NCBI GenBank assembly: GCA_025399215.1
Contig: MU621183.1
Coordinates: 1-59,376, forward strand
Source: Globomyces pollinis-pini
Lineage: Eukaryota > Chytridiomycota > Chytridiomycetes > Rhizophydiales > Globomycetaceae
Direction: 5' to 3'
DNA: 59,376 nt
The translations under genes were made by a program, and so were the position numbers. This document shows positions 1 to 59,376 of the stretch, one piece after another. The notes beneath the pieces are model-generated. The model had not been told where the DNA came from. It searched no databases and saw nothing but the letters and a program-made list of their open reading frames with translations. How positions within the stretch are numbered: the first letter of the stretch is position 1; every line of letters starts with the position of its first letter.

Positions 1-257
1 CTGTTGTAGATAGTTTCTTGACCGTCTTCTCCAGAGAACACTGAATCGAAATTGAATGATTTGTCATCTTTCTTCTGTTCGGGATCTTCGATAGCAACTG
101 CAGTATATTGACCCGTTTTCGGATTCTTCCCATCGACTTTGGCAATGTTTCTATTATATTCGTCTGTGTGCTTTATAGAGTTTGGATCTCTGCCATGCCA
201 AGAAGGAATATTACGAACTCTAACAGCAACCTGAACATTATCGGTTGTGATTTTCAT
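1..257 (-). CDS. Kinesin motor protein, N-terminal fragment (runs off the window)
   Basis: Reading leftward from ATG at 257 gives an open frame to the window edge without a stop. It begins MKITTDNVQVAVRVRNIP, the first beta strand of a kinesin motor domain (consensus V.VAVRVRP). About 75 codons on comes FNFDSVFSGEDGQETIYN, matching the F.FD.VF....Q..VY block that precedes the P-loop. The P-loop itself is outside the window. In the family this is an ATP-driven microtubule motor. The subfamily cannot be decided from 86 residues. The segment between the two motifs is rich in Lys and Asp. Confidence 0.75.
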   Translation of the reverse strand, partial: MKITTDNVQVAVRVRNIPSWHGRDPNSIKHTDEYNRNIAKVDGKNPKTGQYTAVAIEDPEQKKDDKSFNFDSVFSGEDGQETIYN

Positions 258-591
258 ATAGGAAATGAACGAACAATTTACGCGTTTCTTGAATACTATA
301 AACCACTATGATCCAACGTGATTCTTTTACTGGATTTATTACTATTACAATTCTTCCATTTTAACCCCAAATAATTTATATTTTTTATATTTTCAAGAAC
401 CAAACAAGAACTGACTGTATCTAATGTGATTTTATAATCAACAATCAGTTTTTTCAGAGCATACTCTAGTTAATCTTGTCTCTTTTGCTCCATGAGTTTA
501 TTTTTCCAAATTCTAAATTTGGACCAATCATTTTTTGCCACTTCCAACCCTAAACAATTTGACACAACAATTCAATCTTTACCATTTTAAA
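258..591. other. Divergent intergenic region
   Basis: This AT-rich spacer lies between the kinesin start (minus) and the DNAJC3 start (plus), so it probably carries both promoters. I see no further coding sequence or RNA gene. Confidence 0.5.
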
Positions 592-2189
592 ATGCTCTCT
601 ATATTCCTGTTATTTTTCTCGGTTTGGGCAAATATATCAGACTCTTTGAATGAAGCAAAGAGGTTAATGGGTTTGGGGAAAATTCAGGATGCTTTGATAC
701 ATTATGACAAAGCCGTGGAACTCGATAATACTAATCATCTCACTTATTTCAGACGTGCAACTGCTTATTTGATGGTTGGTAAAAATGAAATGGCTATAAA
801 GGATTTCGATAAAGTCCTTGAATTGAAAGGGGATAATAATCCTGCAAGATTGAAGAGGGCTACATTATTACTATATCAGGGGGAATTCAGCAAAGCTCTT
901 TCTGATTTAGAACTATATTTGTCGGTCCATGGTTCAGATGAGAAAGCGTTGGAAATGGTAATTGGTTTTAGCTAATGGTAGCATCAAAATGCCCAATTAG
1001 CTCAAGAAAACCTAATGGTACTAAAAGAAAATCCGTCTGCATGTGATTCTGAACCATTAAATCAAATTTTATCCATTGCACCTAAATTCACAGATATCCT
1101 TCTCAGGTATTTGAATGTCTTTATATAATGTTATATAGGCGAGCACAATGCCACCTCTTACAAAATGATATAGAAATGGCTGTTGGTGATTTATCACGAG
1201 TATTGAAATTACATCCTAATCGATTTGACGTCTCACTTCAATTGTCAAAATTATATGCCTCAATTGGCGAATTAGATAGGTCTATAATAGCAATCAAAGA
1301 ATGTTTAAGACAGGATCCAGATCAAAAGGAATGTAAAGCTCAATTTAGATCCGTGAAACGATTTCAGAAAGGATTTGCATCTTTAGAAGAGTTGGAAAAG
1401 AAAGCTAAATCTAAATCAATAATGGAAAAGCTTATTGCTGAAGAGTTCTTAAAGGAAGTGGAAGAGTTAGGTGCTTCCCCACTAAAACGTAAGGTTTACG
1501 GCTTTGCTTGCACAGCAAACCATCGGGTAAATCGTATTTTATTGCTGAAATCAGATGAGAAAATTTAAAGATGCTGCAGACTATTGTACAAAAACATTGG
1601 AAATTGAGAGCGCGGACCTTGAAGCGAGAATTAATCGAGGTGAAACATACCTTGAATTAGAGAAATTTGATGAAGGTATGTATCAATGAATTAACTTTAG
1701 CATTGAATGACTTCAAAACTGCACATGAAACGGATCGACAGAATCCAAGGGTATCTAATAATATTTTGATTTGCTAGATTACAGATGGTTATCGAAAAGC
1801 AGAAACGTTAAAGAAAAGGGCGAGTATGATGGACTATTATAAAATTCTGGGCATTTCTAGAACAGCTTCACAACGCGAGATTAAAAAGGCATATAGAAAG
1901 AAGGCACAAGAGTGGCATCCTGATAAATATAAAGGTGATTTGACAGCTGAAGAGGTGCAAAAGAAAATGGCAGAAATCAATAGGTCGTATGAAATATTGG
2001 GCAACGAAGAAACAAGGGAGCAGTATGATAATGGGCATGATCCAAATGTAAGTAGCTTATATGATGAAGTCTGATTTGAAGGATCCTGAACATCAACAGA
2101 GGCAAGGCAATCCATTCCAAGGATTTCAAGGGTTCCAAGGTTTCCAAGGATTCCAAGGTGGTGGTCAACAGTTTCACTTCAGCTTCTAA
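592..2189 (+). CDS. DNAJC3/P58IPK-like ER co-chaperone (TPR + J domain)
   Basis: The start at 592 opens with a hydrophobic signal peptide ([15 protein letters not shown]). TPR repeats follow (e.g. [17 protein letters not shown]) and then a C-terminal J domain ([17 protein letters not shown] motif in EWHPDKYK). The protein ends in a QGF-rich stretch and QQFHFSF*, like the GF-rich tail of P58IPK. Small introns restore the frame: 958-981 (24 nt), 1107-1138 (32 nt), two near 1490-1545, one at about 1676-1700, one at about 1750 and one at about 2050-2083. The 27-nt candidate intron near 1490 is a multiple of three and could be retained. In the family this is a luminal ER Hsp70 co-chaperone in the unfolded-protein response; no ER retention signal is visible. 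Confidence 0.88.
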
Positions 2190-2267
2190 TAAACATGAAG
2201 ATCGAACTATGAATATTATTATTTTATTAGATATTTAATAGTAGTAGACACCATATGCTATTTGAAA

Positions 2268-2715
2268 TTAAAATGAAGTTGTTCTACCTGCAGCAACACA
2301 AAATAAAGAATCCTGTTAAAGTTAACAATTCAATTATTACATTAATAAATGTATCCTGACCCATATTATCCGTATCTGAGTCCCAAAAGCATCTAGCACC
2401 AACCTTAACTCCTTCGCCACGAATCTCTCCCATCACAACATTGACAATGAACTTGTATCGATCAAAATCACAATCTGATTTAGATTAATTATTGATCATA
2501 AATCTACCTTTCAATTTGTGTTTGATTTCATCGGCAATCTCTCTCGTATATTGCGAACATGTATCTGGATTATATGTCTGAGAATGTAGTTTAGCTACCA
2601 ATATTTGATGAATCAATTGTGATACAACCGCAGGTCGAAATCTAAAAGATGGTTAACTTTGTTTAAGTTACTTTTGCTTGTAGTTTGGTCGAATCAAATA
2701 TGAAGGATCATTCAT
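2268..2715 (-). CDS. Tctex1-type dynein light chain (DYNLT2B/TCTEX1D2-like)
   Basis: Four exons join into a Tctex1 domain. It starts MNDPSYLIRPNYKQK, continues FRPAVVSQLIHQILVAKL, then DRYKFIVNVVMGEIRGEGV and RCFWDSDTDNMGQDTFIN, and ends DSLFCVAAGRTTSF*. The RYK..V.VV.GE..G.GV..GARC.WD..TD signature is diagnostic. The three introns are about 28-33 nt. A Met further upstream in the same frame (2799) is possible, but the start at 2715 gives the usual family length. Such light chains belong to axonemal or intraflagellar-transport dynein, so the gene supports a flagellated cell. Confidence 0.85.
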
Positions 2716-2822
2716 TTGTAGAGGGTTAAAAAAATCGCGTTGGAAGCTAATAAACAATGCCAAACAAACTTTCGATAATTTCAAGGATAATGGATACATT
2801 TTTATTGCAATCAATACTAAAT

Positions 2823-4394
2823 TTAAATGTTAGCAATGAACTGGTCCATAAAAGATTTAGTATCTGATTTAGGAAATTCCAAGTCATCTGGAACATCCTC
2901 CAAATAAGCTTCTACATCTCTAACAAACAAGATAAACTCTATCTTAATTTCAACCACTTTAGATTTCAAACTCATCTCAGTTTGTTGAATATCTTGATTC
3001 CCTTCTTGAACGTAATCGAATTTTAGATGATCAAGTCGTTTTGAAAAGGTATCATCGTTGATCAACAATATTTTTGAGAAATCTAATAAATAATTCTTGT
3101 AGTTTTCACTATCTTTGATAAATAACATATCATTTGAACATAAACAAGTCAACTCGATAATATAAAAATGCAACTTTGATAGTTGAATCAAATCAGAAAC
3201 ATTCAAGTTGCTTTGAACTTTTTCCATATTGATAAATTTTAAACTTGAACTTTCATCAAAATCGAATCCATCTAAAGATTTTAATGGATAAACTGTCAAA
3301 TTGATCAATCCAATTAATTTGTTTAAAAACCGTAAAAAGTGAAGTGAGTATTGATACTTTAATTGACTTCGATTGATGGTTGAATGATGATCCATAATGA
3401 GTCTACCAACTAACAGTCCAATTAAGGATACTCTTTCTTTAACTGGCCAAAGTATTGGACATGAAGTTGAATTCACCCAAGCAGGAATATTTTCGTTCTT
3501 GTCTTTAAATACTTGTTCCAAGATATTGATTAATACTAAATTTCTGTAACATTGAAATAATGATGCAACTAGAATAAGTACTAGAATCGAGTTCCATTCA
3601 TTTGAATTGGACCCTTTTGAAGAGTCAAAATTCCATTGAATGGAGTGTTCCATATACTTTTCAGGTGTCAACCATCCCAATAACAATCCAAATAGTACGT
3701 TCTTTTGTGGGTCATTATCAGGATCAAAAAAGTATTCCAATGATTTAGATAATCTTCGAAGTTTCCAAATATCATACTCCAGAGGCATATTAAATTGAAC
3801 AGGTAGATCTTCCAACCATAGTTTAGAAAAATCTGTCCAAATTCGTCCACTATCTTTGTATTCTATGAATTTTAATCTAGTTGGAAGAAATGCAGGTGGA
3901 TTTTGATTCATTTTCCATCTTCTAGCAAGTAATGAATATAATCCATGATCCTTGGTAAAGAATTGATACCATTTTTGACGATCTACACACGATATATAAT
4001 TACCATTTATCATCCATATATGTGGTAAAATGAATGAGAGAAATCCACAATGATACGATGGGCCAGTATCAATCTGTAGCATTGGATTCTGAAAACAATG
4101 AAATCTAAGTATATGAGTTTTTGAGAATGTTTCTTGAAGTTGCTTAAAGTTGATGTTCGTGAATGACACATCCAAAAACCCAAGGCAAACGTATAATGAA
4201 AGAGATGTTAGATCTACTGGGAGTTTACAGTATGCAAATGATACAATCCACAAGTTGCGAAAGGTTTTTAATGGAGGTAGTATCGTTAATTTGTGTAAAA
4301 TCAACTTGCAGACTGATGAGTCCTGTCTATATTTCTCTGCCTCTGCCTCCTGTTCCATCATGTTTGTGAATACGCGATAAACATCAAAAACCAC
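2823..4394 (-). CDS. Leucine-rich protein of unknown function, 523 aa
   Basis: This long, apparently intronless gene stands out among its intron-rich neighbours. The first 100 residues look like short irregular leucine-rich repeats (LHKLTILPPLKTFRNLWIVS, LTSLSLYVCLGFLDVS). The rest is mostly hydrophobic and aromatic with no motif I recognise. The C-terminus is acidic (YLEDVPDDLEF). I do not recognise the family. It ends convergently near the Tctex1 gene's upstream region, and RPS5 follows on the same strand. Confidence 0.6.
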   Translation of the reverse strand: MVFDVYRVFTNMMEQEAEAEKYRQDSSVCKLILHKLTILPPLKTFRNLWIVSFAYCKLPVDLTSLSLYVCLGFLDVSFTNINFKQLQETFSKTHILRFHCFQNPMLQIDTGPSYHCGFLSFILPHIWMINGNYISCVDRQKWYQFFTKDHGLYSLLARRWKMNQNPPAFLPTRLKFIEYKDSGRIWTDFSKLWLEDLPVQFNMPLEYDIWKLRRLSKSLEYFFDPDNDPQKNVLFGLLLGWLTPEKYMEHSIQWNFDSSKGSNSNEWNSILVLILVASLFQCYRNLVLINILEQVFKDKNENIPAWVNSTSCPILWPVKERVSLIGLLVGRLIMDHHSTINRSQLKYQYSLHFLRFLNKLIGLINLTVYPLKSLDGFDFDESSSLKFINMEKVQSNLNVSDLIQLSKLHFYIIELTCLCSNDMLFIKDSENYKNYLLDFSKILLINDDTFSKRLDHLKFDYVQEGNQDIQQTEMSLKSKVVEIKIEFILFVRDVEAYLEDVPDDLEFPKSDTKSFMDQFIANI

Positions 4395-4552
4395 ATTGGA
4401 AAACTGGTTAACAAACTAAAACTGAGTTTGATTCTAATATCAATCTTTAAAACTGCAGTTATATACATCAACTAAAGATAGTAGAATTATTCCATATACA
4501 AAAGTAAGTGTTAATGTGATTTTATTGAATCATACAGTAGAACCAATTATAT

Positions 4553-5411
<859 letters not shown>

Positions 5412-5637
5412 AGTGTAAAAAGGTAAGTTCTTTCTCTTTTTTTTTTTGTTTTTTCACTTGTCTAGTGGCTTGCTCGGAGGATTTTCTGACAATTCATTTT
5501 TGAATTGGTTTTTCCATTGGACTGTGAATGTTGCAGAATTTAATAAACGATGATGAAGTTGTTTTAGTAGACTGTTGAATCAGTTGCTACGTCATTTTGC
5601 TTTGTGAGTTGCAGTATTGTTCCTTCCTACTTTTATT

Positions 5638-6639
5638 ATGTCTCCTCTATCTTGCTATATCACATTCTTATTACTTATCGGTCAATTATCGTATGTGTTG
5701 TCTCAATATATCCCAAACACATCTGAAAACTTTTTATTAACTGCTAGTAATAGTGGTTCTAGAATTTCAAAAGAAAAAATACAATATGGAGGTGGTACTA
5801 TCATCTCAAAAATCAAGGTTTTCGTAGTCTTCTGGGGAGGTCTCAATAATGTTATTCATGCTGATCGTTACATCAAATTCTATAAAGATTTGGTAGACTC
5901 GCCATATTTTGATTGGATTGCAGATGAATACAGTACTAAATCACAAACTATACAGAAAGGCGATTTTATTGGCTATTATTCGTATCAAAATGCACCACAA
6001 GGGAATGTCTCTGACAAAACTATACAAACTACTTTGGCTAATCTAATCAACTACGGAGATATTCCATCACCGGATGATAATACTTACTTTGCAATACATT
6101 TTACTCCAAATACTACCATTAATGTGTTCAATGTAAAGTCGTGTGCTGTGGGAGGGTTTTGCAGCTATCATTCTTCAATTAAAGTGGGGAGAGTTATTTA
6201 TGGAGTAATGCCTGACTTTTCAGGATCTTGCTTGCAAATGGTAATTTACCTCCCTAATCAGTAGTGTGGAAAAGGTACGAGTTGGGACATTGGTACATCA
6301 GCAGCATCTCATGAATTCCTTGAAGTAATTACAAATCCATTTTTCTTTGAACTTGCCTGGGGTGAGATTAATGGAAATAGTATACAAGAGCTTGCAGACA
6401 ATTGTAACCAAGAGCAGTATCTGTACCAAACAAATAATGGAATGCAATATACACTGCAAAAAATGTGGTCGAATAAATATGAGAGCTGCTATGTTACATC
6501 TCCAAATAATATCACAAACTCAATGCCAACGCAAATTAATAATGAAATTCTACAGGTCAATGCTGCAAAAGTGGTATCTCTGGATTTATTGATCTTTTTC
6601 TTGGCATTTGGCGCAGGTTTCTTTATTACGATTGTATAA
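5638..6639 (+). CDS. Secreted EXORDIUM/phosphate-induced-like protein with C-terminal membrane or GPI tail
   Basis: The start at 5638 gives a signal peptide (MSPLSCYITFLLLIGQLSYV); an in-frame ATG lies at 5617. One 24-nt intron (6241-6264, containing CCCTAATC) joins ...SGSCLQM to CGKGTSWDIG. Recognisable family blocks are VFVVFWGGLNNVIHADRYI, YGVMPDFSGSC and SHEFLEVITNPF, followed by GEINGNSIQELADNC. The SHE..E..TDP / GE..D.C pattern recalls the PHI-1/EXORDIUM family and related bacterial and fungal secreted proteins. The C-terminus is hydrophobic (LDLLIFFLAFGAGFFITIV), which suggests membrane or GPI anchoring. The exact function is unknown. Confidence 0.65.
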
Positions 6640-6751
6640 AGAGTACTTGTCTTTCGATTCTAGATAGATATTATATATATGTCTCATTCATATTACATGC
6701 CACTAAATTGTGTTGAGAATCTCGTCTAAACTATAAAACATATCTTTATCT

Positions 6752-7378
6752 TTATTTTGCTGGCTTTTTGTTTGTAGCTACAGGAGCTCCCTTTTTATCC
6801 CCAGCAACATTTGGTTGAACATTCTCTTGAGCAGGTAGCTTATTATTCCCTGTTGTCTTCTTTTGCTGTACAGATTCATCTGGCTTATCCTTGTCCTTAA
6901 CTGGCTCTCGTTTGTCACCCTTTGCTTTTGCCCGTTGTTTGAAAGTAGGATTGGTGACTGTCTCTGTTAAACTACCAATATACCTGAAAACTTAATTTTA
7001 TCGAGTGCATTATCTAACAGTGGGATATATGTTGGACTCGATTCCTCCGTTTCATCTGAGTTGTTAGTGTTTCTCCAGTAGTACCTCCAATAATTTTTAC
7101 CAAAATGTAACTAGATCGAGATTCCAAGAATTTCTTTGCGTATTCTTTTCCGTATTAATGTAAATATAGAATCACCCTGATCGTGAGTAAAATGGGTATA
7201 CTTTTGGTTTACTGGCCAAATCCATGACTTCCCCAGTCTCGGATGCCAAATCTAAGATTTCATTTTCAAAACCACAAGTATGTTTGATATGATTTAACAA
7301 CACTGCTGATAAGCAGTTTGGGTTGAATATTTTTTCTTCCTCAGCTGAACGGTTTAATGTAGACTTTTTTACCTCCAT
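6752..7378 (-). CDS. CXorf65/C22orf15-like protein (flagellum-associated family)
   Basis: The N-terminus reads MEVKKSTLNRSAEEEKIF and then NPNCLSAVLLNHIKHTCGFE and LDLASETGEVMDLASKP. A later exon gives YAKKFLESRSSYILVKI. These align with the animal CXorf65 and C22orf15 proteins (NTNC..V.LL..I......D...ETG, YASKFL..R..Y.....). The tail is Lys-rich and ends NKKPAK*. One intron in the tail is only 20 nt (6964-6983). I could not phase the junction near 7172: the obvious donor leaves the next conserved block out of frame, so there may be an odd splice site or a sequence error. Confidence 0.5.
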
Positions 7379-7696
7379 ACTTTACTGTGATGAACATTAA
7401 AAACGCGAAAGAATTCAAACACAACCATAAAATACACAATGCTCGAGAGTATCCGATACCATTGTAGGAGAATAATTATTTATAGAATATACCATGCTTA
7501 AATCTTGGTTATGATGTTTTGTAAAACTAGTCATTGGGAAATGAGATGGTATCTGTTTGAGTTACTCAAGCTCCTAGATCATCCAGTATAAAATCACTTC
7601 CTTTTTAAATTGACAGATAGCAAGTTTTGTTTCATTTCACCCGTCAACTGTCATTGTTGGACCAGCAGCCGTGCACTTATAATTTTTATCATAAGG

Positions 7697-9142
7697 ATGC
7701 TGAAAGGTGGAAATGATAATATTTCACCACTAAAACAGAATAGAAAGAGATCTAGATTTGAAGATGATGGAACGGCAAATGAAGACCCAAAAGACATGGA
7801 ACTGGACGATTTTGGTGTTACAACTTCATTCCGATCTATTGGGGATTTATCTTTGGAAGAACTGAAGATTGCTCAGAAAATAGCCCAAGAGAAACTAAAG
7901 CTGATACTGTTCTTGCAGGTTGAAATTCCGAGTGAACCTGTTGGTTTAAATCCATTTGTTGACCCCTCTACACAGTTACACCAAGATGTAGATGAATTAA
8001 TGGTGGCAAAGGACAAGGTTTAGATACGATTACTCTAAGTTTTTAGGTTGATAAAGATCCATTTGGTTCCTTTGATCAACAATTCCAACATCACGCAATA
8101 ATCTCACAGTTTTCAACTTCAGACTCATCCTTATCATTGCTTCAGAAAGTGTGTAAATTAATATTAAAACAATCTAATTCCCAACCCAATTTTTTTATGA
8201 ATGCAACAACGATGACTAGTAGGTCAACCGAGTTGAAGAAACTTATTGAATCCGAGAACGAGGAGGAGTTGATCATCACCAATGAAGATACACCCGAATT
8301 GATTCGAATTCTGGTAAATTGCCTTATGAAACTGCCTAGTTTAATTTCGTCAAATTTGTATAAATTTTAGGTTAACCGTAGATATGTTGCCTGTCAAGGA
8401 ATCCTTGCCATTAATCAAGCTACTGGATTGCCAAGAAGAATTGGTGGAACGAGTATCAAGACTCCTACATCTATGGTAAAAGAATTACTAAGGTAACAAT
8501 CAATTTTTAGTAGATTTTTAGAAACATAATTTTACTCATACCATCCCTCAATCGCCAGTTGCTACAGTTCATGGTTGAATTTGCTATTGAACTTTGCCAG
8601 CAGGTTGTAAATAAAGCTAGAAACAGTTGGGCAAGACAGGTATCAGGAATTTTTGCAACGTTGGTCGAAAAACAGGCAACTATTGGGTGTCATACACCAA
8701 GTTCTACACCTTCTTACGGCCAGCCATCGTGGTCTGCTCTATTTTTCGAGCTATTGGTTCAATGTCATGGACTTCACTGTGAACCAAACACTTTGGAAAA
8801 CGAGAAAAGGTTTATTTGGTCTATTGATGAGCCTTTCAAAAGAGAACTTAATAGTCGATATGTCGTCCTTAAGACCCCTTCAAGGAAATCAAGATCTCTT
8901 TCCACACCAAGGAGAAGTACAGGAAGAACGTTGATGAAGGGTGTAGCTGGAACCAGTTTAAAGCGAAACTTGTTCAAATGCAAAATCCAAGAGGAATCAA
9001 ACAGTAAGCTATTGACTGATTAATATTTCTGCTAGGTCCGTCTTTTATATCAAAGATGGATGGAAAGGAGTTTCCCACATCACCAACTGTACAAGGACCA
9101 CTTGATCGACAAAGATATTCAAAACGATTAAGGTTGAAATGA
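7697..9142 (+). CDS. Unknown protein, about 370 aa, five exons
   Basis: Starting at 7697 (MLKGGNDNISPLKQNRKRSR), exons join cleanly across introns of 29, 57, 29 and about 33 nt. The N-terminus is basic, then acidic. The middle is helical (ELCQQVVNKARNSWARQ). The C-terminal part is Ser/Arg/Pro-rich (LKTPSRKSRSLSTPRRSTGR) and ends RYSKRLRLK*. Basic clusters suggest a nuclear protein. I do not recognise the family. The clean frame across four introns supports a real gene. Confidence 0.6.
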
Positions 9143-9261
9143 GTGAAGAAGTCGAACTTATTATAAATGAATATAGTGAATTTCAACTTAAACATTGAAA
9201 GTTGTGTGTACATATTGAATGTTAATCTGTACTTGAAGTTTGTGTTCACTTCCAACTCACG

Positions 9262-9480
9262 TAAATCGCAAGCGATTTATGGATATGCCCCATTTGGCAG
9301 ATAGCTTCAATTGAATGAAAGATTTTGGAATATTTGTCAATAGTGTAATTTTTGAACACCACTTCAACCGTATCATCAATTCAAGCTAGCATTCTAAATA
9401 GGTTGTAGGAGGAACGTCCCATAGAAATATCGATATCATCAGCATCTTTCCACTCATTGATTAAATACAAAATTTGATTT
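9262..9480 (-). other. Unresolved coding-like segment
   Basis: On the minus strand two open stretches in the same frame are separated by a single TGA. The first reads EWKDADDIDISMGRSSYNLF; the second contains IDDTVEVVFKNYTIDKYSKI and ends HKSLAIYVSWK*. No GT-AG intron that removes the stop is obvious. It could be a small gene with a missed splice, or a decayed one. Family not recognised. Confidence 0.3.
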
Positions 9481-9496
9481 AGATTTCATGTTGAAT

Positions 9497-9840
9497 TTAT
9501 TTCAATTTAGCAAATAGTTTTGGAGCGGCCTAAAGTAAAGCACAATTAAACATAGAAAAACTTACACAATGATCAATGCATTCCTAAAACAGTTAATCTC
9601 AAAAACAATCCATTACCATCATATCAAAAAATTCTTCAACGCAAGTTTCTGAACCTGCTTCACCACCTTCTACTCTAGCGGTACAAGTAGCTAACTTTTC
9701 AGCAAAAGGGTGGCAATGATGACTCTCTCGACATTCTATATGAAATCAATTATTGAGCTGATTCGATACCTACAAGGAATTTAATTCTTCCTCCATTTAC
9801 CTTCTTCAATAAGTGGTTTAGGATCCTCGTTGTCTGACAT
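9497..9840 (-). CDS. QCR6: Ubiquinol-cytochrome c reductase hinge subunit (QCR6/UQCRH)
   Basis: Four tiny exons join into a protein of about 65 residues: MSDNEDPKPLIEE, then CRESHHCHPFAEKLATC, then SETCVEEFFDMM, ECIDHC and AAPKLFAKLK*. The spaced Cys pairs (twin CX9C-like) and the ETCVEE-F-D--(E/H)C-DHC core identify the acidic hinge protein of complex III in the mitochondrial intermembrane space. The first intron (9736-9800) resolves into two abutting GT-AG units, 9770-9800 and then 9736-9769. Removing only the first unit brings a stop into frame. Confidence 0.9.
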
Positions 9841-10063
9841 TTGATTTAAAAATGAAAAATTATTTTGAAGAAAAGGAAATGTGACAGTCACAGCACTAAG
9901 GACAGATTTGAAACTAACAATACATACTGGAGGATACGCTACTTCAGGATTATTGGTCTAATGGAAGTGATTGTCTGTTCGGATATTATTAGAGTAGAAT
10001 CAAAATGGTGTACATTCTCTGATTGTTAAAAAGTTACTCTTTATTGGTAAGTGTGTTTAAGAC

Positions 10064-10674
10064 TTATAGGGTAATTGGTGTTGCATCTTTAAGAGTTGGT
10101 GACTCCGTCACCTCAATTTTGAATGCATCCAAGTCTGCCATGATTGGTTCCGGAGCAGATGAAGGTCCAGGGATGTAGATACCGCGTCGATATGCGGGTA
10201 AAGAATCCAATGAATCAGAAACTGCAATTGATTTTTCACATACTGCTGGTTCTTGCTTTTCTAATGAATCGACAGAAGAAGAAGAATGTACTTGCAGTGT
10301 CCTTAACCTATCCAAGTCGATGGGTGCCAGCGAAGCAGTCACACTGGCACGATGGTTGCTCATTTCCTGGTTTGTCACCGGCAATTGCACTTTCTAAAGT
10401 TCAATTTTAATGATTGTGTAAATACCGTTTGGTTTAATGAATCAATATCTGTTTCCTTTCTCTTTTTCTTTCCATGTCCCCAACGAAACAACCTTAAATC
10501 TGACTTACTCTTCAAATGCACTGTTTCAACAGAAGCATCTACATCTTCATCAATTTGTTTGACCCGAATCAAACTGGCTAACTTGGTTTTAAATGTTTTG
10601 ATAAATGTTTCTGGAGGAGCTTCTGTGCCAAGCTTTGTTCTGTGAATGAATAATGAGTCCTTTCTTGTTGTCAT
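10064..10674 (-). CDS. Unknown basic/disordered protein, about 190 aa
   Basis: Two exons join over a 32-nt intron near 10400. It starts MTTRKDSLFIHRTKLGTEAP, has a basic run (HGKKKRKETD), and a Ser-rich second half (LQVHSSSSVDSLEKQ) ending KDATPITL*. I see no recognised domain. Length and composition suggest an intracellular disordered protein. Confidence 0.55.
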
Positions 10675-10838
10675 TCGATTATGTATAGCAATCTATTTGC
10701 TGATGGAAACTCTATCTGCGTGGGAATTTACGTATAAACAAACCATAAACTACGATTTTCATCGAATTAATACTTCGGATTTAAAATGAGACAGAGATAG
10801 TTTTAAGCGTATAATTTTTAACAATGAAATGGTTTATT

Positions 10839-12278
10839 TTAAAGAGCGAAAATAGCTAAAGCGGTTATAAAAAGGAAGCCAATTGAAGACTTGTCATTTG
10901 CAGAGCTGATTATTGGTAGAGTGTCTGAATAACCGGCGGTCTGAGTTGGGAGTGCACTATCATATCCATTAGGAGTATTAATAGGCAAGCTTGAGCCATA
11001 ACCACCTGAACCAATTGGCAATGAATCGGAACCTGTTGGGATTGGAGCGTCGCCATAAGCAGAACCACCATTGGTACCAGTACTCAAGTTTTCTGATGAT
11101 GCTGGAGCAGGTACATCGTCATCACAATCCTCTTCAGGTGGGTTTACACCAGTACTTAAATTTTCAGTAGAGCCAGCATTTGGAGCTGGAGCACCAGGCG
11201 ATGGAGCAGGGACATCATCTTCTTCACAATCTTCATCATAGATGGTGTCTACTGGAGTGTTTGGTACTGGAGCAGGAGCTTCTGGTTGTCCCTGTGGTTG
11301 GGATTGGAAACCACCTTGTTCATAGGAAGGAACTTGTGCTGGTGAATTGTTATTGGACCCTTCAGGTGATGATGGAGTAGCAGGATTAGGGGAAGGGTTG
11401 TTTGGTTGAGCTTGGTTATTATTTGGGACTGGGACGTTATCTTGAGGTTTGTTGTACCCTCCATTACCAGATGGAGTAGTTGGTTTAACACTTTCAGTGG
11501 TGGTTGGGGCAACACTTGTTGGGGCTACAGTAGTAGCAGTGGTACTGACAATTACTGGAGCAACACTGGTGTTTGTTGGCTTGGAGTAACCACCAGCCAC
11601 CGTGGTGGTGGTAGCAGTTACTGGCGCAACAGTAGTAACTACAACTGGTGCGTTGGTAGTAACTACAACGGGTACGTTGGAGGTAACAACAACCGGAGCA
11701 TTTGAAGTGACCACAGGTTTGTTGTATCCTTGGTTACCGGCAGGTGGGAGCTGTACTGGGATTGGGTTTGAGTCAGTTTTTACAGGGACAATGTATCCGT
11801 TTCCTGGAGCAGGATTAGGTGCAACCGGTTTTGGTTGCTCAGCAACTGGTTTCGGTTGTTCAACAACTGGCTTTGGTTGCTCAGCAACTGGCTTTGGTTG
11901 TTCAGCAACTGGCTTTGGTTGTTCAGCAACTGGCTTTGGTTGTTCAGCAACTGGCTTTGGTTGTTCAGCAACTGGCTTTGGTTGTTCAGCAACTGGCTTT
12001 GGTTGTTCAGCAACTGGCTTTGGTTGTTCAGCAACTGGCTTTGGTTGTTCAGCAACTGGCTTTGGTTGTTCAGCAACTGGCTTTGGTTGTTCAGCTACTG
12101 GCTTTGGTTGTTCAGCTACTGGTTGTGGTTTTGTCTCCACAGGAGCAACTGACTTTGGTTCGACTACTACTGGCTTTACAACATCGACAGGTTTAGGTTG
12201 TTCTGGTGTGGTTGATCCATAATTGTATCCTTGAGGAGCGGCAAGGGAAAGGGAAATTAAAAAAATAACTGGCAACAT
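10839..12278 (-). CDS. Repetitive GPI-anchored-type cell-surface protein (AEQPKPV repeats), 479 aa
   Basis: The protein has a signal peptide (MLPVIFLISLSLAAP), then about 15 tandem heptapeptides AEQPKPV (residues about 50-155), then long Thr/Val- and Pro/Asn-rich mucin-like stretches. Two acidic Cys motifs follow (YDEDCEEDDVPAP, EEDCDDDVPAP). It ends in a hydrophobic tail (SIGFLFITALAIFAL) behind a small-residue region, typical of a GPI signal. It is probably a wall or cell-coat protein. A related acidic Cys motif recurs in the short secreted protein at 47837. No intron is needed. Confidence 0.75.
   Translation of the reverse strand: MLPVIFLISLSLAAPQGYNYGSTTPEQPKPVDVVKPVVVEPKSVAPVETKPQPVAEQPKPVAEQPKPVAEQPKPVAEQPKPVAEQPKPVAEQPKPVAEQPKPVAEQPKPVAEQPKPVAEQPKPVAEQPKPVAEQPKPVVEQPKPVAEQPKPVAPNPAPGNGYIVPVKTDSNPIPVQLPPAGNQGYNKPVVTSNAPVVVTSNVPVVVTTNAPVVVTTVAPVTATTTTVAGGYSKPTNTSVAPVIVSTTATTVAPTSVAPTTTESVKPTTPSGNGGYNKPQDNVPVPNNNQAQPNNPSPNPATPSSPEGSNNNSPAQVPSYEQGGFQSQPQGQPEAPAPVPNTPVDTIYDEDCEEDDVPAPSPGAPAPNAGSTENLSTGVNPPEEDCDDDVPAPASSENLSTGTNGGSAYGDAPIPTGSDSLPIGSGGYGSSLPINTPNGYDSALPTQTAGYSDTLPIISSANDKSSIGFLFITALAIFAL
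11821..12126. repeat. 21-bp minisatellite encoding AEQPKPV
   Basis: About 15 head-to-tail 21-bp units lie inside the surface-protein gene. Most are near-identical, with divergence at both ends (VEQPKPV, TKPQPV), the usual pattern of a coding repeat that expands and contracts internally. The long open frames on the opposite strand here are by-products of the repeat. Confidence 0.95.
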
Positions 12279-13065
12279 CTTATCTACTGGATTATGAAGA
12301 TATCTATTGATACTCTCAGTATTTATTCAACCAAAGGGCGTTTTGTTTGGAAAGCCCAATGATGGCTCAGTCGTTTTACCCTAAGCGCCTACCCTCGAGA
12401 CCTTTGGTAAATCGGAACGAAGATCCATAATGTCTATAATGAAACTTGATGAGCAATGAGCTTGAATATCACATTCAATTGAATATCTCATTTTCATACC
12501 CTCGATTGTCATATTGTACAATGACTCTTAATACCTTTGAACACAAACTTTTCATTCCATTTTTTATTTACCCAAACCCATGAAATTGAGCCAACCTCAT
12601 GAACCATGCTAGCATAAGACAGTGAAACAACGGTTATAATCATCTATTTGGCGGGTAGTGGTAGTATACGTGAATGTGATTTGACAGCTGGTCGATGATT
12701 TCTTCAATTCGTGTTTCTTTCTATTGTACTTTGTGACTTTGTGTTCATCAAGCGAAACTCAATATATGTGTGCTGTTTGGGTGATCGTTTAGCTTGAGAC
12801 TCTTTGAGCCTGGCCGACAACGTTGAAGCAGATCTCTGTACAGGTGTGATATGGTTGGCATAGTAGGTGATTTACATCGAAAGAAGCTTAATTCCAAATT
12901 ATATCAGCGTTCAACGCAACCAAAGAATATAATGAAACTTGTTTAATAAAAATTGCAGTTTAATATGGCAGTGTGAGTAATTTCTAGATTGTCACTTTGA
13001 ATTGGTTCAATATTTAAATAAAAATGAACGACGCGCGTATTCGTTCACTTTTTGACAACTGCTAA
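12279..13065. other. Divergent intergenic region (787 bp)
   Basis: The region lies between the repeat-protein start (minus) and the CCDC146 start (plus). I found no convincing open frame and no tRNA-like cloverleaf. It probably carries two promoters. Confidence 0.5.
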
Positions 13066-16000
13066 ATGTCTGAGCATGCGAATGGTAGTAACATTTGATT
13101 AATAATTCATAGCTAACGAATCAAAAGGTGATGACAACCAAAATAGTAAAGTTTCGTCAGACATGTCAAAGGAAGATTACAACACCGATGGCGATTATTA
13201 TCTGTCTGGTCTATTCAATATAGAAACATCTCCTGGGTTCAGAACTTTAGACTCTTTAAAATCAAACAAATCCTATCCAGATGAAAAGTGATAAACGATT
13301 GATTAATCGACAGAATGCAACGATTCAAGGAAAAGTTTAATGAATTACATGATTTTTTATTGACGTTAAATGGATTCGAAAAGGGAATGGTGGAGCATTT
13401 AAGAAGTACACTTCAGGATATGACTATCCAACGACTTGACAAAGATCGAGCAATTTCCCAACAATTTTCGGGAAATGCCGAAATTGGAGAATTGAAACGT
13501 GAATTACTAAAGGTTTGCACATATTTGCGTTTATTTTCATTTATTTGCTAGGCTCAAAATGAGGTGGATGTTGCCATTGAGCGCGAGTCGAAACTTCAAT
13601 TGGATATCGAAGAAATGACCAAAACGAAGCAGGACTTAATTCATGATATTGAGGAGATACGAAGACATAAAGCTGATATGCTTGAGCCACAATTAATAGC
13701 CGCAACTAAAGAATTGAAGGTAAAGTTTGAAGCCGATACCTTAATACCCAAATACAGATGGATCTATTACAACGTAGAAATCAATTGGAGAATCTGCAAA
13801 AAGATATGGAAGAGAAGCAAAGTAGTTATGAAGTTGTTTTGCTGGATAGAGATAGAGCTGAAGCGGAGCGTGAAAAGCATTCTATTTTGTTGGCAAAAGC
13901 GTCCGAGACTCCAATTAAATTAATGTAACGCATTTCCGATCTCAATTTATATACAGTAAACAAAGCGATGTCTTAAAAGACGCCATTGCTTCTTTAACTG
14001 CTGAGCATTCCAAGCAAACTACAATCTGTCAATCGTTGGAAAAAGAAATCGATAGATTAGCAAAGAAGAAAAAAGAATTCGAGGAATTAAGAATTAGTCA
14101 ATCGGCAGCATACGAAGAGCGACGGGGGTTAATCAACCAAATGGAAAGACAGGTAGATGATATATTCAAAGAACACGAACTAGCAAAAGAGCAGCTTGCT
14201 TCCCAAAAAGCTGAAAGAGTTAGGTTGGATTTAGGGTTGAGAAAGATGGTTCATGAGGTACTTTAACAAAATTAATCAAAGATCAAACGAGAACATGATT
14301 TGGTATTACGAGTGATCAGAGAAAAAGATACTTATTTGAAATTGTATCGTAGATTGGAATTGACAGTGAACAATATCAAATTATCTACCCCGACAACCGT
14401 CAAGCAAGGAGATGGATTTCGTAGACTGTTGGAAGCACACAAAAGTGATGAAAAGTTTTATCGAAAGGAGGTCGCTCGGTTAAAGCAACAGATTGATATC
14501 CGAACATTTGAGTTTCTTAAGCAAGAAAAATTAGAAAAGTCCGAAGCTGATGCGCTTTTGGAGCAAACGCAGGCAAATCGCAAAATTGATACCGAACTAG
14601 AAGCATCAAGAAGGGAAGCTATTTTATCCAGCAGAGTTTTGGAAGAAATAAAAATGGAGAAAGATTTACGAGTATGTACAACCCTCTAACTTGTTAGTCT
14701 AGGGAGGTCATTCGAAGCCAAGGTCGATTGAGAGCCATCAAAAACGATATTGGGACAAAACAAATAGCCAATTTAGATGCTTCAAAACGGTGTACTGAAA
14801 CTTTAAATCGAGTTAAAGAATTCATGACACTGTATGAATTGGTCAAGAATGAACGAAACAAATATGTATTTTGACTACCTGCAGCTGATTTTTAGCTGAA
14901 CCAAATTCATTCATCTACTCAAAGAGTTGCCGAAATGAAAGAAAAAATCAAAATTTTATCCAATGAAATTGAAATTCTGCGACATCAGATTTCGCATAAG
15001 GATAGAGAATTAGCGGTATACTAGATTGATAGCTTATAGTAGAAAAAACACCAAGCCAATAGTGCCGAGTACGCCAAGAGAGATGCACTCCGAAATGAAG
15101 CAAATAAGTTGCTGTTACAGTATCGGGAAAAGCGAGGTAATTGACATCAAAACTTTTGATTATTTACAGATCAAATTGATCATAGATTAACCCGAATTGA
15201 AGCACTGAACCATACGATTAATATGGCTGAAGAGGAAATGATGGTTCTCAAGGCCAGATACGAACAATCCGTAAAAGATCGTAATATAGCGGGTGTACAT
15301 TTATTGGATCGAAATGATGAGTTGTGTATCTTGTATGAAAGAATCAATGTGCAGAAAGAGATCATGGCGAAAGGAACAACTGCTTTGAATGAAAGAGAGG
15401 AAGAGATTCGCAAATATGAATTAATATTAACAGAATTAAAGCGTAAATTGGAACTGCAGAAACAAAAATCACCACAGCTTGTGCAATTAGAGCAAGAAAT
15501 TACGAAACTGGAGGATGAAGAGCGACATTTACAGGAAATTATGGTATTACTTGGTCAAAGTATGGAAAATCCAGAAGATTCAAAGCGTTGCAGAAACTTG
15601 GGAGGAACAGATCCAACGCAAGAGCAGCTAGCTAAAAAGATTGAAAAGTTGGAGGTTTTGCTGTCTGTCCAAGAAGTAAGCATACTAACTAACATTTGTA
15701 GGAAAAGATTTTGGAAAAAGAATTGATCTATGAAGAAATTACGGCTTTATGTGATAGATTGAAAGTACAGACAGAAGAATCGAAAGATGAATCTTATTCT
15801 ATCACAAAAGAGATCAATGATCTGACGAAGAGAATTAAAAATGTTACACGCAAAACTATGGCCAAAGTATCTGAGTTAGCCATGCACCAAGCTCAAGCCA
15901 TGAGCTTATATAGGGAGAAAGTTGAAAAGGTATTATATATAAGGTGCATAATTGTAGGAATGTTTGTTAGAGGAAAGCCAGTGTAGGCTAGAAACTGGTG

Positions 16001-16382
16001 ATATCCCACTTGAACAAATTGAGGCAGACTTTATCAGAGAAGAAAGGGTCCGAATCCAAGTAAGGCTATAAACTCTAAAGTATTAGAAAAAAGCTAGATT
16101 GCAGGCCAAGTACAACAAGGATGAACAAGGAGTGAATGGAAGATTTATCGAGATGTAAGTGAACAGTAAAACTAATGAAGTAGCCAAGATGAGTTTTACA
16201 TCCATGGACAAGTACGCACGACAGCAGAACCACGACCCAATGCGTATATTCCTGAAACTACTGGACTTGGACAGTTGCCAATTCCCAAACCATATGGAGA
16301 GCATTCACCCTTTAAACCGCGAGAACCAGGAGCGCAGTTACGGCATTATCGCAAGCCAATTGAACGACCTATTGAGATCTAA
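13066..16382 (+). CDS. CCDC146-like centriolar/flagellar coiled-coil protein
   Basis: Many short exons join into a long coiled-coil protein that starts [18 protein letters not shown]. Diagnostic blocks near the C-terminus match human CCDC146 closely: [17 protein letters not shown], then [36 protein letters not shown], and the tail [42 protein letters not shown]. The homologous human tail is RPNAYIPE...LPLPKPYG....RHIRKPVIKPVEI. Introns are about 24-45 nt (e.g. 13085-13112 and 13288-13313). The family acts at centrioles and basal bodies and on flagellar microtubules, so it is strong evidence for a flagellated stage. Confidence 0.92.
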
Positions 16383-16505
16383 AATAAACACGTTTTTAGA
16401 AAAGAGTGTGATCATTAGTGTTTTTTAGTGTGTTGTTTGTTAGGGTTAAGGGAAGGGCTGATATTCAAAGAATTCGGACAAGAAGAAAAAGAGTTAACTT
16501 TTAAT

Positions 16506-18039
16506 GCTCAGTAATTCGATGGACATACTTGCCACTCATTCTCATGCACTACGATCTCCATCTGCTATTGGCAATCATGTGCAAGCTTGCTTTTCCCCTG
16601 ATGCGACCTTGCTCTTTGTCCCAACTTCAGTTTTAGCTACTGATCACTCTGGTATTTGACTCCTGTTAATCTCCTTTAGGTATCAACTCATTTCTGACTT
16701 CTAGCCATTCATCAAATACTTGCTAATTATGCTAAACAATCTCACACCATCCTCAAGGAACAGGTACCGTTTGACATTAACTTTAGATCTTAAACACCAT
16801 TTCTACCAATCACTCTATCGTTCAAGAGTCTATTCTCACCATTCACCATATTGACTTTATCGACTGGTTACTTCCTGGAGTCAAACCTACCAAAAAAGAA
16901 ATCGTTCTCCCTTTAGTATTCTGTTAATAATCACTAACTAAAGGTACAAATAATTTTATCATTAAAACACAGGTATTTGATATTTTTAGTTAACTCAAAG
17001 GTCACTTTTTACACTCTTAATGATGACCTCCTCATCTCATCCAAAAAGTTATATTGGGATCAAGCATCCGTTTTGCGACAAGTTGCAGTTTTACCTAGAT
17101 CACTTTATTGCAAGGCTAATGCTTCCGAAGTTGTCTTGCCCATTAGCGGTGCAAACATTGGTGAAACTTTACTCGAAGTATCAAATATCATTTGCGGTAT
17201 GTCTCTTATCACTCACTTGAAAAGATCACAATGATAAGGTTTTACTTGAACAAGATAGATTATCCGCCATTGATTTAGCGAATGATCAACCGGAATCTTT
17301 TAATCAAGGCACTGATTCCTATGATAATCAAAATATTAATTCAAAGTATCAATCTCGTTTAGCTGAAAAATCGTCGGGTATTTTTGATGATGGCCAACCC
17401 CATTACCAGAAACCTTCCACTCGTGTTATGGAACGCCCTGGTGGAAAATCGAGTGATATTTTTGGACCTCCAGAACCTACTCAACCTTCAAATCGTAGGG
17501 ATCCAAACCGTAGTTCTATAAATGATGAACCCACTCCAACCTATCGTCGTCAACATAGCTCCGCTGGTAACTCCTCTGTCTTTTCGGCTGATGAACCCAC
17601 CATTCCTTCCGCTGGTCAACGTCGTGATCCAAATCGTCGATCCATCTCAGATGAAAGTGAAGAAGGTCACCGCCCAGGTAATTGTTTTGTTATTCATTCT
17701 TTTATAGGTAATCGTTCGAGCATCAATTCATATCAGTAGGTCAGCGTCAATTCTCTGGTCAAAATACAAAGTCCCAATTTACTCTTGGTAACATCGAAGA
17801 AGGATCCATTGCGCAGAATTCTGGAAAACGCATGTGGCAAGGCAGCAACTCCTCTACCATTGATTTTGGAGGCGAGCCAACACACGCTCGTGTAGGGCTT
17901 ACTCGCCGTGATCCAAATGCTCAATCCGAGCAACAAACCTCTCGCCCTTCTAGTCGGTAAATTCTCTTGAATCAATTTCTTATCTTTGTTTAGTGTGCTA
18001 GCTAATCCAGGCGGGCGTAGCAGCTTTTCCTTTGCTTGA
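16506..18039 (+). CDS. SnoaL/NTF2-fold protein fused to HN1/Jupiter-like repeat tail
   Basis: ATG at 16506 and an in-frame ATG at 16521 are both possible. The N-terminal half reads like a fungal SnoaL-like NTF2 domain: AIHQILANYAKQSHTILKEQ, ESILTIHHIDFIDWLLPGVK and KLYWDQASVLRQVAVLP. The C-terminal half repeats motifs such as RPGGKSSDIFG, GNSSVFSADEP, NSSTIDFGGEP and RRDPN, and ends RVLANPGGRSSFSFA*, like the PGG.SS..FG boxes of HN1/Jupiter microtubule-associated proteins. One intron is 21 nt (16923-16943). Two introns are abutting pairs: 16652-16679 + 16680-16704, and 17678-17707 + 17708-17739. The fusion is inferred from continuous phase across introns. Confidence 0.7.
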
Positions 18040-18157
18040 ATTTAAATTACATTTAAATATAAAACCTCTGTTTTAATGCGAAAATAATGGGTTTAAATTG
18101 AAATTGGTCAATTATTGGAACAAAATGCATCAATGAGAAGTGCAATAATAGTACAAT

Positions 18158-18742
18158 TTATTTGTTTCTTTTGATTAATGTAATCACCAATATCCAAAAG
18201 GATAATACGCAAATGCCTAAAATGGCAACAACCTTCTCCAAATATGCGAGTAGGATATGAAAATAATAAACTAACAATGAATTCTCTATTATGTTGATTT
18301 GTTGGTCATAATTGTCATGATCTACGATAAATGTTGGTCTGCTTGATATTCCATCTGGTTGTATTGTACTTTTTTCTAATGTATACGTTGGATCAGATTT
18401 CACAGTATCTGATTGAAGGTAAGTCTTTTGTGTAATAAATTCAAGTTTTGATTCTTCTATAGTTGGTAAATTATCATCCAAACTAATTGACTGATTCACT
18501 TCAAGTGCATGCTTGGCCTCCAATAAAAGGGTTTCTACAATAGAGTTCATTCGATCAAATCGGTCATCAAATTTAAACCTTTTATTGAATTCTCGTACTC
18601 GTTTGTTGGGAGTGGTGGGATATGGAGTCCAATGATTTCTTTTATCAATATTTCCATTGTTCCTTACCTTGCATTGATGCTCATTATAGAAATATAATTT
18701 TATCTTTTTTAAATTGTAAAGAATTCTTGTGTTTGGTGTCAC
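18158..18742 (-). CDS. Unknown tail-anchored membrane protein, up to 194 aa
   Basis: The open frame ends with a single strong transmembrane helix (VVAILGICVLSFWILVITLI) followed by KRNK*, typical of a tail anchor. The soluble part is polar and acidic (SISLDDNLPTIEESKLE). The true start may be the internal Met at MNSIVETLLLEAKHALEV rather than the upstream one. It sits just downstream of BAG1 on the same strand. Family not recognised. Confidence 0.5.
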   Translation of the reverse strand: MTPNTRILYNLKKIKLYFYNEHQCKVRNNGNIDKRNHWTPYPTTPNKRVREFNKRFKFDDRFDRMNSIVETLLLEAKHALEVNQSISLDDNLPTIEESKLEFITQKTYLQSDTVKSDPTYTLEKSTIQPDGISSRPTFIVDHDNYDQQINIIENSLLVYYFHILLAYLEKVVAILGICVLSFWILVITLIKRNK

Positions 18743-18776
18743 TCTTTCGTGATACTTATTTCTTAATCAATATTTA

Positions 18777-19590
18777 TTAAAGGGTCGATTTTAAATCAAG
18801 AACCTTTGTCTTTAATGAGTCTGCTAGGTCCATATTTTCTTGAATATAACGCACCGTAGCCTTTCTTTTCAGTCTTACCAGATCCGATTCAGATTGAATT
18901 CCATCTACTTTCAATAACTGTTGTAACAGTAATTCGGATACTTGAATTGCACACAACTCCATCTCTCTAATCGTCATTTTTTTCAACTCTAGATTATCCA
19001 ATGAATCTTTCAACTTTTCCATTTTCGGTATTAAGGTTACGTTTATCTCGTCGATAAAACTTTGTAGCTGTTTTATTGCCTTTTCTTCTGGAGTCAAGGT
19101 CTCAACCACGTTTGTTGGAATATTGGGCTATTGAATTATTGGTACTAAAACTTACAGGTAGTGGAGCTTGTGAGGCCTTCAGAATTAGAATTAGTAAAAC
19201 TTACATTACGGTCTCCCATCATGATGATTTTTGAATTACTTCTTAAACCATATGATTTCAACGTTGCACTAGGGGTTTTCATCCATACTAGAAGGGTGAA
19301 TAAATATATACCCCACCCCAACTGCCAGAGTCACCATTACTTGTCAATCTCCTCCACCATGAGGAATGACTTGAATGGTTGCGCTCTACAATCAGGGAAG
19401 GGACAATTTTCTACGTACCACCACTATGTAATAACTTGATTCTACGTTTATCAACTCCAGACGACTTTGCTATTCTTTCCAGAAGCTCATCCAGGGTAAT
19501 ATGCGCTGTCCAATCATCACCAAATTCCGCATAGAGTTCATCAAAATGCACTGTTTGCTTCTTTTTGTTCCAGCTGATTATCAACGACAT
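18777..19590 (-). CDS. BAG1-like Hsp70 nucleotide-exchange factor (UBL + BAG domain)
   Basis: The N-terminal exon MSLIISWNKKKQTVHFDELY continues TLDELLERIAKSSGVDKRRI, a ubiquitin-like fold. After an intron it continues TPSATLKSYGLRSNSKIIMM. The last exon is a BAG domain: three helices including LLLQQLLKVDGI, then SDLVRLKRKATVRYIQEN and the end DLKSTL*. In the family, the BAG domain binds the Hsp70 ATPase domain and promotes ADP release. The first intron (19288-19418) is 131 nt, longer than usual here. Its start codon is only 51 bp from that of RPB8 on the other strand. Confidence 0.82.
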
Positions 19591-19641
19591 GTTTAATTTC
19601 TCAACATTTTTTTTAACATTTTAATTTTTTTTATCATCAAA

Positions 19642-20142
19642 ATGAACGCAGATTCAAACATCCTTTTCGAAGCTCACTATGAAATATCTGATATCGATCC
19701 GCACGGCAAAAAATTTGATCGAGGTAACTTGAATGTGGGATTTTGATTGTGACTAGTTTCCAGAATTATTGCAACCTCTGAAAATGTTATCTCTGAACTC
19801 ACTCTGGATGTGAATACTGAAATTTACCCCTTAAAAACAGGAAACAAATTTTATTTAGTACTAGCCCAATCATTAGATGGCCAAGTAACTGATAATACAA
19901 AAAAGGATGCATGGAAGCCATTAGGAAAATCTTTAGCAGACGATTATGATTATGTGATGTACGGAAAAGTTTACAAATACGATGATGCAAATAATTCAAA
20001 AGTGTAATGGATTCATGATTTCTAAACTGTTAGCTCTGTATATTGTTCCTTTGGTGGATTGCTAATGTGCTTAGCAGGAGATTATCGGGCCTTACAGAGT
20101 ATTGTTGTTGGACAATATTTGTATCTAATGATGAGGAAATAA
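19642..20142 (+). CDS. RPB8: RNA polymerase subunit RPB8/ABC3
   Basis: Three exons join into MNADSNILFEAHYEISDIDP, HGKKFDRVSRI, LDVNTEIYPLKTGNKFYLVL, YDYVMYGKVYKYDD and VYCSFGGLLMCLAGDY, ending YLYLMMRK*. The DIDP.GKKFDRVSR, YVMYGKVY and GGLLM.L.GD blocks are hallmarks of the subunit shared by polymerases I, II and III. The last intron (from 20005, about 30 nt) uses the second of two overlapping GTs, the only choice that restores the conserved frame. The family usually ends with a few residues after the LM.K block; this one stops at K. Confidence 0.93.
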
Positions 20143-20768
20143 AAAATTATTATATACTAGAAAGTGTACTTTATTGGTTAACTAAAATGGTATGAGCACA
20201 TTATGTTAACATTTAAAGAAAAGTATTGAATCAGTTGCATGAACGTGTGGGCAGGATATAGAAGTCCAGATACTAAATAAGCTTTTTAACCAAAAAACAC
20301 CACATTGCACTTGCCCCACATTATTCCATCCAGTGTGTTTTAATGATATAAACTTGCATCGGGCATGTATATTAACGGTTTATCAGGTTGACAGTCTCTA
20401 TATAATAGCATACTCCAAAACGAAGCGTATTAACAAATAATATTGCAGTTGTTTAAATGTGGATGTTGGATCTTCTAAAAGCATTGATGTATAAGAGTTT
20501 GAAATACTTTACTATGTGGTTAATGTATTGTTTGCTGTGCAAGTCAGTCCAGTTTTCAAATATCCATAGCCCCTTGCTTTAGTTTGCATTCCCCTTGTAA
20601 CAATTCTTCAAACGAAAAGATCCAGTAGGCTTATATAGCATGCCCTTCATGATTTGTAGTAAGTGTACTAGCAAATTAGAAGTCATCTAACTGACATCAA
20701 CTCAAGAGTTTGAGACTGTATACCGATTTCTGGTGCCTTGACGCAAGTTTTGTATAACTGGACCCCAA

Positions 20769-20834
20769 ATACCATAATTGGACAGTTGCAAATTACAAAA
20801 ATATACCGTAATTGGTCAGTTGCAAATGACAACA
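20769..20834. repeat. Imperfect tandem duplication, two units of about 33 bp
   Basis: Units beginning ATACCATAATTGGACAGTTG (20769) and ATACCGTAATTGGTCAGTTG (20803) lie head to tail. The ATACC(A/G)TAATT start resembles the terminal repeat of the element at 24667-25309, so this may be a fragment of that family. Confidence 0.6.
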
Positions 20835-21214
20835 AAAAAAGCAAACGCCAAGTAAAGTCTGACCATTAATTACCAGTCTTGGGATGGAATGTTATCCAAT
20901 TTTGAACTGTTTTTTGCTCCATCTGGTTTTTATTTCAATGGGCTGCTGTGTACGAAACCAGATTACATTCTAATCGTGGCACTTTATAACACCTTGAAAA
21001 ACTAAACACACTATGATTGTTCCCATACAATTAAGTTAAAGCGTTAAATGTCAAAAACTAACAAATAAAACCGAACTTGGTTTCATATAATTGAAAACGA
21101 AGCTGCGCCTTTTTGTATCAATTCGTTAAATCACCTGAGCTGCGGTTGTAAGGGCGAAACCTTCGATATGGGTTAGAGAGCTTGACGTTAAGGCTCCATT
21201 CTCGAGGTATGTTT

Positions 21215-21584
21215 CGTAGTTCGAGTGGTATAAGAAACTGAAATTTTCAAAATAAATAACAACTTTGTTGAGACTTTCGTATACCATCTGAATATTAACG
21301 TTACACCGATTCTGCCTTTACTATTCATCTCTAACATCTTCAGAAACTATATGCCCACACTTTGAAACTATGACGTCGAACTTACTAATTCTCATCATTT
21401 TATAGAATTTAACGAACATTAGCGACAATGAGTAGCCAAACTATTGGCAATAGATTTGATCAACTAGAATTAATCCATCAACTATCTGCATTGAGCGAAG
21501 GTAGAAGTGGGAGAATACGATTTAGATAACGAACGCTAAACACAGAGCAATGGGGAGTAACACCGTATTTTAAGTAGTATACGA
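21215..21584. mobile_element. Degenerate TIR element, copy A (related to 24667-25309)
   Basis: The left end (TTCGAGTGGTATAAGAAACTG) matches the left end of copy B. Shared internal text includes CATCTCTAACA and an ATG followed by AGTAGCCAAACTATTG, encoding MSSQTI in both copies. The right end resembles copy B's end only weakly. The open frame is short and broken. Confidence 0.5.
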
Positions 21585-21932
21585 TGTCACAAGAAATTAA
21601 TTTCAATTATTCAACCGTTTTTGAGTCATACTAAAAATATAGTATCATAGCATCTGTGGCACTCAGCATGTAAGCTGTAAAACCCAATAGGAATGCACTT
21701 CATCAAAGCTTATGCTGGATGAGCTGATCTATTTTTCAAAAGACAAGCATTGCTGTAGCAAGCATTATGGTCACCTTCATATATGTAGGCAATTGGTTTT
21801 CAAACATTGTAGACCCCTTTTTATTGTTTGGTTCAATTTGGTCTTTTTGTTAAAGGAAGCATATAAGTGTCAAAGAAGTTAATTGCTAATTTCAAAGTTA
21901 TCTTTTATTAAGTTAAGAAAATCTATTCTATA

Positions 21933-21955
21933 TTACGTGTCTTAATGACACGTAA
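21933..21955. repeat. Perfect palindrome (9-bp arms, 5-nt loop)
   Basis: TTACGTGTC, a TTAAT loop, and GACACGTAA form a hairpin. A similar palindrome with the same spacing lies at 23464-23485. Confidence 0.7.
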
Positions 21956-22698
21956 ACAATGATGACTCACTACCACAGTAACAACAACATCAATAGCTAA
22001 ATACAGTTGCCGCTGCCTAGCTATATTTCTTTGGCCATTCGGGCTTTCATTGTTGCAACTAGCAATTCTCGTAAGTCATCAGTCTTTTTTACACTATTAA
22101 CTTATCCTTTAAGAGTAAGTTTATTGGTTGGTATAGTCACTGCACTCATAGAGAAGTGGAAATCTAGCTCAAGAACTAAAACAGCTATAGAGTTGCAAAG
22201 TTCGAAATGTGTATCAACTTGAATTTATTAAAACCAAAACTTTGAAGAATAACTTTCTTTTTGTCTCTTTAGCATGTCGTTTTTTTAATTTAGGCTGTCG
22301 TCTTTCGTTCAAGTATATGGGACGAAGTGTGTATGATCCCTATCACCGTGTCTGATGATTGTTAGCCTGACCTTACACCGTTCATTGGGTACTATACCTC
22401 CAGCCCGTTTAGCTTTTCTACTGTGTTCTTTAGGTTTTAACGGTGAATTTAATTAAATCCACATTGATCGTGACTTTTGTAGTAATGTATTTTATAACTG
22501 GTCTATGAATTAGATCGTAAATATAGGTAGGTGTTTTGGTAATTCCATTTTGTAACTTTCCCACTCTTTGATTGTTTAATATTGTTGATGTCATCAGAAT
22601 TGAGCAAACAGAATAGTTAAAAAAAGAAAAGAATATAGAATAAAAAAGGTTGGGTTGTGTCGAACCTTTGGTTTTTTCACAGAGCGTTGGATGTTACT

Positions 22699-23139
22699 TC
22701 AGAATGTTGTATGTGACTGCAGTTTATTTGGGGAAAAATCAGGTTCCTCTATAAATAGCAACACAAACATTGTAAACTTACCCAACCTTTTGGCATGACT
22801 TTGATTGATTCCAAAGTGTCTGAGATGCGATTTATCTTGAATGCAATGAACACAGTCCACAGCAGCAGTCACATTCATACACCATCTGTTAATCGTTGCG
22901 ATGCCAACAAATGAGCTAGAGTCCACACCAACGACAGCTTTGATGATTTCTTCTTTTATTAAAGTATCTTGCACTTGACAAGAGTGATAAGGTTTTCCGA
23001 CCTGCTTCGAGATTTTACCACACAAGGATAAGGATTTGCCTAACATATAAGTAGCAAGCTTTTCAAAGGTTACACTTTTGGTGTTAGAGGCAGCCATGGT
23101 TTCATTGGGAATTGTTCGCCATTCCGCAACGGTAGACAA
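22699..23139 (-). CDS. Hypothetical 146-codon open frame in the transposon-rich island
   Basis: It starts MSTVAEWRTIPNETMAASN and contains several Cys and His residues (CVHCIQDKSHLRHFG). I find no homology. The surrounding minus-strand text has open pieces broken by stops, so this may be the last intact part of a decayed mobile-element gene. Its length is near what could arise by chance in AT-rich DNA. Confidence 0.25.
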   Translation of the reverse strand: MSTVAEWRTIPNETMAASNTKSVTFEKLATYMLGKSLSLCGKISKQVGKPYHSCQVQDTLIKEEIIKAVVGVDSSSFVGIATINRWCMNVTAAVDCVHCIQDKSHLRHFGINQSHAKRLGKFTMFVLLFIEEPDFSPNKLQSHTTF

Positions 23140-23463
23140 GATGGAATTGCTTTGATGACGAAAACTACAAAGTTTTTGGATTCCACACCAGAGAAGCTTT
23201 GTTCAAGAGTAGTTAACTGTTTCACTTCCATAGCAATGTGTCCGAGAGATGGGCTCTACTAGAGTCTTTAACGGTGACAGTTTTGAATCTTTCAGATTAG
23301 TTTTGATGGTTGCCAGTTTGTCATCAACTTATAGTTAGAGTGGTAGCATCTGGAATCTGCAGAGCTGCTAGTTCTCTTCTGTCAGGGGACAGTTGATAAA
23401 TAAGCTTTTGCTTGAACTGGTGCTGATAACCGTTTTCATTGTATGATGTAATTCTATGTTTTA

Positions 23464-23485
23464 TACGTGTCTTCATGGCACGTGT
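23464..23485. repeat. Imperfect palindrome, second copy
   Basis: ACGTGTCTTCATGGCACGT parallels the palindrome at 21933-21955 (ACGTGTCTTAATGACACGT). The two copies differ at two positions and lie about 1.5 kb apart. Confidence 0.6.
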
Positions 23486-24116
23486 ATGCAATAGTTCTTG
23501 AATTTTCTGTCTGAAATTTTCAGTACTTAAGGTGGAATCAAACGTTGAGAAAGCGAGGCGGAAAGATGTAAAAATTTGCTTAGTTTGTTAAAGCTGCAGA
23601 AGGTAGACGACCTATTACTGGTTATAATAAGAAATTGCTATTTGGCTTCACACACTATGGCAAGAACTGAGATTTCCGCATATTTTCTGTTTGCCCTTTC
23701 AAGTATTTTTATGTTGTTTAAAAGATAAATATGAACACGACACTATTGAGTTGTTTATAAGAATGACTCTAGAACTAGCAAAACCTTATACTGGACAAGA
23801 TTGTACTACGCCCTTCTATATTTTTAATTCAGTCTGTGTTAGTGTCTTCTATTAACTCATTTAACCAATAACCAAATTAAAATAACCTTCTGGAAAATAA
23901 ATAGAACAACCTTGATGTAGCAATAGGCGAGCTGCCCATCTCCGAAGCTAAAAGTGAGCCATGCAATTACAAAAGCACTCCTCTATCTTATCAAATCTCA
24001 AAAACAATTTGTTGGGTTTCTAAATGATGATGCCACTTGTGGCAATACATAAAAAAAAAAAAATATACTAATAAAACTTAACTTACGACTTTGCATCAAT
24101 CCATCCATCCATCCTT

Positions 24117-24463
24117 TTACAATTTGTCAATAAATTTTTCATGTCTTTTTAAATTCTCTCCAATCCGCTGTTTCATATCAATGATGGTACTACTATTATT
24201 TTTACTTTTAGCAGATGGTCGTATGATATGAAAGGTAAATCCAATTTGAATCAAGTTTGTAAATGTAGACAAAAATCAAGGATAAATTGAAAAAGCAAAA
24301 TTTGGTATCTCGTTCGGGCAATACAAATATGTCAAGGCTTACAAACTAACCGCATGTAAAGTTGGTGTGATTGTGAAGTCAACGCCTTTAACCACGGTTT
24401 AACGTCTTGACGCTCAGTTGTTGCAAGGAATTGGAAACTGGAGAGGACATCTTTAGACGTCAT
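24117..24463 (-). pseudogene. Possible small gene or gene remnant
   Basis: On the minus strand ATG at 24463 gives MTSKDVLSSFQFLATTERQD and an amphipathic stretch to about 24360. A later frame gives DMKQRIGENLKRHEKFIDKL followed by TAA at 24117-24119. The composition looks coding at both ends, but I could not find GT-AG introns joining the two frames. It may be a decayed gene at the edge of the island. Family not recognised. Confidence 0.3.
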
Positions 24464-24666
24464 GGACAGGTAGTTCTAAAACACCAAGATGCTTTTTCGT
24501 TAACCTTAACCCATTGACGAGGTAACGCACTAGGGCACTACAATTTTTTTCAGAACTATTTAACCCAAAACTATCAGGAATATTCACTGTATATAAATAA
24601 ATCGGTTAATTAAATCATCATGAACATAACAAGGGTTACCTTTTTATAAAATTGAAAGAAATAATA

Positions 24667-25309
24667 ATACCATAATTCGGCTGGTATAAGAAACTGAAAC
24701 GTGCAAAATAAATAAACATTTTCCATGTACTTTTTGACAATTTCTTATAACATCGGAATAATTTTTGGATATTATAGTTGAACGATTCTGACTTGACCAT
24801 ACATCTCTAACACGCTCAAAAACCCTATGTCTGAAGTTTCGTTTCAAACAGACGTGAAACCATTGTGCAGAACTTATTGAATACATGAGCAAAAATGAGT
24901 AGCCAAACTATTGAAAACGATTGCACTCATTCATGCAATTGATCAGCCGGAAATCAATCCATCAACTGTCTCCAAGTGGCGAAATACTTTCAAACACGGT
25001 AATTGATTCTTGGCTAAACTACAGGGGTTAACTCTCTAATTTGACCTTGGATGATATAGAAATAATCACCTAATTTGATTTTACAAAAACGAATCACTCT
25101 ACTGAATGTTTTTAATAATCACCATGCATCATGTTCGGTTTTACAGCAACGAATCACTCTACTGGATTAAATAATAATCGCTTTATAATCAGCAGTTTAA
25201 ATGGTTTAATCGCTTCCAATTCGTCCGTTTCTTGTATTCCTGTTTGTGTTTAATCTTTTTGATAAATTTCTTGTACCCCGTATTTCTAATACCAGCCGAA
25301 TTACGGTAT
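24667..25309. mobile_element. TIR element, copy B (643 bp)
   Basis: The ends are inverted repeats of about 27 nt: ATACCATAATTCGGCTGGTA at 24667 and the complement of ATACCGTAATTCGGCTGGTA ending at 25309. Inside, MSSQTIEN is followed in another frame by HAIDQPEINPSTVSKWRNTF, a helix-turn-helix-like stretch seen in DNA transposases. The rest lacks a transposase core, so it is a non-autonomous or decayed DNA transposon. It also holds a 60-bp direct duplication around CGAATCACTCTACTG (25090 and 25150). Confidence 0.65.
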
Positions 25310-25630
25310 AAGATAAAGGGTTACGAAGAACTCGCCCTCACCCTCTTCCAACATCTTTAAATCTAATCTCTCCTCAGGATTAGGAACTTCATTTGAGAAC
25401 ATCGAATCCATTGATGCTGTAGAGGATCAAGCGCACTATAAAATAGTACATTCATAACTATTTGTGATAGAAACACATTCTCTTCCGGATCTTTGAAATT
25501 GAAAAAAATATCAGAACCCTAAGCGTTATTGAAGTGTTTTTATGCAAAATCGAGGCGGATTTATCATTTTCCTTTCTTTTCTATTACTCTGTGCATAAAA
25601 GTGGACCCTTTTTTCCAAATGACAGTTATA

Positions 25631-26158
25631 AGAGCCTTGTTCAAGTATAATTGAGTTGAAATTGAAATTTTTTTCAACCTGTTGTTCAAGTACCGTTTTT
25701 TTTTTAGTTTTTTCTAATTGAAAATTGAAAATCAGTAACCCTAACCGTAACCCTAATTGAGGGTTGAAATCTTAGTTGAAAATCAATAAAAACAAGTTTG
25801 ACCCTCGGACAAAAAAAATGTCTGAATCAATTGATTGATTATAATGACCAAAGATCATTTCTTATGGTGAAAATGGTAGAGGGTGAGGCTCTATAAGAAC
25901 GTTTGTCTTGTTGGGCCACTTTGTTGGTTACTGTAATCAAAACCGCGGAAATAACAATATTTTCTACACTCATGTTCAAACCTTATCCAAGTATTTTCAA
26001 AAAAATTGAAAAATTGTAGTTGAAAATTTTCAACTAATAGTTGAGTTTCAATTGTGGTCTGAGAGCACAATTGAAATTGAAAAAATAATTGAAAAATCTA
26101 GCGTTTGATTGGTTGAAATCTCAATTATGAATTTTCAATTTTTCTTGAACAAGGCTCT
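25631..26158. mobile_element. MITE-like element with 15-bp perfect TIRs (528 bp)
   Basis: AGAGCCTTGTTCAAG at 25631-25645 is exactly inverted as CTTGAACAAGGCTCT at 26144-26158. The similarity extends imperfectly inward through TTGAAA/TTTCAA-rich sequence. There is no open frame of note. Size, AT richness and structure fit a miniature inverted-repeat element. A target-site duplication is not clear. The interior contains CCCTAACCGTAACCCTAA, a telomere-like stretch. Confidence 0.7.
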
Positions 26159-26159
26159 A

Positions 26160-26900
26160 ACTAATGAAGACAAATTGAGATTAAAGCTCTCAGAAAGGCC
26201 GGAATTAAACCAATTTCTATTTCCAATTGCATCGTCTTAAATTGAATGGGACATTACCACCAAAAGTTTGGAAATTATTTTGGATTCTAGGTATTATTAG
26301 AAGATATCATAAAAACTATACAGATACGGAGGTGCTTCACGGTTGTGGGCTAAGATGTGATCGGCAGCACCTGAACAAGTGGTCTGAGTATGAGGAAGGC
26401 CAAGGGCAACAACATATTACTACGGGAGGCTACCCAAATCAAATGGCTTGAATACACAAAGAAAATGTTGCTTAAGTCAGACGACCGTATTTTGTGACAC
26501 GACAAAACAATGGTGAATGTGTATTCTATAGAGAATTATTGCCTCACATGTTCAACAAGGTGGTGCTGGTCAAATGCTCTGGGTTTGCATCTCACATCAC
26601 GCATATGGAAAGCGTTTAGTACGTTTTAGAATAAAGAACTGAAAAACTGGCGCAGAGTAATATGTCTTTGTCGATAGTGAAAATCGGTCTGGCACAGTCA
26701 ATGAGGTTTCCTTCTCGGGTTGGTTCCGCTCTAGGTCTATGTGATATGGAAAATAACTATGAATATCATTGATGAACAGATCTTTTTGAGAATATCCCCA
26801 AAACTGATGTTATTGTTTTTCCATATCAGCTAATGACTGCAAAGATTATCAGGACACGTGATATCTGGAAAGAAAGTTACTGAATGTTATTGATGGTGCA
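26160..26900 (+). pseudogene. Decayed Tc1/mariner-like transposase
   Basis: Fragments in shifting frames resemble Tc1 transposase: KLSERPELNQF, CGLRCDRQHLNKWSEYEEGQ, a KSDDRIL..HDKT stretch, and GGAGQMLWVCISHHAYGK, which parallels the GG.SVMVWGC.S..G.G block before the second catalytic Asp. Numerous stops and frameshifts interrupt it. It starts right at the right end of the MITE-like element. No intact reading frame is present. Confidence 0.55.
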
Positions 26901-27231
26901 CTAATTACTGTAACACCTTATTATTTCTTTTTGTTTCTCGCAATACGTTTATTATGACATGGATGCCCACAATAATTGTACCACGTGAATCCCTCTCAGT
27001 CTATTACATAATGGCAGTTAAAGCACATAGACGATTTTCATTATAAAGTCACTATATTTACTGTAGTATAAAATGAAGAACATTTTCTTTATATGTATCA
27101 AAAGATACCAAAGTAAGGATGTTACATGTGTATAACTATTGGACGAGTCCTTGATTTAAAGCAATATTTCTAGCGATTTTGCGGTAAAGGAATAAATTTG
27201 AGCAGTTATGGGCTGATAGTTAAAATAATAG
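26901..27231. other. Intergenic, nothing recognised
   Basis: AT-rich sequence lies between the transposase remnant and the NDUFAF1 stop codon. I see no gene, repeat or RNA. Confidence 0.4.
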
Positions 27232-28230
27232 TTATGTTTTTTTATTAATATCAATTGTAGCTTTTTTTGACTTGAACTCACTATTGACATTCTTATCATT
27301 TGGTGCAAACCATTGAACCCTATCCAGTATCGAAGGTGGTGATTCTCCAGGCCGCAATCTCTTCAAAAATCCATCTTTGTCTATATATTGACCATAGTCC
27401 AATACATCAAAGTCTCCAAGAGTATTTGGTGAGTTATATAGTGATATAGAGTCTATTTCTAGCGAAAAATCTCCTGGCTGACGTACAACAGAGAACCCAA
27501 TAGTTTTAACCTTTTCCCTGTTCATACGCAACTGTTGTGGCTGAACATATCTATTGGTAATGAGATTTTAAGAGATATACCCATGACTTGTTCTTACAAA
27601 ATCTCGAAACGGAATCTAGGTTGAATGGGATAACAAAATATTTACTAGTATAGTTTCAAATTCTCCTGGTGTCCTAAAAAACAATCGATGTTGCCAAATA
27701 AAAGTTGGAAAAACTGAATCAGTTCGAATATTCACCATCCTGAAAGAATAAGATGTCAGATAGTATTACCAATCTCGCTTATCCCCTTTTGCACGTATTT
27801 TCAAGTAACGGAACATACTTGTCTGTGGATTAAGTGCCAATGCATTAAGCTTACGTCTATCCTGGGTCGGTGAAATAGTGTCAACTCTTTTTCCTTTGAT
27901 CTTATTCCCGCATACCCAGAACGTTCAATGGACAATCCTTCCGGAACCTTAGTCGATATTGTACCCCAAAATAGGGCAGTATTCTCTGGAGTCAATCCCC
28001 AATATGCTTCACTGTAGCCCCCCAAATCAGCATCGGATCCTACTAGCCAATCCTGAAGGGTTTCTATGTTATTGAATTTGAACAAGAGTTTTTGAGTCTC
28101 ATCAGGCATTCTGAGTTGCATCACTACTATAAGTAACTCTACTGTTGAATTTACTCTGCTTTGATTGCTGTCCTACATAGTCCAACGAGCGCTTCAAATA
28201 TCCACTCAGAAATTTGTATTTGTCACTCAT
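27232..28230 (-). CDS. NDUFAF1/CIA30-like complex I assembly factor
   Basis: Exon 1 starts MSDKYKFLSGYLKRSLDYVG. Later exons give LLFKFNNIETLQDWLVGSDA, DLGGYSEAYWGLTP, ALFWGTISTKVPEG, ERSGYAGIRSKE, MFRYLKIRAKGDKRDW, IPFRDFVRTS and TIGFSVVRQPGDFSLEIDSI. The SD.DLGGYS, F.G..S....., RSGYA.IRS, PF.DFV and GF.LEI blocks are the CIA30 fold of the mitochondrial complex I assembly factor. Six or so introns of about 27-37 nt are needed. Its presence implies that the organism has respiratory complex I. The start codon lies 37 bp from that of the divergent zinc-knuckle gene. Confidence 0.85.
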
Positions 28231-28267
28231 GAATTCAAAAGTTTTTTTCTTTTTATCAATCAAATTT
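28231..28267. promoter_or_regulatory. 37-bp divergent start-to-start spacer
   Basis: Only 37 bp separate the ATG of NDUFAF1 (minus) from that of the AIR/ZCCHC7-like gene (plus). Any core promoter must be shared or must overlap the opposite gene's first exon. Confidence 0.5.
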
Positions 28268-29279
28268 ATGGACGAGAAGACAACGATGGGTCCCATCGAC
28301 TATGATCCATTAACAGGTATCGAATAATAACTTATACAAGATTATTTGTTTGATCCTTCTGTTGGGCCTTACAAACCAGTAGATGCTGATACACAGAAAT
28401 TGATTGATTCAATTGTGGATATGGATGCGCAAGATGGTCAAAAGCGTTATTATTTAGATATTGTATGTAGGTTTTGTAGGAAACCTGGTCATATATTCCG
28501 GGACTGTAAAGAAGCAGAAACAAGATGTCATCTATGTAAAGCTGATCATGATCCTCAACGATGTCCGCTCCAGATAGTTTGCTTTTGGTGTTTTAATCGA
28601 GGGCATGCAAAACAGGTATTTTCTTCAAAGTTTATGTGAAGGATTGCCCAAATTTTGACAATTCTTCAAGATTCTGTGACTTTTGTGATTCCAGTGGACA
28701 CTCCTCCAGAGTAACTAATGGGAAATCTCATTTTAGGATTGTGAATTGATTTGGAGACAATACATCCGAGTGGTAACCAAAGTGTATTTAAGTTTTTTAG
28801 AAGGTTAATAGACAACCTCTTGTAAAGAATCAATTTATTGCAGGATGTTACAAATGCGGTTTAGATGTATTGTCTTGATGATTTTCTTTAATATGTAGGA
28901 TCATTTTGGAGACTTTTGTAGTTCAACACATAGTTCATACCAAACGAAGACAGCATTTAATGTAACCAGCTCAGAAATACGTCAACTGGAACTGCAATGC
29001 AAAGGAATCGATCCGTCCCAGCGTGAAAGAATTACAAAGAAGTCACCATCTCGACAAAATAACATCAATATGGAAAAGGACAACCGAAGGAAATCTTATC
29101 CCCTTACTAGTTCATCGCAAAAAAGTTTCAATTCAAGCCGCCATTCATTATCAAGGAATGAATATGCCAGGATTGGTGGATACTCTGAGAGACAGGATTA
29201 TGATCAAAGATCCGACAGACATACAGAGCAAAAATCCAAGTCTAAATATTCACCGAAATATAAGGGAGGTTATTATTAA
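28268..29279 (+). CDS. AIR1/AIR2 (ZCCHC7)-like zinc-knuckle protein of the TRAMP complex
   Basis: Six exons encode five CCHC knuckles: CRFCRKPGHIFRDC, CHLCKADHDPQRC, CFWCFNRGHAKQDC, CDFCDSSGHSSRDC and CYKCGLDDHFGDFC. Between the fourth and fifth is LIWRQYIRV, matching the conserved WR.Y segment of Air proteins. The C-terminus is basic and Ser/Arg-rich (RSDRHTEQKSKSKYS) and ends YKGGYY*. In the family it is the RNA-binding subunit of the nuclear TRAMP polyadenylation and exosome-activating complex. Introns are about 24-41 nt. Confidence 0.87.
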
Positions 29280-29490
29280 CTGTTTTAGTGAATAGATATA
29301 ATTAAGGTTAGGAAATAGTTTGTCCCTCTCAGTCTCTAATATAACTAAAGTAGCAATGGGTACAACTACCTGTAACTTTTGTTTAAAGTTCTTGTTTTAT
29401 AATTATCCTCTGATTTAAGTTTCCAATGGAAAGAATACCGAGCACCAAATTTTAAACTTTTCCATATTTTTTTTTTTTTTTAAATTTCAA

Positions 29491-31659
29491 ATGGGAACAC
29501 ATAAAAAAGAAAAGAATTCGGTGAAGAAGGCAAAAGCAACTACTAACCCTGAAACTTCTCATTCTCTATCAAATATCACCAAGACTAAGGGTGTGAATTT
29601 TTACCGAGGTAAGCATTTCATACTGACTGTTGTTAGATGCTAAAAAGGTTCGCCAATTGAATGTCTTGAAGGGTGGGAAAGCAATTCGAGATGCAAAAGG
29701 AAACGTTATCAAAGAAGCAATTTACCAATCGAAACTTCCTTCAGGGACACAGGCTAGGGTAGAACCGAACAGACGGTGGTTTGGTATGAAATCCATTTTT
29801 TAAATTCATGGTAGAAAACACACGAGTGGTGGGACAGAAAGAATTAGATGCTTTTAGAACTGCAATGAATTCAAAGATTAACGACCCTTACAGTTTTGTC
29901 TTAAGAACAAAACAACTACCTTTGGGATTAGCAGCTGACTTACCAACTGTATGCATTCATTTATTCTTATCAAATATTAGGAAGCTAGAATGCATTTACT
30001 AGAGGCTGATCCATTTGACAATACTTTTGGTCCAAAAGCCCAAAGAAAACGACCAAAACTGAATGTATCAGATATATCGGAGTTGGTGAATCATGCAGAA
30101 GAAAAATTAGACGGATATCACTCTGATAAAGATACTGGGCTACCACAAGAAGATACGGGGATACTCACCACAATGTCTAATCCAATCTTTGCTAAAGGTC
30201 AATCTAAAAGAATCTGGAATGAATTATATAAAGTATTGTTCTTTTTTATTCTAATGTTTTCTAGGTTATCGATTCATCTGATGTTATTATCCATGTCTTA
30301 GATGCAAGGGATCCAAATGGTACACGTTGTTTTAACGTTGAACGTCATTTGAAGAAAGATGCCCGTCATAAGCAATTGGTATTCGTGTTGAACAAATGTG
30401 ATTTAGTCCCTGCCTGGGTGACAGTAATGGTTTGCAATGAATAATGTTAGGAAAAATGGAAGAAGACTTTAGAGAAGGAATATCCGACCGTAGCTTTTCA
30501 TGCTAACATTAACAATCCGTTCGGAAAATCTGCACTGATTAATCTTTTACGACAATTTAGCAAATTGCATTCTGATAAGAAACAAATTTCGATTGGATTC
30601 GTTGGTTATCCTAATACTGGAAAGAGTTCTATTATTAACACTTTGAAACAAAAGAAAGTTTGTACTGTAGCTCCTATACCTGGTGAAACCAGAGTAAGCT
30701 TGATTGATTGCTAATCGTAGACTTGGCAATATATTGCGCTTATGAAGAGAATTTTCTTAATTGATTGTCCTGGTGTGGTTTATGGCAGCAATAACGACTC
30801 TGAGACCGATATTATTTTAAAAGGTGTTGTTCGAGTTGAAAATGTTGAAAATACTGAAGAGCATATACCAGTATTACTATCTCGTGTCAGAAAAGAGTAT
30901 ATGGAGAGAACTTATGGTGTTTCTGGATGGACCGATTCGGAGGATTTCTTATCAAAAATTGCTTATAAATATGGGAAACTACTAAAGGTATCAATTGGCT
31001 GTTAGTTTTAACTATGTTTATAGGGTGGTGAACCGGATATTAACACAATCTCAAAGATGGTATTGAATGATTGGATCCGTGGTAAAATTCCTTTTTATAC
31101 ACTTCCATCGGGGGAGAAAGCACCAAAAGAGAAAGAAGATGAAGGCTTGGAAGATTTAGACCAAAAGGGACCTAAAAACGTCCAACAAAGGATGAAGAAC
31201 ATCAGAGTGACAGCTGATTTTCTTACAACTGATATGCATGGCCCTGAAGGCGAACATGTATCTGAAGAATCAAATACAAATATTGACAAGGCGGATGAAT
31301 CGCCAGCGATTGAAGATACAGAAGCGGATCCCGAAGCAAGTTGGGATGAAGTATTTGGCGGAATAAATGAGAGTAGTTGTTTGGAGACAGTAGTCGAATT
31401 AAAGAAAAATATATCTGAAAATGACGATGATTTGGATGACTCTCATTCAGAAGCTTCAGAAAAAGAAATCTCAAGTGTTTCAGATGAAGATGAACAGGAA
31501 CAGAAATTACCTCGCAAAACTACAAATAAATCCAAAGCGAAAAACTTCTACACAGATGCGAATGTGAAGAATCGAAATCGCAAGAAATCAAAAATTGACG
31601 GAGTTGCCAAGAAGTCTCCAAATTTCAAGAAAGGTTTAACACGAGCAGGAAAGAAATAG
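29491..31659 (+). CDS. NOG2: Nucleolar GTPase NOG2/GNL2
   Basis: The start is [18 protein letters not shown]. The GTPase motifs are circularly permuted, as in the YlqF/NOG family: [13 protein letters not shown], then G4 NKCDL, then G1 GYPNTGKSS, then G3 DCPGV. Other family blocks are [20 protein letters not shown] and [14 protein letters not shown]. The C-terminus alternates acidic and basic stretches and ends GLTRAGKK*. The family acts in maturation and nuclear export of pre-60S ribosomes. Seven or so introns of about 26-31 nt join all blocks in phase. The length (about 630 aa) is normal. Confidence 0.95.
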
Positions 31660-31790
31660 TAGTGTGAATTAATATACTCTAACATTTTTAATTTTATCTT
31701 AACAACTCTATAAGACAAGAAATGTAAACCAGTTTTATTGGCTGACAGATGATTTCTCAAATTGCTGATGGAATTCAATTTTTTTCACTT

Positions 31791-32525
31791 ATGATGTCAA
31801 CAATAAAATACGCATTGGTAGTGAGTGGACCATCTGGCTCTGGAAAAAGCACACTACTTGAAAGGTAAATCCAACACTTAACGATGGTAGGTATTTTTTG
31901 TATATTGAAGTATATTTTAATGAAGATTGTTCGCGAAGTTTCCTGGAAAGTTTGGGTTTTCTGTTTCTCGTAAGATTTAAAATTGTAATTGAACCAGATT
32001 GTACTCGTTCGCCAAGACCTGGAGAAGTTGATGGTGTAAACTACAATTTTATTGGAAGGGAGTTGTTTGAGGAAATGTCAAAGACAGGGAAGTTTATAGA
32101 GACAGCGGAATTCAGTGGTAATCTTTATGGCACTTCATATGATGCCATTAAGAAGATTGAAGATGGTAAGAAGATTTGTGTTTTGGATTTGGAAGTGAAA
32201 GGGGTACAAGCAATTAAACGTAGTAACATTCAAGCTAAATTCGTGTAAGAATAGCATTGTTATCTATTCGAATCTACATTACCTATTTTTCTAGTCGACT
32301 GATATTTGTAGATTTATCCAACCACCAGATTTAACAGTTTTGGAAGAGCGGTTACGACTGCGTAAAACAGAGACCGAAGATTCATTAGCGAAAAGACTTG
32401 CATCTGCAAAAGAGTCATTTGATTTTGCAGATCAACCAGGATCGTATGATATTCGTATTATAAATGACGACCAAGACGACGCATACTCCAAATTTGAAGA
32501 CTATATTAAAAAGACTTTCAGTTAA
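31791..32525 (+). CDS. Guanylate kinase
   Basis: The frame begins MMSTIKYALVVSGPSGSGKS with the P-loop GPSGSGKST. It continues LFAKFPGKFGFSVSH, CTRSPRPGEVDGVNYNFI, FIETAEFSGNLYGTS, LDLEVKGVQAIKR and FIQPPDLTVLEERLR, the classical GMP kinase order. It converts GMP + ATP to GDP + ADP. The Arg of the usual TTR.PR.GE appears as CTRSPRPGE. The first intron resolves into two abutting GT-AG units (31865-31890 and 31891-31925); removing only the first shifts the frame. Confidence 0.93.
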
Positions 32526-32770
32526 TTGTTTACTAAATCATTAAATTATTAGACCTTGGCCACGTTGTGGAAGTGAAAGCAGATCAGAAGCCAAAAAAGT
32601 GCATTCATATTTGAAATACTGGACATTCAATAAAATCACAATCTGGTTTTACCCTTTCTCACTGTCTTCTATTATTTATTGAGCAGTGTTAGTAACTCTT
32701 AAAACGCGTCCATGGGCGGCGTAGTTCACCTGTTTCAAACTTTCATTCGATATTTTTTACCACTAAATCG

Positions 32771-33628
32771 ATGAGTTTGGACATTGAGAACTTTCACCAC
32801 ATAGAGGATAAGCGTCAGTTGTACCAGCAAACATTTGATCGTCTCTGTAGACAGTATTACGAAAGCTGCCAGTCGAATACCCCTTCGAATTTAAACTATT
32901 TGCTTACTGCTTTTGATTCATGTATCAAAAAAGATGGAATATTTTTGGATTTGGCCGGGCAGAATGCGAATTTACCACAGCCATCGACTTCTGACTATTC
33001 CGATTTCATTGACCATTACCGCTCAATTGGATTTGATTCTCAGGGCCGAATGATTTATCCAGAAGATTATTCCGTTTATGTTCAAATTAAAAATACGGCG
33101 AGGTCTGATGTCCATGCTTCAGGTCAATTACAAAGATTGGCATTACTTGATAGGGCTATAACGTCTTCTCAAATCCAGACTAGCATTTCACCCTCTGAAA
33201 GCTTAAATCAATTCATTACAATTCACAAATCATTGGGTAGTAGTGGGTTTCTTTTGGGTCTTGGTCAGTTCTTACTCACTCAATCATATAGTGATAATGT
33301 GATAGAATGGACTGTCGATGTTGCACATTTTGTTGAAACAGGGATAATCGGATTTGAAGAAACCTCAATTCAACTATTGAGAGATCTTCAATGTACAGTT
33401 AAAAAAGAAACAACCAACGTAGTCATTCGTATTTCCCTCGCCAAATTACAATGTACTGAATTAGAACTACTGTTACACCCTCAACTTTGGACAATGAAAA
33501 AGCATGCTCGACCAGTTGGAAAGGTAGTGACCTTAGACGAGACACGTCAATGCTCTAATAATTATGGAGGGTATCTTACTTGGTGTTCATTATCATTAAA
33601 GGCATTTTTCATCCATGTATTCTATTAA
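32771..33628 (+). CDS. Unknown protein, about 285 aa
   Basis: The frame starts MSLDIENFHHIEDKRQLYQQ and is open for 285 codons. The sequence is globular, with an N-terminal helical region and KLQCTELELLLHPQLWTM near the end. The last 15 residues (SLSLKAFFIHVFY*) follow a possible donor GTATCTT, so the true C-terminus may differ. No family recognised. Confidence 0.5.
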   Translation: MSLDIENFHHIEDKRQLYQQTFDRLCRQYYESCQSNTPSNLNYLLTAFDSCIKKDGIFLDLAGQNANLPQPSTSDYSDFIDHYRSIGFDSQGRMIYPEDYSVYVQIKNTARSDVHASGQLQRLALLDRAITSSQIQTSISPSESLNQFITIHKSLGSSGFLLGLGQFLLTQSYSDNVIEWTVDVAHFVETGIIGFEETSIQLLRDLQCTVKKETTNVVIRISLAKLQCTELELLLHPQLWTMKKHARPVGKVVTLDETRQCSNNYGGYLTWCSLSLKAFFIHVFY

Positions 33629-33718
33629 TAAAACCAAAAAAGACTATTTTTGTAGATCATTCAAAGATTCAATTTTTGACGTTTTATTTTCCCTGCGTTA
33701 CAAACTACTACTGTTTTA

Positions 33719-33958
33719 ATGGATCTGGAAGAAGCAGCAGTAAAGATACAGTCAGCATATAGAGGTTATCGTTGTCGCAGCATTATTGCCTTGGTTCGAA
33801 TGGAATATCAAAGGTTGGAGATGGAACTAAATGAACCGCTAAAAACCAGTAATAACGCAGATCATATCCGCTTTCTCGATTTACAAAAAAACATGCTCAT
33901 AACAAGAGCGATATCCATCTATGATGCATATATGAACAGGATTAGCCAGTTAAATTAA
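33719..33958 (+). CDS. Short IQ-motif protein, 79 aa
   Basis: Residues 4-20 (EEAAVKIQSAYRGYRCR) form a perfect IQ calmodulin-binding motif (IQ...RG..R). The remainder is helical and ends ISQLN*. It could be a stand-alone small protein or the last exon of the gene at 32771, but I found no intron that joins them in phase. Small IQ proteins are common in flagella; that link is inference. Confidence 0.5.
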   Translation: MDLEEAAVKIQSAYRGYRCRSIIALVRMEYQRLEMELNEPLKTSNNADHIRFLDLQKNMLITRAISIYDAYMNRISQLN

Positions 33959-34111
33959 TTGCTAATAACAATACACAAGACCCGGTACTGACCAACTACC
34001 AGCCAGCAGCTCGTAGTGTACCGAACAGTCCCAATAAATTTACGTCCATCCAAAGTATTGTTTGGTTTCTCCGCAACTGAACTTGTAATTTTTTTTTAAG
34101 AAATAAGCGAC

Positions 34112-36293
34112 ATGCTGTCCATTCGAATGCTTCCAATCAGGAAACCCCATTCTATTTGGGTATCCTTCGCACGGCCTGTTATAAATGCGCATTCTTTCCG
34201 AATTGCTCCAATTCGTACATTTCATTCTACAAAGTCAATTCTATCTCAGCTTCACCAAAATGCCAATCAGGATTTTAAAAGCAGCGTTACTCAAAATGAA
34301 TCGAATCAAAAACCTTGGCAGAGAAACGTTATAATTCTTAAAAGTTTGCTGAAATATTTATGGCCAAAAGATGATGCAACCATTAAAACGAGAGTAGTCG
34401 TTGCATTGGCATTGCTGATCTCTGGAAAATTGCTCAACGTATCCGTTCCATTTCTATTCAAGAATATAGTGGATACATTAAATACGACTGATTATACCAC
34501 CAATTTATCTGTTTTTACAGTTGCTGGAACAGTATTAATCGGATACGGACTGGCTCGATTAGGTGCAAATCTATTTCAAGGTATCATCTCTACTTAGGAA
34601 TTCTAATTAACCCACAGGTTTTGTCAAATGAGTCTAATCTTAGAGTTACGAAATGTAAGATTCTCATATTTAAACATATTAGGCTATCTTTGGGACAGTT
34701 ACTCAAAGAGCAATTAGAACTGCATCTGGTAATATCTTTTATCACCTCCTCCGTCTGGACTCGAATTTTCACCTGAATAGACAGACCGGTGGTTTGGTGC
34801 GAGCTATTGATCGTGGAAGTAAAGGAATCAATCAAATACTTTCATCTGCAATCTTCCATTTAGTCCCCACTATTTTCGAAATTTCTGTTGTATGCGGTAT
34901 ATGAAACATTATCCAATGATTAGGTATTTTATCTTTCCAATTCGGGGGTTCGTTTGCTGCTGTTACACTTATTACAATGGCCTCATATACAGTTTTTACC
35001 ATTATGACAACACAGTGGCGGTTAAAGTTTAGGAAAGAGATGAACAAGGCTGATAATGCTGCTGCATCTACCGCTACCGACTCTCTGTTGAATGTAGAGG
35101 CAGTACAGCAGTTTAATAATGAGCGTTTTGAAACGCGTCGTTACAACGAATCATTAGCCAAATATGAATTGGCTGCTATAAAAAACCAGTCATCACTCTC
35201 TTTTCTCAATGCAGGTAAATAGCGCTCAACTAAATCCAGGGCAAAATGCTATTTTTTCCATTTCATTGACCATGATGATGTGGATGGCTAGTCATGGGAT
35301 CATAACCGGTGCATTATCTATTGGTGACTTGGTATTGATAAATACCTTAGTCTTTCAGCTTTCTATGCCTCTGAACTTTTTAGGGAGTGTTTATCGAGAT
35401 ACCAGTCAATCACTGCTAGATATGGGAACAATGTTTAATATGCAAAAAATTGAAGGAAAAATAGAACAATCGGAACAGAAACCCGACATTCTTCTTACTG
35501 GTGGAGAAATTGAGTTCGAAAATGTCTCATTTAGTTACGTTGAAGGAAATCCAATTTTGAATAATATTTCATTCAAGATACCTGCTGGACTACGTGTTGC
35601 CTTTGTTGGTCCAAGTGGATGTGGAAAATCCACCATTTTACGATTATTGTCACGCTTTTTCGACTCGGATGCGGGAAATATCACCATTGATAAACAGTCT
35701 ATACACGATGTCAATGTGCAATCGTTAAGAAGCACAATTGGAACCCTTCCACAGGATACCATATTGTTCAATCAAACCATATATGATAACATTCACTATG
35801 GAAATACATCAGCTTCAAATCATGATGTATACGAAGCGGCCAAAAAAGCTGAATTACATGACTTGATCATGACCAAATTTCCTGCTCATTATGAAACACA
35901 TGTGGGAGAACGGGGATTGATGATCAGTGGTGGTGAAAAACAACGAGTGCAGTTAGCTAGATTATTCCTGAAAGTATTGAAAAAGATTTCTAACTATAGG
36001 ACCCTTCAATTGCACTGTTTGACGAACCTACATCCGCATTAGATCAAACTACTGAAACGAAAATTATGACCACTATTAAAGAATGGTTATCTCAGCCAAC
36101 AAAAACAGGTTTACGGAAAACTGCAGTCTTTATAGCCCACCGTTTGTCGACCATTTCAGACTGTGATATTATTTTTGTTTTAAATCATGGAAGAGTAGTC
36201 GAATTAGGAAATCATGAACAGCTAATTGAACAAAATGGATTGTATTCTAGTATGTGGAAAGCTCAATCAACTCATGTAACCATCGAAAAATAA
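34112..36293 (+). CDS. ATM1: Mitochondrial ABC transporter ATM1/ABCB7
   Basis: The N-terminus is basic and Ser-rich (MLSIRMLPIRKPHSIWVSFA), a likely mitochondrial presequence. The membrane domain carries ELRNAIFGTVTQRAIRTASG and NRQTGGLVRAIDRGSKGI, hallmarks of ATM1. The ATPase has Walker A GPSGCGKST, Q-loop LPQDTILFNQTI, signature MISGGEKQRVQLAR, Walker B ALFDEPTSALD and the His switch IAHRLSTI. The family exports a sulfur species from the mitochondrial matrix for cytosolic Fe-S assembly. Intron 34581-34643 is two abutting GT-AG units; others are about 26-28 nt. It converges on the reductase gene with 35 bp between stop codons. Confidence 0.94.
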
Positions 36294-36328
36294 ACTCATA
36301 TTGAACGAAATTTTATTAGCTATTATTA

Positions 36329-39040
36329 CTATTGATTCAGAATAACAATATCCGCTGGATTTACATCCCATTCCGAGGCATAAAAATTGAGCAAATCTAC
36401 TATGTTCGATGATAAGCTACTTGGAGCGTTGACGAATACTTTTTTGCGATTACAAGGATTATTGATGAGAAATGGCCTTATTGTTTCTGGATCTAGTGAA
36501 TTTTCATATATACTTGAAACATGAATTGAACTCGGATAGGCTTTACAAACTCCATTCACAATCTCATCGCCTACCACTGACAGATTATCACTGAAATTGA
36601 CCAGAATAAATTTGGTCATGGTGAAAACTTGTAGACATCCCATTGGAAAGATGCCCTTTTGATTGGTTGTCAAATTTAACCCATATGCCCAACCATCGTA
36701 AAACTGTTTCATTGGAAGTACAACATCACCAATTGATATGGTCAGTTCATCAGTTAGCTTAGGAGTACATGCACAAGTAGCCTAAAACGTTAGAGCGTCT
36801 TATTTACTTGTAGAACAGTATTGACAGGGAGCAATAAACAATCAATGAATTGCAAAAATGTTGCAATCCGAATACCGGATGTAAAATAATAAACACTGTC
36901 ATAGTCAGTAATATCTAAGGCATTATTGGATTGGTTTGACTTGTTTCCGGTTGCATGGTGTATAATGGATTCTCCAAATGGACCGCAGATCTTTACTTGT
37001 CGTTGACCCGGCAGTTGATTTAATAAGAAATCACTGAGCGGGTCACCTGGTGCATGCTTGATTAAAGTTTCGAATTTCATCAAATTTCCTTTGATGGGAA
37101 TTACCTCAATTGTGACGTATTGACCATCAAGATACAGCTGTAGCTTTAAGTACTGCCCAGGAATGAAATTTGATGGTTGCTCAGCGCGCATATCAAACGG
37201 ATATAATAGGCAAAATGTGAATTTTACAATTCGATTGAGTACCGTATCGGACGAAATGGCTTCAATATTTGTTATAGTATAGCGTCTATATTCTTCTGGA
37301 TCAAATCGAGCAATAAGGTTTCCACTTAGTGTGTTCGTTGAGTTTGTAACTCCAAGTGCACTGGAAGGAATCTCACCAACGATGAGTTCACAAAGTCTTT
37401 TCACAGCTAATTTTGTATGCACATGGGTTCTACGAGCAGAAAGTATACATGCCCATTCATTTTGCGTGAAATGTGAAGATTCTACTTCTGGGTTTCGGAC
37501 AGAGGCAATACTGTTGGACATCATACGCATTCTATTTTCATTATCCTTATTTTGGGATAACGGATCGATTGTGATGGCTCTTTCTTGAGATTTTTTTCGC
37601 ATATCTGGTTGCGCAATAAATTCTTCAGCATCATAACCTGAAAGATGAAAGAAATCATTGGTGATATCTGTTCCTATTGCTGATTGTAATATCAATCGGC
37701 CTCCAGGATGAGAATTGATCCAACGACTAATATCATATACATAACGCCCATTGCTAACTACCAACAATTTTCTAAATTGTTAGAAAGATTCAATTACCCT
37801 TCCTTCACTGCTTCTGTGATAGTTTCCCATGTATATAATGGCAATTCTTCCAAATTTTTGATATTAGAAGGAAAAATGCCTACACTGTCTCTAGCTAAAG
37901 TGCTGTAGCCTGCGTCTTCATTGTGAACATAATAGCGAAAGAATAGTTCGCCAGTTGAAAATGCAACTACCCAAAATGCAATTGCTATGAAGTATAAATA
38001 CCAAATTTGAGTAGATCCAGAGTCTTTAAGCGGGAATAAAGTATTTATCCCGATAGGAACTTGTACAAGAGCCACCAAAACCATGCAACCAGCAGTCACT
38101 CTATGGAGGAGTCTGATGACTTGTCTCCTCTTTTCCATGGAATGCAACAGCATGCCCAACAGTGAATAAAAGCCCATCAAAACCTGGAAAAGGATCATCC
38201 CAATTAAAGCAAAACCTATGATTGAATGTATACCCATAGTTGTTTTCCCATTAGTCATGACCATGAAGATACATACCAACATTCCCATTACACCGGCTAC
38301 GGAGACTGTAACTTTCACTATAATCCATCCGTGGGTAAATCTTAGATATCTCGCATAGAATGAACCAAATGGAAAGACAAACAGCCAAACAATCATCATT
38401 CCAAATCCATGAATCTTCTTTTTAGTAATTAAATTAACATCTTCACGATTCGAAGAACCAGTATTTGCATTAAGTGATACAAAACCATGATTTAAACCAT
38501 GGTATCCGAAATCAGAAGTAGATTCCATGTTGAAGGCCCATATTAAATTGATATTTAATGATAAATTTAAATCTTCCATTGTCTTTTTAAAAACACAGTT
38601 TCCAACTTTACTGCTAATGAATCCTGCTACTGGTGTCAGCAAAATCGTATCTGACTCGTCCAATACCTAACCATTTAGACATTTTTTTTTGGAAATACCG
38701 GCTGACTGTATCCAGATTGTGATCTGTACTGTCCTATCGTAACATAAGCCCGATTATTCGATTGACAAACAATAAAGTTAGCATCCAGCATCGTTTTTCC
38801 AAAACCAATCCCAAACCATTGTTGTTTGGAAGGATTTATATCACCATTATACTCCAGTGCTGCATAAAATTCTTGATTTTTAGTTCCTTTATTTGTTATT
38901 TCCCAATGTAGAGTGAAGTTTTCGGATAAGAATGTTTGGAACGGAAATTCAGTTAAATCTAGATCGATATATGGAGCATTTTGGTTTGCAAAGCTAATAC
39001 CAAATAGTAGGATTTTAAAAAGTGGTTGGAATAACATCAT
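36329..39040 (-). CDS. DOMON-cytochrome b561-cytochrome b5-flavin reductase with embedded SH3 domain
   Basis: One gene with small introns. The order is: signal peptide (MMLFQPLFKILLFGISFA); DOMON-like domain (QWFGIGFGKTMLDANFIVCQ); cytochrome b561 with about six helices and His residues (KIHGFGMMIVWLFVFP, GIHSIIGFALIGMILFQVLM, RLLHRVTAGCMVLVAL); cytochrome b5 with the haem motif INSHPGGR; and an FAD/ferredoxin-reductase-like barrel (FIPGQYLKLQLYLDGQYVTI). An SH3 module follows (ELTISIGDVVLP, DGWAYGLNLTTNQKGIFPMG), then a short C-terminal region. It is probably a membrane NAD(P)H- or ascorbate-linked metal or quinone reductase. The nucleotide-binding half looks short or atypical after the SH3 module, so activity is uncertain. 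Confidence 0.75.
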
Positions 39041-39243
39041 TTTTGGTAACTATTAGATTCTCAGCCAACTTAAACGCGTGATAAACAACACACTGACTTT
39101 AATTCCCAATACACAGCATGTTCAACGTACCACAGGACAGAACGTTCGATTTCAAATGGGTATCTAACTATATAAAGTTGTTTTTAGCTGGATTCTTGAC
39201 AAGAATAGAAACAATTAACATTATGTTTATTCACACATCAGAG

Positions 39244-42200
39244 TCACAATAAGTCTGGATCTGTTGTCAAAACCACATCAATATTCTTAATTAACAAATC
39301 ACCACATAAGACACACTCTTCAGCAATGAACTGCTCCAAGCTATCTTTCATGGCAGGATTTTTAGCCATATTACTCTGGTAGTATTTAATTCTTGTCCCT
39401 TTTGCAAGGTCTTTTAAAAGCTAAAAGAGACAAATGAGAAATAGTGTATTTACCACATCAGATAAACAATCAGAATGAAATGCATGATGGCATGGGAATA
39501 CATGAAACTGTCGAGTCATTAGGGGCCGATTACATAAGTCACATTTCTTCATAATTGGTACAATAGCATATCTACAAAGTAAATGTTTCATTTAATAATC
39601 ATACTTCGTCTTAATGTTTTTGATGTCCATTTGGATCAATTCCGAATTCCTTGCTGATTCATCCAATTCCATTGTTAATTTTGTCAACTGATCGTTATAC
39701 TGCACTAATGCTTGACAAAGATCTTTTTTTAAATTGTCAATCAAAACAAAATCGGGAAAAAATTGCAAAACTTGTTCAATTTTTAAATCACCTTCTTTAC
39801 AGAATGAAAGAGCGCTAAATATCAATTAACTATCCGAAATACTTTTGAAAGTCTTTCTTCTCCACAACATGCTTAGCGATTTGCAACCACAGTTTCTGTT
39901 TCAAATCTAAATCTTCATCTATCTTGCTGACAATAATTTTGGCAAGTTCAATGTCATCATTCTATATTTAGGTTAGAAATTATACCTTGAGTGCCAGCAT
40001 TATCGCTTCCTCTTCCATATTTAACATACTGTACAATTTAACACACGGAACCATCATATTTTCTTGCAAACAAATACGAAGAGCATACTGAACATCAAAA
40101 ATAGGATGATCATGCTAATTGGCAGATTAAAAACACCATCAAGATCATACCTGGTCAGAAATGAATTTCATAAATCGGTCAAAGTAGGATTCACCTTCAT
40201 TAACATAAATCTGCAATAGATAGTTATGTATAACTCGATCATCATTTCCATTACTGATAACATATTCAAGGTATTTGATTACTTCATTCTAAAATTTAAC
40301 AACCAAGTTAGTACTTCATCTGTTGAGTGCTTATGACGCTTATTTGCATAATGAATCATGGCTGGCAACAAAAGTCTGGGATTTAAAAAATGGCTCCGAA
40401 TCCACAATGTAATTGTATCATGTGGTATATGCTGAATTAAAAGGGGTGAATGTTTATAGTATAGGGCAGCGTTTGTCTAATCTCTTAATATATATCATAC
40501 TTACTTGCTTTCCAATAATATCCAATGCTTTACTCCATGATCCGTTCTTTAAATGAATTAGACATATGCAATCAGAATCTTTAATTAATTCCGCAAAAAA
40601 TAACTGTTGATCTTCCCTTCCATGTTGTTTAAGTAAACTATAGATTGCTTGTGCATTTAAGCGAGCCTAACAATAAATTGTTTCCACAATTACATGATAC
40701 GTTTTGAGAAATGATTGAAGTTTATCCATTATGATTTGCTTGTTTTCTAATAAATTAACCACACTTGTTCCTTGTGCTTCACGATCTTCCTCTGTATCTA
40801 AATCTGCCAAAATTAACTCTACTAGCCAGGTTCCAATCAATATGGTTTGAGAAATATCGCCAGGCTTCAAGGAGCTGATTTTTCTATTTAAAAACAATTG
40901 CAAAGCTTTAGTAGAGTCTAGAGACAATAACTTTAATGACACTTCCTCCAACGATAAACTGGATCTGGCATACAATTCTGCTGCAAAAGAATAATTCTTT
41001 TGCGTAAATTCATAGTCTGCATGGTGCTTAGCAACCAACTGCTTATCTTCTGGTACCTTTGCAATTTCGTATGCATCTTTGTACTGCTTTTTATTCAGAT
41101 ATATTCTCCATATATCTCTGTCCTCATTTGTGATAATAATTTCAAACAGTGATTGGTTAGTGGCAACCCAGTAAGTTTTTCGATTAATATCCATTGCAAG
41201 CTCTATTGGTGTTTCATCAACATTCTAAATGTTACCCATGTTCTCTTACTAGTGGCAGCAATAAATCATGTATAAAGCTGTTGTTTAGTCTATTCATCAC
41301 TATGCATTTCTTTTGCGTTAGAATGATGTAATGGAAATCAGTTGCTTTACAAGAGATTGGCGCATACTCAATATCTCCTATTGTGGGATACCTATAGAAT
41401 TCATAAGGACAGATTAATTACGGTTGCAGTTGGATCCCATCCAAAGTTGAATCACCTGGATGCTTTAATGAATTTAGTGTAACGTTTCCACAATAAATCC
41501 CCGCAGCTGATTGATAAATCTCGAATTAAAAAACCAACCTGTCAACCACACTAATAATTCTGGAGAATCGGTGTGCTTTTTGGAAAATTTTCGGTATAAT
41601 ATCAACTCTGAATGCAACGGTGCACCCATCATTTCTTGGCAATCTATTGCTCATTATATAACAGAAAAGGTTACCAGCGTTCGTTTCATCTTTTAGTAAT
41701 TGTGCAAATTGATAGTCATTAGCAGATATTCTATGTCCCACAAACTGGTATAACCGATTGTTCGTTGCCACATAGACACATACTCGCTGAAGGACAGAAA
41801 AATAGCTAAGTCCTGTAATTGGCTCGTCTCCACTATATATCTAATCCATAAATTAAAATCAGTTTTACTTTGTCTAATGCTTTTTCCAATTTTTTGTCTG
41901 TCAAGCTTAATTCTAACTCAAAAATCGATCCTGTAATTGTTCCGACCAAGATCGGCCCAATTGAAGATCGTTTTAATTCTACCGGCCAAGCTATAGCGGT
42001 GATTCGTTCCTATTAATCAGATATGAGAGGATACTTTTATTCTAGATAATAATCGAGGTTTTCCATCCGTCGAAATCACATAATTCTCATCAGCAGTCGT
42101 AGAAACTATCAATACATCTTGAAAAAACAACGATTCTATCTGACAAATATCTTTGGTTTTGATATAGATATCGACAATTGAATTGGGCTAAGAGATCAGA

Positions 42201-42576
42201 ATTGTAACCGTGAACCTAAGATGATTAAAGCTAAGCTATATTACCTTGTCAAGATCTATCCAAAGTATCCTCATTCCGACAAGTGCCAGGACCAAAATGT
42301 TATTATGTACACAGCACTTCAATATTTCACCTACCAAAGTATTAAATAAATTACTTAATCACCTATACTATAAGGTCGAATAGGAAGGTACCTGGAAATG
42401 AGAACTAGTTTAAGACGAGTAAAGTCTTACTTGCACTTTATCAATCGAGAATTGATCATGATAATTAGCATGCGTATCCTACAATCAATAAGAATAACTA
42501 ATCCAACCAGCAGTGATAGAGTTGAAGGTAGTTTTTGTTGAATGGTTGGTGCTTCAATATGATCGTACAACGACAT
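39244..42576 (-). CDS. VPS18: VPS18/Pep3-like HOPS/CORVET subunit
   Basis: The gene starts MSLYDHIEAPTIQQKLPST and is cut by many small introns. The central part has DAYEIAKVPEDKQLVAKHHA, LYARSSLSLEEVSLKLLSLD and KISSLKPGDISQTILIGTW, typical of VPS18 clathrin-like repeats. The C-terminus is a RING: CDLCNRPLMTRQFHVFPCHH, AFHSDCL, then ECVLCGDLLIKNIDVVL. It is a core subunit of vacuolar/endosomal tethering complexes. The N-terminal beta-propeller is spread over short exons that I only partly phased. One intron (40432-40504) is 73 nt. Confidence 0.87.
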
Positions 42577-42987
42577 TTGAAAATTAAAAAACCTCAGACT
42601 GTAATGAAATGAAAAGCTAGGCGGTAAGACATGGAAGTGGACTATCAGCAATTCAAGGTATACAGTGCAACGCGAATTCAACACTCATACATCAATGACA
42701 CCATGGCAAGTTGATTCAATGTAACTTAATTTACTGGTACTTCCAATGTAAATTTATCGACATATTTCTCATGAAAGCATCACTACCAGTAATCACTTTC
42801 ATTAATATTTACGTACTAGCAATTTATTCAATCTTTCCTATTGATTTCCTTTTTTGGTTCTAATTTTTATCGATCAAATTCCAAACTAAAACCATAGAAA
42901 TCAATTCAAAATCAGGGGATTTGTATCGGATATTTTTCCCATTTGACCCATTAAAATGATTCATTTCCATCAACCAATTTCCCTACA
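42577..42987. other. Divergent intergenic region
   Basis: This lies between the VPS18 start (minus) and the first photolyase start (plus). It is AT-rich, with no gene or RNA recognised. Confidence 0.5.
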
Positions 42988-44491
42988 ATGAGAGCTGCAA
43001 AACCTATTAATGTCTTTATTTTCCGTAGAGATTTACGATTGTTCGATAATACTGCCTTGATTGATCTAATCCACTCGGCAAGAAATTCGCAGAACATACT
43101 ACCAATCTTTATATTCAACCCTGATCAGATTGACCAAACTCAAAATCCCTATTTTGGTCATAAGTGTGTACGATTCATGTTGGAATGCTTGGATGAATTG
43201 TCTGTCGATATAAAGAAATTGGGAGGTCAATTAGTTTACTTTAATGACAATCAACTCACCGTATTGGAGTCTATTTCACAGTACTATGAAATAAATTCAG
43301 TATTGTTCAACAGGGATGTTACTCCTTATGCTATCAAGAGAGATAGAGAGATCTTTGATTGGTGTGCCGGACGAAATATTCATTGCGCGTCAAGTGAAGA
43401 CTATACCTTGCATGCGATGGACACAATTAAAACTAAGTCGAACTCATTTTCTCTGGTATTTACACCATTCAGACGAGAATGTGCCAATTTTCCTGTTAGA
43501 ATACCATGGAACATCCCCGCTAATCAACGCTCATTTGTACCACCAAATGAAATTAAAAGAGAATTAAACAACATTTCTGATATCAACCATTTTGCGGATA
43601 AACATGAAGATGCTGTCGATTTGTATGGAGGCCGGAAAGCAGCATTACAGATTTTGGATAAAATTGAAAAAGGAGCATACAAAAACTACGAAGAAGAACG
43701 GAACTCATTATATGAAGAAAAAACAACACAGCTTGCGGCGTATTTGAAGTTTGGATGTGTCAGTGCAAGAGAATGTTACTATTCCCTCTTAAAAGCTTAC
43801 GGCCAATCTCATGGTTTAATGAGTCAATTGTATTGGCGAGAATTCTATTTTCATATGACTTTCCAGTTTCCAACGTTACTGGCGTCCCAAGTCACCGATA
43901 ATCCAAATGAACCCCTAAAGTCTCGTATGAAAAACATTAATTGGACATACAACAAAGAGCACTGGGATTTATGGTGCATTGGTAAAACCGGATTTCCTAT
44001 CGTTGATGCTGCGTAAGAAATAAGTATTTTCTAACTCTTAGGATGAGGCAAATGAATGAAACAGGATATATGAATAATAGAGCGAGAATGATTGTTGCAA
44101 TGTTCTTGACCAAAAACCTCCATATTGATTGGCGTGAAGGGGAAAAATATTTCGCTACCAAGCTGATTGATTATGATGTAAGATTTAAAGTTATTTATGA
44201 TAGCCATGTCAGAATAATGGTGGATGGCAGTGGAGTGCCTCTACTGGTGTAGACGGCCAACCTTATAGGATTTTCAATCCTTGGCTACAGGCTAAACAGC
44301 ATGATCCAAAATGTGAATACATCAAACGTTGGGTTCCTGAGCTTTGGATGGTACCAATATCTGATCTTCTAAGTTGGGATAATGAGAAGGTGAGGAATAA
44401 ATACCTTAGACAGGGTATTTACACGACACCTATAGTTGATCATGGTAAGACTGCAGCATATGCAAAAGATATGTTGAAGGGCATTCGTTAA
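42988..44491 (+). CDS. Class I CPD photolyase, copy 1
   Basis: It starts [20 protein letters not shown], the photolyase N-terminal Rossmann domain. FAD-domain blocks are [40 protein letters not shown] + [36 protein letters not shown] and [18 protein letters not shown]. It ends AKDMLKGIR*. Introns are 44013-44041 (29 nt) and 44178-44203 (26 nt). The family repairs cyclobutane pyrimidine dimers using light; NNGGWQW and the GFP.VDA..RQ..ETG.M..R.RM block are the flavin pocket. A close paralogue follows directly downstream. The length (about 480 aa) is normal. Confidence 0.93.
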
Positions 44492-44880
44492 CTGGACACA
44501 TTAGTGGATTGCAATTGATGAAACCTTCCTTATATAAATAAAAACACGTAAGAACACCAAATACAATATCCAAATGTGAGTTCATCTTAATCTGACGTCT
44601 CTTTATACACTTATTCCAACTATTCACATAAATTTATCCCGGTTCACTTATGATTGTGAATTTCGTCGGTAAACAATAGTGTATGTTTCACCTTGGATCT
44701 GGTATTACATGCATCGCGTAAAACGAGCGTTAGTTACTAAGTAACGTACTACTGCTGTCGTAAGTTTGAACATTTGGATACAATCTCAATCCTGAGGTTC
44801 TCAAAAAAAATCTAATCCTTCGATTTGGATCTGATATTTTTCCAAAGTTTTATGCGATCCACTCACTTTCTTTCCTTTCA
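44492..44880. other. Intergenic between photolyase copies
   Basis: 389 bp with no gene recognised. It is expected to hold the terminator of copy 1 and the promoter of copy 2. Confidence 0.5.
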
Positions 44881-46386
44881 ATGCAAGCTGCAAAACAAAT
44901 CAACGTATTCATTTTTCGCAGGGATTTACGATTGTTCGATAATACGGCTTTGATTGACCTAATCAATCTCTCTGCAAGAAATGCTCAGAAAATACTACCA
45001 ATCTTTATATTCAATCCTGATCAGATTGACCAAACTCAAAATCCTTATTTTGGTCATAAATGTGTACGATTCATGCTGGAATGTTTGGATGAATTAGCGG
45101 TCGATATTAAGAAGTTAGGAGGTCAATTGGTTTACTTCAATGACAATCAACTCACAGTTTTGGAGTCTATTTCACAGCAATATGACATCAATTCAGTATC
45201 ATTTAACATGGATGTTACTCCATATGCTGTCAAAAGAGATAAAGAGATTGTTGATTGGTGTGCGGGACGAAATATTTCATGCACATCAAGTGAAGATTAT
45301 ACCTTATATGCAATGAATGAAATCAAAACCAAAACTAAATCGATCTACCAAGTGTTTACACCATTTAGACGTGAATGCGCTAATTTTCCTGTTCGAAAAC
45401 CAGTTGATATTCCTGCTATTCCTCTCTTCTTCTTATCACCAAAGGACATTAAAAAAGAATTAAACAATATTCCCGATATCAATCATTTTGCAGAGAAACA
45501 TGAAGACGAGGTTGCATTGTATGGAGGCAGGAAAGTGGCATTGCGAATTTTGGACAAAATTGAAAAAGGGGTGTATAAAAACTATGAAGAAGAACGGAAC
45601 TCAATGGCTGAAGAGAAAACAACACAGCTTGCTGCCTATCTGAAGTTTGGATGCATCAGTGCAAGAGAATTTTATTATTCAATTTTAAAGGCACATAATC
45701 AGTCACATACTTTGATGAGTCAATTGCATTGGCGAGAGTTTTATTTTCATTTGACATATGGGTTTCCAGCATTATTAGCATCCCAAGTGACAGCCAATCC
45801 AAATGAAACCCTCAAGTCTCGCATGTCAGATGTTAATTGGAAATACAATGAAGAACATTGGAATTTATGGTGTATTGGTGAAACCGGATTTCCTATCGTT
45901 GATGCAGGGTAAATTATTTGTTATCGTAATTGTTAGAATGAGACAATTGAATGAGACAGGAAACATGCATAACAGGGCAAGAATGATTGTTTCAATGTTC
46001 CTGACCAAAAACCTCCATATTGATTGGCGCGAAGGGGAAAAGTATTTCGCAACCAAGCTGATTGATTATGATGTAAGAGTTAAAATAATTAATGATAGCC
46101 ATGTCAGAATAATGGTGGATGGCAGTGGAGTGCTTCTACTGGTGTAGATACGCAACCATATAGAATCTTCAATTGCTGGCTACAAGCTAAACGCTACGAT
46201 CCGAATTGTGAATACATCAAACGTTGGGTTCCTGAACTTTCCAAAGTACCAACCTCTGATCTTTTGAAATGGGACAATGAGAAAGTCAGGAATAAATACT
46301 TGAAAAACAATATGTATCCTCCACCTATAGTAGAACATGCGGAAAGCGCAGCCTATGCAAAGGATATGTTAAAGGGTATTCATTAA
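44881..46386 (+). CDS. Class I CPD photolyase, copy 2
   Basis: It starts [20 protein letters not shown] and is collinear with copy 1, including both intron positions (45909-45936, 28 nt; 46073-46098, 26 nt). Key blocks are kept: [43 protein letters not shown] (from the CCATGTCAG junction) and [19 protein letters not shown]. Protein identity with copy 1 is high, with clusters of difference around residues 140-195. One small change is FNCWLQAK where copy 1 has FNPWLQAK. Both copies look functional. Confidence 0.93.
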
Positions 46387-46562
46387 TAAAACAAAAACTC
46401 AAACCTCATTGAATCTATTTATTTCCTATTGATTGAATTAATGCCATAAAAGCACTAGTTATAACCTGAGAGTTGGATCGTGTGGGTCTGAAATACTTTT
46501 CTGTACCCAACGCGCCATACAATCGAAACATTCTAGTTCTGTCACAGTTAACTTACACAAAC

Positions 46563-47562
46563 ATGATTTTTAATTGGAACTATTTGTCGTTGATATTACC
46601 AACGATAGTCTATGGCCAATGGTCAACCGGAAAATGCACGTACCATCCTTATGAAGAAGATCTAAAACGGTATGGCCCAGCAACATATGACAACTCTCCA
46701 GGATGGTGGTAAGTTCTTGTGCAAAGCTTTAATAGATAGTGGGACTCGATACTCTAAACTGAACATTGCTAGAATTACCGCCGTACATGGTTTACAAGCT
46801 GGAATGTGTAACCAGTGTTTAGAAATGATGAATGCTAACGGCGGCCCTAGCGTTTACGTCTTAGCGGTTGACCAAAAAGGAGATCCGGGCCTAGATGTGG
46901 CCATTAGTAGTTTTTCAGCTGCCTTTCCAGGTGCAAACCCGCTCGATCCTCAAACATGTAAATGGAGGGTAGTTGACCCATCTAAATGTGGTAAAATATG
47001 TTATGGCAGTAAAGAAGAATGTACACCTGGTGTTAGAAACAGTTTACCAGCATATCTGCTTCCTCCATTACCAGATGCTCCGAATGGTATCAATATCGGA
47101 CTAGGTACAGGTGGATCAGGCGGAGAGCCTTACAACACACCAAGCATGTTGCCTAGTACCCCTTCGTCTGCTTACACAACATTCAAAAGCACTCCATACA
47201 CAAGGCCACCTCAATCAACATCGTCGACCTACTCAACAAGCAGCCAGCTTCCAGTTTATGATAAATCTTCAACATACCTTCCTGGCTCACTAAGTACAAG
47301 TGTGACTGTTTACATTACGTCAACAGTTAAGGCTCCAATCACTCCACCATCTACTCCCAGCCCAACCACACACACTTCTAGACCAACAAAGAAATGTCCG
47401 CACGTTGTATACACAACGCAGGGGTATAGTACAACTACTCTACCAAAAAGTAGCGTCAATGATAGTAATACAGGATACTATGGAATTGTGTCTCATGGGA
47501 ACCAAAACAGAATATCTGTTCTATCATTAGCAATGATTGGTCTTGGACTATTGATAGTATAG
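46563..47562 (+). CDS. Expansin-like (DPBB) secreted protein with Ser/Thr-rich stalk and GPI-type tail, paralogue 1
   Basis: The signal peptide is MIFNWNYLSLILPTIVYG. A single double-psi beta-barrel follows: QWSTGKCTYHPYEED, NSPGW|CGTRYSKLNIARITAV, CNQCLEMMNANGGPSVYVLA, DQKGDPGLDVAISSFSAAFP and CKWRVVDPSKCGKICYG. Then come a Ser/Thr/Pro stalk and a hydrophobic C-terminus (VLSLAMIGLGLLIV). There is no second (CBM63-like) expansin domain. A 31-nt intron (46709-46739) splits the Trp-Cys junction. Such single-DPBB proteins bind or loosen wall polysaccharides; the role here is inference. Confidence 0.8.
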
Positions 47563-47836
47563 CGAAATAATTTTTATTAAATAATGAAGTGTTTCTTTAT
47601 GCTATTTCCCATTCTTGTTCATATGCAAAAAGATTTTATTCATTGATTCTATTAAAACGTATCCTTACTTAATGGATCGATCCTTTATAACGTCATGTAG
47701 TTCCGAAGACATGGCGCATTAAAATTGTGAAATTGTGATGGGGTTGAAACGAGACTGGATAGGCTAGTGGTGGGCTAGGTCTTGGCTTGGACAAATCTTT
47801 CTATTTAATGGACCTATCACCAAACTGCTCCCCAAA

Positions 47837-48253
47837 ATGTGTAACGTTTCTGTAATTTTATGTGTATCTCTTTCAATGGTTGCCATTAATGCCCAAGGCA
47901 ATAAACAACCAAATCCAGCAGTCAAGCCCAATACGCCGGTCGTTCAGTTTGACGATGATTGTGATGATGAACAACCCGTGACTAAAATAATAAGTTCAAA
48001 TTCACCTCAAAAATCCGAACCCCCAAAAGTTGAAATTTCTGTGTCACCGAGTACAGAAAGTATCCCAACCACTGTACCACCAGTTGAAGTGACCCCTCTG
48101 GACAATTTCAACACCTATCCAACCACATTAGTAGAAACGTCTGTGTATAATTCGGTTCCACAAGAAACAGCATCAGCTCCTATAATTAGTGGTGCTCGCC
48201 ATGAATCTATTCCAGCCTTTGCTTTGTTTATTCTTGCATCCTTATTGGTCTAA
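47837..48253 (+). CDS. Short secreted GPI-type protein with acidic Cys motif, 138 aa
   Basis: The signal peptide is MCNVSVILCVSLSMVAINA. The mature part has a single Cys in the acidic motif QFDDDCDDEQPV, then Pro/Ser/Thr-rich sequence, then a hydrophobic end (IPAFALFILASLLV). The motif resembles EEDCDDDVPAP in the 479-aa repeat protein at 10839. It is probably a cell-surface protein. No intron. Confidence 0.65.
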   Translation: MCNVSVILCVSLSMVAINAQGNKQPNPAVKPNTPVVQFDDDCDDEQPVTKIISSNSPQKSEPPKVEISVSPSTESIPTTVPPVEVTPLDNFNTYPTTLVETSVYNSVPQETASAPIISGARHESIPAFALFILASLLV

Positions 48254-48554
48254 TCCTGTTAACTTAATAAATTAATAATACAAAAAACCTGAACGGAATA
48301 GAGCAATATATTATAAGTAGTACACGTTTTCCCTAATGGACAATAATGAGACAACTCGCTCTACCATTGTCCATTCTTTACTTTGAAATGGATATCATTT
48401 AACTGATGTCAATCCTGCTTGACTTCGTATTCCCTCCTTGAAACTATCTGTTGATCTGATTATGCATGAAGATTCACTATGAGTCACCATGAAAAATTTT
48501 GACCGTGCGTATTGTATAAAAGAGACCAGGGGTAAAAAAAAACTAAATCAAATA

Positions 48555-49480
48555 ATGGAAGGTTATCAATCGGTACTCGATACAAAATACAGTTCACTGT
48601 CATTAAAGCAAATCAAAGTGATCAAACCTGACACTAAAGTCTCAAAAGTATTGGAATTATTCAACGAATTACACTCACAAATTGGAATTCAATCTCACAA
48701 TGAAACTAATTTGATGGCTATTATTGGATATTTGGATATTACTAAATATATCATCAATTCTTATCAAAATGGCAAAATTGTGTTTGATGAACCAATTGAA
48801 AACTGTTTGACATTGAATCCAGAAGATGAGTCCTATTTAGTCTGGCAAAGAGACACTGAAGATGTTATCCGTGATGTAAATGACCTCTAGAAACTAATCA
48901 TATAGGCTATGAAAGCATTCGCGGAAGGTATTCATCGTGGATTGATTATTGACAAATGCTTACGATTATTGACTCAAAAAGATATCATTCAGTACATCTC
49001 GAAAACCCAGGAACTTCAAGCATCCCTAGATCTACCCATTGTAAAGTTTTTGCACACAAAGAACTTGTCAGAAACAAATAAAGTATTTAGCGTGGATGAA
49101 AGTTGGACCATTTTACAAGGGTTCCAACATTTATTGAAATACAACATCCCTTCAATGCCAATATTATCAAAGAATAGCGTCGTTGGAACTTTCTCAAGTG
49201 CTGTCATTCTTAAAGCTACAGTGAATGATTTCCAAAATTTCCTAAACCAACCTATTTCAATCTTAAAACAGGTACCGAAATCGTTATTGACTCAAATTAG
49301 AATGCTTCAATTACATGTAAACCATCCACCACATGTCGGGAAATTTTAGAAGCAATGTTAAGCAAAGATGAGGCTAGAGCTTGGTGTGTGGATAGTAATG
49401 GAAGCCCAACTGGGGTTATTTCAATGTCTGACATAATTGGTGTTCTCGTTGGTGTTGTTCCTGCGACACCACTTCGCTAA
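48555..49480 (+). CDS. CBS-domain (Bateman module) protein, SNF4/SDS23-like
   Basis: I prefer ATG 48555 (MEGYQSVLDTKYSSLSLKQI); an in-frame ATG lies at 48489. Two small introns restore the frame: one at about 48874-48903 (DVIRD|AMKAFAEG) and one near 49272 (ILKQ|NASITCKPSTTCREIL). CBS-like units can be seen: IKVIKPDTKVSKVLELFNEL, MAIIGYLDITKYI, IPSMPILSKNSVVGTFS and WCVDSNGSPTGVISMSDII. CBS pairs bind adenine nucleotides and regulate kinases or transporters. AMPK-gamma is possible, but the match is not strong enough to assign it. Confidence 0.7.
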
Positions 49481-49551
49481 TCAAATCATTTCCTCCAGTA
49501 TATTAATATAACGTTTACATGACTTCTATTTATTTATTGTATGATTTACAA

Positions 49552-50185
49552 CTATGAATCCATCATTAAGATATATGCTCCTGGTGCAAGAACCCTCAAA
49601 ATTTGATCATCAATGCTATCCAGTTCTACTTCATTAATGGGGTCGTTATTTTTGTCCACACCATTCAACCCAATTGGCGCATCTGGTAAAACTGGCAGTG
49701 ATTGAATAGGAAGAATATTTCTCTTTCCAGGTGTACATTCATCCTTTGACCCGTAGCAGATTGTACCACACTTTGTTGGATCCACCACTCTCCACTTACA
49801 ACTTTGTGGATCCAAAGGATTAGCACCAGGAAAGGTCGCCATGAAACTGGATTTCGCTACGTCTAATCCTGGATCACCCTTCTGGTCAACGGCAAGTACA
49901 AAGACGCTTGGTCCACCTTTCGAGTTTACCATTTCTAAGCATTGGTTGCACATATTTGCTTGTAACCCATGTACAGCCGTTATTCTGGCTACGTTTAATT
50001 TAGAATATCGGATTCCACTGATAGTTTAGAAAAGAATATTCATTTTACCACCATCCAGGAGTATTATCATATTGTTTTCCCAACGACTTCATGTCGCCTT
50101 CGTAATTGTGAAATGTACATTGTCCTGTTATCCACTGTGCATTTACTAAAAAGTTCAACATGGAAGCTATCAACAAACGTATCAT
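49552..50185 (-). CDS. Expansin-like (DPBB) secreted protein without GPI tail, paralogue 2
   Basis: The start is MIRLLIASMLNFLVNAQW. The DPBB core is shared with the other two copies (CGIRYSKLNVARITAVHG, CNQCLEMVNSKGGPSVFVLA, SCKWRVVDPTKCGTICYG). A 30-nt intron sits at the same Trp-Cys junction as in paralogue 1. The protein stops soon after the core (ILRVLAPGAYILMMDS*), with no Ser/Thr stalk and no clear GPI signal, so it is likely secreted freely or is a shortened copy. Confidence 0.75.
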
Positions 50186-50266
50186 TCTAAAAAGTAAAAG
50201 TTGGATATTCTTGGGCTCTGTTTTTTGAAAATCCAATGAAACATGATATTATGGAACTCGTATTTA

Positions 50267-51169
50267 TTAACTTAAGAAGGCAATAATTAGAAGTATCAGA
50301 TGTGATAGGAATGGAGGACGGTAAGCAGAGTTATTCACACCCACTCCTAAATCTACACGTGTTTCGACTGGTTTTACAACCGGCGCGGTTGGTTCATAAT
50401 TGTTGGAAGTAACAGTGATAGATATTGATGGTACATTGACAGCTTCCGAAGTGGTTTTGGTATTACTTACAACGTCGATTATCGAAGAGTAAGTTACAGT
50501 AATAGAGGGTTGTGTTGTACTTTGAACTATCGCAGTTCGGATGGATGTGACTGTTTTTGATGGTAAAACTGGCTGGTTTACGGTAGTAGTAGTTGATTCC
50601 TTTGTTACTTCAGTTTTAGGGTTGGAAGAGGTATTTTCACCACTCTTTCCAACATCAATCCCAATTGGCGCATTTGGCATACTAGGAAGCAGATAGCCAG
50701 GCAAGAGGTTCCTTTTTCCAGGTGTACACTCTTCCTTGGTACCATAGCATATTGTACCACACTTTGATGGTTCTACTGGTCTCCATTTACAATTCTGAGG
50801 ATCCAATGGGTTCGCACCAGGAAAAGTAGCCATAAAGCTAGCTTTTGCTACATCTAAACCTGGGTCGCCCTTTTGGTCAACCGCTAAGACATACACAGTT
50901 GGACCACCATTTGCATTCATCATTTCCAGACATTGGTTACATTGACTTTCACCAAGCCCGTGTACAGCAGTTATTCTCGCAACATTCAGTTTAGAGTATC
51001 TAATTCCACACCATCCAGGGGAATTGTCATATGTTGATGGGCCCAGTTTATTGTAATCATCCTCATATGGGTGATAGGTACATCTTCCTGTTGACCATTG
51101 TTCAGCAGCACTAGAAGTTATCAATATCGTCACGAATGCATAAAATCCCATATTCATGTTGAAAAGCAT
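50267..51169 (-). CDS. Expansin-like (DPBB) secreted protein with GPI-type tail, paralogue 3
   Basis: The signal peptide is MLFNMNMGFYAFVTILITSS. The DPBB core reads NSPGWCGIRYSKLNVARITA without the intron found at this codon in the other two copies. A Thr/Ser/Val-rich stalk follows, and the hydrophobic C-terminus is FLSHLILLIIAFLS. It is adjacent to paralogue 2 on the same strand, which points to local duplication. Confidence 0.8.
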   Translation of the reverse strand: MLFNMNMGFYAFVTILITSSAAEQWSTGRCTYHPYEDDYNKLGPSTYDNSPGWCGIRYSKLNVARITAVHGLGESQCNQCLEMMNANGGPTVYVLAVDQKGDPGLDVAKASFMATFPGANPLDPQNCKWRPVEPSKCGTICYGTKEECTPGKRNLLPGYLLPSMPNAPIGIDVGKSGENTSSNPKTEVTKESTTTTVNQPVLPSKTVTSIRTAIVQSTTQPSITVTYSSIIDVVSNTKTTSEAVNVPSISITVTSNNYEPTAPVVKPVETRVDLGVGVNNSAYRPPFLSHLILLIIAFLS

Positions 51170-51639
51170 TTTTTTTGTTGCTGTATTTATTTTTGTTTTA
51201 GAATGGTGGGCTTCACCTTCGTCAAATTGGCTCGTTGTGTATACAAGAAAGGCTCTCTAGTTACGTGAAGATCCGAAAATCTCTAAATCGTGTACTTCAT
51301 TGCAAACCATTTGGTGGATGACCGAATATTGCGCGCTAGGTGACAAAAAGTGGGTTTCGGAAACAGAAAACCGTGATCATTTTGATTAATCATTTGAACA
51401 TTGAGACTTCATTCTGAATAGCAGTTGGTTGGATTGGAGATTTAATAACGCTGACCATGATTTCAATCGCTGTAGACAAAAATGAATTGAATTTACAAAG
51501 TGGTCAACCCATTTCAGAAGTTGAATTCATTTTGGAATGAAAACCAATTTCACAAATCACTTAATCAGTCTGATAAACGAAAATCCTATTAATAGCAATT
51601 CAATAAATGAGAAATATGAATTCACTACATTGGCGTTTA
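51170..51639. other. Intergenic
   Basis: 470 bp between two minus-strand secreted-protein genes. Nothing recognised; it holds the promoter side of expansin-like paralogue 3. Confidence 0.4.
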
Positions 51640-53091
51640 TTAGAAATTGATCGAAAACACTATCCAGATGGTTAACACCGTCAAGAACGACGTAAGTATA
51701 TCCTTAGCACCACTTAATACAACTTGGCTTTGAAGATCATTACCAAATCTATCTTTTGGTCCAGGAACATTCCCATTAACCAATGCCATTAGATTCACAT
51801 TTTCCGTCTTTTCATTTCCAGAATCAGAGTAAAAGTAGCCTGGCAATCCAGGGTTTTTAATTTCACTTGCAACATTAGACTGAGAATTGTCAGAAGAAAA
51901 CATATAACCAGGTAACCCATCTGGTTTTTGGGTTTGGATTGCAGACTGCGGTTGTGTAGTTTCTGTAATAACAGGCATTAGACTCGTTTTACTGGCACCA
52001 TAGTCTGAGCTAACAGTTACCAAAGTTGTTCCTGTAATGGGCAAAGCAGCATTAGTAGTTGTCTGTGCCGGGGCAGAATTGGATGCTGGCTGGGAAGAGG
52101 CATACAAGGGTACTGGAGAAGAACTCGACTGTGTAGAAGAGGTGGTTGTAATGAGAACTAGGGGTTTTGATGTTGGTAATGAGTCGGAAATTGTCTCAGG
52201 ACTAGTTGATGAGGATAATACTGGTTGTATTTGAATCACTGGAATCACATAGTCAGTTGGGGATGGTTGGTTGATAGTTGATTGAGTGGTAGGTACAGTA
52301 ATATCAGTCAAGACAGGAAGCAACTGGGTCAAAGTTTTATAGTCAATAGTAATGATTGTGTTTTCCGAAAGAGGCAGTACAACTGAAGTAGGGACAACTG
52401 ATGCAATCGTTGGCTGATAAGACATTTCAACGATTGGTTGGATCGGTTGGGGTTGTGAAGACACTTGAGGAACTGCAACCGTATTGGGTACATCAGGTAA
52501 GATTGGTAAAACAGAGACCTGATCTATCAACTGCGTTGGTTGAGAAGAAATCTGATAAAGTGTTGTTGCAGGTAACAGCGGTTTTACAATGTCTTTAGTA
52601 ACTGGTACAATTGAAGGGATCACAGTGGTTCCTTGAGTTGAAACAGACATACCCGAATTAGAGGTGCTGAGGATGTAATCTACGGTAGAGGTTGACTTTG
52701 GTGGTAAGTTTTTTGGTGATTTTGCTTTCGGTTTTGACTTGGGATAGGCATTGGTGCTAGTACTAGTAAGTTTGTTTGTCTTGGTTGGACTGGTGCTTTT
52801 GTATCCAGCACTCTTAGGAACATTGGTGGTTTTCTTACCAATAGTCTTTGATTTTGGAGGGTTTAATTGTTTGGGATTACTCTTTGGTTTTTTGCCGGTT
52901 TTATAACCAGTAGATGGAGTAGGTTTTGCAGGTTTAGTTTTGACCGGAATGGTAGGCAAAGTTGAAGTAGCAGAAATTGGATTGTACACACTGTTCAATT
53001 GGACTTGTGTAATGTACACATTTTTTTCGTTATTTGAGTTGACATTCAAAGCCAACACAGCAGCAAGTAAGTAGTTTAGTCTAGGATGCAT
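51640..53091 (-). CDS. Ser/Thr/Pro-rich mucin-like surface protein, 483 aa
   Basis: The signal peptide is MHPRLNYLLAAVLALNVNS. A Lys/Pro/Ser-rich N-terminal third follows (KPKAKSPKNLPPKSTSTVDY), then a long Thr/Ser/Val/Pro stretch. Near the end are two LPGY motifs (GLPGYMFSSD, GLPGYFYSDSG), echoing the LPGYLLP motif after the DPBB core of paralogue 3. The C-terminus is hydrophobic (FLTVLTIWIVFSINF). It is likely GPI-anchored and heavily O-glycosylated. No intron. Confidence 0.65.
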   Translation of the reverse strand: MHPRLNYLLAAVLALNVNSNNEKNVYITQVQLNSVYNPISATSTLPTIPVKTKPAKPTPSTGYKTGKKPKSNPKQLNPPKSKTIGKKTTNVPKSAGYKSTSPTKTNKLTSTSTNAYPKSKPKAKSPKNLPPKSTSTVDYILSTSNSGMSVSTQGTTVIPSIVPVTKDIVKPLLPATTLYQISSQPTQLIDQVSVLPILPDVPNTVAVPQVSSQPQPIQPIVEMSYQPTIASVVPTSVVLPLSENTIITIDYKTLTQLLPVLTDITVPTTQSTINQPSPTDYVIPVIQIQPVLSSSTSPETISDSLPTSKPLVLITTTSSTQSSSSPVPLYASSQPASNSAPAQTTTNAALPITGTTLVTVSSDYGASKTSLMPVITETTQPQSAIQTQKPDGLPGYMFSSDNSQSNVASEIKNPGLPGYFYSDSGNEKTENVNLMALVNGNVPGPKDRFGNDLQSQVVLSGAKDILTSFLTVLTIWIVFSINF

Positions 53092-53265
53092 TCAAGAAAC
53101 ATTGTGCCTTACATTCGCTTATCTTATTTACCTTTGTGGCTCTGGTTTTGAAACGTTTTTATCACAAAAGTGAACCCAATGATCATGACGCCTTACAGAT
53201 CCAACTTTTCCCAAAACCTGCCTTTCTTTTTTCCAGCCTAATATCCGAAACTAACCGATCTGCCA

Positions 53266-54114
53266 ATGTCTCAAGCGAATGCGATTGAAGAAGATGGGGG
53301 GTGGGATTTTTCACCGGCCTCATCTGAAGAAATCATTGAATCAAAAGCAGAAGTATTTGGTTCTAATCCAATTCTACCTGTGAAAGTAAAGCGATATGCA
53401 AGACCAAGTATTCCAGTGAAGGTTTTAAATCCAATACCTGTTCTCAAGAAAGCAAATTCTTTACCAAATACACAATCGACAGACAAACGAGTTGCATCTC
53501 CTGCTTCTAAACCTCCTCAAGTTAGACCACATGGACATTTAAGATCATCATCTAGAGCTTCTTTAGAATATGGCCAAGCACCTTCCAACACATCACTTGA
53601 AGGTACAACACGATCCGAGTTGTCAACCCCTCCAAACATAAATAGAATGCTTGCAATAGATAATTCCAATGGGATAGAAATAATTACTGCATCAGATGAT
53701 GTAAAGGTCCCTGTTCCTCCTCAACCAACACCTCCAACTTCTGGTTCTCAGCAACATCTATCACCAAGGAAAAACATAAATAGACCAAACTCAAGAGAGG
53801 CTTCGATGACTTCATTACAATCATTGCCGGAAAGTGAAAATGAAACTCAGAACATTGCCAGACCACCAAGTGGTGGTAGATTGACTCCGTCACGAAATCG
53901 TATCAGACCAGTATCTCCAAGACTCTACAACAATACCAATCTCCTTCCAAATGAAGTACGACCTATACCCCCTATATTATCATCAAGCCATGATAGCAGC
54001 AATTCAAAACTTGCCAGTTCTAAAGAAGATTCCCCTTCAGCATCTTTCACATCTATTGATTCAGTAAAAGGTGGAAAAGTTGTTCGTAGCTTGGGTAAAA
54101 TCAAACAAAAGTAG
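53266..54114 (+). CDS. Disordered Ser/Pro-rich cytoplasmic protein, 282 aa
   Basis: The start MSQANAIEEDGGWDFSPASS has no signal peptide, unlike its neighbours. The body is Ser/Pro/Arg-rich with many possible SP/TP phosphorylation sites (HLSPRKNINR, RLTPSRNRIRPVSPR), and the end is basic (SLGKIKQK*). The GGWDF near the N-terminus recalls aromatic sorting or adaptor motifs; this is speculative. Family not recognised. Confidence 0.55.
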   Translation: MSQANAIEEDGGWDFSPASSEEIIESKAEVFGSNPILPVKVKRYARPSIPVKVLNPIPVLKKANSLPNTQSTDKRVASPASKPPQVRPHGHLRSSSRASLEYGQAPSNTSLEGTTRSELSTPPNINRMLAIDNSNGIEIITASDDVKVPVPPQPTPPTSGSQQHLSPRKNINRPNSREASMTSLQSLPESENETQNIARPPSGGRLTPSRNRIRPVSPRLYNNTNLLPNEVRPIPPILSSSHDSSNSKLASSKEDSPSASFTSIDSVKGGKVVRSLGKIKQK

Positions 54115-54343
54115 TTAATTCTAATCAACGGGTAGAATTATTATATTTTGTGTACATATAAAGATAATGGTTTGAATTAGGTATCTTAAATTGTGTAAGG
54201 TTTCTGTGTGTTTTCTGTTCAAAGTAATCTGAACCACAAATCTCAAATTGTTCTGGAATAAAAGTAATTGATAGAATGAAATCTTTAATAAAAAATCGTA
54301 GACCAAATTAATGTGTAGAATAATACAAATAAAAGTATTTCAT

Positions 54344-55301
54344 TTAATAACCTTTAGATCCACTATGACCATATGGCTTTGAGTTGTATGCAGAAGGAGT
54401 TGAAATCACTGGAGCAGCGGTAGCTATAGGAGTGATGCAAGGAGTTGCAATCACAGGGGCAACAGTAACAGCAATCGGTGTGTTACATGGGGTTTTCACG
54501 ACTGGAGCAACTACCACTGGAGCAGCAGTAGCTACTGGAGTATTGCATGGAGGTTTGACAATTGGAGTAATCACCACAGGAGCAGCAGTGATAATTGGGG
54601 TGACACATGGAACAGTTGGAACATACTTATGAAGTGGTTTGTATTTGATCTTGAAAGTTCTATGGCATTTAAATTTCTTTGCCAATTTAAATGGATGTTG
54701 TTGGTATGGTGAATTTCCTTGTGGTGGCAATTGCCCAGGAGTTTGAGGGGCAGAAGGTACTGGGGCTTGAGGGGCCGGTTCTGTAGGAGTTTGTGGAGCT
54801 TGTGGGATTTGTTGTTGTGGTTGTGGAATTGGTTCGCTTGGTGATTGTGGTGTTTGTGGTGGAATTTCAACTGGGTTTGATGGTGCTGGAGGAGTTCCAG
54901 CTCCAGGTTGACTCGATTGTTGAGGGGAAGATGTGATCAAAATAGTATTTGATGCAACGGTTGAAGTGATGACAACTGCACCAGTAGGTTGAGATGCACC
55001 ACTTGTTACTGGTGATGTAGGAGGGCTAGTTTGTACAGGGGCTGCGGTGGATTGAGCAGCAGTTGGTTGGTTTTGAGTGACAGGTGCGTTTGAGGTAGCA
55101 ACACTTGGTTCACTTGGTTTACTTGGATCACCAGTTGCTGGCTTAGGAGGGTCGTTAGTAGCAGGAGCATTAGGAAGTTGAACATTTTTGTAACTATCAG
55201 GAACTGAGACACCTAGATGGGTTAGATATGCCACGAAGACAAATACCTGGCAAAGCAGCCAAGATCGACAGAGGAATCAGAGAGAGTAAAATGAATTTCA
55301 T
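54344..55301 (-). CDS. Secreted Pro-rich protein with repeated Cys-Thr-Pro blocks
   Basis: A 34-nt intron (55213-55246) joins the signal peptide exon (MKFILLSLIPLSILAALPG) to VSVPDSYKNVQLPNAPATND. After a Pro/Gln/Thr-rich region comes a basic segment (KLAKKFKCHRTFKIKYKPLH), then about five imperfect repeats of the type PC(N/V/I)TPI(A/V)TAAPVV, ending YGHSGSKGY*. The evenly spaced Cys could form inter-chain bonds. There is no GPI tail, so it is probably a secreted matrix or wall protein. Confidence 0.7.
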
Positions 55302-56099
55302 AATATTGTATTATAATCGTAAAGGAATAAATGACATCAATCCACTTTTTTATAACATTAAGCCCTTAGAACCAGAGCCTGGGGCGTGTTTCAGAGAGTT
55401 GTTGAAGCCTACGACGCCATTACGAGGGACACCGTACTGTGATTGGAATGCGAATCGTTCGCTTCGTAAGTATCTAATGTGTCTGCTTGATGCTCGCTGT
55501 GTCTGGCCTAATTTTTTAGACGCGTCCTGTTTGTCCCTTTCACACTGATCACGGTTAAAAGTCGATGAAACGACCATAATGTTTCTGTTGGTATTGCTTC
55601 CAGTGAAGCCCATCTACTTTCTAGTTTCTCTAGTTTCAACGTGTGGATATTGATGGTGTATCTCTATCCAATATTGACAATAAAGCGTCTTGGATTTATG
55701 TCTGTGTTGCATCCCAGTAGAATGTGCTATTAAAAAAATATCGTATTGTGAGTTAGTTTCATTTGCGTTTAAGCTACCCCACTACCACTAGTCTTTTAGT
55801 CCAGTTTCACACTGGTAAATACAAAATGAATATCTAGTATTCAAAGTTCATATATATGATTTAAATCACGTACAACCAAATGAACCCATCAAACCGTGTG
55901 GTGTTTTTCACTATATTGCAGTTCCCTGAAAGTAGAAAGCATTATGACATCATCAACGCTAATGGTCTGGATTCAAAACAAATTCATCTATTGTTCAAGC
56001 ATATAACCTTTAAGTAGAAATTCTACTCCTCAGTTCAGTTTAGATCAACTGAACAAATTCAATTTCATCCAAGATTTTTCTAATTTTTTTTTGAATCAA
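55302..56099. other. Divergent intergenic region (798 bp)
   Basis: The region lies between the Pro-rich secreted protein (minus) and SF3A2 (plus). Open frames here lack coding character. No RNA gene recognised. Confidence 0.45.
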
Positions 56100-57001
56100 A
56101 TGGATTTTCAGGCACAGACACTCGTTGATTCTAATCTATCTTAGGTATTCAACAGCAAGTTAAATAGCCTAGAATCGAGTTGGTGTGAGGTTCGGTGCTG
56201 GACAAGAAGCTTCAACTTCTCAAATTAACAGTGATCGAAAGGAAAGAATCAGGAAATTAGCCATGGAAACTGTGGATCTTTCAAAAGAGTATGTATTTCA
56301 ACAGATCGTTAATTCAAAGTCCATATATTATGAAAAATCATTTAGGAACCTATGAATGTAAATTATGTTTAACAATGCACACAAACGAAGGAAGTTATTT
56401 GGCACATACGCAAGGGAAAAAACACATTTCAAACTTAACAAGTTAATGTTTCTACCTTCTTATTTCTGTAGGAAGGACAGCAAAAGATCAGAAAGATGCT
56501 GAAGCATTCGGTGGAGTCGGGCCAGCTATTCCAAGAGCCAAAAGCAAAAAGATGCTTAATCACATGCCAATTCGTAAAGTTCAAGTCAAAATTGGTAGAC
56601 CAGGTTACAAAGTTACAAAAGTATTTGTTACTTGTACTAAACCATCAGGTACGCGATCCAGTCACTAGACAATCCGGCTTATTATTTCAAATATATTATC
56701 CAGATATCATACCAGGAATTAAGCCACACACTCGATTCATGTCTGCGTATGAACAACGTAAGAGTTTTCCAACTTTAATACCTAGGTATTGAACCTCCTT
56801 CCAAATTCTTCCAATATTTATTGGTTGCAGCGTACCAACCTTATAAAATGTTGACTATTTAGGGAACCTTACGAAACTGTAGCATTCAAAGTACAAAGTA
56901 TGGAAATTGATCGATCAGCTGGAAAATTTTGGAATTATTGGGATTCTGATACAAAGCAATATCATTTACAATTCTTTTTTAAATCTGATAAAACCCGTTA
57001 A
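56100..57001 (+). CDS. SF3A2: Splicing factor SF3A2 (Prp11/SF3a66)
   Basis: The 12-nt first exon (MDFQ) joins NRVGVRFGAGQEAS, matching the human start MDFQNRAGG. Further blocks are DPYIMKNHLGTYECKLCLTM, HTNEGSYLAHTQGKKHISNL (the C2H2 zinc finger), KIGRPGYKVTK, SGLLFQIYYPDIIPGIKPH, FMSAYEQRIEPPSKFFQYLL and EPYETVAFKVQSMEIDRSAG. It is a U2 snRNP component needed for branch-site recognition. Intron 1 (56112-56172) begins with GC and resolves into two units, GC-AG (56112-56144) and GT-AG (56145-56172). Other introns are about 28-33 nt. The Pro-rich heptad tail of animal SF3A2 is absent, as in fungi. Confidence 0.94.
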
Positions 57002-57668
57002 TATAACCTGGATTGCCTTTCAAACACTATTTAAATTGAATGCTCCGATTCGATAACTCATTCAATAATTTGCAATGATGGAGACGTTATTCATATCGGG
57101 TAGTTTGGACGTTTATATGTTTATTCTTCTGGTTAAGACCAAGCTTCGCACAGACGGACTCAACGCATAAGACAGGGCTTAGTGGAATACACATTGTAGA
57201 CTCACCAGTAGAAATCAATGAATTGATTGTATCTGTCCATGTGAAACTCACTCATTCTGAGCAGCTTTCTATCAATCTCAATTATTCCACTTTGACTACA
57301 ATAGGAACATTAAGCCGCCAATGAGTTGCTTTTATTTAAACGATTCGCAGAGGGCTGATCGGATAGTATTAGTAAGTAGTTGTGTGAAATATTATCATCT
57401 GTATAATCAATACTTGAGACCAAGTTGGTTTTAAAAGCATAACTCTTCGAGCGTGCATTGAAGATAGATTTGAGACGATATCCAGATAGGAACAAGGTTG
57501 CTATCAAATTCTACTCTCGAGTTGATCATCAACACTAGAATCCAGAGATTAGGAGCAACGAATAGTTCTATTTGCGTATCTTTACGCTTAATTTCACCAT
57601 TTCCTGTTAGCAAGTCATTCGTTGGTATGAGGTTTTGAAATACATCAAAGTTTTTTCAACTCATTTGA
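57002..57668. other. Intergenic with a weak coding-like fragment
   Basis: Plus-strand text near 57180-57345 reads HIVDSPVEINELIVSVHVKL and HSEQLSINLNYSTLTTIGTL, which resembles the start of a proprotein-convertase P domain. I found no gene model that extends it, so it may be a remnant. Confidence 0.25.
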
Positions 57669-59320
57669 ATGGTAACAGTCCCATACCATCACCATTACAA
57701 TCTGAACTACTCATAACAATCACTTACGATCACCATACTAACAATTGATAGGTTACCCAGAAAGAAAAGATTGATCATGTATCCCTTTCTTTCTCACTCT
57801 AGTTCATCTCAATCACTGGTGCTAATAAATCCACTGCCACTAAAGTACTTAAAGAAGCTGCTTGGAATGTAGAATTGGCTGTTGACTCGTATTTTGATAA
57901 TAACTCAAATAATATCCCTACTCCCATTGCTAATCACTCCGCTTACGATCGATTCTTTGATACTTACAAAGGTTCTTTATTCTCATTAACATTCCAGACC
58001 CACAATCGGATCTCATAGAAGTCGACGGCACTGAACAATTACTCAGTATAACTTTCTATCACTCAATTTAGATGACTTGGATTTGGATCCTGCTAGTGTT
58101 GTCACCCTCGTCTTGGCTTGGCATATGAAATGTCAAAATATGTGTGAATTCACTCGTGATGGTAATTTCTATCATGACTCATTCAAAGGTTGGAGAGATG
58201 GTTGTAAAGAACTTGAGTACGTTCTTCACTTTCGCTTACTTTCAGTGTCGATTCTGTTGCCTCTCTAAAAGCTAAAATCCCATTTATGGAAGAAGAACTC
58301 AAGGATGATGCTAAGGCGAAACTCATTTATCTCTTTACCTTTCAGTTTGCTAGGCTGGAAAATCAACGTGCATTGGGTAATGAATCTCTTCTCGTAAACT
58401 CTTTTACAAATTTCATATCAACTCTCTATTCTATAACAGTAACACTTACAATATTAAACACAATCATAACCATCACAATCACAAAAATGGAAATATTTTT
58501 ACATAATGCAACAACACTTCAGCTTCTCCGTAGAAATCAAAGCATGTTGACAATTTCAAAATGCATTTCGGCAACATCACAATATGTAGTAGACAACCAT
58601 TTATCGACATCACCAAATCAAATCCATTTTCATTTCAACTGCACAACATGCGATTATACATTAGACAACATTAATACATCTTTTTCTTGCGTTTGATTGC
58701 AATTAATTAGACCTTAATTGTTCTTATTTCATTTACCCAACAAATTCGCTACCGTTTACCACACATTATTAATTGTACATAGGTTTTGAAACTGCAATTG
58801 CATTCTGGGACTTGTTGTTAGTTGGTCGATTCAAGTATTTAGAATTATGGAAAAAGTTTTTAACGGTTGGAATATTCTATAACTAACGATAGGTACATTA
58901 ATGATCATTTATTTTTAGGTATTGAGGTTTTTGATGGCTGATTTGTTATAGGTATCATGGATGATAGCATTTAATGACTAGGTAACCTTGTAATATCATA
59001 ACCATTAGGTATCAACTCAATAAGTAATAGCTTACCATAGGTATAATCACATATATGCTTACCAAACAGGAACACCATGGTAAAGCTCCAACATCAGTTT
59101 TAATATGTAGGCAAAGCCATTACCAAAGATACCTGGAATTTGGTAAAATCACAAAACTAACGTCTAGTTTTGGGATTTCATTACTACCAGCTCACCGGAT
59201 TTTGCCGATCATGATACCGATGGTATTAGTGAAGATATTAAATATCTAGGGGCTTGGCCAGTTTTGATTGATAGCTTTGTTGAGTACTATAATGAAAATA
59301 AAGATTCTATGGCGCATTAA
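57669..59320 (+). CDS. DCN1: DCN1 (DCUN1D) cullin-neddylation factor
   Basis: The likely first exon is the single codon ATG (57669), followed by an intron to 57751. The UBA part reads VTQKEKIDHFISITGANKS and VLKEAAWNVELAVDSYF. The potentiating-neddylation domain reads LDPASVVTLVLAWHMKCQNM, CEFTRDGNFYHDSFKGW, IPFMEEELKDDAKAKLIYLF, ETAIAFWDLLLVGRFKYLEL, EHHGKAITKDTWNLF and AWPVLIDSFVEYYNE. It acts as an E3-like factor for Nedd8 transfer to cullins. Two introns are exceptional: 58377-58782 (406 nt), and 58866-59069, which resolves into seven abutting GT-AG units. Confidence 0.92.
58866..59069 (+). other. Array of seven abutting mini-introns in DCN1
   Basis: Between codons for ...KKFLT and EHHGK the sequence divides exactly into GT...AG units with no bases between them: 58866-58892, 58893-58918, 58919-58951, 58952-58981, 58982-59008, 59009-59040 and 59041-59069 (27, 26, 33, 30, 27, 32 and 29 nt). 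Each unit has the size of a normal intron in this window, and several have a branch-like CTAAC, TTAATG, CTGAT or ATAACC near the 3' end. The next intron follows after only 10 exonic bases (59080-59110). Confidence 0.75.
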
Positions 59321-59376
59321 TATCATACTTTGCACGATTACTAATGAGAAGAGAATGATTAAGAATTATTACAGTG

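Follow-up and report, generated by a model that had tools for sequence, protein, structure and literature searches.

Probable back-to-back mini-introns in the DCN1 gene of the chytrid Globomyces pollinis-pini, and similar arrays in other genes

The stretch of DNA analysed here, referred to as the window, comprises positions 1 to 59,376 of contig MU621183.1 of the chytrid Globomyces pollinis-pini (Chytridiomycota, Rhizophydiales), and carries on its plus strand, at about 57.7-59.3 kb, a DCN1 gene. Removal of the introns gives a 264-residue protein (its N-terminus being uncertain), in which a domain search recognises UBA-like and Cullin_binding domains, and whose alignment with human DCN1L1 covers residues 2-255 (PDB 8or2_F, E 3e-57). 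The closest relative is P0001 of the chytrid Globomyces sp. JEL0801, with 96% identity over aligned columns; this deposited model is without the exons flanking the array described below. Six single, ordinary mini-introns are predicted in the gene (Table 1), together with one long intron of another class that is free of AGGT and is without counterpart in the aligned homologues, except for four residues (NESL) in P0001. The reading frame of this long intron is open to position 58696, and long introns and mini-introns coexist here.

A further intron, of 204 nt, had been read in an earlier note, made from the letters of the sequence, as seven GT...AG units placed end to end without remainder, and its coordinates, length and parse all proved exact. 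AG|GT is present at all six internal junctions, as had also been claimed, to which it must be added that the intron holds seven AGGT and not six; the extra one lies within unit 3, so that a second exact parse exists, with units of 27, 34, 25, 30, 27, 32 and 29 nt. Tiling of this kind arose in none of 100,000 dinucleotide-preserving shuffles of the intron, and in 144 of 100,000 trials when the seven AGGT were placed randomly. The claim that the whole stretch must be removed is borne out by alignment to human DCN1L1, in which KFLT followed directly by EHHGKAITKDTWNL is continuous against KFLLEHHKRSIPKDTWNL, and nothing within 58866-59069 can therefore be coding; the exons ending in LWKKFLT and beginning with EHHGKAITKDTWNL are also continuous in the aligned chytrid homologues, P0001 excepted. 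Branch-like motifs had been noticed before several acceptors, and units 1, 3 and 4 do score well, with units 2, 5, 6 and 7 scoring weakly. Units 6 and 7 have a core identity of 0.69. A search for a second copy of the array returned a single match, the array itself, and an Rfam search of the window gave no match at gathering score.

Table 1. Positions of the DCN1 features and of the nine arrays compared with homologues (positions without a prefix are those of the window)
Feature	Position	Strand	Size	Basis
DCN1 single ordinary mini-intron	57779..57802	plus	24 nt	gene model
DCN1 single ordinary mini-intron	57972..57997	plus	26 nt	gene model
DCN1 single ordinary mini-intron	58046..58071	plus	26 nt	gene model
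DCN1 single ordinary mini-intron	58217..58245	plus	29 nt	gene model
DCN1 long intron of another class, AGGT-free	58377..58782	plus	406 nt	gene model, homologues
DCN1 exon upstream of array (FETAIAFWDLLLVGRFKYLELWKKFLT)	58783..58865	plus		ungapped alignment to human DCN1L1
DCN1 array	58866-59069	plus	7 units	homology-checked
Unit 1, weak donor GTTGGA, branch-like CTAAC	58866..58892	plus	27 nt	array parse
Unit 2	58893..58918	plus	26 nt	array parse
Unit 3, branch-like CTGAT, extra AGGT at 58925-58928	58919..58951	plus	33 nt	array parse
Unit 4, branch-like TTAAT	58952..58981	plus	30 nt	array parse
Unit 5	58982..59008	plus	27 nt	array parse
Unit 6, GCTTACCA in 3' part common with unit 7	59009..59040	plus	32 nt	array parse
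Unit 7, acceptor CAG	59041..59069	plus	29 nt	array parse
DCN1 exon downstream of array, start of EHHG	59070..59079	plus	10 nt	gene model and human DCN1L1 alignment
DCN1 single ordinary mini-intron	59080..59110	plus	31 nt	gene model
DCN1 single ordinary mini-intron	59143..59167	plus	25 nt	gene model
PHYHD1 array	L028:5085-5369		10 units	homology-checked
MARK-type kinase array	L038:1315-1679	minus	12 units	homology-checked
CLK kinase array	C1:20692-20829	minus	5 units	homology-checked
PEX10-like array	L035:1416-1619	minus	7 units	homology-checked
MCM8 array	L027:6066-6228		6 units	homology-checked
Mitochondrial carrier array	L036:1454-1614		6 units	Pfam alone
HP1-like chromodomain protein array	L037:150-261		4 units	homology-checked
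RuvB-like 2 array	L040:1503-1556	minus	2 units	homology-checked

Units of 26-33 nt had been taken as the normal intron size here, and the introns of two gene models agree with this. The first model, run without a length preference, places 322 of its 539 predicted introns at 20-40 nt, with a peak at 25-29, and the single introns of DCN1 itself are of 24-31 nt. On long gaps this model performs badly: among 64 gaps flanked by good coding sequence, 43 were of 18-40 nt and 21 exceeded that; one of the 21 tiled (0.02 expected), and several proved to be skipped exons. From the second model, in which short introns are favoured, come 730 single introns; the 719 of 22-38 nt have a mean of 28.4 nt, compared to a mean of 28.6 nt (range 24-36) for the units of the checked arrays.

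The DCN1 array is real and is not unique, being one of many such places. The second gene model contains arrays of at least two units in 28 gene models, of which nine with recognisable proteins were checked by homology (Table 1). These nine arrays hold 59 units and 50 internal junctions, with 2-12 units each, span 54-365 nt and all tile without remainder. AG|GT is present at 50/50 of the internal junctions, although arrays were found through intact AGGT, which makes the intact junctions partly a matter of construction. A biased pattern, favouring TAG and GTAC, led to the carrier, PEX10-like, MARK-type kinase and RuvB-like 2 loci, so that internal TAG and GTAC in those four loci are partly selected. 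The array junctions are covered by Pfam domains, at the very edge in MCM8 and RuvB-like 2, and are free of gaps against solved structures in DCN1, the MARK-type kinase, PHYHD1, RuvB-like 2, CLK, the HP1-like protein and the PEX10-like protein; in MCM8 the structure alignment is interrupted by a gap of one residue, three residues short of the junction, and an NCBIfam search on the mitochondrial carrier gave no match. In the 12-unit kinase array, the Asp codon of the DFG motif is the one that is split (VKIT|DFGLSN). For CLK, MCM8 and the PEX10-like gene, the second gene model had retained parts of the arrays as coding sequence, and these were taken out on the array parse before comparison. This model recovers six of the seven DCN1 units and three of the five CLK units. 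In the window together with 160 kb of C1, its predictions comprise 510 single mini-introns, 66 long introns and, as chains, 7 pairs, 3 triples and one of six units. Outside the homology-checked set, convincing-looking candidate arrays are seen in a CHMP-like (L025) and a phospholipase-like (L026) gene, and the gene model predicts arrays of two, three and two units in one predicted gene of the window (16652-16704, 16916-17000 and 17678-17736).

Arrays also appear to trouble public annotation. The public G. pollinis-pini phytanoyl-CoA dioxygenase P0015 (BC833DRAFT_47563) is 100% identical to our C12 gene model over aligned columns, and differs from it in a longer N-terminus, in a 19-residue insert at the PHYHD1 array, and in nine near-C-terminal residues that the C12 model wrongly keeps. 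The 19 extra residues are exactly array units 4 and 8, the retention of which as coding sequence is probably an annotation error. The two public models that could be compared, viz. P0001 for JEL0801 DCN1 and P0015 for PHYHD1, thus err at or beside an array.

A check set beforehand concerned an excess of AG|GT over composition at this spacing genome-wide, and such an excess was found. In 18.5 Mb, AGGT-AGGT-AGGT triplets at distances of 25-36 occur 943 times, against 196 at control distances of 40-51, the latter including some coding repeats or the RYDDR-type micro-exon repeat described below. Reversed-pattern triplets number 1952 at mini-intron spacing and 1841 at control spacing; this reversed control exceeds the signal owing to the abundance of TGGA, twice that of AGGT (2643 vs 1274 on both strands of 219 kb, i.e. 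the window plus 160 kb of C1, which were not chosen for arrays). On a change of spacing the reversed pattern hardly shifts, whereas AGGT drops nearly fivefold, and it is the spacing control, not the reversed-pattern control, that counts for AGGT triplets. A strict pattern, TAGGTAT twice and then TAGG, is found 44 times at mini-intron spacing and once at longer spacing, with reversed controls of 3 and 1, respectively. Another pattern, the biased one that led to the four loci named above, gave 17 matches vs 5 reversed, and an early fixed-length pattern 22 vs 85 reversed, a comparison made uninformative by the difference in word abundance.

The first 100 of the 943 triplets form 154 units in 54 chains (any coding chains being left in), 37 of them with two units and 17 with three to nine, the counts for three to nine units being 7, 3, 3, 1, 0, 1 and 2. 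Forty-six of these 100 listed triplets extend into a further unit, compared to about 3.5% expected by our own arithmetic from the AGGT density in the 219 kb. By proportion, we estimate roughly 160 chains of at least three AGGT-bounded units in the genome, some coding chains among them. Within the 219 kb, AGGT pairs peak at a distance of 24-35 (93 vs about 44 expected), and AGGT comes first among 116 four-mers of similar abundance in chains of at least four (4 vs 0.13 expected, one of the four being a coding repeat), the runner-up having 3 vs 0.77 expected. The margin in this sample is thin: chains of at least three AGGT number 9 at mini-intron spacing vs 4, 7, 8 and 7 at four other spacings, and those of at least four number 4 at 23-38 (one coding), 2 at 39-54 (a class containing the RYDDR-type micro-exon repeat and a coding repeat), 0 at 55-70, 1 at 71-86 and 1 at 87-102. 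Some AGGT chains were rejected as coding repeats, those at C1:106154-106298 and at window 11682-11743, and are outside the checked set. On the minus strand of the window, at 10841-12326, a predicted protein with many KPVAEQP tandem repeats is encoded.

An independent view of the units is offered by the branch motif YTRAY, which was used by neither gene model nor by the AGGT pattern. It is present in 51.6% of single introns vs 19% after shuffling, with its A mostly at the seventh to tenth base from the end. In the AGGT-defined chains of at least three units, drawn from the first 100 of the 943 triplets, 40 of the 80 units contain it (shuffle mean 15.1, maximum 27 in 500), and 32 of 68 do so once neighbour-like units are excluded (mean 12.2, maximum 23 in 2000). 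The five checked arrays free of the biased pattern have it in 17 of 32 units (mean 6.1, maximum 15 in 5000); their last units have YTRAY in one case of five and the looser YTNAY in four of five. GTA is found in the same five arrays at 26 of 27 later donors and at two of five first donors (p 0.008), by which first donors seem weaker than later ones, the numbers being small, and the acceptors (22/27 vs 3/5, p 0.30) do not differ significantly. This trend of internal vs outer sites was first seen on nine arrays and is restated on five, four having come from the pattern that favours TAG and GTAC. At donor position 4, array units differ from single introns in having A in 31% vs 53% and C in 23% vs 8%.

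These signals bear on the possibility that each array is simply one long intron, of which the first GT and the last AG alone are used, the internal AG|GT being ignored relics of tandem duplication. One-step removal of the whole stretch yields the right protein, and the 406-nt intron in the same gene makes such removal of 204 nt possible; the second model moreover predicts 86 introns of 46-864 nt, some share of which are false. The sequence leans against ignored relics, however, in that branch motifs remain in 32 of 68 diverged units and that internal sites, judged by the GTA donors of the five unbiased arrays, are not weaker than the first. Introns of 44-76 nt, the length expected if a junction were lost, are few in the second model (13 against 730 single introns, the model giving long introns a low prior), but make up 43 of 539 in the first by histogram count, many of these 43 probably being skipped exons. 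Near-AGGT junctions at one mismatch number 4 vs 2.6 expected in the 44-76 nt introns of the second model. We consider removal as one long intron to be rather unlikely, and the branch motifs surviving in diverged units suggest that short steps may be needed or favoured.

Considering how the arrays came about, repeated insertion at an intron boundary had been one of two earlier proposals, the other being that the units are spliced singly and serially, and the first is to be refined, in that the origins which can be read are local tandem duplications of whole units, seen as identical or similar neighbours. Units 2 and 3 of the PHYHD1 array are identical and its units 1-6 are alike, C168:4853-4920 consists of two identical units, and close unit copies lie in C68:15928-16039 and C165:23218-23307. 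Adjacent-copy similarity is seen in PHYHD1, the PEX10-like gene, C68 and C168, and is absent in most arrays. Among 100 neighbouring unit pairs, 11 are above the 99% null of unrelated pairs and six above the 99.9% null, and the 89 that fall within the 99% null indicate that most neighbours have diverged. Near-identical repeats such as those of PHYHD1, C68 and C168 might also be taken for ordinary minisatellites, i.e. intronic tandem repeats that happen to hold AGGT and whose spacing and signals have no splicing meaning. The 89 diverged pairs, an array period equal to the length of single introns, the first rank of AGGT among the 116 four-mers (one of its four chains being coding), and the start and stop of all nine checked arrays at exon boundaries set by homology all count against this explanation, which we regard as very improbable.

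A different source of similar units would be mobile, introner-like mini-introns that were independently inserted again and again at AG|GT junctions, rather than duplicated locally. Most neighbouring units are unrelated in sequence, as this would predict, and a comparison of single introns from about 0.32 Mb and of the 154 array units gave weak cross-matches, array units of different contigs being slightly more alike than shuffles (score of at least 7 in 0.24% vs 0.08% of pairs, and of at least 9 in 0.075% vs 0.019%). Among 727 single introns, 35 pairs were similar at E 0.01 or better. The cross-contig excess could, however, be explained by shared splice motifs, the 15 of the 35 single-intron matches listed are 13-25 nt long with mostly T/A-rich ends, the strongest similarities are those between neighbours, and 24-36 nt would be a small size for a transposon. 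Insertion of this kind appears improbable to us, and the sequences favour local duplication over dispersal.

The extent of the duplicated segment may differ between loci. Upstream of the CLK array (C1:21683-21981, minus strand; L011), seven introns of 25-30 nt are interspersed with six micro-exons, each of 15 nt, that code RYDDR-type repeats; the micro-exons have a mean identity of 90%, and the intron cores 55%, compared to 53% for shuffled cores. The duplicated segment here would be an intron plus 15 coding bases, of which the introns diverged and the exons stayed alike, and in the arrays with zero-length exons it would be the intron alone. In the window itself, tandem photolyase/cryptochrome-like genes (42988-44491 and 44881-46385, named by eye) have two shared intron positions, at one of which the introns have diverged and at the other of which they are identical at 22/26 positions (counted by eye); given this second match, the pair was dropped as proof of fast intron divergence.

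Known recursive splicing subdivides very long introns, with examples from Drosophila. The chytrid arrays resemble, in sequence, recursive splicing through zero-length exons or ratchet points, where AG|GT is acceptor and then donor and removal is stepwise (PMC5126111), with the difference that here whole introns of 54-365 nt would be nothing but 24-36-nt units, up to 12 of them. Dual-specific splice sites, at which AGGT is usable as donor or acceptor, form a tandem array in human UBC, which shares with the chytrid arrays both this arrangement of AGGT sites and a link to tandem repeats (PMC10809524). In UBC, the sites lie at the borders of coding ubiquitin repeats and produce isoforms (PMC10809524), whereas the chytrid units are non-coding and must all be removed; the sequence of the chytrid junctions would allow both uses. 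Stwintrons and the complex introns of Lipomyces are likewise composed of several fungal U2 introns, and are removed by consecutive reactions (PMC7138796, PMC9024468, PMC5639578, PMC12403724), as is proposed for the chytrid arrays. A stwintron is, however, one intron nested in another, and strict ones are not exactly removable from the outer sites alone (PMC7138796); a strict stwintron is ruled out here, as the units lie end to end and are not nested, and splicing from the outermost GT to the outermost AG would be just as exact.

Intron gain by tandem duplication of segments holding AGGT has been described in fission yeast, with 24-bp AGGT repeats, and in potato (PMC4974935), as well as in Cryptococcus (PMC2395259), where CNN00420 contains exon+intron repeats. 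In these cases, as is proposed for the chytrid arrays, introns are created or multiplied when a segment bounded by AGGT is duplicated in tandem, but they concern single genes and exon-derived or exon+intron units (PMC4974935, PMC2395259), as opposed to complete introns joined without an intervening exon, in many genes. Introners likewise provide a route for introns to multiply in a genome, by copies inserted in many genes (PMC9860276), whereas the clear copies in the chytrid are neighbours. As far as compared, and in the excerpts of these sources, the known relatives do not describe genome-wide chains of many back-to-back introns, and no report of such a class was found among the matches listed in the open-access literature, a scope to which subscription journals and preprint servers are largely external.

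The explanation that we consider likely is that the 204-nt DCN1 sequence is a polymer of seven mini-introns, the units of which would be removed stepwise via internal sites, and that such arrays grow by tandem duplication. Each unit would bring its own donor, branch-point region and acceptor, with each AG|GT ending one unit as acceptor and opening the following one as donor, and the spliceosome, working here mostly on introns of about 24-36 nt, would remove one or a few units per step. Any donor used with any downstream acceptor would give either a shorter chain with intact AG|GT or completed removal. Because every splicing route would end in one mRNA, an extra unit would be nearly neutral, and chains could therefore lengthen. 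Units probably duplicate by slippage, or by unequal exchange, involving the AGG(T) copies often found at the two ends of an intron, and would later diverge save for the splice signals, which selection would keep. With somewhat less assurance, we lean towards polymeric introns being a distinct class of gene architecture, present by estimate in more than 100 places and multiplying like a minisatellite, the links of which would be kept by selection since the spliceosome works best at 24-36 nt.

Few live cases bear on the question of how introns arise, or of what makes certain lineages rich in them. If the proposed explanation is true, it would provide a path to new introns that copies an intron already in place and requires no new insertion site. 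A single genome would show successive stages of intron multiplication, between neighbours that are still identical and units that have wholly diverged. Recursive splicing, so far associated chiefly with very long introns, would then operate at the smallest intron scale, and the arrays of 2 to 12 units would be a natural test of intron definition, i.e. of how a spliceosome for introns of ~28 nt chooses among many equivalent sites. The arrays suggest that introns could multiply like a tandem repeat and be excised piecewise, in several housekeeping genes.
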